Shown here: positions 1 through 33,720 of the stretch, piece by piece
Numbering within the stretch: the stretch's first letter is position 1
Layout of the letters: each line of letters opens with the position of its first letter
Assembly (NCBI GenBank): GCA_900321835.1
Contig: ONXQ01000015.1
Coordinates: 1 to 33,720 of the forward strand
DNA from: an uncultured Prevotellaceae bacterium
GTDB lineage: Bacteria > Bacteroidota > Bacteroidia > Bacteroidales > Bacteroidaceae
DNA: 33,720 bases
Reading direction: 5' to 3'
Notes under the pieces: generated by a model
What the model was told of the DNA's origin: nothing
Database searches by the model: none
The model's input: the letters and a program-made list of their open reading frames with translations, nothing else
Position numbers and translations under genes: made by a program

Positions 1-26
1 AAAAGTACAAAAAAATTACGACATAA

Positions 27-58
27 CAAAGCCCTGGCTTGTGAAAGTCGGGGCTTTG
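27..58 (-). terminator. Candidate terminator hairpin downstream of the Na/Pi cotransporter
   Basis: An 8-bp perfect inverted repeat (CAAAGCCC / GGGCTTTG) with a 16-nt loop. Read on the minus strand it is followed by a T-rich stretch (positions 20-10). A second small hairpin (93-99 with 110-116) sits directly at the stop codon of the cotransporter. Either could end minus-strand transcription. The A-run at 62-70 means the first could also serve a plus-strand gene to the left of the window if read in reverse. Confidence 0.4.
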
Positions 59-115
59 CAATAAAAAAAAGAGAATGTGCCTATTTTGACACACCCTCCA
101 GAAGTATAGGGAGGG

Positions 116-1840
116 TTAAGCCAGACGTGCCTGAACGACGTTGACGACATAGTCGCCCAGACGTTCGCACTCGCTGACCAAGTCGGTGTACATCGTGCCG
201 ACGGCATAGTCGTAGCGGTGCTCGCCCAGCGCCTGCAGGTTTTCCTGCTTGAGGCGGTCGCGCAGGGCATTGATGTCGTTTTCGATGCGGAACGTCTCGT
301 TCAGGTTGAAGTCCTCGCGGCGGCCCTGCATCACAAGGTTCATCTGCGTGAGGCTCTCGTCGGTCAGTTTCAGCATCTGGCCGATGTTGTACTCCAGTTC
401 GTCGGTGAACACCTTGCCGCTCTGTTTCTTGCGGTTGAGTGTGCGGCCCATGTTGAAGCAGGCGTCGCCGATGCTCTCGATTTCACTGATTTCGCGCATC
501 ATCTGGCGAATCTTGCCTTTGGTCTCGTCGGAGAGGTGGGCGTCGGAAACCTGTTCGAGGTACTTCGCAATCTCGATTTCCATGTTGTCGGAAATGCCTT
601 CGTACTTTTCGATGCGCGTGTAAAGTTTGGAGAATTCCTTGTCGTCGGCATCGTTGCGGGCCATCTGGTGAAGGTCGACGACCATGCCGAACATGCGCTG
701 GATGCGCTGGCCGAACAGGACGATTTCCTGCTGTGCCATATAGACTGAGATTTCAGGTGTCTTCATCAGGCCGCCCGAGATGTAGCGCAGGCGGGTGTCC
801 TCCTCGTCGGCATCGGGCTTCTGCTTGATGACGGCGCAGACAATGCGCTCTATCTGAGGAATGAACCAGATGAGGATGCCCGTGTTGATGAGGTTGAAGC
901 AGGTGTGGAAAGCCGCCAGCACGAAACTCAGTTTGGCGGCGTTGTTGGCAAAGGCTTCGGCGCCAACCACTTCTTTCTGCATCTCAAAGTCGTAGCCCAC
1001 CATGCCGCAGACCATGTTGACAAAGGGCTTGAAGACCAGCAGAATCCACACTACGCCGAACACGTTGAAGAACATGTGGGCAAAGGCGGCCCGACGGGCT
1101 TGTGTGCCGGCCGACAGGGCCACGATGTTCGATGTGACGGTCGTTCCGATGTTCTCACCCATCACGAGCGCAATGCCCTGGTAGATGGGCAGCACGCCAC
1201 TGGAGCACAGTATCATGGTGATGGCCATCACGGCTGCCGACGACTGCACGCACATCGTGAGCACACCGCCGATGAGCAGAAACAGCAGCGTTGTCCAGAA
1301 ACTGTTGGGGTCGAAACTGGAGAAGAAGGCCAGCACCTGCTCGTTCTCGCCCAGGTTCATGTCAACACCTGTCTGGCGCAGTGTGCCCAGACCCAGGAAC
1401 ATGAAGGCGATGCCGAAGAGAAAGTCGCCCAACACGCGGCGCCGCTTGCTGTAAATGAGGATGATGGCGATGATGAAGACTGGATAGACGAGCGAGGTGA
1501 CGTTGAAGGTGAATCCGGCCGACATGATCCATGCCGTGAGCGTCGTGCCGATGTTGGCACCCATGATGACCGAAATGGCCTGAGCCAACGTGAGCAGGCC
1601 TGCGCTGACGAAGGAGACCGTCATCACGGTCGTGGCCGTCGAGCTTTGCACTGCAGCCGTCACGCCGACACCTGTCAGCATTCCGGTGAGGCGGTTCGTC
1701 GTCATAGCCCCTAATACATGACGTAGTTGCGGACCGGCCATCTTCTGCAGTGCATCACTCATTGTCTTCATTCCGTACATCAGCATCGCCAGCGAACCCA
1801 GCAACTGAAAGGCGGTCAAGAGATAGTTCTGTTGTTCCAT
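116..1840 (-). CDS. Na/Pi cotransporter family protein with C-terminal PhoU-like domain
   Basis: A 574-residue membrane protein, predicted to couple inorganic phosphate movement to sodium at the inner membrane. Two inverted-repeat halves typical of the Na_Pi_cotrans family are visible: QSSTATT at residues 65-71 followed by MGANIGTTLTAW (93-104), then VQSSAAVMA (198-206) followed by MGENIGTTVTSN (227-238). Hydrophobic segments fill residues 8-330. A charged helical region from about 370 to the end resembles PhoU, as in the NptA/YjbB-type subgroup. The ATG at 1840 starts directly with a membrane segment and is preceded by a good promoter. It is not next to other phosphate genes, so phosphate as substrate rests on family membership only. 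Confidence 0.9.
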   Translation of the reverse strand: MEQQNYLLTAFQLLGSLAMLMYGMKTMSDALQKMAGPQLRHVLGAMTTNRLTGMLTGVGVTAAVQSSTATTVMTVSFVSAGLLTLAQAISVIMGANIGTTLTAWIMSAGFTFNVTSLVYPVFIIAIILIYSKRRRVLGDFLFGIAFMFLGLGTLRQTGVDMNLGENEQVLAFFSSFDPNSFWTTLLFLLIGGVLTMCVQSSAAVMAITMILCSSGVLPIYQGIALVMGENIGTTVTSNIVALSAGTQARRAAFAHMFFNVFGVVWILLVFKPFVNMVCGMVGYDFEMQKEVVGAEAFANNAAKLSFVLAAFHTCFNLINTGILIWFIPQIERIVCAVIKQKPDADEEDTRLRYISGGLMKTPEISVYMAQQEIVLFGQRIQRMFGMVVDLHQMARNDADDKEFSKLYTRIEKYEGISDNMEIEIAKYLEQVSDAHLSDETKGKIRQMMREISEIESIGDACFNMGRTLNRKKQSGKVFTDELEYNIGQMLKLTDESLTQMNLVMQGRREDFNLNETFRIENDINALRDRLKQENLQALGEHRYDYAVGTMYTDLVSECERLGDYVVNVVQARLA

Positions 1841-1878
1841 TATCGTGTGGAGTTTAGAGGTCGTTGTCTTCGACAGTG

Positions 1879-1909
1879 CAAAGTTACAACACCTGCGGCA
1901 GGTGACAAA
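1879..1909 (-). promoter_or_regulatory. Bacteroidetes-type promoter for the Na/Pi cotransporter
   Basis: Read on the minus strand: TTTG at 1909-1906, a 19-bp spacer, then TAACTTTG at 1886-1879. This matches the Bacteroidetes consensus -33 TTTG / -7 TAnnTTTG. The start codon lies about 38 bp downstream of the -7 box. Confidence 0.75.
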
Positions 1910-1988
1910 CTTGCTGCCGTTAAGTTCACGTTACTATTATGCTACAATACTGTTAATTAAACATTGCCTGCTCCCTGCGGAAAGAATG

Positions 1989-2030
1989 CAGCATCGGCCT
2001 TCGGCGTCAGTGCGTCGCAGGCCGATGCTG
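1989..2030 (-). terminator. Terminator-like hairpin after the metalloprotease operon
   Basis: A perfect 12-bp inverted repeat (CAGCATCGGCCT at 1989-2000, with its complement at 2019-2030) and an 18-nt loop. It lies just past the metalloprotease stop codon. On the minus strand it is followed by a short pyrimidine stretch rather than a strong U-run, so it may also protect the mRNA 3' end. Confidence 0.55.
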
Positions 2031-2051
2031 TCTGAAGGGGAAAGTAAGGTT

Positions 2052-3626
2052 CTATTTGTTGGTCTGTCCGGCGATGTTGATGTTCTCGAACGTCACCTGA
2101 TAGGGCCACTGCTCGTCGTTCGATGTGTCGTCGTCCCAGGGATGGCGCCAATAGGTCTTCGGTGCGCCCATGACGACGAAGAAGACGCGGCTGCACTTCT
2201 CGGGCAGAATGAGCGTGGCAGTGCCTTCGGGGTCGCTGCAGATGTCGCCGTAAACCGTTTGCTGGTCGGTGGTGTAGGCAACGAAGGCGTAGCGCCAACC
2301 GGCCTGTGCAACCTTGATCTTGCGGTAGCCGTCGGCTCCGGCGATGCCCTTGAAGTGGGCTTTCACTTCGACTCCTGCGGTGCGGGTGTTGTTCATGTTG
2401 ATGATGTTATAGCCGAAGTTCTCAGGGCAGTAGGCGGCGTCAACCTCCCATGTGTTGGTGGTTCCGCTGGCCTTGTGCAGGTAGGTATGGTGTGCGCCGA
2501 TGCGGTTTGCCGAGCGTGCATAGTTGCGCACGCCGTCGATGTCCCAGGTACACATGTGCATGAAGCCGAGCATCTGCTCGTTGGCAAACTCCTGAAGCGT
2601 CATGCCGTTCAGGCGCATGTAGGCCTCAATGGGGTCTTCGGGACGTATGCTTTCGCGCCACAGGCGTCCGATGAAGTCGGTACCGTGCATCATGCACCAC
2701 CAGTCCTGCACGAAGCAGTTTTCGTAGCGCCAGAGTTCGCTCAGCAGGTGGTGATGGTGCTGTGTCAGGTGGGCTTCAAAGTATTCGCCATCGGTGAACT
2801 GACGTTCTGGGAAGACTTTGTAGGCCTGCCAGTTGGCACACGACTCCCACCATCCGTTGCCGCCCGAGGCGTTGTCGCCGTAGCCGTAGTCGAAGCCGTG
2901 GTTCCAGCCGCAGTCGGCATGGGTAAGGAACTGGAAAGTGTGACCGACCTCGTGGGCAATCGTATGTCCGCCGCGGGCATTGGCTGCCCAGGGATTGAAG
3001 TGGCCGATGCCGGTGAGTTCGCCGTTCGTGCCCGTGGTGCCGCTTGCGTCAGCGCGCCATTCAGTCTGGTAAGGAATGTAGAGTTGCACCTTGTATTTGT
3101 CGGTGGTGGAAGAGCCAGGAACGACAAAGCCCAGTTCCACATATTTCTCCCAGCAGCGCTCACCGATTCCGAGCACATAGGAGGCGCTGGTGATGTTGCC
3201 GTCGCCGGGATACTGGATGTGGCTGGGGTCGTTGCCGAAGCGTGCGTCCCAGAACACGGCGAAGTGTTCGCTCTCCTGGTGGTGCTTGAAGTTGTAACCG
3301 CTCGTGGCGTTGTCGTTCATGTAGTTTGTGCCGCTGTAGGTGCTGGGATGGACAAGCCATCGGCCAGGATTTTTGAACATCATGTCTGCTCCGTCAACGG
3401 GGATGAGGCTTGAGTAGGCTTTGTTGGAGAAGCCGAGATTCTTGTTGACATCGTACACCTTCATCGACGTGTTTCCGATTTCGATGGAGTCGGCATAGCC
3501 GAGGTCAAGGATGCCGTTGGCCTTGAAGCGGTCGTCGTAGCGGATGTAGAGGGTGTCCTGGGCCGAGAGTTGTAGGCTGATGTGCAGTGTAAGCAGGGCT
3601 GCGAGTATATATCTGTAACGTTTCAT
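2052..3626 (-). CDS. Secreted HExxH zinc metalloprotease-like protein (DUF6055-like)
   Basis: A 524-residue exported protein. Residues 1-22 form a signal peptide (basic start, hydrophobic core, ending LSAQ). The zinc-protease motif HEVGH is at 225-229 within a GHTIAHEVGHTFQ segment. A downstream glutamate at 261 in a WWESCANW context could be the third metal ligand, as in gluzincin-type enzymes. The layout recalls the DUF6055 family of secreted predicted peptidases; the substrate is unknown. Unlike its operon partner it lacks the GRRV...GKKV sorting tail. It starts 14 nt after the stop of the upstream gene, with a strong Shine-Dalgarno-like GGAAGGAG (minus strand, 3640-3633) that is rare in this window. 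The two proteins are probably co-transcribed and may be co-exported. Confidence 0.72.
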   Translation of the reverse strand: MKRYRYILAALLTLHISLQLSAQDTLYIRYDDRFKANGILDLGYADSIEIGNTSMKVYDVNKNLGFSNKAYSSLIPVDGADMMFKNPGRWLVHPSTYSGTNYMNDNATSGYNFKHHQESEHFAVFWDARFGNDPSHIQYPGDGNITSASYVLGIGERCWEKYVELGFVVPGSSTTDKYKVQLYIPYQTEWRADASGTTGTNGELTGIGHFNPWAANARGGHTIAHEVGHTFQFLTHADCGWNHGFDYGYGDNASGGNGWWESCANWQAYKVFPERQFTDGEYFEAHLTQHHHHLLSELWRYENCFVQDWWCMMHGTDFIGRLWRESIRPEDPIEAYMRLNGMTLQEFANEQMLGFMHMCTWDIDGVRNYARSANRIGAHHTYLHKASGTTNTWEVDAAYCPENFGYNIINMNNTRTAGVEVKAHFKGIAGADGYRKIKVAQAGWRYAFVAYTTDQQTVYGDICSDPEGTATLILPEKCSRVFFVVMGAPKTYWRHPWDDDTSNDEQWPYQVTFENINIAGQTNK

Positions 3627-3640
3627 GTGATTCTCCTTCC

Positions 3641-4798
3641 TTATTTATTAATGAAGACTTTCTTTCCGTTCAAGATGTAGATGCCGCGAGGCAAACCGAG
3701 GGCCTGTGGATTCTCGTCTTCGAGCAGTGTGGCAACACGGCGTCCCTGCAGGTCAAAGAGTTCGCCGGCGGTTGTGCGCTGTCCGACGAGGGCTGTGACG
3801 ATGCCAGTGGCGGTGCCGTTCAGGTCGTCTTCCACACCGTTGATGACAAAGCGCAGGCGTTTGCTGGTGTTGATGTTCTGGAACCAGCAACTGAAGGCTG
3901 GGAGCAGGGTGGAGTCGGTGTTCTCGACGATGATGCCGTCGTCGTTGAACGACCATGTGCCGGCCTCAAGTTTCTTGTTGACGATGCGTCCACGTTCGTT
4001 CAGCACGGTGTTGTCCAGTCGTACGTAACTGCCTCGCATTCGCACCACCAGTTCGTTCTGGCTGTTGCGGATGTAGGACATGGAGGGCGACTGCTGGGCC
4101 TTGAGCGACACGTTGGGCAGCATGTAGAGCGGTCCCTTGACACGTCCGCTCTGGGCTACGTTATCAACCGAACGGGTCGGTTCGACATCAGGCTCGCGAG
4201 TGGGACGAATCAGGTAGCAGGTGTTTGCGCTGAGTGCAATGTCGTCGGTTGTGAGGTCGATGGTGTCGAACTCGATGGTGATGACGTCTTCGCCTTCTGC
4301 GCCGCGGACACGTGCCAGTTGGGTTTCTTCGCCGAAGAGTTCACGCACTTGGCTTCCGTTCAGGTCAACGGGCATCACCAGTGTGTTCCATCCTCCGGTG
4401 CGGAACGAGCGGCGCAGCACCAGCAGGCCGTGTTCGACGGCGTAGTTTGTGCCGTGTGTTGTGCTGTCTTCGTTGAGGTAGATTCGTGGCAGCGACATGA
4501 AGCGCATGGACTGGATGTCTTTGCGGAGGAAAGTGTCGGGGCCGAAGGTGATGTAGTCGGCGTCGTTCTCCTTGAGCATCCGCAGTTTGAGAATGTCGTT
4601 TGCCGAGACAAGGTAATAGAACTTCTTTGGTGTCTGACCGTTCGTCGTCACCACCAGGTTCTTTGCCTTCAGCAGTGCCGAATAGCGGGCGGCCTTTCGT
4701 GGTCCTGTCGGCGTGGCTTCCTGGGCAGACAGGCTCTGGACGGCACCCAGCAAAAGTGCTGTCAGCAATGAATACTTGAAAAACTTTGTGTGTTTCAT
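3641..4798 (-). CDS. Secreted protein of unknown function with T9SS-like C-terminal tail
   Basis: A 385-residue protein with a clear signal peptide (residues 1-25, ending SLSAQ). The middle has no domain I recognise; it is rich in beta-forming, Ser/Thr/Asn-containing segments. The last about 40 residues read LFDLQGRRVATL... then LPRGIYILNGKKVFINK. This resembles the T9SS C-terminal sorting domain type common in Prevotella surface proteins. It is the first gene of a two-gene operon with the metalloprotease (14-nt gap). No clear TAnnTTTG box is seen upstream; a 7-bp tandem repeat array occupies that space. The role could be adhesion, binding or partner of the protease, but nothing decides between these. 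Confidence 0.7.
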   Translation of the reverse strand: MKHTKFFKYSLLTALLLGAVQSLSAQEATPTGPRKAARYSALLKAKNLVVTTNGQTPKKFYYLVSANDILKLRMLKENDADYITFGPDTFLRKDIQSMRFMSLPRIYLNEDSTTHGTNYAVEHGLLVLRRSFRTGGWNTLVMPVDLNGSQVRELFGEETQLARVRGAEGEDVITIEFDTIDLTTDDIALSANTCYLIRPTREPDVEPTRSVDNVAQSGRVKGPLYMLPNVSLKAQQSPSMSYIRNSQNELVVRMRGSYVRLDNTVLNERGRIVNKKLEAGTWSFNDDGIIVENTDSTLLPAFSCWFQNINTSKRLRFVINGVEDDLNGTATGIVTALVGQRTTAGELFDLQGRRVATLLEDENPQALGLPRGIYILNGKKVFINK

Positions 4799-4831
4799 TG
4801 TTTAATATAGATTTGAGTGTTTTTGGTTTTG

Positions 4832-4891
4832 GTCAAGAGTCAAGTGTCGAGAGTCAAGAGTCGAGGGGCGAGAGTCGAGGGTCAAGAGTCC
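4832..4891. repeat. Degenerate 7-bp tandem repeat (GTCRAGR), eight units
   Basis: Eight consecutive 7-mers starting at 4832 (GTCAAGA, GTCAAGT, GTCGAGA, GTCAAGA, GTCGAGG, GGCGAGA, GTCGAGG, GTCAAGA) plus a partial unit. They lie between the start of the sorting-tail protein gene and the end of the BASS transporter gene. A short AT-rich tract with AATTAAG-like 7-mers follows. Similar arrays occur at 5944 and 26768. Confidence 0.85.
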
Positions 4892-4910
4892 TTAAACCCA
4901 TTTTTAATTC

Positions 4911-5858
4911 TTAATTTTCTCCATGTCGGCTGATTTCAATCGAGTTGACGATGTTTTGCCAGAGCACGTAGCAGCCGGCGCCGATTGAGGCTACGGGGTG
5001 CAGGTACATGTAGGACACCCAGATGGCCATCGCCGTGTTCTTCTGGAACATACCCTGACCGCAGTTGATGGTTTCATTCTGCCAGCGGCCGATGAGGCGT
5101 CCGAGGACAAACTGCAGGAGGCACACCATGAGCGACCCGGCGGCAATCCACAGCAGCACCCAGTCCGATGCCTCGCTGTGTGCGATGTTCTTCAGTGTGA
5201 TGCCCGTCGTGATGGCCAGCGACACCGACCAGCAATAGAATCCCAGGTCGGGATGGCGCATGATGTAGCGATAAGCGCTATGCACATAGTGGCGCACCAG
5301 CCATCCCAGTGCCAGGGGCAGGAGCATCACCATCGCCAGTTTCTCGAGTATCAGCAACGATGCCTCCGCAAACGTCACGTCGGCGGCCTTTTCCACAAGG
5401 GGAAACACCAGCGGAATGGTCAGGGCGCACAGCAGACTTGAAAGCAGTGTGAAGGTCGTCATGCCGTTGATGTCGCCGCCCAATTTGCCTGTCACGACCG
5501 GGGCTGCCGAGGCACAAGGGGCAATCACGCACGTCAGCACGGCTTCCCACGTCAGTCGCTGGTCAGCGTCCATGTTGGTCAGCAGAATCACTGCCACGCA
5601 GCCGCCCACCAGCACCATCTGGCTGAGTGCTGTCCACAGGTGCCACCGCCGCGGCATCATCTTGTGGAAGTTGACCTTCGAGAACGTCACGAACAGTGTG
5701 GCGAACACGCTGAAGGGGAACAGCACGTCGAACACCGTGGCCAATCGGTCGCCCACCTCGTCGAGGGCCGGAGTCAGGGCGAACACGCCATAGCACACCG
5801 CTCCTGTCACAATGGCTGAGGGCAACGTCCAGCGACGGACGAAATCAACAATTCTCAT
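4911..5858 (-). CDS. BASS-family (bile acid:sodium symporter-like) transporter
   Basis: An integral membrane protein of about 315 residues with nine or ten hydrophobic segments. Two family-typical conserved stretches are visible: APCASAAPVVTGKLGGD in the middle and GQGMFQKNTAMAIWVSYMYL near the C-terminus, which in BASS transporters form the crossing helices and sodium sites. Members move organic anions with sodium; bile acid, pyruvate and pantothenate-type substrates are all known in the family, and the sequence does not decide which. I prefer the ATG at 5858 over the GTG at 5864 because both fit the frame and ATG is stronger. It lies directly downstream of recG but has its own good promoter, so it is likely a separate unit. 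Confidence 0.8.
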   Translation of the reverse strand: MRIVDFVRRWTLPSAIVTGAVCYGVFALTPALDEVGDRLATVFDVLFPFSVFATLFVTFSKVNFHKMMPRRWHLWTALSQMVLVGGCVAVILLTNMDADQRLTWEAVLTCVIAPCASAAPVVTGKLGGDINGMTTFTLLSSLLCALTIPLVFPLVEKAADVTFAEASLLILEKLAMVMLLPLALGWLVRHYVHSAYRYIMRHPDLGFYCWSVSLAITTGITLKNIAHSEASDWVLLWIAAGSLMVCLLQFVLGRLIGRWQNETINCGQGMFQKNTAMAIWVSYMYLHPVASIGAGCYVLWQNIVNSIEISRHGEN

Positions 5859-5878
5859 GTCCACAATTCTTTTCGCTG

Positions 5879-5909
5879 CAAAGGTACGGATAAGTGAGCG
5901 GAATACAAA
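5879..5909 (-). promoter_or_regulatory. Bacteroidetes-type promoter for the BASS transporter
   Basis: On the minus strand: TTTG at 5909-5906, 19-bp spacer, TACCTTTG at 5886-5879. This is a perfect match to TTTG / TAnnTTTG. The predicted leader is short (about 15 nt). Confidence 0.75.
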
Positions 5910-5943
5910 ATAATAATTAAAAAATAAAAATCAAAAATTAAGG

Positions 5944-5983
5944 GTCGAGGGCCAAGAGTCAAGAGTCGAGAGGCAAGGGTCTT
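5944..5983. repeat. Degenerate 7-bp tandem repeat (GTCRAGR), five units
   Basis: Five consecutive 7-mers (GTCGAGG, GCCAAGA, GTCAAGA, GTCGAGA, GGCAAGG) between the BASS transporter promoter and the recG stop codon. It is preceded by an AT-rich tract and followed by a small C/G-rich hairpin-forming stretch (about 5984-6020) similar in style to the two-hairpin element inside recG. Confidence 0.8.
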
Positions 5984-5998
5984 CCACCATTCGGGGAA

Positions 5999-6020
5999 GT
6001 TAGAGGGCTTTCTCCCTAAC
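5999..6020 (-). terminator. Possible short hairpin overlapping the recG stop codon
   Basis: GTTAG and GGG (5999-6007) pair with CCCTAAC (6014-6020) with one bulged base. No U-run follows on the minus strand, so a terminator role is weakly supported; it may simply be part of a repeat element. Confidence 0.25.
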
Positions 6021-8193
6021 TGATGCTGCCCCAGTTGATGTTTGTCTTGCGCAGTTCACGCAGGCGTTGCCACAGCACGGCGTTGACGGGGTTTTGCCCG
6101 TCGGGGTCGCTGCCTACGATTTCCTGCGCAGCGTCGCGGGCCATTTGCAGGATGATGCCGTCCTTCGCCAAGTTCGCAATCTTGAGGTCGAAGGCCATGC
6201 CACTCTGCTGCGTGCCTTCCAGGTCGCCCGGACCGCGCAGTTTGAGGTCCTGTTCGGCAATTTCAAATCCGTCGGTCGAATCGACCATAATCTGAATGCG
6301 CCGGCGTGTGTCGTCGCTCAGTTTTGTCTTTGTCACAAGGATGCAGAACGACTGGTCGGCACCGCGGCCGACACGTCCGCGCAACTGGTGGAGTTGGCTC
6401 AGGCCGAAGCGCTCGGCATTCTCAATCACCATGACCGAGGCGTTGGGCACGTTCACGCCCACTTCGATGACGGTCGTGGCCACGAGAATCTGTGTCTCGC
6501 CCGAGGAAAAGCGCTGCATTTCTGCATCTTTCTCGGCAGGTTTCATCTGGCCGTGTACCTTCGACACCTGGCAGTCGGGGAAAGCCTCGCAGATTTGTTC
6601 GTAGCCGTCCTCGAGGTTCTTCAGGTCGATTTTCTCGCTTTCCTTGATGAGCGGATAGACCACATAGATTTGCCGCCCGAGTTGGAGTTGGCGGCGCATA
6701 CCGGCGTAGAGGGTGGCACGGTGGCTGTCAAACTGGTGGATGGTCTCGATTGGTTTTCGGCCCGGCGGCAGTTCGTCGATGACGCTCACGTCGAGGTCGC
6801 CGTACAGCGTCATGGCCAACGTGCGGGGGATGGGCGTGGCGGTCATGACGAGCACATGGGGCGGCGTCAGGCTCTTTTGCCACATCTTTGCGCGTTGTGC
6901 CACGCCGAAGCGGTGCTGCTCGTCGATGATGGCAAGGCCGAGGTGGGCAAACTGCACGTTGTTCTCAATCAGCGCATGGGTGCCGACGGCGATGTGCGTC
7001 GTGCCGGTGACGAGTCCGTTGAGCACCTCCGTGCGGCGCCGTCCTTTCACGCTGCCCGTGAGCAGTTCGACCGTGACGGGCATGTCTCCGAGCAACTTGC
7101 GCAGCGTCTCGACGTGCTGTTCGGCCAGGATTTCGGTCGGCGCCATGATGCAGGCCTGATAACCGTTGTCGATGGCGATGAGGGCACACATCAGCGCCAC
7201 GAGCGTCTTGCCGCTGCCCACGTCGCCCTGCAGCAGACGGTTCATCTGGCGTCCGCTGCCCATGTCGGCACGGATTTCGCGGATGACACGCTTCTGTGCC
7301 CCTGTGAGCGGGAAAGGCAAGTGGTTGAAATAGAAGTCGTTGAAGGTCTGCCCGACGTGCTGGAAGACGATGCCGCTGTGCTTTCGGGCACGGTCGTGGG
7401 CATAGCGCACGATGTTGAGTTGGACGAAGAACAGTTCCTCGAACTTCAGGCGGGCCTGTGCCCGGCGCAATGCGTCGGCCGAGGCAGGGTAGTGGATAGT
7501 TCGCACAGCCTCGTCGTGCGAAATGAAATGGAATCGGTCGATGAGCCACTGCGGCAGTGTCTCGGGCAGCGGCTGGTCGAGCATCTCCAGCAGTTTGGCC
7601 GTCAGCCGGGCTACCTGTGCCGAGCCCATGCCCCGCTTCTTCATCACCTCCGTCGTGTGGTAGTGGGGGCGGAAAGCAAAGCCCCCTCCAACTCCCCCCA
7701 ATGGGGGAGGGGGCAAAGCAATCCCTTCATCAAACAAAGCCTGCTGTACCCCCTCTGACATCCCCCATTCGGGAGAGCCAGAAGGGGCTTCCTCCATTTC
7801 CGGATGGGCAATGTTCAGTCGGCCCTTGAAGGGCTGCGGACGTCCGAACACGATGTAGGGGCGATGGAGGTCGTACTGCTTGGCAATGTATTTCACACCC
7901 TGGAACCACACGAGGTCAATCACGCCCGTGCCGTCGGAGAAATGTGCCACCAGCCGTTTCTTACGGCCCTCGCCGAAGTCCTCGAACGAGAGGATTTCGC
8001 CCACAATCTGCACGTAGGGCATCGTTCCGTTGATGTCGGCGATGCGGAAGAAGTGAGTGCGGTCGATGTGCTTGTAGGGGTAATACGCCAGCAGGTCGCC
8101 CACCGTCTTGATGGCGAGTTCCCTGCCCAGCAGGTCGGCACGTGCCGGTCCCACGCCTTGCAGATACTTGATGTCCTGGTCGAGTCGGAGCAT
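6016..8193 (-). CDS. recG: ATP-dependent DNA helicase RecG with an in-frame insertion
   Basis: RecG remodels stalled replication forks and Holliday junctions. The protein begins MLRLDQDIKYLQGVGP, the family's usual start, so I place the start at the ATG at 8193 and not at the in-frame codon at 8295; this gives 725 residues. The N-terminal wedge (OB) domain is followed by the helicase core with Walker A GDVGSGKT, the DEQHRFG box, MTATPIPRT and a C-terminal QLRGRVGRG motif. Between the wedge strand ending HPEME and the conserved HYHTTEVMKKRGMG there are about 35-39 extra residues (roughly 132-174). They are low in complexity, including LPPPPLGGVGGGF, and are encoded by a palindromic repeat-like DNA stretch. 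The reading frame stays open and all motifs are intact, so the enzyme is probably active. The genes on both sides are unrelated. Confidence 0.95.
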   Translation of the reverse strand: MLRLDQDIKYLQGVGPARADLLGRELAIKTVGDLLAYYPYKHIDRTHFFRIADINGTMPYVQIVGEILSFEDFGEGRKKRLVAHFSDGTGVIDLVWFQGVKYIAKQYDLHRPYIVFGRPQPFKGRLNIAHPEMEEAPSGSPEWGMSEGVQQALFDEGIALPPPPLGGVGGGFAFRPHYHTTEVMKKRGMGSAQVARLTAKLLEMLDQPLPETLPQWLIDRFHFISHDEAVRTIHYPASADALRRAQARLKFEELFFVQLNIVRYAHDRARKHSGIVFQHVGQTFNDFYFNHLPFPLTGAQKRVIREIRADMGSGRQMNRLLQGDVGSGKTLVALMCALIAIDNGYQACIMAPTEILAEQHVETLRKLLGDMPVTVELLTGSVKGRRRTEVLNGLVTGTTHIAVGTHALIENNVQFAHLGLAIIDEQHRFGVAQRAKMWQKSLTPPHVLVMTATPIPRTLAMTLYGDLDVSVIDELPPGRKPIETIHQFDSHRATLYAGMRRQLQLGRQIYVVYPLIKESEKIDLKNLEDGYEQICEAFPDCQVSKVHGQMKPAEKDAEMQRFSSGETQILVATTVIEVGVNVPNASVMVIENAERFGLSQLHQLRGRVGRGADQSFCILVTKTKLSDDTRRRIQIMVDSTDGFEIAEQDLKLRGPGDLEGTQQSGMAFDLKIANLAKDGIILQMARDAAQEIVGSDPDGQNPVNAVLWQRLRELRKTNINWGSIS
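7676..7794. repeat. Two-hairpin repeat element inserted in frame in recG
   Basis: Two C/G-rich imperfect palindromes: about 7680-7714 (GCCCCCTCC... with GGGGGAGGGGGC) and about 7748-7788 (CCCCCTCTGACATCCCCC with GGGAGAGCCAGAAGGGGC). They are joined by a 30-35 nt spacer. The stretch encodes exactly the residues that are extra in RecG. A comparable composite occurs at 25794-25884 inside the HTCS gene. Confidence 0.7.
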
Positions 8194-8292
8194 AACGACT
8201 GCGAAGTTAAGAAAATAAAATGACAAATCATCAAAGTCGGGCGAAAAAAGTGCCGTCGGGGACTGCGTCGGCAGACAGTGTCGGGGAATTTT

Positions 8293-8392
8293 CAAGCGCT
8301 TGGAAAAAAACTTCTGAGCGCTCAGAAAAAAACGTCCGAGCGCTCAGACGAAAATTTCTGAGCGCTCGGACCTTTACGTGCGCACGTGCGCG
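8293..8392. repeat. 22-bp phased AGCGCT array, locus A, with conserved flank
   Basis: Four 11-bp near-palindromes begin at 8293, 8315, 8337 and 8359 (CAAGCGCTTGG, TGAGCGCTCAG, CGAGCGCTCAG, TGAGCGCTCGG). They are exactly 22 bp apart, with A/T-rich spacers such as ACGAAAATTTC. A 22-bp flank (8371-8392, starting CCTTTACG) follows. It contains the perfect palindrome ACGTGCGCACGT (8376-8387), and its reverse complement recurs next to locus C with three differences. The array lies between the 3' end of the GH2 gene and the recG start. Confidence 0.9.
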
Positions 8393-8415
8393 TATGTGAA
8401 TAAAGAATGTGTCGC

Positions 8416-11400
8416 CTATCGGCGGACGGTCTTCTTGCCGCCGCTGATGTAAACATGACCGTCGGCCGGAATGTTGTGGGTCGTAAGCCGGCGTCCGCCG
8501 AGGTCAAAGACGGGCTGCTCTCCTTGTCCTTCGTTCTTTGTTTGTACTTCTTTTACTCCTGTGGCTTCGGGGTCGGCCATGCGGACCATCGTGATGCCGG
8601 CGAGGTAGCACCAGTTGTTGCCGTTCTCGGCCGTGGCACGCATACCGAGGGTCAGCGTTTCGCCCTCCTTCAGGTCGATGACGACGCTGTAGAGGCCGTA
8701 GGTGTCGGTGGTGACGGGGGTGCTGACGTCGGTTCCGTTGCTCGATTTGGCGAAAAACTCAGTGCCGGCCTGTGGATTGCGGTCGTTGTCGCTGCCCGAC
8801 CAGAGGTTGGCGGCGCAGAAGGCTGCGATGCCGTAGCGACCGGCTGGCAGCGAGGTGATGTCCTGACGGAAGAAGTCGGCACCCGTCGGTGCGGCGCCCG
8901 ACCAGTAGGCCAGGCCCGTGCCGCTGTAGATGGCAGAGCCGAGTTTCGCCTCCGTATAACCGCCCGAGGCATTGCCGGGCACTTTCGCCCAGTTCACGCC
9001 GCCGAACTGCGGCACGGCGATGGTGCGGTCTTCGTAGTTGTGCTCAAAATCGAAGTCGCTGTCGTACTGGAGGTCCACGTTGTCGAGGGCGAACCAGTCG
9101 GCGTTGGTGTCGGCTGCAAACTGGATGAGGAAGGTGACAGCCTGCGGCTCAGACAGGGTGAACTGCATCGTGGCGTGTTGTGCCGCTGCGCCGTCGATGC
9201 TTGTCAGTTCAAGAGTCTCGCCGCCGATTGCAGCCGTGACGCCCGACATCGTGCCGTCGGTCTTGTAGTGGCTGCCACCTTGGTTAAAAGTTCCGTTATA
9301 GTCGAACGAAAGGGTGTAGTCGCCTGCGGGCAGGACTTTTGTGCTCTGCGAAATGCTCTGGCCCTGCAGCGTCGCGGCCGAGGTCCAGCCGACGAAGCAC
9401 TCCAGAAAGTTGGTCAGTGTAGCGTCGTTCCACGAGTTGCCGCGATACTTCATCATGTCGCTGTTGCTCACCGTCCATCCTTCGATGCTTCCCTTTTCAA
9501 ACAAAGGGTTTTTGAAGAACAGTTCGCTCATGTCCTTCGGCTTTTCCTGCAACTTGGCTTCCAGACGGACTGTGCCGGCCGTGCCGTTGGAGCGCACGAT
9601 GGCGAGCGCACGACCGCGGAAGGCTGTCGGAGTCAGCGTGCGGAAACTCTCCATGTCGTTCGGCGAACCGGTGCAGCAACCGAGGAGTTCGCCTGCGCCG
9701 ACATTGGTGACGTTGATTTTGGTCTCGCAGTCGCTCGTGACGACATTGCCCTCGTCGTCGATGAGTTCAATGGTCACATAAACGAGGTCGTTGAGGTTGG
9801 CTGAAATCTGATCTACGTCGTCGTCAAAGACGAAGCGCACACCCGTAGCCTTGCCGGTGGTTTTCAGCACAAATTCCTCGCCAGCCACTTCGTTGCCCGC
9901 GTTGTCGAGGTTGACCAGACGCAGTGTGCCGGGCTTGTAGGTGACGTTGAATCCGCACCAGAACGTGTTGCCGGGCGTGCCTTCGCCCACCACCTCGTCG
10001 TTCAGGTAGAGGCGCACACGCGGTGCACGGCTGTAGGCGTTGACGCTGAGCGTCTGTCCCTCCATGCCGGGATAAGTCCACGACTGCTCTTCGAGTTGCC
10101 AGCCCCACCAGTTCCACTGCGAACCCGTGGTCACGACGGCCATCGTCACCGGAGCCTCGCGCCAGACGATGTCCTTGTAGTACGACTGCGGCTTCTTCTG
10201 GCCGATGAGGTCAAGGTCGCCGCAATGTCCGTTGAACCACGGCCAGCCGGCGAAGAAAGGCGGTGCGGCGTCGGGCAGTGCTGCGCCGATGCCTGCTTCG
10301 CCCAGATAGTCCATCGCCGTCCAAACGAAGTCGCCGACGACGTAGGGCATACGCTCGACAAGGTCCCAGTTCTCCGCGATTTTTTTCGGATAACTCTCCA
10401 GGCCGCACATCACACGGTCGGGATATTTGCTGTGGTCGTATTCGTACTTGTCGTACATGTAGTTGTAGCCACCTACGTCGAGACTTTCGAAGGCGTTGTC
10501 CGACTGGGCATCCCAACTGCCGCTGGCAAAGTTCCACGCATCGCCGGCGTCCCATCCGCAGATGGCTGCGGTGACGGGTCGGGTGGTGTCGTATTTCAGG
10601 ACGTCAGCACGCAGGCGGGCAGCAGCAGCCTTTCCTTCGGGCTCGATGCGTCCCGGAATTTCGTTGCCGATACTCCACATGATGATGGAGGGATGGTTAC
10701 GGTCGCGGCGCAACATGACAGCCATGTCGTCGTCGCTGTGGGTGGCGAAATAGTTGTGGTAGTCCTCGTTGTTCTTCTGCAGCAGCCACTGGTCGAAACA
10801 TTCGTCGATGACCATGAGGCCGAGCGAGTCGCAGACGTCGAGGAAGTGTTCCGAAGGCAGATTGTGACTGCAGCGCACGGCATTGTAGCCCAGGGCCTTG
10901 ATGAGCCGCAGTTTGCGCACTTCGGCCTTGTCGAACGCAGCAGCGCCGAGCATACCGTTGTCGTGGTGGACGCAGCCGCCCTTGATGAGGGTGTTCACGC
11001 CGTTCAGCAGGAATCCCTCGGTGGCATTGAACCGGAGTGTACGGAAGCCGAAACGCTTCTGGAACGTGTCCACCGTGTTGCCTTTGTCGTCCTTGATGCT
11101 GACGACGGCGGTGTAGAGATAGGGCGATTCGGGACTCCAGGTCTTGGCACCCTCGACCGTCAGATGCTGGCTGACGTCCTTGTCCGTGGCGGGTTGTACG
11201 CCCGAGAAGTCGCTGCTGCCTTCGGTGACGGGGTTGCCGTTGGCGTCGAGAATCTTCACGTCGAGACTGCCTGCGAAATCGGCGTCCGTCGCATTGTGGA
11301 CGATGGTGCTGACTGCCACGTGGCGGTTGTCAGACGTCTGGATGTACGTGTCCCATTCGTCGAGATATGTGCGGCTCGTCTGCAGCATCCACACGTGGCG

Positions 11401-11937
11401 GTAGATGCCGCTGCCGCCGTACCAACGGGTGTTGTTGCCCATGTTCTGCACGCAGACGACGATGTTGTTCTTGCCGTGGTGCAACCTTTGGGTTGCGTCG
11501 AACTTGAACGACGTGTAGCCATAGACGTTTTCGTAGCAGAGCGAACCGTTGACATAGACCCAGGCGTGGTAGTAGGCCCCTTCGAAGTAGAGTTCGATGC
11601 GGCCCTGCAGGTCGTCGCTCGTCACGTTGAGCGACTTCTGGTACCAGCCTTCGCCACCTACGGTGAAGCCTGTCTGATAGCCGCCTACGCTGTTGGTCGA
11701 GAAGGGTCCGACGACACGTCCGCCGGCCTTCTCGGCAGCCTCCGTCTCGACGCTCCAGTCGTGGGGCAGGTCGAGCGAACGCCACGAGTCGGCCGCCGAC
11801 GCATTGTTGATGGCGGCCTTGCCGTCGCCGTAAAGAAATTTCCAGTCGCTGTCGATGCACTGCTTCCGCTGTGCCGACGCAGTGAGTGTGGTCATGAGGC
11901 ACAGCACGACTGCCCACAGAATGTTTTTCCTATTCAT
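8416..11937 (-). CDS. Secreted GH2-family beta-galactosidase with T9SS-like tail
   Basis: A 1173-residue exported glycoside hydrolase. Signal peptide 1-22 (ending TASAQ). The N-terminal sugar-binding domain contains DLPHDWSVE (56-64), and an immunoglobulin-like domain follows. The TIM-barrel then carries NHPSIIMWSIGNEIP, with acid/base Glu426, and MCGLESYPKK, with probable nucleophile Glu514. A DUF4982-like beta domain follows at about 610-700. Residues about 790-1130 hold two further beta-rich, carbohydrate-binding-like segments. The C-terminus VFDLGGRRLTT...HVYISGGKKTVRR resembles a T9SS sorting signal, implying cell-surface export. It should release terminal beta-galactosyl units from plant or host glycans; beta-glucuronidase-type activity is possible in this family. 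No SusC/D neighbours are present. The ATG at 11937 is supported by the signal peptide. Confidence 0.85.
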   Translation of the reverse strand: MNRKNILWAVVLCLMTTLTASAQRKQCIDSDWKFLYGDGKAAINNASAADSWRSLDLPHDWSVETEAAEKAGGRVVGPFSTNSVGGYQTGFTVGGEGWYQKSLNVTSDDLQGRIELYFEGAYYHAWVYVNGSLCYENVYGYTSFKFDATQRLHHGKNNIVVCVQNMGNNTRWYGGSGIYRHVWMLQTSRTYLDEWDTYIQTSDNRHVAVSTIVHNATDADFAGSLDVKILDANGNPVTEGSSDFSGVQPATDKDVSQHLTVEGAKTWSPESPYLYTAVVSIKDDKGNTVDTFQKRFGFRTLRFNATEGFLLNGVNTLIKGGCVHHDNGMLGAAAFDKAEVRKLRLIKALGYNAVRCSHNLPSEHFLDVCDSLGLMVIDECFDQWLLQKNNEDYHNYFATHSDDDMAVMLRRDRNHPSIIMWSIGNEIPGRIEPEGKAAAARLRADVLKYDTTRPVTAAICGWDAGDAWNFASGSWDAQSDNAFESLDVGGYNYMYDKYEYDHSKYPDRVMCGLESYPKKIAENWDLVERMPYVVGDFVWTAMDYLGEAGIGAALPDAAPPFFAGWPWFNGHCGDLDLIGQKKPQSYYKDIVWREAPVTMAVVTTGSQWNWWGWQLEEQSWTYPGMEGQTLSVNAYSRAPRVRLYLNDEVVGEGTPGNTFWCGFNVTYKPGTLRLVNLDNAGNEVAGEEFVLKTTGKATGVRFVFDDDVDQISANLNDLVYVTIELIDDEGNVVTSDCETKINVTNVGAGELLGCCTGSPNDMESFRTLTPTAFRGRALAIVRSNGTAGTVRLEAKLQEKPKDMSELFFKNPLFEKGSIEGWTVSNSDMMKYRGNSWNDATLTNFLECFVGWTSAATLQGQSISQSTKVLPAGDYTLSFDYNGTFNQGGSHYKTDGTMSGVTAAIGGETLELTSIDGAAAQHATMQFTLSEPQAVTFLIQFAADTNADWFALDNVDLQYDSDFDFEHNYEDRTIAVPQFGGVNWAKVPGNASGGYTEAKLGSAIYSGTGLAYWSGAAPTGADFFRQDITSLPAGRYGIAAFCAANLWSGSDNDRNPQAGTEFFAKSSNGTDVSTPVTTDTYGLYSVVIDLKEGETLTLGMRATAENGNNWCYLAGITMVRMADPEATGVKEVQTKNEGQGEQPVFDLGGRRLTTHNIPADGHVYISGGKKTVRR

Positions 11938-11971
11938 ACGAAAATGATAACAGATTAGTTTTTCTCGGATG

Positions 11972-11979
11972 CAAAATTA
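11972..11979 (-). promoter_or_regulatory. Probable -7 box of the GH2 gene
   Basis: TAATTTTG on the minus strand fits TAnnTTTG and sits 34 bp before the start codon. No TTTG lies at the preferred 19-20 bp spacing; the nearest TTG leaves 17 bp, so expression may depend on an activator. Confidence 0.5.
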
Positions 11980-12103
11980 CGGCTTTTCTGACAAATCAAC
12001 AATCATAAATCGTTCATTTTTTAACAAAAAATGCTCATTGCAACCACTCAACCCCTTTTGCGCAACAAATTTGCTAAGGTTGGGGTAGGGATGCGTGTGA
12101 AGC

Positions 12104-12175
12104 GTAGATGAAAGGAATTTCGTCCGCAGACGAAAAAAATTTCGTCCGCAGTTGAAAAAAATTTCGTCCTTTTCA
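12104..12175. repeat. 22-bp periodic repeat, locus G (spacer-type variant)
   Basis: AATTTCGTCC occurs at 12116, 12138 and 12160, exactly 22 bp apart. The units are joined by GCAGACGAAAAA / GCAGTTGAAAAA, with a degenerate partial unit at 12104-12115. The spacer sequence matches that of the AGCGCT arrays (ACGAAAATTTCGTC), but the AGCGCT core is replaced by CGCAG. This lies in the 570-bp divergent region between the GH2 gene and the first gdh (11938-12507). Apart from this array and the promoters I see only AT-rich DNA and no gene there. Confidence 0.8.
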
Positions 12176-12363
12176 TCCACAGTCCAAATTTTGTTCATCT
12201 GCCCCTGCCATTCGTCCGACATCCCTTACACCTATTTTATATATACGCGCGCGAAGCAATGCCTCACAACCTCTCATCCACCCGCCTGCTGCTCTCTGCA
12301 CGGCTGGAAAAAACGGCAAAATGAAATATTTTTCAATCTTTTATAAGATTTTTGTAAGATTTT

Positions 12364-12394
12364 TTTGTGGTTTTGTTGAAAGTTGTTAACTTTG
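12364..12394 (+). promoter_or_regulatory. Bacteroidetes-type promoter of the first glutamate dehydrogenase gene
   Basis: TTTG at 12364-12367, 19-bp spacer, TAACTTTG at 12387-12394, matching the consensus. It predicts a 5' leader of about 105 nt before the ATG at 12508, long enough to hold post-transcriptional control. No recognisable riboswitch is seen. Confidence 0.8.
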
Positions 12395-12507
12395 TGGGCG
12401 AAAACGGAAAGCGAAAAGATTTTATTTTCGTCAAAAACGTATCAAAACGTCACAAAACAGACACAAAACAACACAACAATCATTATTAACCCCAAAACGA
12501 AACAAGT

Positions 12508-13848
12508 ATGGATGCAAAAAAAGTATTGGAAGACCTCAAGCGTCGTTTCCCGAATGAACCTGAATACCATCAGGCCGTAGAAGAAGTTCTCGGAACCATC
12601 GAGGAAGAGTATAACAAACACCCTGAGTTCGACAAGGTGAACCTGATCGAACGCCTCTGCATCCCCGACCGAGTATATCAGTTCCGCGTCACATGGATGG
12701 ACGACAAGGGCAACATCCAGACGAACATGGGCTACCGCGTGCAGCACAACAACGCCATCGGCCCCTACAAAGGCGGTATCCGTTTCCACGCCAGCGTGAA
12801 CCTCGGAATCCTGAAGTTCCTCGCCTTCGAACAGACGTTCAAGAACTCGCTGACCACACTGCCGATGGGCGGTGGCAAAGGCGGAAGCGACTTCTCGCCC
12901 CGCGGCAAGTCGAACGCCGAAGTGATGCGTTTCTGCCAGGCATTCATGCTGGAACTCACCCGTCACATCGGTCCGGACGTCGATGTGCCGGCAGGTGACA
13001 TCGGTGTCGGCGGTCGCGAAGTCGGCTATATGTTCGGCATGTATAAGAAACTCACACGCGAATTCTCCGGCGTGCTCACAGGCAAGGGCCTCGAATTCGG
13101 CGGCTCGCTCATCCGTCCCGAAGCCACGGGTTACGGCAACGTCTATTTCCTCCGCGCCATGCTCCGCACCAAAGGCGACAGCATCGAAGGCAAGAAAGTG
13201 CTCATCAGCGGTGCAGGCAACGTGGCACAGTACTGCGCCGAGAAGATTCTGCAACTGGGCGGCAAGGTGATGACCATGAGCGACAGCGACGGTTACATCT
13301 ACGACCCCGACGGCATCGACCGCGAGAAACTCGACTACATCATGGAACTGAAGAACCTCTACCGCGGCCGCATCCGCGAGTATGTGGACCAGTATCCCAC
13401 CGCCAAGTACGTGGGCGACGGAGCCAAACCCTGGTTCGAAAAGGCCGACATCGCCTGCCCCTGCGCCACACAGAACGAACTCAACGAAGAGGCAGCCAAG
13501 GCCCTCGTAGCCAACGGCGTCATCGCTGTGGCCGAAGGTGCGAACATGCCCTCCACGCCCGGAGCCATCAAGGTGTTCCAGGAAGCCAAGATACTCTATT
13601 CACCGGGCAAGGCTAGCAACGCCGGCGGTGTGAGCGTCAGCGGCCTCGAAATGTCGCAGAACTCCGAGCGCCTCAGTTGGAGTGCCGAGGAAGTGGACCA
13701 GAAACTCCTCTGGATCATGGAGAACATCCACGAGAACTGCGTCAAGTACGGCACCGAGCCCGACGGCTACGTCAACTACGTCAAAGGTGCCAACATCGCC
13801 GGCTTCATGAAGGTCGCCAAGGCCATGATGGCACAGGGAATCGTGTGA
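12508..13848 (+). CDS. gdhA: Glutamate dehydrogenase, hexameric type, NADP-like site
   Basis: A 446-residue cytoplasmic enzyme interconverting 2-oxoglutarate plus ammonium and glutamate. Family motifs are intact: YKGGIRFHASVN, the catalytic-lysine region MGGGKGGSDFSPRGKS, the catalytic-aspartate region PAGDIGVGGREVGY, and the Rossmann loop SGAGNVAQ. After the second Rossmann strand the coenzyme loop reads MSDSDGYIYD. The SDS signature resembles NADP-dependent enzymes such as E. coli GdhA (SDSSG), so I infer a preference for NADPH and an ammonia-assimilating role. A second paralogue lies about 3.4 kb downstream on the other strand with a different loop. It has its own strong promoter and a GC-rich terminator, so it is monocistronic. 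Confidence 0.93.
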   Translation: MDAKKVLEDLKRRFPNEPEYHQAVEEVLGTIEEEYNKHPEFDKVNLIERLCIPDRVYQFRVTWMDDKGNIQTNMGYRVQHNNAIGPYKGGIRFHASVNLGILKFLAFEQTFKNSLTTLPMGGGKGGSDFSPRGKSNAEVMRFCQAFMLELTRHIGPDVDVPAGDIGVGGREVGYMFGMYKKLTREFSGVLTGKGLEFGGSLIRPEATGYGNVYFLRAMLRTKGDSIEGKKVLISGAGNVAQYCAEKILQLGGKVMTMSDSDGYIYDPDGIDREKLDYIMELKNLYRGRIREYVDQYPTAKYVGDGAKPWFEKADIACPCATQNELNEEAAKALVANGVIAVAEGANMPSTPGAIKVFQEAKILYSPGKASNAGGVSVSGLEMSQNSERLSWSAEEVDQKLLWIMENIHENCVKYGTEPDGYVNYVKGANIAGFMKVAKAMMAQGIV

Positions 13849-13868
13849 CATCTTAAAGATATTTAACT

Positions 13869-13903
13869 AACGCCGCCGTTCTCAATGGGAGGACGGCGGC
13901 GTT
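13869..13903 (+). terminator. Hairpin terminator after the first gdh
   Basis: A perfect 11-bp stem (AACGCCGCCGT at 13869-13879 and its complement at 13893-13903) with a 13-nt loop, 20 nt beyond the stop codon. The tract after it is only weakly T-rich. It marks the boundary between the GC-rich gdh unit and the AT-rich island. Confidence 0.75.
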
Positions 13904-13948
13904 GCTTGATAACGATTAATTAGGAATAAACTATTATTTTTGTTATAA

Positions 13949-14326
13949 TTATAAAAGTTTCGTTAAAGATGAATGGGAGAGAATACAATAAAATAATCCA
14001 TGAATTTTCGATAAGTACTTTTCTAGTTCCCATGTTAAATTGTTCCCTTGCTTCTTTTTGCAGCTCTTTAACACTTCCAATTCAAGTAATAATGTCCTTT
14101 GTGAGTCATAAATAAAACGATAGTCATTTAAGGTAACGTAAGCAGGCTGATATTTTTCAATAAGTTCATCTGCTACATCATACATACGTTTTGCACTATA
14201 ATAGAATTTACTTGCATCGGGAGGATAAATATGACCATTTGATCTTTCTTTTCCATAAGTTGCAGAATCTAGATCTGAATATAATCGAGCAATCTCCTGC
14301 ACTAATTGTTCTTCTGTTTGTTTCAT
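13949..14326 (-). CDS. Hypothetical protein of the AT-rich island
   Basis: A 125-residue protein that I do not recognise. It is soluble, charged and probably mostly helical (EEQLVQEIARLYSDLD; RMYDVADELIEKY; LLLELEVLKSCKKK), with no signal peptide or membrane segment. The ATG at 14326 begins a well-formed helix. It follows the 574-residue gene by 67 bp with no TAnnTTTG box between them, so the two are probably one transcript. Codons are strongly A/T-ending, unlike the GC-rich genes on either side, which suggests recent transfer. As a small helical partner of a larger unknown protein it could be an immunity or accessory factor, but this is speculation. Confidence 0.6.
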   Translation of the reverse strand: MKQTEEQLVQEIARLYSDLDSATYGKERSNGHIYPPDASKFYYSAKRMYDVADELIEKYQPAYVTLNDYRFIYDSQRTLLLELEVLKSCKKKQGNNLTWELEKYLSKIHGLFYCILSHSSLTKLL

Positions 14327-14393
14327 AATACTATTATTAACTTTTTCTTTTTTCTAAACTTATTGACAAAACAAAAAATTAGAATCTATTATT

Positions 14394-16118
14394 TCACTCT
14401 CCTACTATATCCCAATCTTTCAACTGGTTAACAACATCAAGGTACTCTTGCAAACTTGTCTTTTGAAAGAATACCCCTGTCATATAAGATACTAAATCTT
14501 CATTATATGTGTTATCTAAATTTAGGAAGGAATCAATAAGTTCCTTATCATTGATGATTCTAATCATATCCTTCTCACTCTCAATGTGATGTCCTGTAAA
14601 AAAAGTTAAACCATTCCAGACTTGATTACGATGGTCTTCTTCCAAATACCCTCCGTCTGATTCACAATATGTGCCACCAATAGTTATGTCTATAGACTTA
14701 AGATACTTTGCTAATTCATAGGTCAATGGAATATTTTTACGTGAAAACATTTCATCCCATTTGGTAATTACTCTATAGTAATGGTAATTTGTATCTGGTG
14801 TTCGTTGCATACCAATGAATATGTTTTTAATTGGTACTGACCAATTATGCAAATTATCTTTAATATTATCAATAGTAAACTCCAAACTTAATTCGTCGTA
14901 ATCGAAATCCTGAGCATAGGTTACGATGTCCCAAAATTTTTCATCTTTAATATGTGGTTGAGCCAACTCTCTTACATTTGGTATCTGCAAAAAAACTTTA
15001 TGCAACTTTTTATAATCCTCAATGCTATACCAAAAGTCATCATCTAGTTGTAAATAACAATATAACTTTTCAGCATCCCATTCAAAATATTCATTATCTA
15101 ATAAGTATTCTACATCATAACATTGATAATGTTCTTTTCCTGGTATATATTTCTTATCATGGTAAAGTAAATATCTACAAAATAAATTCATGACATATTT
15201 ATTCCATTTGAATTTACATTTTTTTAAAACCTCTTTCCAATCTAATACGTCTTTATGCTCATAAAGAAATCTATTCGACAAGAACCCCAGATTTTCATAT
15301 TTTGTAAGTTTCTTACTAGAATAATCATCATATGGATAAATTGGGCCATTCTCATATTCTTTATAAGGAACATATTTGTCATATTTAACCAGCATATCCT
15401 CATCCCAAATAATATTTGAATCATCCATAAGGCGTTCCCAAATAATCTGATCTTTATATTTTTCTACCAAGTCATAAGTCCATTCGATTTGTTTATATAA
15501 TGGATAGTAAGCAAAGATTCCGTACTTTTGAATATTTTCAATAATTAATGGCTGGTTATTAGCAAATCCACTCAAGCCAATATATCCCCATTTCGATATA
15601 GCATCGGCTTTTGCGTAAAAATTATAATTATTGTTTTTCAAAAACTCATGTTTGCTTTCCATCCAATTGATATATGCTATGGCTTCATCTCCTTTAAGTC
15701 TGGGAAAATCTTTCGGAAAAAAAATGTCTCCAACAATGTCATAATGAAGCATAAGCAATCTCCCTATTTGAGAAGTAAGGCAATATCTACCACAAGTATT
15801 GCTTATATCAAATATTTCAAAACCTTCGCTTATCAAGTCGGTGAAATTACCATCGCGAAGTTTAATTTCAGCAAAATTTGTATTCCAACGACTATCTGGA
15901 ATTCGTTTACTCCCATCACTGTTAATAAGATAAACTTCCCCTTTGTATGTTTGAATATATTTAGGATTGGTATCTTTGGGAGTATATAAAACCAATTTAT
16001 CATCATGTTTTTCAACCATCTTATTTTTGATAAGCCATCCAACTATTGTAGCATGATACTTTATCATACTATAGAATAATTGTATGTCGTTCAATATAAT
16101 ACTATTTTGACGATTCAT
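14394..16118 (-). CDS. Large hypothetical protein with W/KY-type repeats, AT-rich island
   Basis: A 574-residue protein without recognisable catalytic motifs, signal peptide or membrane segments. It is rich in Tyr, Trp, Asp, Lys and Asn. The middle carries loosely repeated segments of the pattern W..DLVEKYKD...W..L...NIIWDEDMLVKYDKY, reminiscent of uncharacterised Bacteroidetes proteins built of repeats with the theme 'EKYKDKWDW'. Such a solenoid could bind protein or nucleic acid, but the function is unknown. It has its own promoter (16168-16137) and is followed by the 125-residue gene. The strong A/T bias and lack of relation to the flanking gdh and comF genes mark it as likely horizontally acquired cargo; there is no integrase or direct repeat visible. 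Confidence 0.65.
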   Translation of the reverse strand: MNRQNSIILNDIQLFYSMIKYHATIVGWLIKNKMVEKHDDKLVLYTPKDTNPKYIQTYKGEVYLINSDGSKRIPDSRWNTNFAEIKLRDGNFTDLISEGFEIFDISNTCGRYCLTSQIGRLLMLHYDIVGDIFFPKDFPRLKGDEAIAYINWMESKHEFLKNNNYNFYAKADAISKWGYIGLSGFANNQPLIIENIQKYGIFAYYPLYKQIEWTYDLVEKYKDQIIWERLMDDSNIIWDEDMLVKYDKYVPYKEYENGPIYPYDDYSSKKLTKYENLGFLSNRFLYEHKDVLDWKEVLKKCKFKWNKYVMNLFCRYLLYHDKKYIPGKEHYQCYDVEYLLDNEYFEWDAEKLYCYLQLDDDFWYSIEDYKKLHKVFLQIPNVRELAQPHIKDEKFWDIVTYAQDFDYDELSLEFTIDNIKDNLHNWSVPIKNIFIGMQRTPDTNYHYYRVITKWDEMFSRKNIPLTYELAKYLKSIDITIGGTYCESDGGYLEEDHRNQVWNGLTFFTGHHIESEKDMIRIINDKELIDSFLNLDNTYNEDLVSYMTGVFFQKTSLQEYLDVVNQLKDWDIVGE

Positions 16119-16136
16119 CTATAAAGTATTTTAATG

Positions 16137-16168
16137 CAAAGGTACAATTATTTTTCCAAAAAAGCAAA
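16137..16168 (-). promoter_or_regulatory. Promoter of the AT-rich island operon
   Basis: On the minus strand: TTTG at 16168-16165, 20-bp spacer, TACCTTTG at 16144-16137. The ATG of the 574-residue gene is 19 bp downstream. It shows the island genes carry a host-type promoter. Confidence 0.7.
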
Positions 16169-16204
16169 ACAAGCTTAATTTTAGTTGAATGTAGAAAAAA
16201 GTGC

Positions 16205-16399
16205 TCACTCCCATATAGAGAAAAAGCATATATAATCTTCTATAAAAAATGGAAATAATGCAGAAATATAGGCGTATTTACACCAGATTCTACTTTTAAT
16301 AATATTTTGCAGGCAATGATGGAAACGTAGAGGGTCGTATGGTGACGACATCAATCTTTCAAACATCCTATTGGTATATCTTACTTTGTGCGTTCGCAT
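16205..16399 (-). pseudogene. Possible small ORF or gene remnant in the AT-rich island
   Basis: An open frame of about 64 codons from the ATG at 16399 (longer from a TTG at 16432). It begins MRTHKVRYTNRMFERLMSS and contains SSPYDPLRFHHCLQNIIKSR before a hydrophobic C-terminus. The first part looks like real protein; the end looks like read-through into non-coding DNA. It could be the 5' fragment of a gene cut by the island's formation. The rest of 16119-16521 holds the island promoter and otherwise nothing I can identify. Confidence 0.25.
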
Positions 16400-16521
16400 A
16401 TAATCAAATTGTTCATCAATCGTAAGAAGCAATGAATCTGAAAATCTGATAACAAGTGAAATATTATAATATTTTTCTACAATTTGGTTGTTTGCTTAGC
16501 TTTGTTTGGTTGTTTGGCAAA

Positions 16522-17223
16522 TCACACCAGTTCCGGCTTGACCATGCCGGCGTAGGCGATGGTGAAGACAGAGAGGTGGATGTTAGGGATGTTCTGCAGT
16601 TCCTGCATGGCGGAGAGGAGCGTGGAGCCGGTCGTCATGACATCATCGACAAGGAGGATGTGCTTGTTTTCGAGAAGTTCGGGACGGACGACCTGGAAAA
16701 GGTCCTTGACATTTTCCTCGCGTTGCAACATCGTCAGGTGCGTTTGTGAAGGATTGTTGCGGAGGCGGCGCAGGGCATTTTTGATGATGGGGAGGTGAGT
16801 GACGCGCTGCAGTCCACGGGCGATGTAGTCGCACTGGTTGTAGCCGCGTTTTCTCAGTCGTTTGCTGTGGAGTGGCATGGGGACGATGGCGTCGATGCCT
16901 TCGAAGAAATCCGTGGCGGAGAGTTCGTCGGCCAGGATTTCGGCAATGTCCACGGCTACTTGCGGCTGAGAAAAATATTTGAAGGTGTGGACAAGCAGGC
17001 GCACTTCCTCAATGTCGTAACGCAAACCGCACGTCGCCCGTTCGATGGGCACACGTCCCCAGAACAGTTTCTCAATTCGTCCGTGCTCTTCGCCGCCCTT
17101 GTAGAGAATGCGCGGCAAAGCAGACAGGCAGCCTGCACACACCGAACGCTCGGTCGTTGCAAGCCGCCTGTCACAAATGACGCATGTGCGGGGATAGAAG
17201 AAGTCGAGGATTGCCCGAAACAT
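16522..17223 (-). CDS. comF: ComF-family phosphoribosyltransferase-like protein
   Basis: A 233-residue protein of the ComF/GntX group. The N-terminus has a four-cysteine zinc-binding cluster (CVIC ... CAGC). The phosphoribosyltransferase fold contains the PRPP-binding loop ILLVDDVMTTGSTL, plus the family segments VPMPLHSKRLRKRGYNQ and LRRLRNNPSQTHL. In naturally competent bacteria ComF helps in uptake of single-stranded DNA; in other bacteria its role is unclear. I choose the ATG at 17223, one base after the stop of the second gdh (TGATATG), over the TTG at 17232. The arrangement implies translational coupling with the glutamate dehydrogenase, a metabolically unrelated partner. Confidence 0.85.
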   Translation of the reverse strand: MFRAILDFFYPRTCVICDRRLATTERSVCAGCLSALPRILYKGGEEHGRIEKLFWGRVPIERATCGLRYDIEEVRLLVHTFKYFSQPQVAVDIAEILADELSATDFFEGIDAIVPMPLHSKRLRKRGYNQCDYIARGLQRVTHLPIIKNALRRLRNNPSQTHLTMLQREENVKDLFQVVRPELLENKHILLVDDVMTTGSTLLSAMQELQNIPNIHLSVFTIAYAGMVKPELV

Positions 17224-17224
17224 A

Positions 17225-18562
17225 TCACACAATTCCCTGTGCCATCATGGCCTTTGCCACTTTCATGAAGCCGGCCACGTTGGCACCGCGGACGTAGTTG
17301 ATGTAGCCGTCGGGCTGTGTGCCGTACTTGACGCACTGCTTGTGGATGGCGTGCATGATCTGGTGCAGTTTCTGGTCCACTTCGTCGGCTGTCCACGAGA
17401 GGTGCATGGCGTTCTGGCTCATTTCGAGGCCCGACGTGGCCACACCGCCGGCGTTGACGGCCTTGCCCGGTGCATAAAGCATTTCGGCAGCGATGAAGGC
17501 GTCGATGGCTTCGGGAGTGCAACCCATGTTGGAGATTTCTCCGACGCAGGTGACGCCGTTCTGAATCAGCATCTTGGCATCGTCGCCGTTGAGTTCGTTC
17601 TGCGTGGCGCAAGGCAGTGCGATGTCGCACTTCACCTCCCACGGACGACGGCCGGGCACGAAGGTGGAGCCAGGGAATTCGTCGGCGTAGGGCTGGCAGA
17701 TGTCGTTGCCCGAGGCACGGAGTTCGAGCATATAGTCAATCTTCTCGCCGCTGATGCCCTCGGGGTCGTAGATGTAGCCGTCGGGGCCGCTGATGGTGAT
17801 GACTTTGGCACCGAGTTGCGTAGCCTTCGTGGCAGCACCCCAGGCGACGTTGCCGAATCCGCTGATGGCCACGGTCTTTCCCTTGATGTCGATGCCTTTC
17901 GTCTGCAGCATTTCGTTGACAAAATAGAGGCCGCCAAAGCCTGTGGCTTCGGGACGGATCAGGCTGCCGCCAAATTCGAGGCCTTTGCCCGTGAGCACAC
18001 CGCTCCAGTCGCGCGTCAGTTTCTTGTATTGACCGAACAGGTAGCCCACCTCGCGGGCGCCGACGCCGATGTCGCCAGCCGGGACGTCGATTTCGGGACC
18101 GATGTAGCGGTACAGTTCGTTCATGAAGGCCTGGCAGAAACGCATGATTTCGGCGTCGCTCTTGCCGCGGGGCGAGAAGTCGCTTCCGCCCTTGCCACCG
18201 CCCATCGGCAGCGTGGTGAGGGCGTTTTTGAAGGTCTGCTCAAAGCCGAGGAATTTCAGGATGGAGAGGTTGACGGATGCGTGGAAACGCAGGCCGCCCT
18301 TGTAGGGACCGATGGCCGAGTTGAACTGCACACGGTAGCCGAGGTTGACCTGCACCTCGCCCTTGTCATCGACCCACGGCACGCGGAAAGTGATGATGCG
18401 TTCGGGTTCGACGAGACGCTCAATCAGTTTGGCGCGTTCAAACTCGGGGTGCTGGTTGTAAACCTCTTCGATCGACAGCAGCACCTCGTGCACAGCCTGC
18501 AAATACTCCTTCTCGCCTGGATGTTTGGCCTCCAGTTGGGCCATGATGTTTTCGATTTTCAT
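17225..18562 (-). CDS. Glutamate dehydrogenase, hexameric type, NAD-like site
   Basis: A 445-residue paralogue of the dehydrogenase at 12508. The catalytic stretches MGGGKGGSDFSPRGKS and PAGDIGVGAREVGY are identical or nearly so, and the C-terminal GFMKVAKAMMAQGIV is the same. The coenzyme loop differs: ISGPDGYIYDPEGI, which matches my memory of the NAD-specific Clostridium symbiosum enzyme, so I infer NAD(H) use and possibly a catabolic role. The substrate-side segment also differs (VGEISNMGCTPEA against VAEGANMPSTPGA). The start MKIENIMAQLEAKHPGEKEY aligns with the paralogue and is favoured over the upstream codon at 18628. Its own consensus promoter lies at 18640-18609. comF follows with a one-base gap. 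Confidence 0.92.
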   Translation of the reverse strand: MKIENIMAQLEAKHPGEKEYLQAVHEVLLSIEEVYNQHPEFERAKLIERLVEPERIITFRVPWVDDKGEVQVNLGYRVQFNSAIGPYKGGLRFHASVNLSILKFLGFEQTFKNALTTLPMGGGKGGSDFSPRGKSDAEIMRFCQAFMNELYRYIGPEIDVPAGDIGVGAREVGYLFGQYKKLTRDWSGVLTGKGLEFGGSLIRPEATGFGGLYFVNEMLQTKGIDIKGKTVAISGFGNVAWGAATKATQLGAKVITISGPDGYIYDPEGISGEKIDYMLELRASGNDICQPYADEFPGSTFVPGRRPWEVKCDIALPCATQNELNGDDAKMLIQNGVTCVGEISNMGCTPEAIDAFIAAEMLYAPGKAVNAGGVATSGLEMSQNAMHLSWTADEVDQKLHQIMHAIHKQCVKYGTQPDGYINYVRGANVAGFMKVAKAMMAQGIV

Positions 18563-18608
18563 GATTAGATTAGTTTTAGAAAAGTAGGTCACAATGTTTT
18601 TCCAACGG

Positions 18609-18640
18609 CAAAGATACAATGAACCCACGGAAAAAGCAAA
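18609..18640 (-). promoter_or_regulatory. Promoter of the second gdh-comF operon
   Basis: On the minus strand: TTTG at 18640-18637, 20-bp spacer, TATCTTTG at 18616-18609. The leader before the ATG at 18562 is about 40 nt. The position supports the shorter start for the dehydrogenase because the upstream codon at 18628 would lie inside the promoter. Confidence 0.75.
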
Positions 18641-18700
18641 CTTTTTCGGCCGTTTTTTTTACAGTTTTTTTCTGGGACTAAAAACTTGGAGAAAATCGTC

Positions 18701-18777
18701 TAAGCGCTTGGAAAAAAACTTCCGAGCGCTCGGACGAAAACTTCTGAGCGCTCGGACGAAAATTTCCGAGCGCTTGA
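18701..18777. repeat. 22-bp phased AGCGCT array, locus B
   Basis: Four units begin at 18701, 18723, 18745 and 18767 (TAAGCGCTTGG, CGAGCGCTCGG, TGAGCGCTCGG, CGAGCGCTTGA), spaced exactly 22 bp. The outer units carry the weaker AAGCGCTT-like arms and the inner ones the GAGCGCTC arms. A degenerate fifth repeat may precede it (ACTTGGAGAAAATCGTC). It lies between the gdh promoter and the 3' end of the GH51-like gene. Confidence 0.9.
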
Positions 18778-18808
18778 AAGTAAAATTCTGGTGTGTCGGG
18801 TGGCCGAA

Positions 18809-20065
18809 TCAGCGCACCATCACTTTTCGGCTGCCTACGATGTAGATGCCTTTTTTCAATTGAGGATTGACCACGCGACGGCCCTGCAAATCGTAGGCTT
18901 CTCCAAACAAGAATGAGTCACTTAATGGTTCACTTTTCATGGCGGCCTCGTCGCTTTCATTATGAATTTCCCCGATGCCCGTTGCGATGGGCACATCGTC
19001 CACCGTCAGTTCCACAGTGTTGAGGCTCAGCGGACGCAGTTCGGCCGCCACGGCACCGTCCATCACAGGCGTGAGCGTTGTTCTGGTCGTCGAAGTGGCT
19101 GTGACACTGTTCAGCACTTCAGGCGAGAAGGCTTTCGACACACTCTTGCGCGTCAGCGAGGCATACTGAACATCGGCATCTTTCAGCCTCACGACCACCT
19201 GCTGGTTCTGCGCCGTTGGGTTGGCCATGCGCACCCACACGCGGCTGCCGTCGTCGCTGACGGTGGCCGAACCATAGAGCGACGAAGCCGAGGTGAGCAC
19301 AATGTCGTGGATGAGCCGTCCGTCGATGTAGCAGCGCACGTGTTCGCCCTCCATCACCACCTTCAGCGCATAGGTCTGCCCTGTCGTGATGCTGCCTGCG
19401 GCCGTGGCCAGCGTTGTCTTCACGCCGCCGATGCACTGCTCGATGGCGTGCTGCGTGTTGTTCCATCCGCCGATGTTCCACCAGCAGTAATTCTCATTAT
19501 CGACATAACTGAAAGCGATGAGAAAACCCTCTGCGCCGCTCAGTTTGGTGGCGTCGAGACGGAGTGTGCCGTCGTGGCCGGTACGGCGGTAGCACACGTT
19601 GAGGCTGCCCAGGTCGGACTCGTTCGTCTGGCGCAGTGTGCCGTTCTCCACGCTCCATGAGCCGCCGTTCTGGTTCCATTCGTCGCCTGTGTTGGTGAAC
19701 GAATCGGAGTAGAGCACAGTGCCGTCGGCGGCTGTCACCTCCACATTGTCGAATGCTGCTGTCGTTGCCCACGTGGCGAGGCCGAAGTAGTTGTCGCGCA
19801 TGGGCACACCGCTGTTCATCGGTTGCAAGGCCAGCGGCGTCGTGGCGTTTTCGCCTGTCGTCTGACTGAAGAAGGGGTTCTGGAGCAACTGGGCGTAGTA
19901 ACCGTCGTCGGCGGCATAGACGTTCTCCTTCAGATAGGCCGTGTAGTAGTCGTCGCCCGACACCGTCACGGCATTGCCTGCGTCGAAGTTCAGCATCACC
20001 TGGGCCGTGGCGGCCTCGGCGACCATCAGCAGACAGGTTGTGAAGAGAGTCAGATGTTTTCTCAT
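18809..20065 (-). CDS. Secreted GH51-arabinofuranosidase-like protein lacking the catalytic barrel
   Basis: A 418-residue exported protein. Signal peptide 1-21 (ending ATAQ); the start MRKHLTLF at 20065 is preferred over the codon at 20140 because it gives a clean signal and follows a TATCTTTG box. Residues 24-66 (ENVYAADDGYYAQLLQNPFF) recall the N-terminus of GH51 arabinofuranosidases (compare 'INYAADGGLYAELVQN'). Residues 95-258 form a LamG/CBM-like module (WSVENGTLRQT; NYCWWNIGGWNNTQHAIEQ; CYIDGRLIHD), and 262-355 resemble the GH51 C-terminal beta domain. The catalytic TIM-barrel that should lie between residues 66 and 70 is absent. The C-terminus YDLQGRRVV...KKGIYIVGSRKV is a T9SS-like tail. 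Likely a binding protein for arabinose-containing glycans; the GH51 relation is from memory of the family. Confidence 0.65.
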   Translation of the reverse strand: MRKHLTLFTTCLLMVAEAATAQVMLNFDAGNAVTVSGDDYYTAYLKENVYAADDGYYAQLLQNPFFSQTTGENATTPLALQPMNSGVPMRDNYFGLATWATTAAFDNVEVTAADGTVLYSDSFTNTGDEWNQNGGSWSVENGTLRQTNESDLGSLNVCYRRTGHDGTLRLDATKLSGAEGFLIAFSYVDNENYCWWNIGGWNNTQHAIEQCIGGVKTTLATAAGSITTGQTYALKVVMEGEHVRCYIDGRLIHDIVLTSASSLYGSATVSDDGSRVWVRMANPTAQNQQVVVRLKDADVQYASLTRKSVSKAFSPEVLNSVTATSTTRTTLTPVMDGAVAAELRPLSLNTVELTVDDVPIATGIGEIHNESDEAAMKSEPLSDSFLFGEAYDLQGRRVVNPQLKKGIYIVGSRKVMVR

Positions 20066-20093
20066 AATCTTCCGTGTTTTTGTGATTTCCCTG

Positions 20094-20101
20094 CAAAGAT
20101 A
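20094..20101 (-). promoter_or_regulatory. -7 box of the GH51-like gene
   Basis: TATCTTTG on the minus strand, about 29 bp upstream of the ATG at 20065. No good TTTG lies at 19-20 bp, so the promoter may need an activator such as the nearby HTCS regulator. It is divergent from the -7 box at 20220. Confidence 0.55.
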
Positions 20102-20219
20102 GTATAAAAAGGAGAGAAAACCTCGTTCAAGTGCTTTCAAAATTCGCCCAAAATGCCGCTGTGAATGATTTGTTAAAAATTTTGACCGATGATTGAAAGC
20201 CGGAACGCCGGATTTTCCC

Positions 20220-20227
20220 TATCTTTG
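20220..20227 (+). promoter_or_regulatory. -7 box of the secreted helical-barrel enzyme gene
   Basis: TATCTTTG, 30 bp before the ATG at 20258, identical to the divergent box at 20101-20094. The nearest upstream TTG gives a 24-bp spacer, again a weak -33. The 192-bp divergent region between the two secreted-protein genes is the natural place for a shared operator; I could not identify a specific palindrome there. Confidence 0.55.
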
Positions 20228-20257
20228 CATTGAAAACATACGAAACGCACAGCAAAC

Positions 20258-22492
20258 ATGCTTATGAACAAGAAAATTTTAGCCCTTGCAGCCCTGTTGC
20301 TCACGACGTTCAGTGCAGTGGCCGACACGAATCCCTCGCTCACGTCGGGCGACATGACCCTCACCTTCCTGCCTTCGGGCACAGGCTACACCTGGCAGTG
20401 CAGCAGTGGTTCGGCCACTTTCCTGCCCCAGGACGGAAAGACCGTCGTAGCCGAAGTCTTTGCCGCCAGCAGCGATGCCGCCACCTTCTATGCGTCGGCC
20501 TACGACAGCATCAGCACCGCCACCGAGGGACGCATCGTAGCCTATGCGACGCTGAAGACCGCCGCAGGCAGCGAGTTGCTGTTCACCGACACCTGGCTCG
20601 TTCAACCTTCGCGCCAGAGCCTGCGCCTGCAACGCGTGGTCAAGGTGGTGAAGGCACAGGCGGCCGACGCCTCGTTCAACACCTATTTCCTCATCGGCGA
20701 CAAGCGTCAGGCGGGCAAGTCAGCCTACCAGTATTTTCTTCCGTCGCTCGTCTATATCGACGGAGAAAACATGACGGACGCAAGCATCGGTCACGATTTC
20801 GGAGACCAATGGATTCTCGCCCGTGAAGAACGTACCGCCCTGCCGCTCAGCATGATGCGCCACACGGCCACGGGTTGGACGCTCTCGCTCTGCGACGACA
20901 ATCAGAATCCGGCTACCGCCGCTGTCGATTGGGGAATGAATCATCTCGTCGACCAGTCTTTCCGCTACGGTTCGCTGGGCTACAGCCTTACACGCACTTA
21001 TCCGCAACTTGCCTACTGCTTCCCTGGCAGTGAGGGCGAACACTCGTACAGCGACGGAGGTAGCACAGCCGAACGTCGCTGGGCACGCCGTAGCCATCCG
21101 GTTTCGACGTCCACCTGGCATCGCTACAACCTTGAGTTGCACGCCGCCCGGAGCAGCAGTTTTCCCGATGCCCTGCGCACGGTCTGGCAGCAGTCGTTCG
21201 ACATCTACCAGCCGAAGGTGCTCACTGCGGCACGCTGTGCAACGGTGCAGCGCTATGCCCTGCAGTTGCTCGACAAATACTGGATGAAGAGCGAGGGTGC
21301 GCCTGGTTTTCCCTTCTCGGTTTGGACCCAGAGCGGCGACGTCAACGAGCGCTCCTACGACATGGGCTTCGTCGGGATGCAGGCGGCCTGCGCCTACTAT
21401 CTGTTCCGCAATGGGGTGGAGCAGGACAAGGAGTCGTACCGCGTGAAGGGCGAGCAGATACTGGACTTCTGGGCACGTCGCAGCCCCATCGCCTCGGGAA
21501 TGCCCCGCATCTGGTACGACATCGCTCCGTGGAATTCTTTCCGCAACTACAATGACCTGCGCAACATGCAGGGCGGCATGGAGGCCATGATCGAGGCATG
21601 GGCCGTGGCTGAGCGCTGGCGTCCGGGTTCGAAGCCGCAGTGGCTGAAGTTCTGCCGTGCTGCAGCCGACTGGATGGTCGGTCAGCAAGCGTCGGACGGC
21701 AGTCTGCCGAAGGCCTTCGACAATGCCGGCAACGTGGTCGATGCAGGCAAGTATCTGACGTCGAACGTCGTGCGTTTCCTTGTGCAGATGTATGCCGTGA
21801 CGCTCGACGAGAAGTACAAGACGGCCGCTGTCAAGGCAGGCGAGTTCTGCCTGCGGGAGATACATACTCCATATAAATATATAGGCAGCGTGATTGACAA
21901 TCCCTACGTGAAGGACCGCGAGAGCGGACAGAAGATGCTCGAGGCCTGCCTTGCGCTCTACGACGTGACGCAGGAGCAGCGCTGGCTCGACGCAGCCGTG
22001 CAGGCGGCCTACTACACCGTCACCTACATGTATGCCTGGAACATTCCGGCCCAGCCCGGCATCAAGGCGCCGTGGACGTCGGAGAAGAACACCGCCGGCA
22101 TCACCATCATCGCCACGGGGCACAGCGGTGCCGACTGCGGCCTGTCGTACAACTCGTTCGAGTATTTCCGTCTCTATCTGCTCACGGGCGACGAGTATCT
22201 GCTCAAGATTGCCCGTCTGCTGGCCTACAACACGAAGCAGACGATGGACTACGACGGCAAACTCGGTTACGGCCACCGCGGACTTCAGACCGAGGCGCTG
22301 CGTCTGGTCACCAACCGTGGTGACGGTGTGAACCTCTGGCTGCCGTGGGTCACGGCCACCCAACTCGACCCGCTCTGCCGCCTGAAGGACGCCTACGGCA
22401 GCATCGAACTGAACGACATCGCCAAAATGCCTGCCGACGAACTGCAGCGCTTGGACCGTCAGTATCGCCGCACGCAGGGCCTCGCCTTCTGA
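20258..22492 (+). CDS. Secreted predicted six-hairpin (alpha/alpha) carbohydrate-active protein
   Basis: A 744-residue exported protein. Signal peptide 1-22 (ending SAVAD; a second ATG two codons in is equally possible). Residues about 25-330 look beta-rich. From about 345 there are repeated helical pairs with conserved aromatic and acidic residues typical of (alpha/alpha)6 glycoside hydrolases, polysaccharide lyases and epimerases: SYDMGFVGMQAACAYYLFR, RNMQGGMEAMIEAWAVAERW, LSYNSFEYFRLYLLTGDE, GYGHRGLQTEALRL. I cannot assign a family; candidate acidic residues are in the MEAMIEAW and LQTEAL segments. It is divergent from the GH51-like protein and followed by an HTCS regulator, so it most likely acts on a plant-type polysaccharide outside the cell or in the periplasm. 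Confidence 0.7.
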   Translation: MLMNKKILALAALLLTTFSAVADTNPSLTSGDMTLTFLPSGTGYTWQCSSGSATFLPQDGKTVVAEVFAASSDAATFYASAYDSISTATEGRIVAYATLKTAAGSELLFTDTWLVQPSRQSLRLQRVVKVVKAQAADASFNTYFLIGDKRQAGKSAYQYFLPSLVYIDGENMTDASIGHDFGDQWILAREERTALPLSMMRHTATGWTLSLCDDNQNPATAAVDWGMNHLVDQSFRYGSLGYSLTRTYPQLAYCFPGSEGEHSYSDGGSTAERRWARRSHPVSTSTWHRYNLELHAARSSSFPDALRTVWQQSFDIYQPKVLTAARCATVQRYALQLLDKYWMKSEGAPGFPFSVWTQSGDVNERSYDMGFVGMQAACAYYLFRNGVEQDKESYRVKGEQILDFWARRSPIASGMPRIWYDIAPWNSFRNYNDLRNMQGGMEAMIEAWAVAERWRPGSKPQWLKFCRAAADWMVGQQASDGSLPKAFDNAGNVVDAGKYLTSNVVRFLVQMYAVTLDEKYKTAAVKAGEFCLREIHTPYKYIGSVIDNPYVKDRESGQKMLEACLALYDVTQEQRWLDAAVQAAYYTVTYMYAWNIPAQPGIKAPWTSEKNTAGITIIATGHSGADCGLSYNSFEYFRLYLLTGDEYLLKIARLLAYNTKQTMDYDGKLGYGHRGLQTEALRLVTNRGDGVNLWLPWVTATQLDPLCRLKDAYGSIELNDIAKMPADELQRLDRQYRRTQGLAF

Positions 22493-22539
22493 CCCTCTGC
22501 CCGACGTCGCCGTTTTGTCTCCACCGCACAGAAAGTTTT

Positions 22540-22592
22540 AAGTGCTTGAGAAAAAGTTTTAAGTGCTTAAAAGTAAAATTTCAAGCACTTGA
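22540..22592. repeat. AT-rich sister array, locus E (AAGTGCTT type)
   Basis: Three units: AAGTGCTT at 22540 and 22561, and the reverse-complement AAGCACTT at 22583 (spacing 21 and 22 bp), with A-rich spacers. Units two and three can pair over nine to ten bases (22559-22568 with 22583-22592). It sits in the 123-bp gap between the helical-barrel enzyme gene and the HTCS gene, where it could act as an attenuator or binding site. Locus F (30481) has the same three-unit order. Confidence 0.8.
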
Positions 22593-22615
22593 AAATTCAG
22601 ATACACCACGTTTCC

Positions 22616-25600
22616 ATGACTCAGAAACCACACCTCCGACTGTTGGCCGCTGTGCTGCTGACCCTGCTGGTCGGCGTCGTGCAGGCCCAGACCTCCTACC
22701 GCTTCCGCCACTACGGACGTGAGCAGGGCCTTTCAAACCTCAATGTCAACTGTGCCATGCAGGACAGCCGCGGCTTTGTGTGGGTCGGCACAAACATCGG
22801 TCTGAACCGCTTCGACGGCGTCCGTTTCCATACCTATTTTTCGAGCAATCAGAAAGACAGCCACAGCATGTCGTCCAACACCGTCAACAGCATTGCCGAA
22901 GACGCGGAAGGACGTCTGTGGGTGGGCACCACCAACGGTCTGTGCTCGTTCGACCCCCAGTTCGACCGCTTCCAGCGTGTGGAGGCAAAGGAACTGGGCG
23001 CCGGCGTGCAGGTGTTCGACCTGCAGTTCGACCCCAAGCAGCGCCTGTGGGCCTCGACCGACAGCCGGCTTGTGTGCTACCGCCCGTCCGACGGCACGCT
23101 GCTCACCTTTGGCAACATCTTGGCCCTGCGAGTGAGTCAGAGCGGCACCGTGTGGGTCAGCAACGGCGAAGGCCAACTCTGCCGCTACGATGAACGCACC
23201 GGCGGCTTTGTCTCGTTCGCCATCCTCACCCCGCAGCAGGCTGAGAGCAGCGAGTGGATCAATGCCATCGTCGAACTCGGCGACGGCGACCTCGCCCTGG
23301 TCACCAACCACGGGCACGGCTACCGTTTTTCGCCAGCAACCGGGCAGAAGTGCGACCTCTTCGGCGAAGGATTCCAGTCGCAGTCGAGTTTTGTCCACAC
23401 AGCCATCGAGCGCACAGCCACCGACGGCAGCCCGACCCTGTGGATGGGCACCGAGGACGGCATCGTCACCTACAACCTGCGGACAGGCGAGAGCGCACAC
23501 ATGCGCAAACAGTTTGGCAACCCCTATTCGCTCAGCGACAACGCCGTCCATGTGCTGTTCAGCGACCGTGAAGGCGGCGTGTGGGCAGGCACCTTCTTCG
23601 GCGGCATGAACTATGTTCCCGACGAGCACGACGAAATGTTCAGCGTGCTCCAGCCCGTCGATGACAACGGCGCGACAGCCGCCAAAGTGGTGCGCGAAAT
23701 GGCCGTCGATGCACAGGGCCAACTGTGGGTCGGCACCGAGGACGGCGGCGTTTACCGCTGGGACGACGGTTTGCGCAGGGTCAACCTCACCTGGCAGGGC
23801 AAGCCCATCACCCGCAACATACAGACCCTCATGACCGACGGCACCGACCTCTGGCTCGGCACCTACGAAGAAGGCATCTACATCGTTGACACCCGCTCCC
23901 GCCAGATTACAAACCACATCGGAAGCGGAGAAGCAGGACTTCACACCAATACCCTGGTCCATCTGCTGCGCACACGCGACGGACGCATCCTGGCAGGCAC
24001 CATGCACCTGGGCCTGCTCGCCTTCGACCGTCAGACACGCACGTTCCGAACCTTCGGCCAGAAAGCCCAGGGATTCATCCACGACATCTACGAAGACTCG
24101 AAGGGACGCCTCTGGGTGGCCGACCTTGTGGGCGGCATCTTCCGTTCCGACACAGTCGGCGGAACGCTCCGGCGCCTCTGCCCGTCCATCAAGACGGCAA
24201 CCACCGTGTTCGAGGATTCGGAGGGAAGAATCTGGATAGGCTCATCGAGCGACGGCCTTTTCACAGTCGCAGCCGACGACCGCTGCAGCCAGCCGCTGCC
24301 CGAACTGGCCCGCTCGGGCATCGGCATCGACAAACTCTCGGAAGACGGCAACGGATGCCTGTGGATTTCGACCACCGACGGACTTTACAGTTACGACGGA
24401 ACAGCCGTCAGCCGCTACGGCAGCGCCAACGGATTGCCTACCGAGCAGTTCAACTTCAATTCCGGCCTTCGCGACAGCACTGGGCGCATCTATTTCGGCA
24501 CACTCAATGGTCTTGTCAGTTTTGTGCCCAGTTCGTCTGCCACCCCAAGCCAGAAACTCCGCGTCCTCTTCACAGGCCTCACCGTCGAGGGACGCGAAGT
24601 GACCCACGAGACAGACCCTTACATTCTTGAAAAATCACTGCTCTATGCCGACGAGATTCACCTTCGGCACAATCAGGCATCGCTCTCCATCGACTTCGCC
24701 TGTCCGCTCTACAGCGTGCCGCAAGCCATCTGGTACCGCTACCGCCTGGAGGGCATCGACCACGACTGGACAGTGACGAAAGGAGCGCAGCGCCTCACGT
24801 TTGCCGGTCTTTCGCCTGGCACCTACACCCTCGTCGTACAGGCCTCGCAGCAGAACGGCCGATGGGACGACGAGGCGGAGGCTTCGCGACTGCGGCTCAT
24901 CGTACACCGCCCGTGGTGGAACAGCGTCTGGGCATGGATCGTCTATGCCCTGCTGGCCGCTGCACTGGGTTTCTACATTTTCCGCACCGCCACACGCCGC
25001 CGTCGCGAGAAACGCCGCATCGAGAACGAACGCACAGAGAACGAGCGCTACCGCGACGTGCTGCAGTCGAAGATTCAGTTCTTCACCACCATCACCCACG
25101 AAATCCGCACGCCGCTCTCCCTCATCATGGGCACACTCGAACGGATGGAGCGGAAGGAGAAAAAGGCAGAGCAGCAGGAAGAGGTCGGCCTGCTGCGCCG
25201 CAACGCACAGCGCCTGCTCAATCTGGTCAACCAACTGCTCGACTTCCGAAAGATTGAGTCGTCGTCGTTCCTGATGAACTTCCTGCCCACCGACATTGCT
25301 GCGCTGCTGCGCGAGGTGTGTGCCGACTTCACCCCGGCGGCACGCCAGAAGGGTGCCGACTATGCCATCGACATCCCGGCCGACTGCACCCTCAGCGTCA
25401 TGGCCGACCGCGAGGCGCTGACCAAGATACTGAGCAACCTGCTCAGCAACGCCATGAAGTTCTGCCAAAAGCACGTCGGCGTTTGCCTTGAGGAGAAGGG
25501 CGAACACGTCGCCGTCAGCATCGAGAACGATGGTCCCCGCATTCCGCACGAACAGGTGGAGGAAATCTTCAAACCCTTCTATCAATACTACGGCACACAG

Positions 25601-26644
25601 GTCAACGCCACCGTCAAGGGCAGTGGCCTCGGCCTGCCACTCGCCCGTTCGCTGGCCGAGATGCACAACGGCACACTCGTCTATGACGAAAAGCAGCAAC
25701 TGAACCGATTCACCCTCACACTGCCGAAAGCGATAGGCGGAACGATTCCGATGAAGAATGCGGAATTAGGAATGAAGGATGAAGAATCAAGAAACCCCTC
25801 CTCGGGAGAAGTTGGGGAGGTCGATGGCAGCGAGGCGCATGACAGTATATACACCTCTGCCTCACAGGGCGAAGGCAGAAGTGGGTCTGTAGATACCATC
25901 CTCATCGTCGATGACGAGCAGGAACTGCGCGAGTTTGTGTGCGAAGAACTGGCCGAGCACTACACCATTCTCCAGGCAGACAACGGCCAGCAAGCGCTCG
26001 AGGTGTTGCAGCGCGAAAGCGTCTCGCTCATCGTCACCGACCTGATGATGCCCGTCATGAACGGCATCGAACTCTGCGAGAGCGTGAAGGGCGACATGCG
26101 CTACTGCCACATCCCCATCATCGTGCTCACCGCCAAAGTCTCGCTGCAGGACCACCTCGACGCCCTCAACTCACAGGCCGATGCCTACATCGAGAAACCC
26201 TTCTCGACCGTCCAACTCCGTGCCCAGATCGACAACCTCCTGCGCAGCCGCCAACTCATCCGCTCGGCCATGCTCTCGTCGCCATACGCCAACGTCGTCA
26301 CCGTGGCCTCGAACAGCACCGACGAAGACCTGCTCGGCAAGTTGACCGCCGTCGTCTATGACCATCTCGACGACCCCCTCCTCACGGTCGAACTGCTGGC
26401 TGGGCAGATGAACATGAGCACCTCCACGCTCTACCGCAAGGTGAAAGCCGTCACCTCGCTTTCGCCCAACGACTTTATCCGCCTCTGCCGACTGAAGAAA
26501 GCCGCCGAACTGCTGGCCACGGGCAACTACCGCATCAAGGAAGTGGCCGTGATGACAGGTTTCTCGTCGGCCGCCTACTTCACCTCCTGCTTCATGCGGC
26601 AGTTCGGCGTCACCCCCGGTTCGTTCATGAAGAACAAAGAGTGA
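22616..26644 (+). CDS. Hybrid two-component system sensor-regulator (HTCS)
   Basis: A 1342-residue one-protein signalling system of the kind that controls polysaccharide utilisation in Bacteroidetes. The ATG at 22616 gives a signal peptide ending VVQAQ. Periplasmic two-bladed-propeller (Reg_prop) repeats are seen as many WVGT / WIG...GL motifs to about residue 650. A Y_Y_Y domain and a membrane helix at about 767-790 follow. Inside are the histidine kinase (ITHEIRTPLS, phosphoacceptor His828; NAMKFCQKH; GSGLGLPLARS), an unusual linker (about 1046-1091), a receiver (ILIVDDEQ; VTDLMMPVMNG with Asp1142; LTAKVS; EKPF) and an AraC-type DNA-binding domain ending VTPGSFMKNKE. It likely senses a breakdown product of the glycan attacked by the neighbouring secreted enzymes and activates their genes. 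No own promoter is clear. Confidence 0.94.
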   Translation: MTQKPHLRLLAAVLLTLLVGVVQAQTSYRFRHYGREQGLSNLNVNCAMQDSRGFVWVGTNIGLNRFDGVRFHTYFSSNQKDSHSMSSNTVNSIAEDAEGRLWVGTTNGLCSFDPQFDRFQRVEAKELGAGVQVFDLQFDPKQRLWASTDSRLVCYRPSDGTLLTFGNILALRVSQSGTVWVSNGEGQLCRYDERTGGFVSFAILTPQQAESSEWINAIVELGDGDLALVTNHGHGYRFSPATGQKCDLFGEGFQSQSSFVHTAIERTATDGSPTLWMGTEDGIVTYNLRTGESAHMRKQFGNPYSLSDNAVHVLFSDREGGVWAGTFFGGMNYVPDEHDEMFSVLQPVDDNGATAAKVVREMAVDAQGQLWVGTEDGGVYRWDDGLRRVNLTWQGKPITRNIQTLMTDGTDLWLGTYEEGIYIVDTRSRQITNHIGSGEAGLHTNTLVHLLRTRDGRILAGTMHLGLLAFDRQTRTFRTFGQKAQGFIHDIYEDSKGRLWVADLVGGIFRSDTVGGTLRRLCPSIKTATTVFEDSEGRIWIGSSSDGLFTVAADDRCSQPLPELARSGIGIDKLSEDGNGCLWISTTDGLYSYDGTAVSRYGSANGLPTEQFNFNSGLRDSTGRIYFGTLNGLVSFVPSSSATPSQKLRVLFTGLTVEGREVTHETDPYILEKSLLYADEIHLRHNQASLSIDFACPLYSVPQAIWYRYRLEGIDHDWTVTKGAQRLTFAGLSPGTYTLVVQASQQNGRWDDEAEASRLRLIVHRPWWNSVWAWIVYALLAAALGFYIFRTATRRRREKRRIENERTENERYRDVLQSKIQFFTTITHEIRTPLSLIMGTLERMERKEKKAEQQEEVGLLRRNAQRLLNLVNQLLDFRKIESSSFLMNFLPTDIAALLREVCADFTPAARQKGADYAIDIPADCTLSVMADREALTKILSNLLSNAMKFCQKHVGVCLEEKGEHVAVSIENDGPRIPHEQVEEIFKPFYQYYGTQVNATVKGSGLGLPLARSLAEMHNGTLVYDEKQQLNRFTLTLPKAIGGTIPMKNAELGMKDEESRNPSSGEVGEVDGSEAHDSIYTSASQGEGRSGSVDTILIVDDEQELREFVCEELAEHYTILQADNGQQALEVLQRESVSLIVTDLMMPVMNGIELCESVKGDMRYCHIPIIVLTAKVSLQDHLDALNSQADAYIEKPFSTVQLRAQIDNLLRSRQLIRSAMLSSPYANVVTVASNSTDEDLLGKLTAVVYDHLDDPLLTVELLAGQMNMSTSTLYRKVKAVTSLSPNDFIRLCRLKKAAELLATGNYRIKEVAVMTGFSSAAYFTSCFMRQFGVTPGSFMKNKE
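25751..25884. repeat. 7-bp tandem repeat plus two-hairpin element inside the HTCS linker
   Basis: 25756-25790 is a run of degenerate 7-mers (GAATGCG, GAATTAG, GAATGAA, GGATGAA, GAATCAA). Two hairpin-type segments follow: about 25794-25820 (ACCCCTCC...GTTGGGGAGG) and about 25853-25884, where TCTGCCT at 25855 pairs with AGGCAGA at 25873. Their order and C/G style match the element in recG. It encodes about 45 extra residues (starting MKNAELGMKDEESRN) between the kinase ATPase domain and the receiver without breaking the frame. Confidence 0.7.
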
Positions 26645-26658
26645 ACACGCCGCCTCCT

Positions 26659-26759
26659 CGCGCACGTGTACGCGTAAAGGTCTGAGCGCTCAGAAAAAAA
26701 CGTCTGAGCGCTCAGACGAAAATTTCCGAGCGCTCAGACGTTTTCGTCCAAGCGCTCGG
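26659..26759. repeat. 22-bp phased AGCGCT array, locus C, with conserved flank
   Basis: Units begin at 26683, 26705, 26727 and 26749 (TGAGCGCTCAG, TGAGCGCTCAG, CGAGCGCTCAG, CAAGCGCTCGG), exactly 22 bp apart. The flank at 26659-26680 ends CGCGTAAAGG. Its reverse complement matches the locus A flank at 19 of 22 bases and lies at the same distance from the array, in opposite orientation. The array sits between the convergent HTCS and rmlA genes. Confidence 0.9.
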
Positions 26760-26767
26760 ATTTTATA

Positions 26768-26835
26768 GTCGAGTGTCAAGGGTCAAGAGCCGAGGGTCAA
26801 GAGGAAAAACCACGAGTTGGCGCTTGACCCTCGAC
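26768..26835. repeat. GTCRAGR 7-mer array with an inverted copy; possible bidirectional terminator
   Basis: GTCGAGT, GTCAAGG, GTCAAGA, GCCGAGG and GTCAAGA run from 26768. The opposite-strand form (CTTGACCCTCGAC) at 26823-26835 pairs with 26768-26780 at 11 of 13 positions. It lies between converging genes and ends five bases before the rmlA stop codon, so the folded RNA could end transcription from either side. Confidence 0.65.
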
Positions 26836-26839
26836 TCAT

Positions 26840-27739
26840 CTATTCCTTCACTTCGCCGAAATAGTGGGTGTCGGCGAGTTGGAGCAGGTACTGGCCGTAG
26901 GCGTTCTTGGCCATCGGCTGGGCGACGGCACGGAGTTTCTCGGTCGAGATCCAACCGTTGTGGTAGGCGATGCCCTCGAGGCAGGCAATCTTGAGGCCCG
27001 TGCGCTTTTCGAGCACTTCGATGTAGGTCGAAGCCTCGCTGAGCGAGTCGTGCGTGCCCGTGTCGAGCCATGCAAAGCCGCGTCCGAGCCGCTGCACCTT
27101 GAGTTGCTGGTCTTGCAGGAACACCTGGTTGACGGTCGTGATTTCCAGTTCGCCACGAGCCGAAGGCTTGATGTGTTTGGCCACATCGACCACGCGGTTG
27201 GGATAGAAATACAGTCCGACGACGGCGTAGTTGGACTTCGGCTGCGCAGGTTTTTCCTCGATGCTCAGGCAGTTGCCGTCGGCGTCAAACTCGGCGACGC
27301 CGTAGCGTTCGGGGTCGTTGACCCAGTAGCCGAAAACGGTGGCTTTGCCTTCTTCGTCGGCTGTGCGGACGGCTTCGTGGAGCATTCCGGTGAAACCGCG
27401 TCCGTGGAAGATGTTGTCACCGAGCACAAGGCAGGCACTGTCGTTGCCGATGAACTTCTCACCGATGATGAAGGCCTGTGCCAGTCCGTCGGGCGACGGT
27501 TGCTCGGCATACTCGAAGCGGACGCCGTAGTCGCTGCCGTCGCCGAGCAGACGTCGGAAGCCGGGCAGGTCGTGGGGCGTCGAGATGATAAGGATGTCGC
27601 GGATGCCCGCCAGCATGAGCACGGAAATGGGATAATAGACCATCGGTTTGTCGAAGATGGGGATGAGTTGCTTGCTCACTCCCTTCGTGATGGGGTAGAG
27701 GCGTGTGCCGCTACCGCCGGCCAGTACGATTCCTTTCAT
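26840..27739 (-). CDS. rmlA: Glucose-1-phosphate thymidylyltransferase
   Basis: A 299-residue cytoplasmic enzyme that joins glucose-1-phosphate and dTTP to make dTDP-glucose, the first step towards dTDP-L-rhamnose and other deoxysugars for surface polysaccharides. The nucleotide-binding signature [16 protein letters not shown] starts at residue 3, followed by [41 protein letters not shown] and [17 protein letters not shown]. Length is usual for RmlA. I place the start at the ATG at 27739; the upstream extension to 27838 would run through the promoter. The other rml genes (rmlB, C, D) are not in the window, so it is a detached copy or its partners are elsewhere. Confidence 0.95.
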
Positions 27740-27767
27740 AGAAAATGTTTTTGTGTTAAGATTTTTG

Positions 27768-27799
27768 CAAAAATACGACATATTCTTGTGATTATCAAA
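27768..27799 (-). promoter_or_regulatory. Promoter of rmlA
   Basis: On the minus strand: TTTG at 27799-27796, 20-bp spacer, TATTTTTG at 27775-27768. The leader is about 28 nt. Its -33 box is only 11 bp from the -7 box of the divergent toxin-antitoxin promoter, so the two promoters overlap. Confidence 0.65.
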
Positions 27800-27810
27800 A
27801 AAATTAACAT

Positions 27811-27818
27811 TAACTTTG
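27811..27818 (+). promoter_or_regulatory. -7 box of the toxin-antitoxin operon
   Basis: TAACTTTG, 18 bp before the antitoxin ATG at 27837. The nearest -33-like TTG (27786-27788) leaves a 22-bp spacer. The region overlaps the rmlA promoter. An antitoxin-bound operator here could therefore affect both directions. Confidence 0.6.
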
Positions 27819-27836
27819 CAGAAAATTAAGAACGAC

Positions 27837-28046
27837 ATGTGTACAGTAACATTTACCTACGACGGCCGAAATGCTAAGGCACGACGAATGATTCACGAGA
27901 TTCGTCAGAGCGGACTTTTCCAAGAAACGAACGAAAAGCCTAACAACACGACGAGAAAAGCCATAAACGACGCACGTGAGCACAAAGACCTTCAAGCAGT
28001 CGATATGGCATCATTCGATACGTTTCTAACATCAATGGGGCTATGA
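27837..28046 (+). CDS. RelB/DinJ-type antitoxin of a YafQ-like toxin-antitoxin pair
   Basis: A 69-residue protein starting [20 protein letters not shown] prefer the ATG at 27837 over the in-frame TTG at 27816, which lies inside the -7 box. It is short, charged and has no membrane segment, fitting a labile antitoxin with an N-terminal strand and helix (dimer/DNA binding) and a flexible C-terminal toxin-wrapping part. The stop overlaps the toxin start by four bases (ATGA), the classic arrangement for coupled antitoxin-toxin translation. I infer the antitoxin role mainly from the partner; sequence similarity to DinJ is not evident by eye. Confidence 0.75.
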
Positions 28047-28312
28047 AAGAGGTTTTCACGACCAGTCAATATCGGCGAGACATTAAAAAATATGCCCACG
28101 ATAAGAGAAAACTGAAAGCCCTTTATGCTGTTATTGATAAACTACGTCGTGGAATCACACTTTCTCCAACCAACAGGCAACATTTCCTGCATGGCGAATA
28201 CGAAGGTTGTCTCGAATGTCATATTGGTGGCGACTTTCTGCTTATTTGGATAGAAGAAAATAGCATCACCCTCGTTCGAGTAGGAACACATTCTTCGCTC
28301 TTCGGACATTGA
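28043..28312 (+). CDS. YafQ-family mRNA interferase toxin
   Basis: An 89-residue RelE-superfamily ribonuclease, predicted to cut mRNA in the ribosome when freed from its antitoxin. The YafQ pattern is visible: SQYRRDIKKY at the N-terminus, NRQHFLHGEYEGCLECHIGGDFLLIW in the middle and VGTHSSLFG at the end. By alignment from memory with E. coli YafQ, the catalytic residues His50, His63, Asp67, His87 and Phe91 correspond to His47, His60, Asp64, His83 and Phe87 here. All are present, so the toxin should be active; Trp68 is replaced by Phe65. The ATG overlaps the antitoxin stop. The radical SAM gene starts 35 bp downstream without a clear promoter and may be co-transcribed. Confidence 0.88.
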   Translation: MKEVFTTSQYRRDIKKYAHDKRKLKALYAVIDKLRRGITLSPTNRQHFLHGEYEGCLECHIGGDFLLIWIEENSITLVRVGTHSSLFGH

Positions 28313-28347
28313 TTTCCACTATTATTCAATTTTAATACAATTAGAAC

Positions 28348-29421
28348 GTGTATAGCATATCCGACTACCTCTTCAACGGCTTGCTCTATCTGAACAATAC
28401 GCTGCGCCCGCGCCACAAGCGGCTCTCGCAACTTATGCTCTATGCCAACACCATGTGCCAGTCGCGCTGCAAGCACTGCAACATCTGGCAGAAACCTCAT
28501 GAATATCTCACCTTCGACGAAGTCAAAGCCATCGTGCAGAGCAAGTGCGTCACACGTCGCACGGTCGTAGGTCTCGAAGGGGGTGAATTTCTGCTTCACC
28601 CGCAGGCAAAGGAAATCATGGCGTGGCTGCAGCACAATCACCCGAAATACACGCTGCTGTCCAACGGACTTGCACCTGCGCTCGTCATCGACGCCGTGCG
28701 CCAGTACCATCCCGTGCGTCTCTACCTCTCGCTCGACGGCCCCAGGGAGACGTACAAGGTGATGCGCGGTCGCGACGGCTACGATCACGTTATCGAGTGC
28801 ATCGAGACACTGAAGGACGAGGTGCCCATCTCGCTCATGTTCTGCCTTTCACCGTGGAACTCGATGAAGGACATGGAGCACGTCATCAACGTGGCCAGGA
28901 AGTACGGCATCGACGTGCGCATCGGAATTTACGGCACGATGGACTTCTTCGACACGACGGCTGAGATGATCGATACGACCGACTATCTCCAGAACATTCC
29001 TCAAAACATACACCAGACGCAGGAGAACTACGACTTCGTGGCCCTGTACGACCAGTGGCGGCGTGGTCATCTGCGCCTGCGCTGCCAGAGTATATTCTCC
29101 TCGCTCGTCATCCATTCGAACGGCGACGTTCCGCTCTGCCAGAACCTCGGCGTCAACCTGGGTAATCTGCGCCAGAACACGCTCGACGAGATTTTCAACG
29201 GACGTGCAGCCGCGCAGACGCAGGGCCAGTACAGCAAGGAGTGCAACCAGTGCTGGATCAACTTCCACCGCAAGTACGACATCATCCTCGTCCGCAACAT
29301 GGAACGCCTTCTGCCCAAGTGGCTCATCGAAAAGTTCTACGGAAAATATCAGTGGACCGAAGACACGCAAACGACCTACCGTCAACATCTCAAACAGATT
29401 CAGCCATGCTGCAGCAAGTAA
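28348..29421 (+). CDS. Radical SAM protein with SPASM-like C-terminal cysteines
   Basis: A 357-residue enzyme. The [4Fe-4S] site is MCQSRCKHCNIW (Cys37, Cys41, Cys44, the CxxxCxxC pattern), followed by the GLEGGEFLLHP stretch (GGE-type SAM contact) and LYLSLDGP. The C-terminal part contains CQSIFSSLVIHSNGDVPLCQNLG, GNLRQNTLDEIFNG and CNQCW, resembling a SPASM/twitch domain that binds further iron-sulfur clusters. Such enzymes modify peptides, sugars or cofactors; the substrate here is unknown. The start must be the GTG at 28348 (or a later codon), because a stop lies two codons upstream. The next gene starts 16 bp before this one ends, so the two products probably work together. Confidence 0.82.
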   Translation: MYSISDYLFNGLLYLNNTLRPRHKRLSQLMLYANTMCQSRCKHCNIWQKPHEYLTFDEVKAIVQSKCVTRRTVVGLEGGEFLLHPQAKEIMAWLQHNHPKYTLLSNGLAPALVIDAVRQYHPVRLYLSLDGPRETYKVMRGRDGYDHVIECIETLKDEVPISLMFCLSPWNSMKDMEHVINVARKYGIDVRIGIYGTMDFFDTTAEMIDTTDYLQNIPQNIHQTQENYDFVALYDQWRRGHLRLRCQSIFSSLVIHSNGDVPLCQNLGVNLGNLRQNTLDEIFNGRAAAQTQGQYSKECNQCWINFHRKYDIILVRNMERLLPKWLIEKFYGKYQWTEDTQTTYRQHLKQIQPCCSK

Positions 29422-30437
29422 TCGACCGCTTCAAGCGTCAGCGCACCGAGGCGTTTCTCCGTCGCACCTACGGACGCCGGTATGCCTTTGTCGGCATGGG
29501 GCAGCACAGCCTCACGAACCTCTATCCCGTGCTCCACTATCTCGGTGTGCCGCTGAAGTACATCTGCGTCACCAATGCCGAGAAGGCGGCGCTCATCAGC
29601 CGCAAATACCCGGGTACACAGGGCACGACCGACCTCGATGCCGTGCTGGCCGACCCGGAGGTTGCCGGCGTGTTCGTCGCCGCCTCGCCACGTGCCCATT
29701 TCGCTCTCGCCCAGCGTGTTGTTGCGGCCGGGAAACACCTTTTCATCGAGAAACCTCCCTGCCTGACGACGGACGAACTCAGCACACTTCAGCAGGCGGC
29801 GGAGAAAGGAACAGGAGCGGTCGTTGTCGGTCTTCAGAAACGCTATGCACCCGCTGTTCGCATTCTTGGCAAACGTCTCCGTCAGGAGCATGGCGCTGTC
29901 TCCTACGACCTTCATTATCAGACGGGTGCCTATCCCGAAGGCGATGCGCTTACCGACCTCTTCATCCATCCGCTCGACCTCGCCGTCCACCTCTTCGGCC
30001 CTGCCACCGTCCTGTCGGCCCAGCGTCCGACGAAGTCTTCTTTTCTGCTCATGCTGAAGCACGGCGATGCCGTCGGCACCCTCGAACTCTCCACCGACTA
30101 CACCTGGACCTCGGCCCACGAGTCGCTCCACGTCATCACGCCTTCGGCTCTCTACGACCTCGACAACCTCGACACGCTCACTCGTCGGCCGAAGCAGTCA
30201 ACCCTGTTCGGCGTGCCGATGGAGAAGGTGCATCCGGCCGTGCCTGCCGTTCAGCACCTCTACGGCCGAAACACGTTCAATCCCGTACCGCAGAACAACA
30301 CGCTCGTCGCACAGGGTTTCTACGACGAACTCCTTGCCTTCACCGAACTTTGTGAAGGTCGCCCTGCCGACAACCTCACACCCCTCAGCAGTCTGACAGA
30401 CACTTTCCGCCTCATGGGTGCATTGAGGAACGTCTGA
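29406..30437 (+). CDS. Gfo/Idh/MocA-family NAD(P)-dependent oxidoreductase
   Basis: A 343-residue enzyme. The Rossmann-type start is YAFVGMGQHSLTNLYP and the family EKP motif is in KHLFIEKPPCLTTDEL. A second conserved stretch, TDLFIHPLDLAVHLFGPA, carries the usual histidine/aspartate residues (compare the 'GGHxxD' region). Members oxidise or reduce sugars, sugar nucleotides or inositols. I choose the ATG at 29406, overlapping the radical SAM gene by 16 bp, because the protein from there (MLQQVIDRFKRQ) has the normal family length; the longer frame runs in the shadow of the upstream gene. Together with the radical SAM enzyme it may form a two-step modification pathway; rmlA nearby hints at sugar nucleotides, but that is inference. 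Confidence 0.85.
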   Translation: MLQQVIDRFKRQRTEAFLRRTYGRRYAFVGMGQHSLTNLYPVLHYLGVPLKYICVTNAEKAALISRKYPGTQGTTDLDAVLADPEVAGVFVAASPRAHFALAQRVVAAGKHLFIEKPPCLTTDELSTLQQAAEKGTGAVVVGLQKRYAPAVRILGKRLRQEHGAVSYDLHYQTGAYPEGDALTDLFIHPLDLAVHLFGPATVLSAQRPTKSSFLLMLKHGDAVGTLELSTDYTWTSAHESLHVITPSALYDLDNLDTLTRRPKQSTLFGVPMEKVHPAVPAVQHLYGRNTFNPVPQNNTLVAQGFYDELLAFTELCEGRPADNLTPLSSLTDTFRLMGALRNV

Positions 30438-30480
30438 CAAGGCACGAGCGACAACCGGCGTTCGTCGCTTTGAAAGTTTT

Positions 30481-30535
30481 AAGTGCTTGAAAAATTATTT
30501 TTAAGTGCTTAAAACTTTTTTTTTCAAGCACTTAA
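30481..30535. repeat. AT-rich sister array, locus F (AAGTGCTT type)
   Basis: AAGTGCTT at 30481 and 30503, then AAGCACTT at 30526 (spacing 22 and 23 bp), the same order as locus E. Units two and three form a perfect 10-bp stem (TTAAGTGCTT at 30501-30510 with 30526-30535). The loop contains a T-run, and it lies between converging genes, so it could serve as a bidirectional terminator. Confidence 0.8.
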
Positions 30536-30583
30536 AAATACGAGAGAAAGGCAGAAGTCTTTGCCTTCAGGCACTGTGCGGCT

Positions 30584-33505
30584 CTATGCCATCTGCACGA
30601 TGCCCTCCTTGCGCATACCGTCCATCTTAATGGTGAGTGGACGGTCGAGGCGGACGTGGCGCACATGCTCCGTCTCGTGGACGGCAGGCAGGTCGTTGAG
30701 CAGCGACTGGCGGTAGATGCCGTCGCCGAGAAAGTCGTTGACCGTGAAGTAGCCGACGCCGAACGAGGTAAGGTTCTGGAAGAAATGGGTGCCTTGCGAG
30801 GGATCGACGCGATAGTTCTGCAGTCCGGCCTCGACGATGACGCGGGCTGCCGAGATGGCAGGCCACTTCACCGGGACACCCAGCCAGGGGTCGCTCGAAC
30901 CCCAGCGTCCGGGACCGACGAGCACATAGCCGTGGTTGTCGGGACCTGCCTCGAGGAAGGTGCGGTTGATGCGTTCAATCTCCTCTGCAATGGCGGGGTT
31001 GTTGGAGGCGGAGTAGATGCTTTCGCCCGTGGCTGGGTCGGCCGTCTTGACATAGACAATGTCCTGCACGTCGGTGAGGATGCCGTGGCCGATGGCGTTG
31101 TGCGAACGGATGAGGGCGTCGTCGTCGCTCAGCAGCGTGATGTCCTCGTCGAGTGCCATCTTGTTGTCCACCATTGGACGAATCTGCAACAGGTACAGTT
31201 CGCCGGTGCGGTCGGGATGGAGCGCGACGGCGAGTTCGATTTCGACCGGACGCCGCATCTCCTGCTGGCCGTACTTCATTGAGAGGCTGAGCAGTTCGGG
31301 CAGAGGGAAGACACCCTGCTGCAGCACGCCGCAGAAGGTGATGACCTTGCGTCCGCCTTCGTAGATGCCGTCGCGAATCACCTGGTCGTAGGGGTCGAAA
31401 GTCGAGGCGATGAACTGCAGGGCGTTGTCCTTGTCCGCCTCGCGGACGGGCAGACGCAGGAGGTTGAATCCGTCGTCGGTGGAGAAATGGTCGGCCATGT
31501 TCTTGAGGTCGAGGGCGTAGAAGCGCGTCTGCGTCTCGCGCAGCGCCATGTCGAGTTCCGACGTCTGCAGCACCTGATGGGGATGGGCAGGGCAGACGCG
31601 CAGCGAGAGTCCGCCATCGACGATGTATTTGCCCAGTCCCAGCGCCAGGTTGACGATGCCTTCGTCGGCACGTTCGTCGCCGATGGGGTAGTAGTTGACC
31701 GAACGGGCCACACCCGAAATCTGCGGATAGAAGCGGTCGCCGTACTGTGTGCCGACCACCTCTTGCAGAATGACGGCCATCTTCTCCTGGTCGATGACGT
31801 TCGACGTAGCAGCCATGTAGTCCTTCGACGCACGGTAGAAGACGCTGGCATACACCGCCTTGACCGCATCGCTGAGCATGTGCAGCCGCAGGTATTTGTC
31901 GTCGGCGTAGGGCACCATGTACGTCGAGTAGATGCCGGCGAAGGGCTGGTAGTGGCTGTCCTCCAGGAGCGACGACGAACGGATGGCAATCGGTTTGCGC
32001 ACCACTTCGAGGAACGTCATCAGGTCGTCTGCCAGACGTTCCGGCAGCCGGGCACGCAGGAAGTATTGCAGGATTTCGGCGTCGGGCAGGTCGCTCAGCG
32101 CTATCTGATAGAGTTCGTTGGTGTCCATGAATTCGTCGAAGATGTCGGTGCAGAGCACCACCGTCTTCGGAATCATGACGTGGGCACGGTCGAAGGCGTT
32201 GAGGTCGGGATGTCGCTTGATGATGTGGTCAATGAAGGCAATGCCGCGACCCTTGCCGCCGAGCGAGCCGTCGCCGATGCGCTGGAAGTTGGAGTAGGAG
32301 TCGAAGCGGTCGCGTTGGAAGACAGCCACGACGCCCTGGTTCTTCATTTTTCGGTAGGCCACGATGGCGTCGAAGATGATCTGACGGTGCGCATCGACGT
32401 CCTGCAGTGTGTGCCACGTGATGCGGCGCAGAAATTCGCTGATGGGAAAGAGGGCACGCGAACCGAGCCAGCGGCTCACGTTGTTGCGCGAGACGTGGTA
32501 GAGGAGCGACTCGCGCGGCAAGGTGAAGATGTTGTCCTGCAGGTCCTTCAGGTTGCGGATGCGCGCCACTTCTTCCATCGTCCTGGGGTCGCGGAAGATG
32601 AAGTCGCCAAAGCCGAAATAGTTGCTGATGAGGTGGCGCAAATCGACGTTCATCTTCTTCGAGTTCTTGTCGATGAACGATGCGCCGCACTGGCGGGCCA
32701 GACTCTCGTTCTCAGCCTCCGACGACTCCATGATGAGGGGCACATACTCGTCGGCGGCACGGATGGCCGAGAGCAGGTCGAAACCTGCGTGTTCGTCTTT
32801 CACGCCGCCGCGCGGAAAGCGGCAGTCGCTGATGACGCCGAGCACATTGTCGCGGTGGCGCTCATACATGTCCCACGCCTCCTCGTAGGTGCGGGCCAGC
32901 ACAATCTTCGGGCGTCCGCGCATTCGCAGCGTCTCCAGTTGGGAGTTCAGCGCCTCGGTGGCAAACTCGAGGCTCTGCTGCAGCACAAACTTGTAGAGGT
33001 TGGGCAGGATGGAGGAGTAGAAGCGGATGCCGTCCTCGACGAGCAGAATCATCTGCACGCCTGCCTCGATGTCGTGCTCGAGGTTCATCTTGTCCTCAAT
33101 CAGTTTGATGATGGAGAGCAGCAGGTCGGTGTTGCCCAGCCAGCAGAACACGTATTCAAAGATGGAGAGATCCTCGTGCTGCATCCGTTTGGTGATGCCG
33201 TGCGAGAAAGGGGTGAGCACGACGATGGGCACCTGCGGATGCTGTACCTTGATGCTGCGGGCGATGTCGAACACGTCGTTGTTGTCCGTTCCCGGCATAC
33301 AGATGACGAGTTCAAAACTCGTGCGCGCCAGTTCCTTCTCCGCCTCCTCCTGCGAGGCCACCTGCACGAAGCGCGGTGGGTAGCGCAGACCCAGTTTGGA
33401 GTATTCGTCGAAGATTTTCTCATCGACGCGCACATTGAAGATGCGCCGCCGCATGAGGTCGATGAAGTTGGTGTCGTGCAGGACGACGGGAGTGTTTGTG
33501 GGCAT
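30584..33505 (-). CDS. Tandem receiver-like domains fused to a PPDK/PEP-synthase-type ATP-grasp domain
   Basis: A 973-residue cytoplasmic protein. Residues about 1-140 resemble a receiver fold with the phosphoacceptor Asp lost (LVICMPGTDNND). Residues about 150-285 form a second receiver with ILLVEDG (Glu157, Asp158), VISDCRFPRGG (candidate phosphoacceptor Asp227) and FIDKN (Lys280). From about 405 a pyruvate-phosphate-dikinase-type ATP-binding domain follows: GDGSLGGKGRGIAF, KPIAIRSSSLLEDS, QPFAGIYSTYM, and late LYLLQIRPM. The swivelling phosphohistidine domain (usual TSHAA motif) and the PEP/pyruvate barrel are not seen, so it is unlikely to make PEP itself. Similar 'PEP/pyruvate-binding domain' proteins are known in Bacteroidetes without a role. 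It is monocistronic, starting at the ATG at 33505 with GGAG/AAGGA upstream. Confidence 0.8.
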   Translation of the reverse strand: MPTNTPVVLHDTNFIDLMRRRIFNVRVDEKIFDEYSKLGLRYPPRFVQVASQEEAEKELARTSFELVICMPGTDNNDVFDIARSIKVQHPQVPIVVLTPFSHGITKRMQHEDLSIFEYVFCWLGNTDLLLSIIKLIEDKMNLEHDIEAGVQMILLVEDGIRFYSSILPNLYKFVLQQSLEFATEALNSQLETLRMRGRPKIVLARTYEEAWDMYERHRDNVLGVISDCRFPRGGVKDEHAGFDLLSAIRAADEYVPLIMESSEAENESLARQCGASFIDKNSKKMNVDLRHLISNYFGFGDFIFRDPRTMEEVARIRNLKDLQDNIFTLPRESLLYHVSRNNVSRWLGSRALFPISEFLRRITWHTLQDVDAHRQIIFDAIVAYRKMKNQGVVAVFQRDRFDSYSNFQRIGDGSLGGKGRGIAFIDHIIKRHPDLNAFDRAHVMIPKTVVLCTDIFDEFMDTNELYQIALSDLPDAEILQYFLRARLPERLADDLMTFLEVVRKPIAIRSSSLLEDSHYQPFAGIYSTYMVPYADDKYLRLHMLSDAVKAVYASVFYRASKDYMAATSNVIDQEKMAVILQEVVGTQYGDRFYPQISGVARSVNYYPIGDERADEGIVNLALGLGKYIVDGGLSLRVCPAHPHQVLQTSELDMALRETQTRFYALDLKNMADHFSTDDGFNLLRLPVREADKDNALQFIASTFDPYDQVIRDGIYEGGRKVITFCGVLQQGVFPLPELLSLSMKYGQQEMRRPVEIELAVALHPDRTGELYLLQIRPMVDNKMALDEDITLLSDDDALIRSHNAIGHGILTDVQDIVYVKTADPATGESIYSASNNPAIAEEIERINRTFLEAGPDNHGYVLVGPGRWGSSDPWLGVPVKWPAISAARVIVEAGLQNYRVDPSQGTHFFQNLTSFGVGYFTVNDFLGDGIYRQSLLNDLPAVHETEHVRHVRLDRPLTIKMDGMRKEGIVQMA

Positions 33506-33548
33506 GGGTATTCCTTCTCCTCAGACATATATCGTCTATTTATTGATG

Positions 33549-33580
33549 CAAAGTTAAGGAAAACCCGACAAACCGCCAAA
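33549..33580 (-). promoter_or_regulatory. Promoter of the receiver/ATP-grasp gene
   Basis: On the minus strand: TTTG at 33580-33577, 20-bp spacer, TAACTTTG at 33556-33549. The leader before the ATG at 33505 is about 40 nt. Confidence 0.75.
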
Positions 33581-33632
33581 CAAATCCCCACTTTTCACCC
33601 CGTCACAATCCCCGACCGACAACTATAACGCC

Positions 33633-33720
33633 TGAGCGCTTGGAAAAAAACGTCTGAGCGCTCAGACGAAAACGTCCGAGCGCTCGGAAGAAAATTTCTG
33701 AGCGCTCAGAGCCTTAACGC
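33633..33720. repeat. 22-bp phased AGCGCT array, locus D, running to the window edge
   Basis: Units begin at 33633, 33655, 33677 and 33699 (TGAGCGCTTGG, TGAGCGCTCAG, CGAGCGCTCGG, TGAGCGCTCAG), exactly 22 bp apart. The sequence then reads GAGCCTTAACGC, similar to the start of the conserved flank at loci A and C, and is cut by the window end. It lies upstream of the receiver/ATP-grasp promoter. Confidence 0.9.

Follow-up and report, generated by a model that had tools for sequence, protein, structure and literature searches.

The arrays analysed here belong to the non-coding bacterial satellites with repeats of 20-23 nt, a class that has been described yet is unexplained. According to the account in PMC8161180, which cites the work of Subirana and Messeguer (J. 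Bacteriol. 2020), these satellites are constant in size, variable in sequence and species-specific. The same account describes several families of equal size per genome, non-coding and of unknown function, and a protein that polymerises on DNA has already been proposed for them there. The Bacillus paper of the same authors sets a search threshold of at least four repeats. The BrickBuilt MITE, a 23-nt minisatellite of Porphyromonas gingivalis, has a leader, a tail, terminal inverted repeats and 1-22.8 copies; it resembles the present arrays in occurring in Bacteroidales, between genes and at ~20 loci, as imperfect tandem repeats of ~22-23 nt (PMC4596501). REP/BIME/REPIN elements, including the GTAG- and CGTC-tagged REPs, are likewise short, intergenic, species-specific palindromes in high copy number, and the CGTC REPs form mostly head-to-head dimers, with negligible tandem pairs and rare clusters (PMC3733652).

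The window, i.e. the whole stretch of 33,720 nt that was analysed, contains the hexamer AGCGCT 28 times, compared to 10.3 expected, and 100 shuffled sequences peaked at 19. The first-pass annotation had described four AGCGCT dyads at exact 22-bp steps at each of four loci, and this is true at all four (Table 1, family F1). The array at 33633/33635 runs past the contig end, and the terminus of another contig (C20) bears the same array plus its flank, so that this locus was probably split by an assembly break. Three further arrays belong to two other families (F2 and F3). Intergenic repeats based on 7 bp (GTCAAGA/GTCGAGA) were seen at 4832-4890, 5940-5981 and ~26769-26806. The gene names recG, gdhA and rmlA in Table 1 are our assignments from our own reading of the translations.

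Table 1. Arrays and alternating purine-pyrimidine tracts in the window.
Feature	Position	Strand	Details and surroundings
F1 array, four AGCGCT dyads	8295..8366	-	Starts 8295/8317/8339/8361, 22-bp steps; strand set by flank; intergenic, gene ending at 8416 (-) / recG (6016-8193, -)
Alternating tract, 24 nt, core ACGTGCGCACGTGCGCG	8375..8398	-	Adjoins the 8295 array
F3 22-bp array, TTTCGTCYGCRGACGAAA	12116..12169		Upstream of glutamate-dehydrogenase-like gene 12508-13848 (+); other 22-bp arrays in this intergenic region in sister species G009 and G007
F1 array, four AGCGCT dyads	18703..18774	-	Starts 18703/18725/18747/18769, 22-bp steps; flanked by gene 18809-20026 (-) and gdhA (17225-18562, -); no clear alternating tract at its flank
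F2 array, AAGTGCTT, three units	22540..22590		Steps 21 and 22
Alternating tract, 18 nt, CGCGCACGTGTACGCGTA	26659..26676	+	Beside the 26685 array
F1 array, four AGCGCT dyads	26685..26756	+	Starts 26685/26707/26729/26751, 22-bp steps; convergent pair, large gene (+) ending at 26644 / rmlA (26840-27739, -); G009 has its own four-unit 22-bp array at this locus
F2 array, AAGTGCTT, three units	30481..30533		Steps 22 and 23
F1 array, four AGCGCT dyads	33635..33706	-	Starts 33635/33657/33679/33701, 22-bp steps; upstream of gene 30584-33505 (-)

The draft genome to which the window belongs (G000; 2.38 Mb in 226 contigs, 87% complete) was scanned for phased AGCGCT hexamers at steps 22/44 bp. This pattern gave 54 matches and the reversed control none. 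Five-unit arrays and the reappearance of the 33635 array on C20 account for a few matches counted twice, which leaves ~50 arrays. In 483 kb of contigs, mostly chosen for carrying arrays, 149 of the 151 close AGCGCT spacings measured 22 bp, with one of 21 and one of 20 bp; the spacing is nearly invariant. Four units were counted in 43 arrays of this sample, five in four, three in two and two in two, one of the two-unit cases being a chance pair 20 bp apart. Four units are thus present in ~88% of the F1 arrays, with a range of three to five, and one array has five units in G000 but three in the sister species G007, within a 97%-identical block. Of the earlier claim that spacing and copy number never change, the first half therefore nearly stands, whereas copy number is strongly modal rather than fixed. 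The claim that every unit lies on one face of the DNA holds only approximately: at 10.5 bp per turn of B-DNA, 22 bp correspond to 2.1 turns, a drift of ~34 degrees per unit.

The F1 arrays are polar, with a CCAAGCGCT-type unit at one end and a GGTCTG-like start at the other. In 40 of the 42 oriented arrays, the GGTCTG-like start is preceded by an alternating purine-pyrimidine tract, which averages 13.4 nt compared to 5.0 (maximum 8) on the opposite side. The tract is either (CG)n/CACGTG-like or (TA)n; its letters differ and the alternation is kept. Beyond tract and array, the sequence is unrelated from locus to locus. This description replaced the rule that an upstream dyad is always centred 22 bp ahead of the first core, because that rule holds in only 12 of 42 arrays.

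The linkers between F1 cores are 16 bp long, asymmetric and drawn from a small set. This anatomy agrees with the earlier statement that the arrays are not CRISPR, a system with cas genes in which spacers are unique and ~25-40 bp long. Linkers complementary at positions 2, 5 and 6 were found in 2 of 123 cases (16 expected), and complementarity at both central positions in none of the 123 (38.7 expected). The asymmetry is read as selection against long perfect hairpins, the short dyads being kept. Across 41 aligned arrays, several core-adjacent positions are near-invariant and other linker positions vary, and covariation of the two halves of the unit is absent; the core served as the search key, so its apparent conservation is inflated by ascertainment. 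Variation is position-specific, e.g. A/G at one site and AAAA/TTTT. Linkers, and A- and T-runs, occur in either orientation. Invertible linkers were rejected, as the only linker that clearly differs at a locus shared by G000 and G007 changed by substitution and not by inversion.

On the fetched contigs of G000, no F1 array lies inside a called gene. Among intergenic regions of at least 110 bp, arrays are present in 10 of 25 convergent, 15 of 43 divergent and 18 of 95 tandem ones, as counted with one home-made gene caller on contigs picked for bearing arrays. Only 15% of the arrays lie less than 100 bp from a start codon (36% for random positions), and many have a stop codon at most 60 bp away. 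With respect to gene ends, F1 arrays are thus found near stops and away from start codons. Their neighbours are ordinary core genes, such as pheS, a recJ-like gene, superoxide dismutase, phosphotransacetylase and NIF3, and no common regulon is visible among the genes scanned. Ordinary genes flank the arrays in all three arrangements, so the arrays are not terminators and do not mark out a regulon; the first-pass annotation had already judged them not to be classical terminators, and their frequency between divergent genes bears this out. One F1 array (L044, 10508-11715) has a divergent HU-HIG gene on one side and a penicillinase-repressor-type gene on the other; no other HU-like DNA-binding protein was seen among the neighbours scanned.

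AGCGCT itself, which had been taken for the signal, is merely one among at least five 22-bp families in G000, the others being AAGTGCTT (three units), TTTCGTCYGCRGACGAAA, CACYGCRGTG and TTTGAGARYGCRYTCTCAAA. Among 13 genus members, the TTTCGTCYGCRGACGAAA family was found only in G000. AGCGCT arrays are rare in relatives (7 of 150 genomes), and a cursory look at a scan for four AGCGCT units beyond Bacteroidaceae indicated that most matches resemble other tandem repeats. A control pattern, TCGCGA, turned up 22- and 23-bp arrays in other species. In ~1.8 Mb of Bacteroidales sequence from twelve genomes, a period of 22 bp accounted for 160 tandem arrays, a period of 21 for 34 and any other for at most 18; G000, G009 and G023 supply most of the period-22 arrays, which are scarce or absent in some of the genomes. 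Dyad symmetry is more pronounced in repeats with a period of 22 or 44 bp than in the remaining tandem repeats (p = 8.5e-11), in a z-score test dominated by G000 (91 of 175 arrays). Three AAGYRCTT units at 22 bp gave 226 pattern matches in the sister species G009 and 31 in G000, while three AGCGCT units gave 2 and 111, respectively. The AAGYRCTT arrays of G009 also have a mode of four units (17 of 26), and their linkers also avoid self-complementarity. AGCGCT is the version of the G000 species, and the 22-bp geometry recurs with different cores in several Bacteroidales.

Other arrangements were seen in the same genomes. In G077 (L070, L083), GGTGTACACC palindromes are mixed with AGCGCT dyads, seemingly in one 22-bp register. 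The 22-bp arrays of G023 (L154-L156) are very dense, with 20 in 60 kb and AGCGCT/TTTTCCGGAAAA units. Four-unit AT-rich families with a 21-bp period occur in G007 (L234, L236, L242, L243) and G009 (L232, L239); they are bounded by inverted ends, the G007 form being ctcAAAATATCANTGATATTT...gag.

The window is syntenic with G009 (contig C92) and G007 (C35) at ~70-88% DNA identity. Over all comparable orthologous intergenic regions, a sister array was found in 10 of the 21 with an array in G000 and in 1 of the 29 without one (Fisher p = 0.0003; p = 0.002 when stratified by intergenic length). For G009 alone the counts are 7 of 14 and 1 of 19 (p = 0.005). The association is weaker when only longer intergenic regions are considered (pooled p ~0.01-0.02; G009 alone ~0.12-0.15). 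Numbers are small in this test, which counted arrays of 21-23 bp, called at a 66% match over 44 bases with a threshold fixed once and untuned, and which left out a transferred block; one of the G007 pairs is of low complexity and its call doubtful. The distances from array to gene are near-equal in five G009 cases (55/44, 109/109, 31/37, 14/18 and 9/6 bp), and at one shared G009 locus the array flank is nearly identical. The arrays at four shared loci are 46-58% identical and resemble each other no more closely than arrays from unrelated loci do.

In these comparisons, position and layout have persisted while the letters were replaced. The same places and the same geometry with other letters in a sister species suggest that the cell keeps the layout rather than the exact sequence. 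The earlier view that geometry is held and sequence varies is upheld, and more strongly than the window alone could show: sister species retain both the places of the arrays and their layout (22 bp, mostly four units) but use another core. Conservation in relatives is nevertheless divided: F1 loci lack an array at 3 of 7 positions in G009 and at 4 of 4 in G007, whereas positional conservation of all arrays is significant. Arrays are also gained and lost between sister species. A stretch of ~19 kb in G007 (L152, C22:24001-44000) is mostly 97-99% identical to G000 (L051/L052, C130) and includes F1 arrays; with ~70-88% identity elsewhere in the two genomes, it reflects either recent transfer or contamination during binning.

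We favour a DNA-level element with selected geometry. From the comparison of sequences we estimate, with a probability of roughly 0.45, that an oligomerising DNA-binding protein, with a specificity that turns over, uses the arrays as its platform. Located where transcription units meet, they would usually offer four dyad sites with a constant pitch of 22 bp to a protein that is probably nucleoid-organising or insulating and might bind, for example, as four dimers side by side. The protein assembly would set the geometry and the number of sites, and its DNA-reading part the letters of the core. If this part changed between species, the sequence would be replaced in concert, with place and layout kept; several cores within one genome could then represent paralogous proteins or successive specificities. 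We infer protein binding, oligomerisation and chromosome organisation. Consistent with a platform are the ~50 arrays of mostly four units with 149 of 151 steps at 22 bp, the near-invariant core-adjacent positions in 41 aligned arrays, the non-coding placement away from starts beside ordinary neighbours without a common regulon, and the richer dyad symmetry of the 22/44 repeats. The geometry recurs in G009 with another core, a mode of four and the same linker rule, and positions are conserved (p = 0.0003) with sequences at shared loci no more alike than unrelated ones. However, a protein-site pair could hardly shift its specificity at ~50 sites in concert unless the sites were homogenised, the sisters lack an array at several F1 positions (3/7 and 4/4), a strict same-face version would predict 21 bp, and the arms within a unit do not covary. 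Neither a candidate binding protein nor a cognate gene next to the arrays turned up.

An alternative is a satellite that spreads or homogenises itself through slippage, gene conversion or a transposition of unknown kind, is tolerated between genes, and owes its pitch and unit number to the generating mechanism and not to a function. Species-specific repeats are ordinarily explained by concerted evolution. Overwriting of arrays from a shared pool would erase the locus-specific sequence memory, as is the case here, and species-specific families with internal variation, loci empty in a sister species and copy number shifting by whole units also fit. We nonetheless consider such a satellite somewhat unlikely, given that sister species conserve positions, that the mode is four in two species with different cores, and that variation is position-specific instead of a spread-out drift; in addition, terminal inverted repeats were not seen and no transposase family is tied to the arrays.

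Replacement of sequence under a kept geometry could also result if the sequence mattered only structurally. Tandem palindromes with a Z-DNA-prone or (TA)n tract at transcription-unit boundaries could respond to torsion, either absorbing negative supercoiling (as cruciform, Z-DNA or melted DNA) or attracting topoisomerase. The tract at 40 of 42 F1 arrays, with alternation kept as letters vary, and the dyad symmetry of the 22/44 repeats point this way. We regard it as unlikely, since the tract was seen only with F1 in G000 and was absent from those orthologous G009 arrays whose sequence was inspected, and a structure requires no species-wide common core; the linkers avoid extended hairpins, which works against large cruciforms. 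Stem-loops could instead act in RNA, as terminators, 3'-end stabilisers or small RNAs. Both strands fold strongly by prediction (z -6.4 and -7.9), a scan finds short stem-loops followed by T-runs on the minus strand, many arrays are close to stop codons (≤60 bp), and transcription is on record for the 52-nt satellites of Bacillus coagulans (PMC8625621). A role in RNA is still very improbable: A- and T-runs occur in either orientation, units show no compensatory changes and have mismatches where the longest hairpin would form, and no Rfam family scored above its gathering threshold, the search yielding only sub-threshold chance matches to miRNAs. Arrays occupy 15 of the 43 divergent intergenic regions that measure 110 bp or more, which excludes intrinsic terminators as a general explanation.

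If the platform reading is extended, the arrays may constitute a chromosome-architecture system of Bacteroidales, a geometric code at fixed addresses whose letters are all rewritten together as an oligomeric protein family alters its specificity from one sister species to the next; this is possible, though doubtful. The code, equally tentatively, would consist of usually four dyads, the 22-bp pitch and asymmetric linkers.

Compared to the known repeat systems, the arrays have neither the leader, tail and inverted ends of the BrickBuilt MITE nor its wide range of copies, and their outer sequences are unrelated. Unlike REPs, they are strict 22-bp tandem series without a constant tag or a RAYT requirement; CGTC precedes only part of the F1 units and sits within the arms. 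REPIN/RAYT elements were rejected on account of this tandem layout, the lack of a constant GTAG/CGTC tag and the absence of any Y1_Tnp (RAYT) match in the array-rich G009. G000 has a single strong Y1_Tnp match, on C6, and the palindrome at its flanks is a different one. On this contig (L001), the IS200/RAYT-like gene at 1481-1960 is bordered by REP-like palindromes GGTGCTCGCTACGCTCGTACCCTCGG, and ~120 bp from it (1171-1357) there is a 22-bp array with nine units of the type seen in the sister species. Plasmid iterons are a few direct repeats about two helical turns apart that are bound by an oligomerising protein; the present arrays, in contrast, occupy ~50 chromosomal sites and have dyad-symmetric cores, and no replication gene was seen among the scanned flanking genes. 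Phages, plasmids and viral contigs searched for the arrays gave no match, hence nothing indicates that known mobile elements carry them.

The 20-23-nt satellites are closest. Constant length (149 of 151 steps of 22 bp, and 22 as the commonest period in the Bacteroidales sample), several species-specific families per genome and a non-coding location are all found here, and at least four repeats in F1 (mode four), with only three in F2. Measured against the satellites as portrayed in PMC8161180, the present arrays are short, with a mode of four, dyad cores, asymmetric linkers and a polar purine-pyrimidine flank, and they keep their positions despite sequence turnover. New relative to that account are the narrow unit number, the polarity with its tract, the asymmetric linkers and the conserved addresses with turnover. 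Conserved places with replaced sequence argue for selection on the geometry of 20-23-nt satellites and would also be a bacterial case of concerted turnover at dozens of sites. Four dyads at 22 bp are a defined object, which makes the function of these satellites directly testable.

Follow-up and report, generated by a model that had tools for sequence, protein, structure and literature searches.

A putative decayed unit of a dispersed triplex-layout repeat family in an HTCS linker, and a DUF559 nuclease gene as its proposed mobiliser

The linker between the HATPase_c and receiver domains of an HTCS protein from a Prevotellaceae genome probably carries one old class B unit of a dispersed repeat family with a triplex layout, for which we propose a DUF559 nuclease as mobiliser (we put the probability of this overall reading at about 0.65). 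The units form a real and abundant family of known layout and occur in frame within numerous genes. They are dispersed, lie within conserved enzymes that have insert-free orthologues, and bracket DUF559 genes in several phyla.

The window, that is, the whole 33,720-nucleotide stretch of DNA that was analysed, is contig C188 of G000, a 2.38-Mb MAG of 226 contigs that is 87% complete. The nearest named relatives of this genome are MAGs called Bacteroidaceae and Prevotellaceae bacterium, and we read a rumen origin for these relatives from their isolate names. The HTCS gene of the window (Table 1) encodes a propeller, Y_Y_Y, HisKA, HATPase_c (residues 940-1048), a receiver (1104-1214) and an AraC-type HTH, with the segment 25751-25884 falling between HATPase_c and the receiver. 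An earlier note on this DNA had described the segment as a 7-bp tandem run followed by two hairpins. The run is present, though weak (6.1 copies, 75% matches, score 44 in Tandem Repeats Finder); the first hairpin, CCCCTCC..GGGGAGG, is a single decayed unit; the second is present as an inverted repeat, CCTCTGCC..GGCAGAAG, whose origin as a family member is unproven. This inverted repeat folded better than shuffled sequence (2 of 200 shuffles as good), matched neither the class A nor the class B model and had no genomic copy that we could find.

Table 1. Coordinates of the HTCS gene and of repeat features in the window
Feature	Position	Strand	Remarks
HTCS gene	22616..26644	+	open frame from TTG 22589, first ATG 22616
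Weak 7-bp tandem run, consensus ATGAAGA	25751..25793	+	Tandem Repeats Finder
Decayed class B palindromic unit (putative), HTCS linker	25795..25822	+	Y block, purine block with two substitutions, exact mirror purine block
Imperfect inverted repeat, HTCS linker	about 25848..25886	.	z -2.69; family membership unproven
Class A unit, variable linker of recG	7678..7712	-	49.7 bits; exact triplex layout; in the model's alignment
Second, diverged class A unit in recG	7745..7779	-	35.3 bits; in the model's alignment
Diverged class A unit, 3' end of recG, adjoining a 7-bp array	5979..6011	+	24.9 bits, E 1.3e-5

We performed BLAST of the HTCS segment against its own genome and found a match at locus L002 (82% over 51 nt, E 5.2e-8) that takes in both the 7-bp run and the palindromic unit. 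A second match, at L003 (79% over 43 nt, E 0.001), falls within the frame of an AraC-type regulator. The class B model R3 was built from 13 copies of G000 and G007 with the window excluded, and its top match in the window was 25798-25822 (E 9.3e-4); the class A model R2 gave the same unit 2.8 bits. Because the recG unit scored nearly as high with R3 as the HTCS unit did (20.1 bits), the two classes are related. At the HTCS unit the strict form of the triplex motif failed, two substitutions being needed, and the relaxed form matched. From these comparisons we call the HTCS unit a putative decayed member of class B of a dispersed palindromic family. Counted against this reading are the kinship of the two class models and the weakness of the unit on its own: its folding was unexceptional (z +0.68, 148 of 200 shuffles as good). 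It also has no inverted partner upstream, and no composite of the 93-nt type described below was found for it. Since its purine block carries two substitutions, this copy offers no evidence of recent activity, and a recent insertion in HTCS was rejected because the copy is decayed.

A first hairpin no more stable than shuffles would also fit a linker of low-complexity coding DNA under relaxed selection, with the likeness to the repeats arising by G/C-rich convergence; HTCS linkers do vary freely, and recG linkers are similar in length with and without units. We nevertheless consider this unlikely, given the 51-nt match elsewhere in the genome and given that the unit is the best class B match in the window and has an exact mirror block.

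The earlier note had also seen the same order and style of elements in recG, and this did not hold. recG contains two same-strand class A units, one with the exact pyrimidine, purine and mirror layout at 7682-7709, and Tandem Repeats Finder reported no 7-bp run in it; other 7-bp arrays of the window lie at 4832-4890 and within 5902-5981. The idea of one and the same element in both genes was thus rejected, the HTCS and recG units falling in classes B and A, respectively. Among the genus genomes, class A units in the variable linker of recG were found in G000 and G009; recG of G006 has hairpins of similar style with poor R2 scores (10.2 and 7.0 bits), and the other 10 of 13 recG sequences showed no units by eye. 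There was no clear difference in recG linker length between sequences with and without units. When we searched by pattern for the second hairpin of recG, three rows came back from two places, one being recG itself. Close to gene ends, the window also has short arrays (8295-8367, 18691-18790, 26676-26738 and 33627-33710) of another repeat, about 22 bp long and with GAGCGCTC cores, which as far as we saw is unrelated to the HTCS finding.

Among 41 genomes, close orthologues of the HTCS protein were found in G009 (76%) and G007 (73%). The estimate of about 45 inserted residues fits the segment, but the window's linker is merely 19 and 15 residues longer than the linkers of G009 and G007. Two class A-like units lie in the G009 linker, at E 6.7e-4 and 0.053; the first can be aligned with the window unit over 26 nt, which 13 of 1000 shuffles equalled. 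Neither R2 nor R3 found a unit in the corresponding region of G007; the G007 linker has a weak alignment with the window's second inverted repeat, equalled by 23 of 1000 shuffles. Units thus appear to have entered, or changed within, the HTCS linker around the species splits. An insertion event in HTCS is putative, as only two close orthologues exist.

An insert placed exactly at the HATPase_c/receiver boundary could alter kinase-receiver phosphotransfer and be kept for that effect, and the earlier note had suggested a changed geometry. We measured linkers from the GxGLGL motif to the acidic pocket of the receiver; this was possible in 24 of 30 HTCS frames, the other six missing one of the two motifs by the pattern used. 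The window's linker has 87 residues, against a range of 42-99 and a median of 76.5. Because this length is ordinary, a change of geometry is unsupported and was rejected, and as the linker sequence is also unconserved between HTCS orthologues, retention for an effect on phosphotransfer seems highly improbable. Linkers differ freely among HTCS proteins and by eye share no sequence with that of the window, so that the observation the earlier note had named as counting against its reading, distant orthologues with the same linker at the protein level, was not made. Two other HTCS-type frames (L220 and L221, in G011 and G002) carry a class A unit in the HATPase_c region, not in the linker.

The claim of a family dispersed in the genome and within genes is borne out, with both HTCS and recG carrying members. 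Class A, class B and other units have a common layout, in which a pyrimidine block is followed by a short loop, a complementary purine block, 1-5 bases and a mirror purine block. At E<=0.1, R2 matched 56 places in G000 and R3 matched 45; either model found matches in 8 of 13 genus genomes, with up to 110 for R2. At E<=0.001, R2 matched in 16 of 198 genomes of the order, none except G000 having more than 9. Counts of R2 matches outside G000 are lower bounds, as this model was made from copies of G000 itself and stricter filters applied in the larger search. A known Rfam family was rejected, there being 0 gathering matches in 11 sources.

To place units relative to genes, we used 30 loci of G000, representing 42 of the 56 class A places, plus two from BLAST. 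A cluster was counted as inside when it lay well within a long open frame, the frames being predicted and 'outside' including units near gene ends. Units were found inside frames for RecG, CobB, the CobB-CobQ junction, a porin, CoaX, FeoA-FeoB, an M16 peptidase, an RNA uracil methyltransferase, CobK-CbiD, a frame with a phosphohydrolase-associated domain and one frame without a Pfam match. By hand count at one threshold, 9 multi-unit clusters were inside and 4 outside, against 3 and 16 for single units (p 0.0035). The core TTAG, a potential source of stop codons, was present in 4 of 20 intragenic units compared with 18 of 22 other units (p 1.3e-4), and we counted this depletion as evidence for selection on copies in genes. 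In relatives, unit-bearing genes included LeuRS, a Mur-ligase-family protein, ClpB, RNase R, M16, a CbiH-CbiC-like fusion and HTCS.

Some in-frame copies could be compared with insert-free orthologues. Across the insert region of CoaX, 60 residues of G000 align with 31-34 in each of the six orthologues whose frames were recovered (that of a seventh was not), and CoaX of G009 carries one palindrome of about 33 nt at the place of the insert. The CobB element of G000 is 95% identical over 94 nt to an element at the CobB-CobQ junction of G007 and 85% identical over 96 nt to one in CbiD of G000. The CobB site of G007 is without the insert, and aligned coding DNA of the two genomes is 79.9% identical (1510/1890). 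Composites of 93 nt occur in CobB and CbiD and of 110 nt in CoaX and M16; four more clusters have other lengths. No target-site duplication or base-level empty site was seen. The composite shared by G000 and G007 supports copying between sites and hence a family that has been active. The earlier suggestion of an active family therefore stands for these other copies; the two genes on which it had been based do not bear it out, the HTCS copy being decayed and the HTCS and recG units differing in class.

We compared the units with known repeat systems. Triplex motifs, formerly BoxC or PIT, occur in >260 genomes and, according to Holder et al. (2015; PMC4666352), are always intergenic in E. coli K-12 and have no transposase or integrase remnants around them. 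Our units resemble these repeats in their pyrimidine, complementary purine and mirror purine blocks, in being G/C-rich and in the dispersal of such repeats in many bacteria. The formal layout was found in the recG unit at 7682-7709 and at 4 of 4 DUF559 loci of the genus, with the strict form failing at the HTCS unit; triplex folding of the BoxC/PIT type is a prediction for these units. Unlike E. coli BoxC, which in that account (PMC4666352) is intergenic with no mobility gene nearby, many units here lie within frames of conserved enzymes, and a DUF559 gene sits between inverted units. Palindromes inside genes are known: REPs occur within genes in several species and Rickettsia elements lie in frame (PMC3733652; the Rickettsia palindromic elements are reviewed in PMC10969869). 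The present units, in frame within conserved genes, share with both that they are palindromic, often dimeric and placed in unrelated genes whose proteins tolerate them (PMC10969869, PMC3733652). Unlike the Rickettsia elements, they come from another phylum, seem to differ in sequence and form composites of about 93-110 nt.

REPs are typically short palindromes in inverted pairs, in REP/REPIN and RAYT systems with a candidate nuclease gene between or beside them (PMC3733652; see also PMC3116915), and G000 itself has a Y1_Tnp gene. The units might for these reasons be of the REP/REPIN kind and owe their movement to a Y1 (RAYT) transposase, which we judge very unlikely. Seven of the 13 genus genomes gave a Y1_Tnp match; the unit-rich G006, G009, G004 and G011 did not. 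The 11 Y1_Tnp loci had no class A match and, within 300 bp, no triplex unit; for class B the highest score was 12.9 bits (E 0.12), at L190. The RAYT gene of G000 is flanked by a different palindrome, the unit consensus sequences have by eye neither GTAG nor CGTC at one end (the definition given in PMC3733652), and the nuclease at our loci is DUF559, not Y1_Tnp. RAYT was rejected as mobiliser on the findings from these 11 loci and 13 genomes. The Y1 (RAYT-like) transposase gene at L190 (G000:C6, 1501-1848) has its own flanking inverted palindromes.

The preferred candidate, a DUF559 nuclease, came from a helicase frame of 646 residues in G006, in which a DUF559 domain (PF04480, E 6.4e-30) lies between two inverted class A units. 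A tblastn search with this domain in 1.72 Mb gave three more independent places (G000 C88, G000 C50 and G009 C48). Inverted units bracket DUF559 at all four genus loci, each pair being of one class (class B at G000 C88, L273), and the strict triplex layout is present on both sides at each. These loci come from DNA chosen for carrying units, a biased sample, and 800 kb taken from G007, G006 and G009 without such selection contained no DUF559. G006 and others have many units, yet one DUF559 locus was seen there. The DUF559 profile has a likeness to EDxHD/Vsr-like homing endonucleases, with matches to PDB 3r3p (E 4e-5; 'Mobile intron protein') and to 3hrl (E 2.9e-28); PMC9403480 places DUF559 in the EDxHD homing endonuclease family. 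In contrast to homing endonucleases, the gene here has inverted palindromes on both sides, and we saw neither an intron nor an intein. At G000:C50 (L019, 1576-2595), a 340-residue frame combines a DUF559 domain, a palindrome-encoded peptide and, by eye, an apparent guanylate kinase, with a class B peptide within the kinase part.

Because the genus sample was biased toward units, we extended the search to plasmid sequences. A tblastn search found 40 plasmid records with a DUF559 match, and 19 of the 25 listed were tested (H2, H5, H6, H7, H11 and H12 were omitted as near copies). The 19 are partly kin, with four from Deinococcus, three from Azospirillum and two each from Sinorhizobium, Sphingomonas and Synechocystis. 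When 200 bp on each side of the gene were examined for inverted repeats against 200 shuffles, no shuffle was as good at 10 loci (two Sinorhizobium, two Sphingomonas, four Deinococcus, Pseudanabaena and Picosynechococcus) and 9 failed. C/T-rich palindromes within 300 bp were present on at least one side at 18 of 19 loci and on both sides at 8, by a looser test chosen after we had inspected sequences around DUF559 loci. The strict triplex layout was found on any side at 13 of 19 loci and on both sides at 6; the remaining 6 had no strict unit.

As controls, 35 DUF559/Vsr-like loci on viral contigs were examined, and none was positive in the inverted-repeat, C/T-rich palindrome or triplex tests (L381, a 36th locus, was left out because its match was not at the usual place). 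Random windows reached an inverted-repeat score >=16 in 20 of 20000 cases in the genus sample and in 0 of 5000 each in a Sphingomonas and a Deinococcus stretch. C/T-rich palindromes occurred on any side in 0, 18 and 42 of 1500 and 95 of 3000 control windows, and on both sides in 0, 0 and 0 of 1500 and 4 of 3000. Triplex units occurred on both sides in 0 of 6000 and on any side in 25, 0, 0 and 51 of 1500 each. Used as a query, a Sinorhizobium end hit 548 places in 176 plasmid records, as many as 30 of them in a single record among those listed; one Deinococcus end hit 7 places in 3 records and another 8 places in 7, including E. coli. In rhizobia the ends that bracket DUF559 are thus dispersed, and less clearly so in the other groups. 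Four Deinococcus plasmids (L412, L420, L421 and L423) have the DUF559 gene at differing places in aromatic-acid degradation clusters, which suggests movement. Rows of regularly spaced palindrome-like units stand near DUF559 in L409 and L416 (Photobacterium and Neisseria, in that order). Segments with transposase and DUF559 form recombination hotspots in Legionella, according to PMC12308824. In the open-access papers searched we found no report linking DUF559, including ycjD, with palindromes.

E. coli has a DUF559 gene, ycjD, between sapF and fabI in 3365 of 5426 genomes. Palindromes of BoxC form lie within 300 bp downstream of it (L424), their imperfect arms being missed by the formal tests. 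One of these palindromes is present in 5357 of 5426 genomes, with a median copy number of 14, and is putatively BoxC, judging by its layout, its copy number and the consensus. A similar unit between nrdB and nrdA (L429, 2501-2537) occurs at one place each in 1069 of 5426 E. coli genomes; the 5-kb stretch around it has no DUF559 match.

We propose that units would spread singly or, in a non-autonomous form, as inverted pairs separated by a short spacer (93 or 110 nt, four cases). A longer form would consist of an inverted unit pair around a gene for a DUF559 (Vsr-like) nuclease that may mobilise the families. DUF559 is our best lead for the mobiliser, on account of its position; its action on the units and the mode of copying are what we infer. 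Units would often land within genes, where the only copies to survive would be those that keep the frame, bring no stop codon and lie in loops or linkers; such copies would be translated into G/P-rich spacers and then decay. The HTCS linker would hold one such old, decayed class B unit beside a 7-bp run, a tolerated spacer with no demonstrated function and presumably no effect on the kinase. More tentatively, at odds slightly short of even, BoxC/PIT-type repeats of many phyla may be the ends or non-autonomous descendants of a DUF559 mobile element, each unit class being paired with its own DUF559 variant; in the rumen genus the element would land in frame, and E. coli ycjD with its BoxC-like neighbours would be a model pair.

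For the HTCS protein itself the result is an ordinary one, a spacer within the normal length range. For the rumen genus, the many natural in-frame inserts in conserved enzymes make up a collection in which the tolerance of proteins to new segments can be studied. With its place between repeats of this kind in unrelated phyla, the DUF559 gene is a candidate agent of their spread, and as E. coli has both parts, the nuclease gene and the repeats, this proposal is testable in a laboratory strain.
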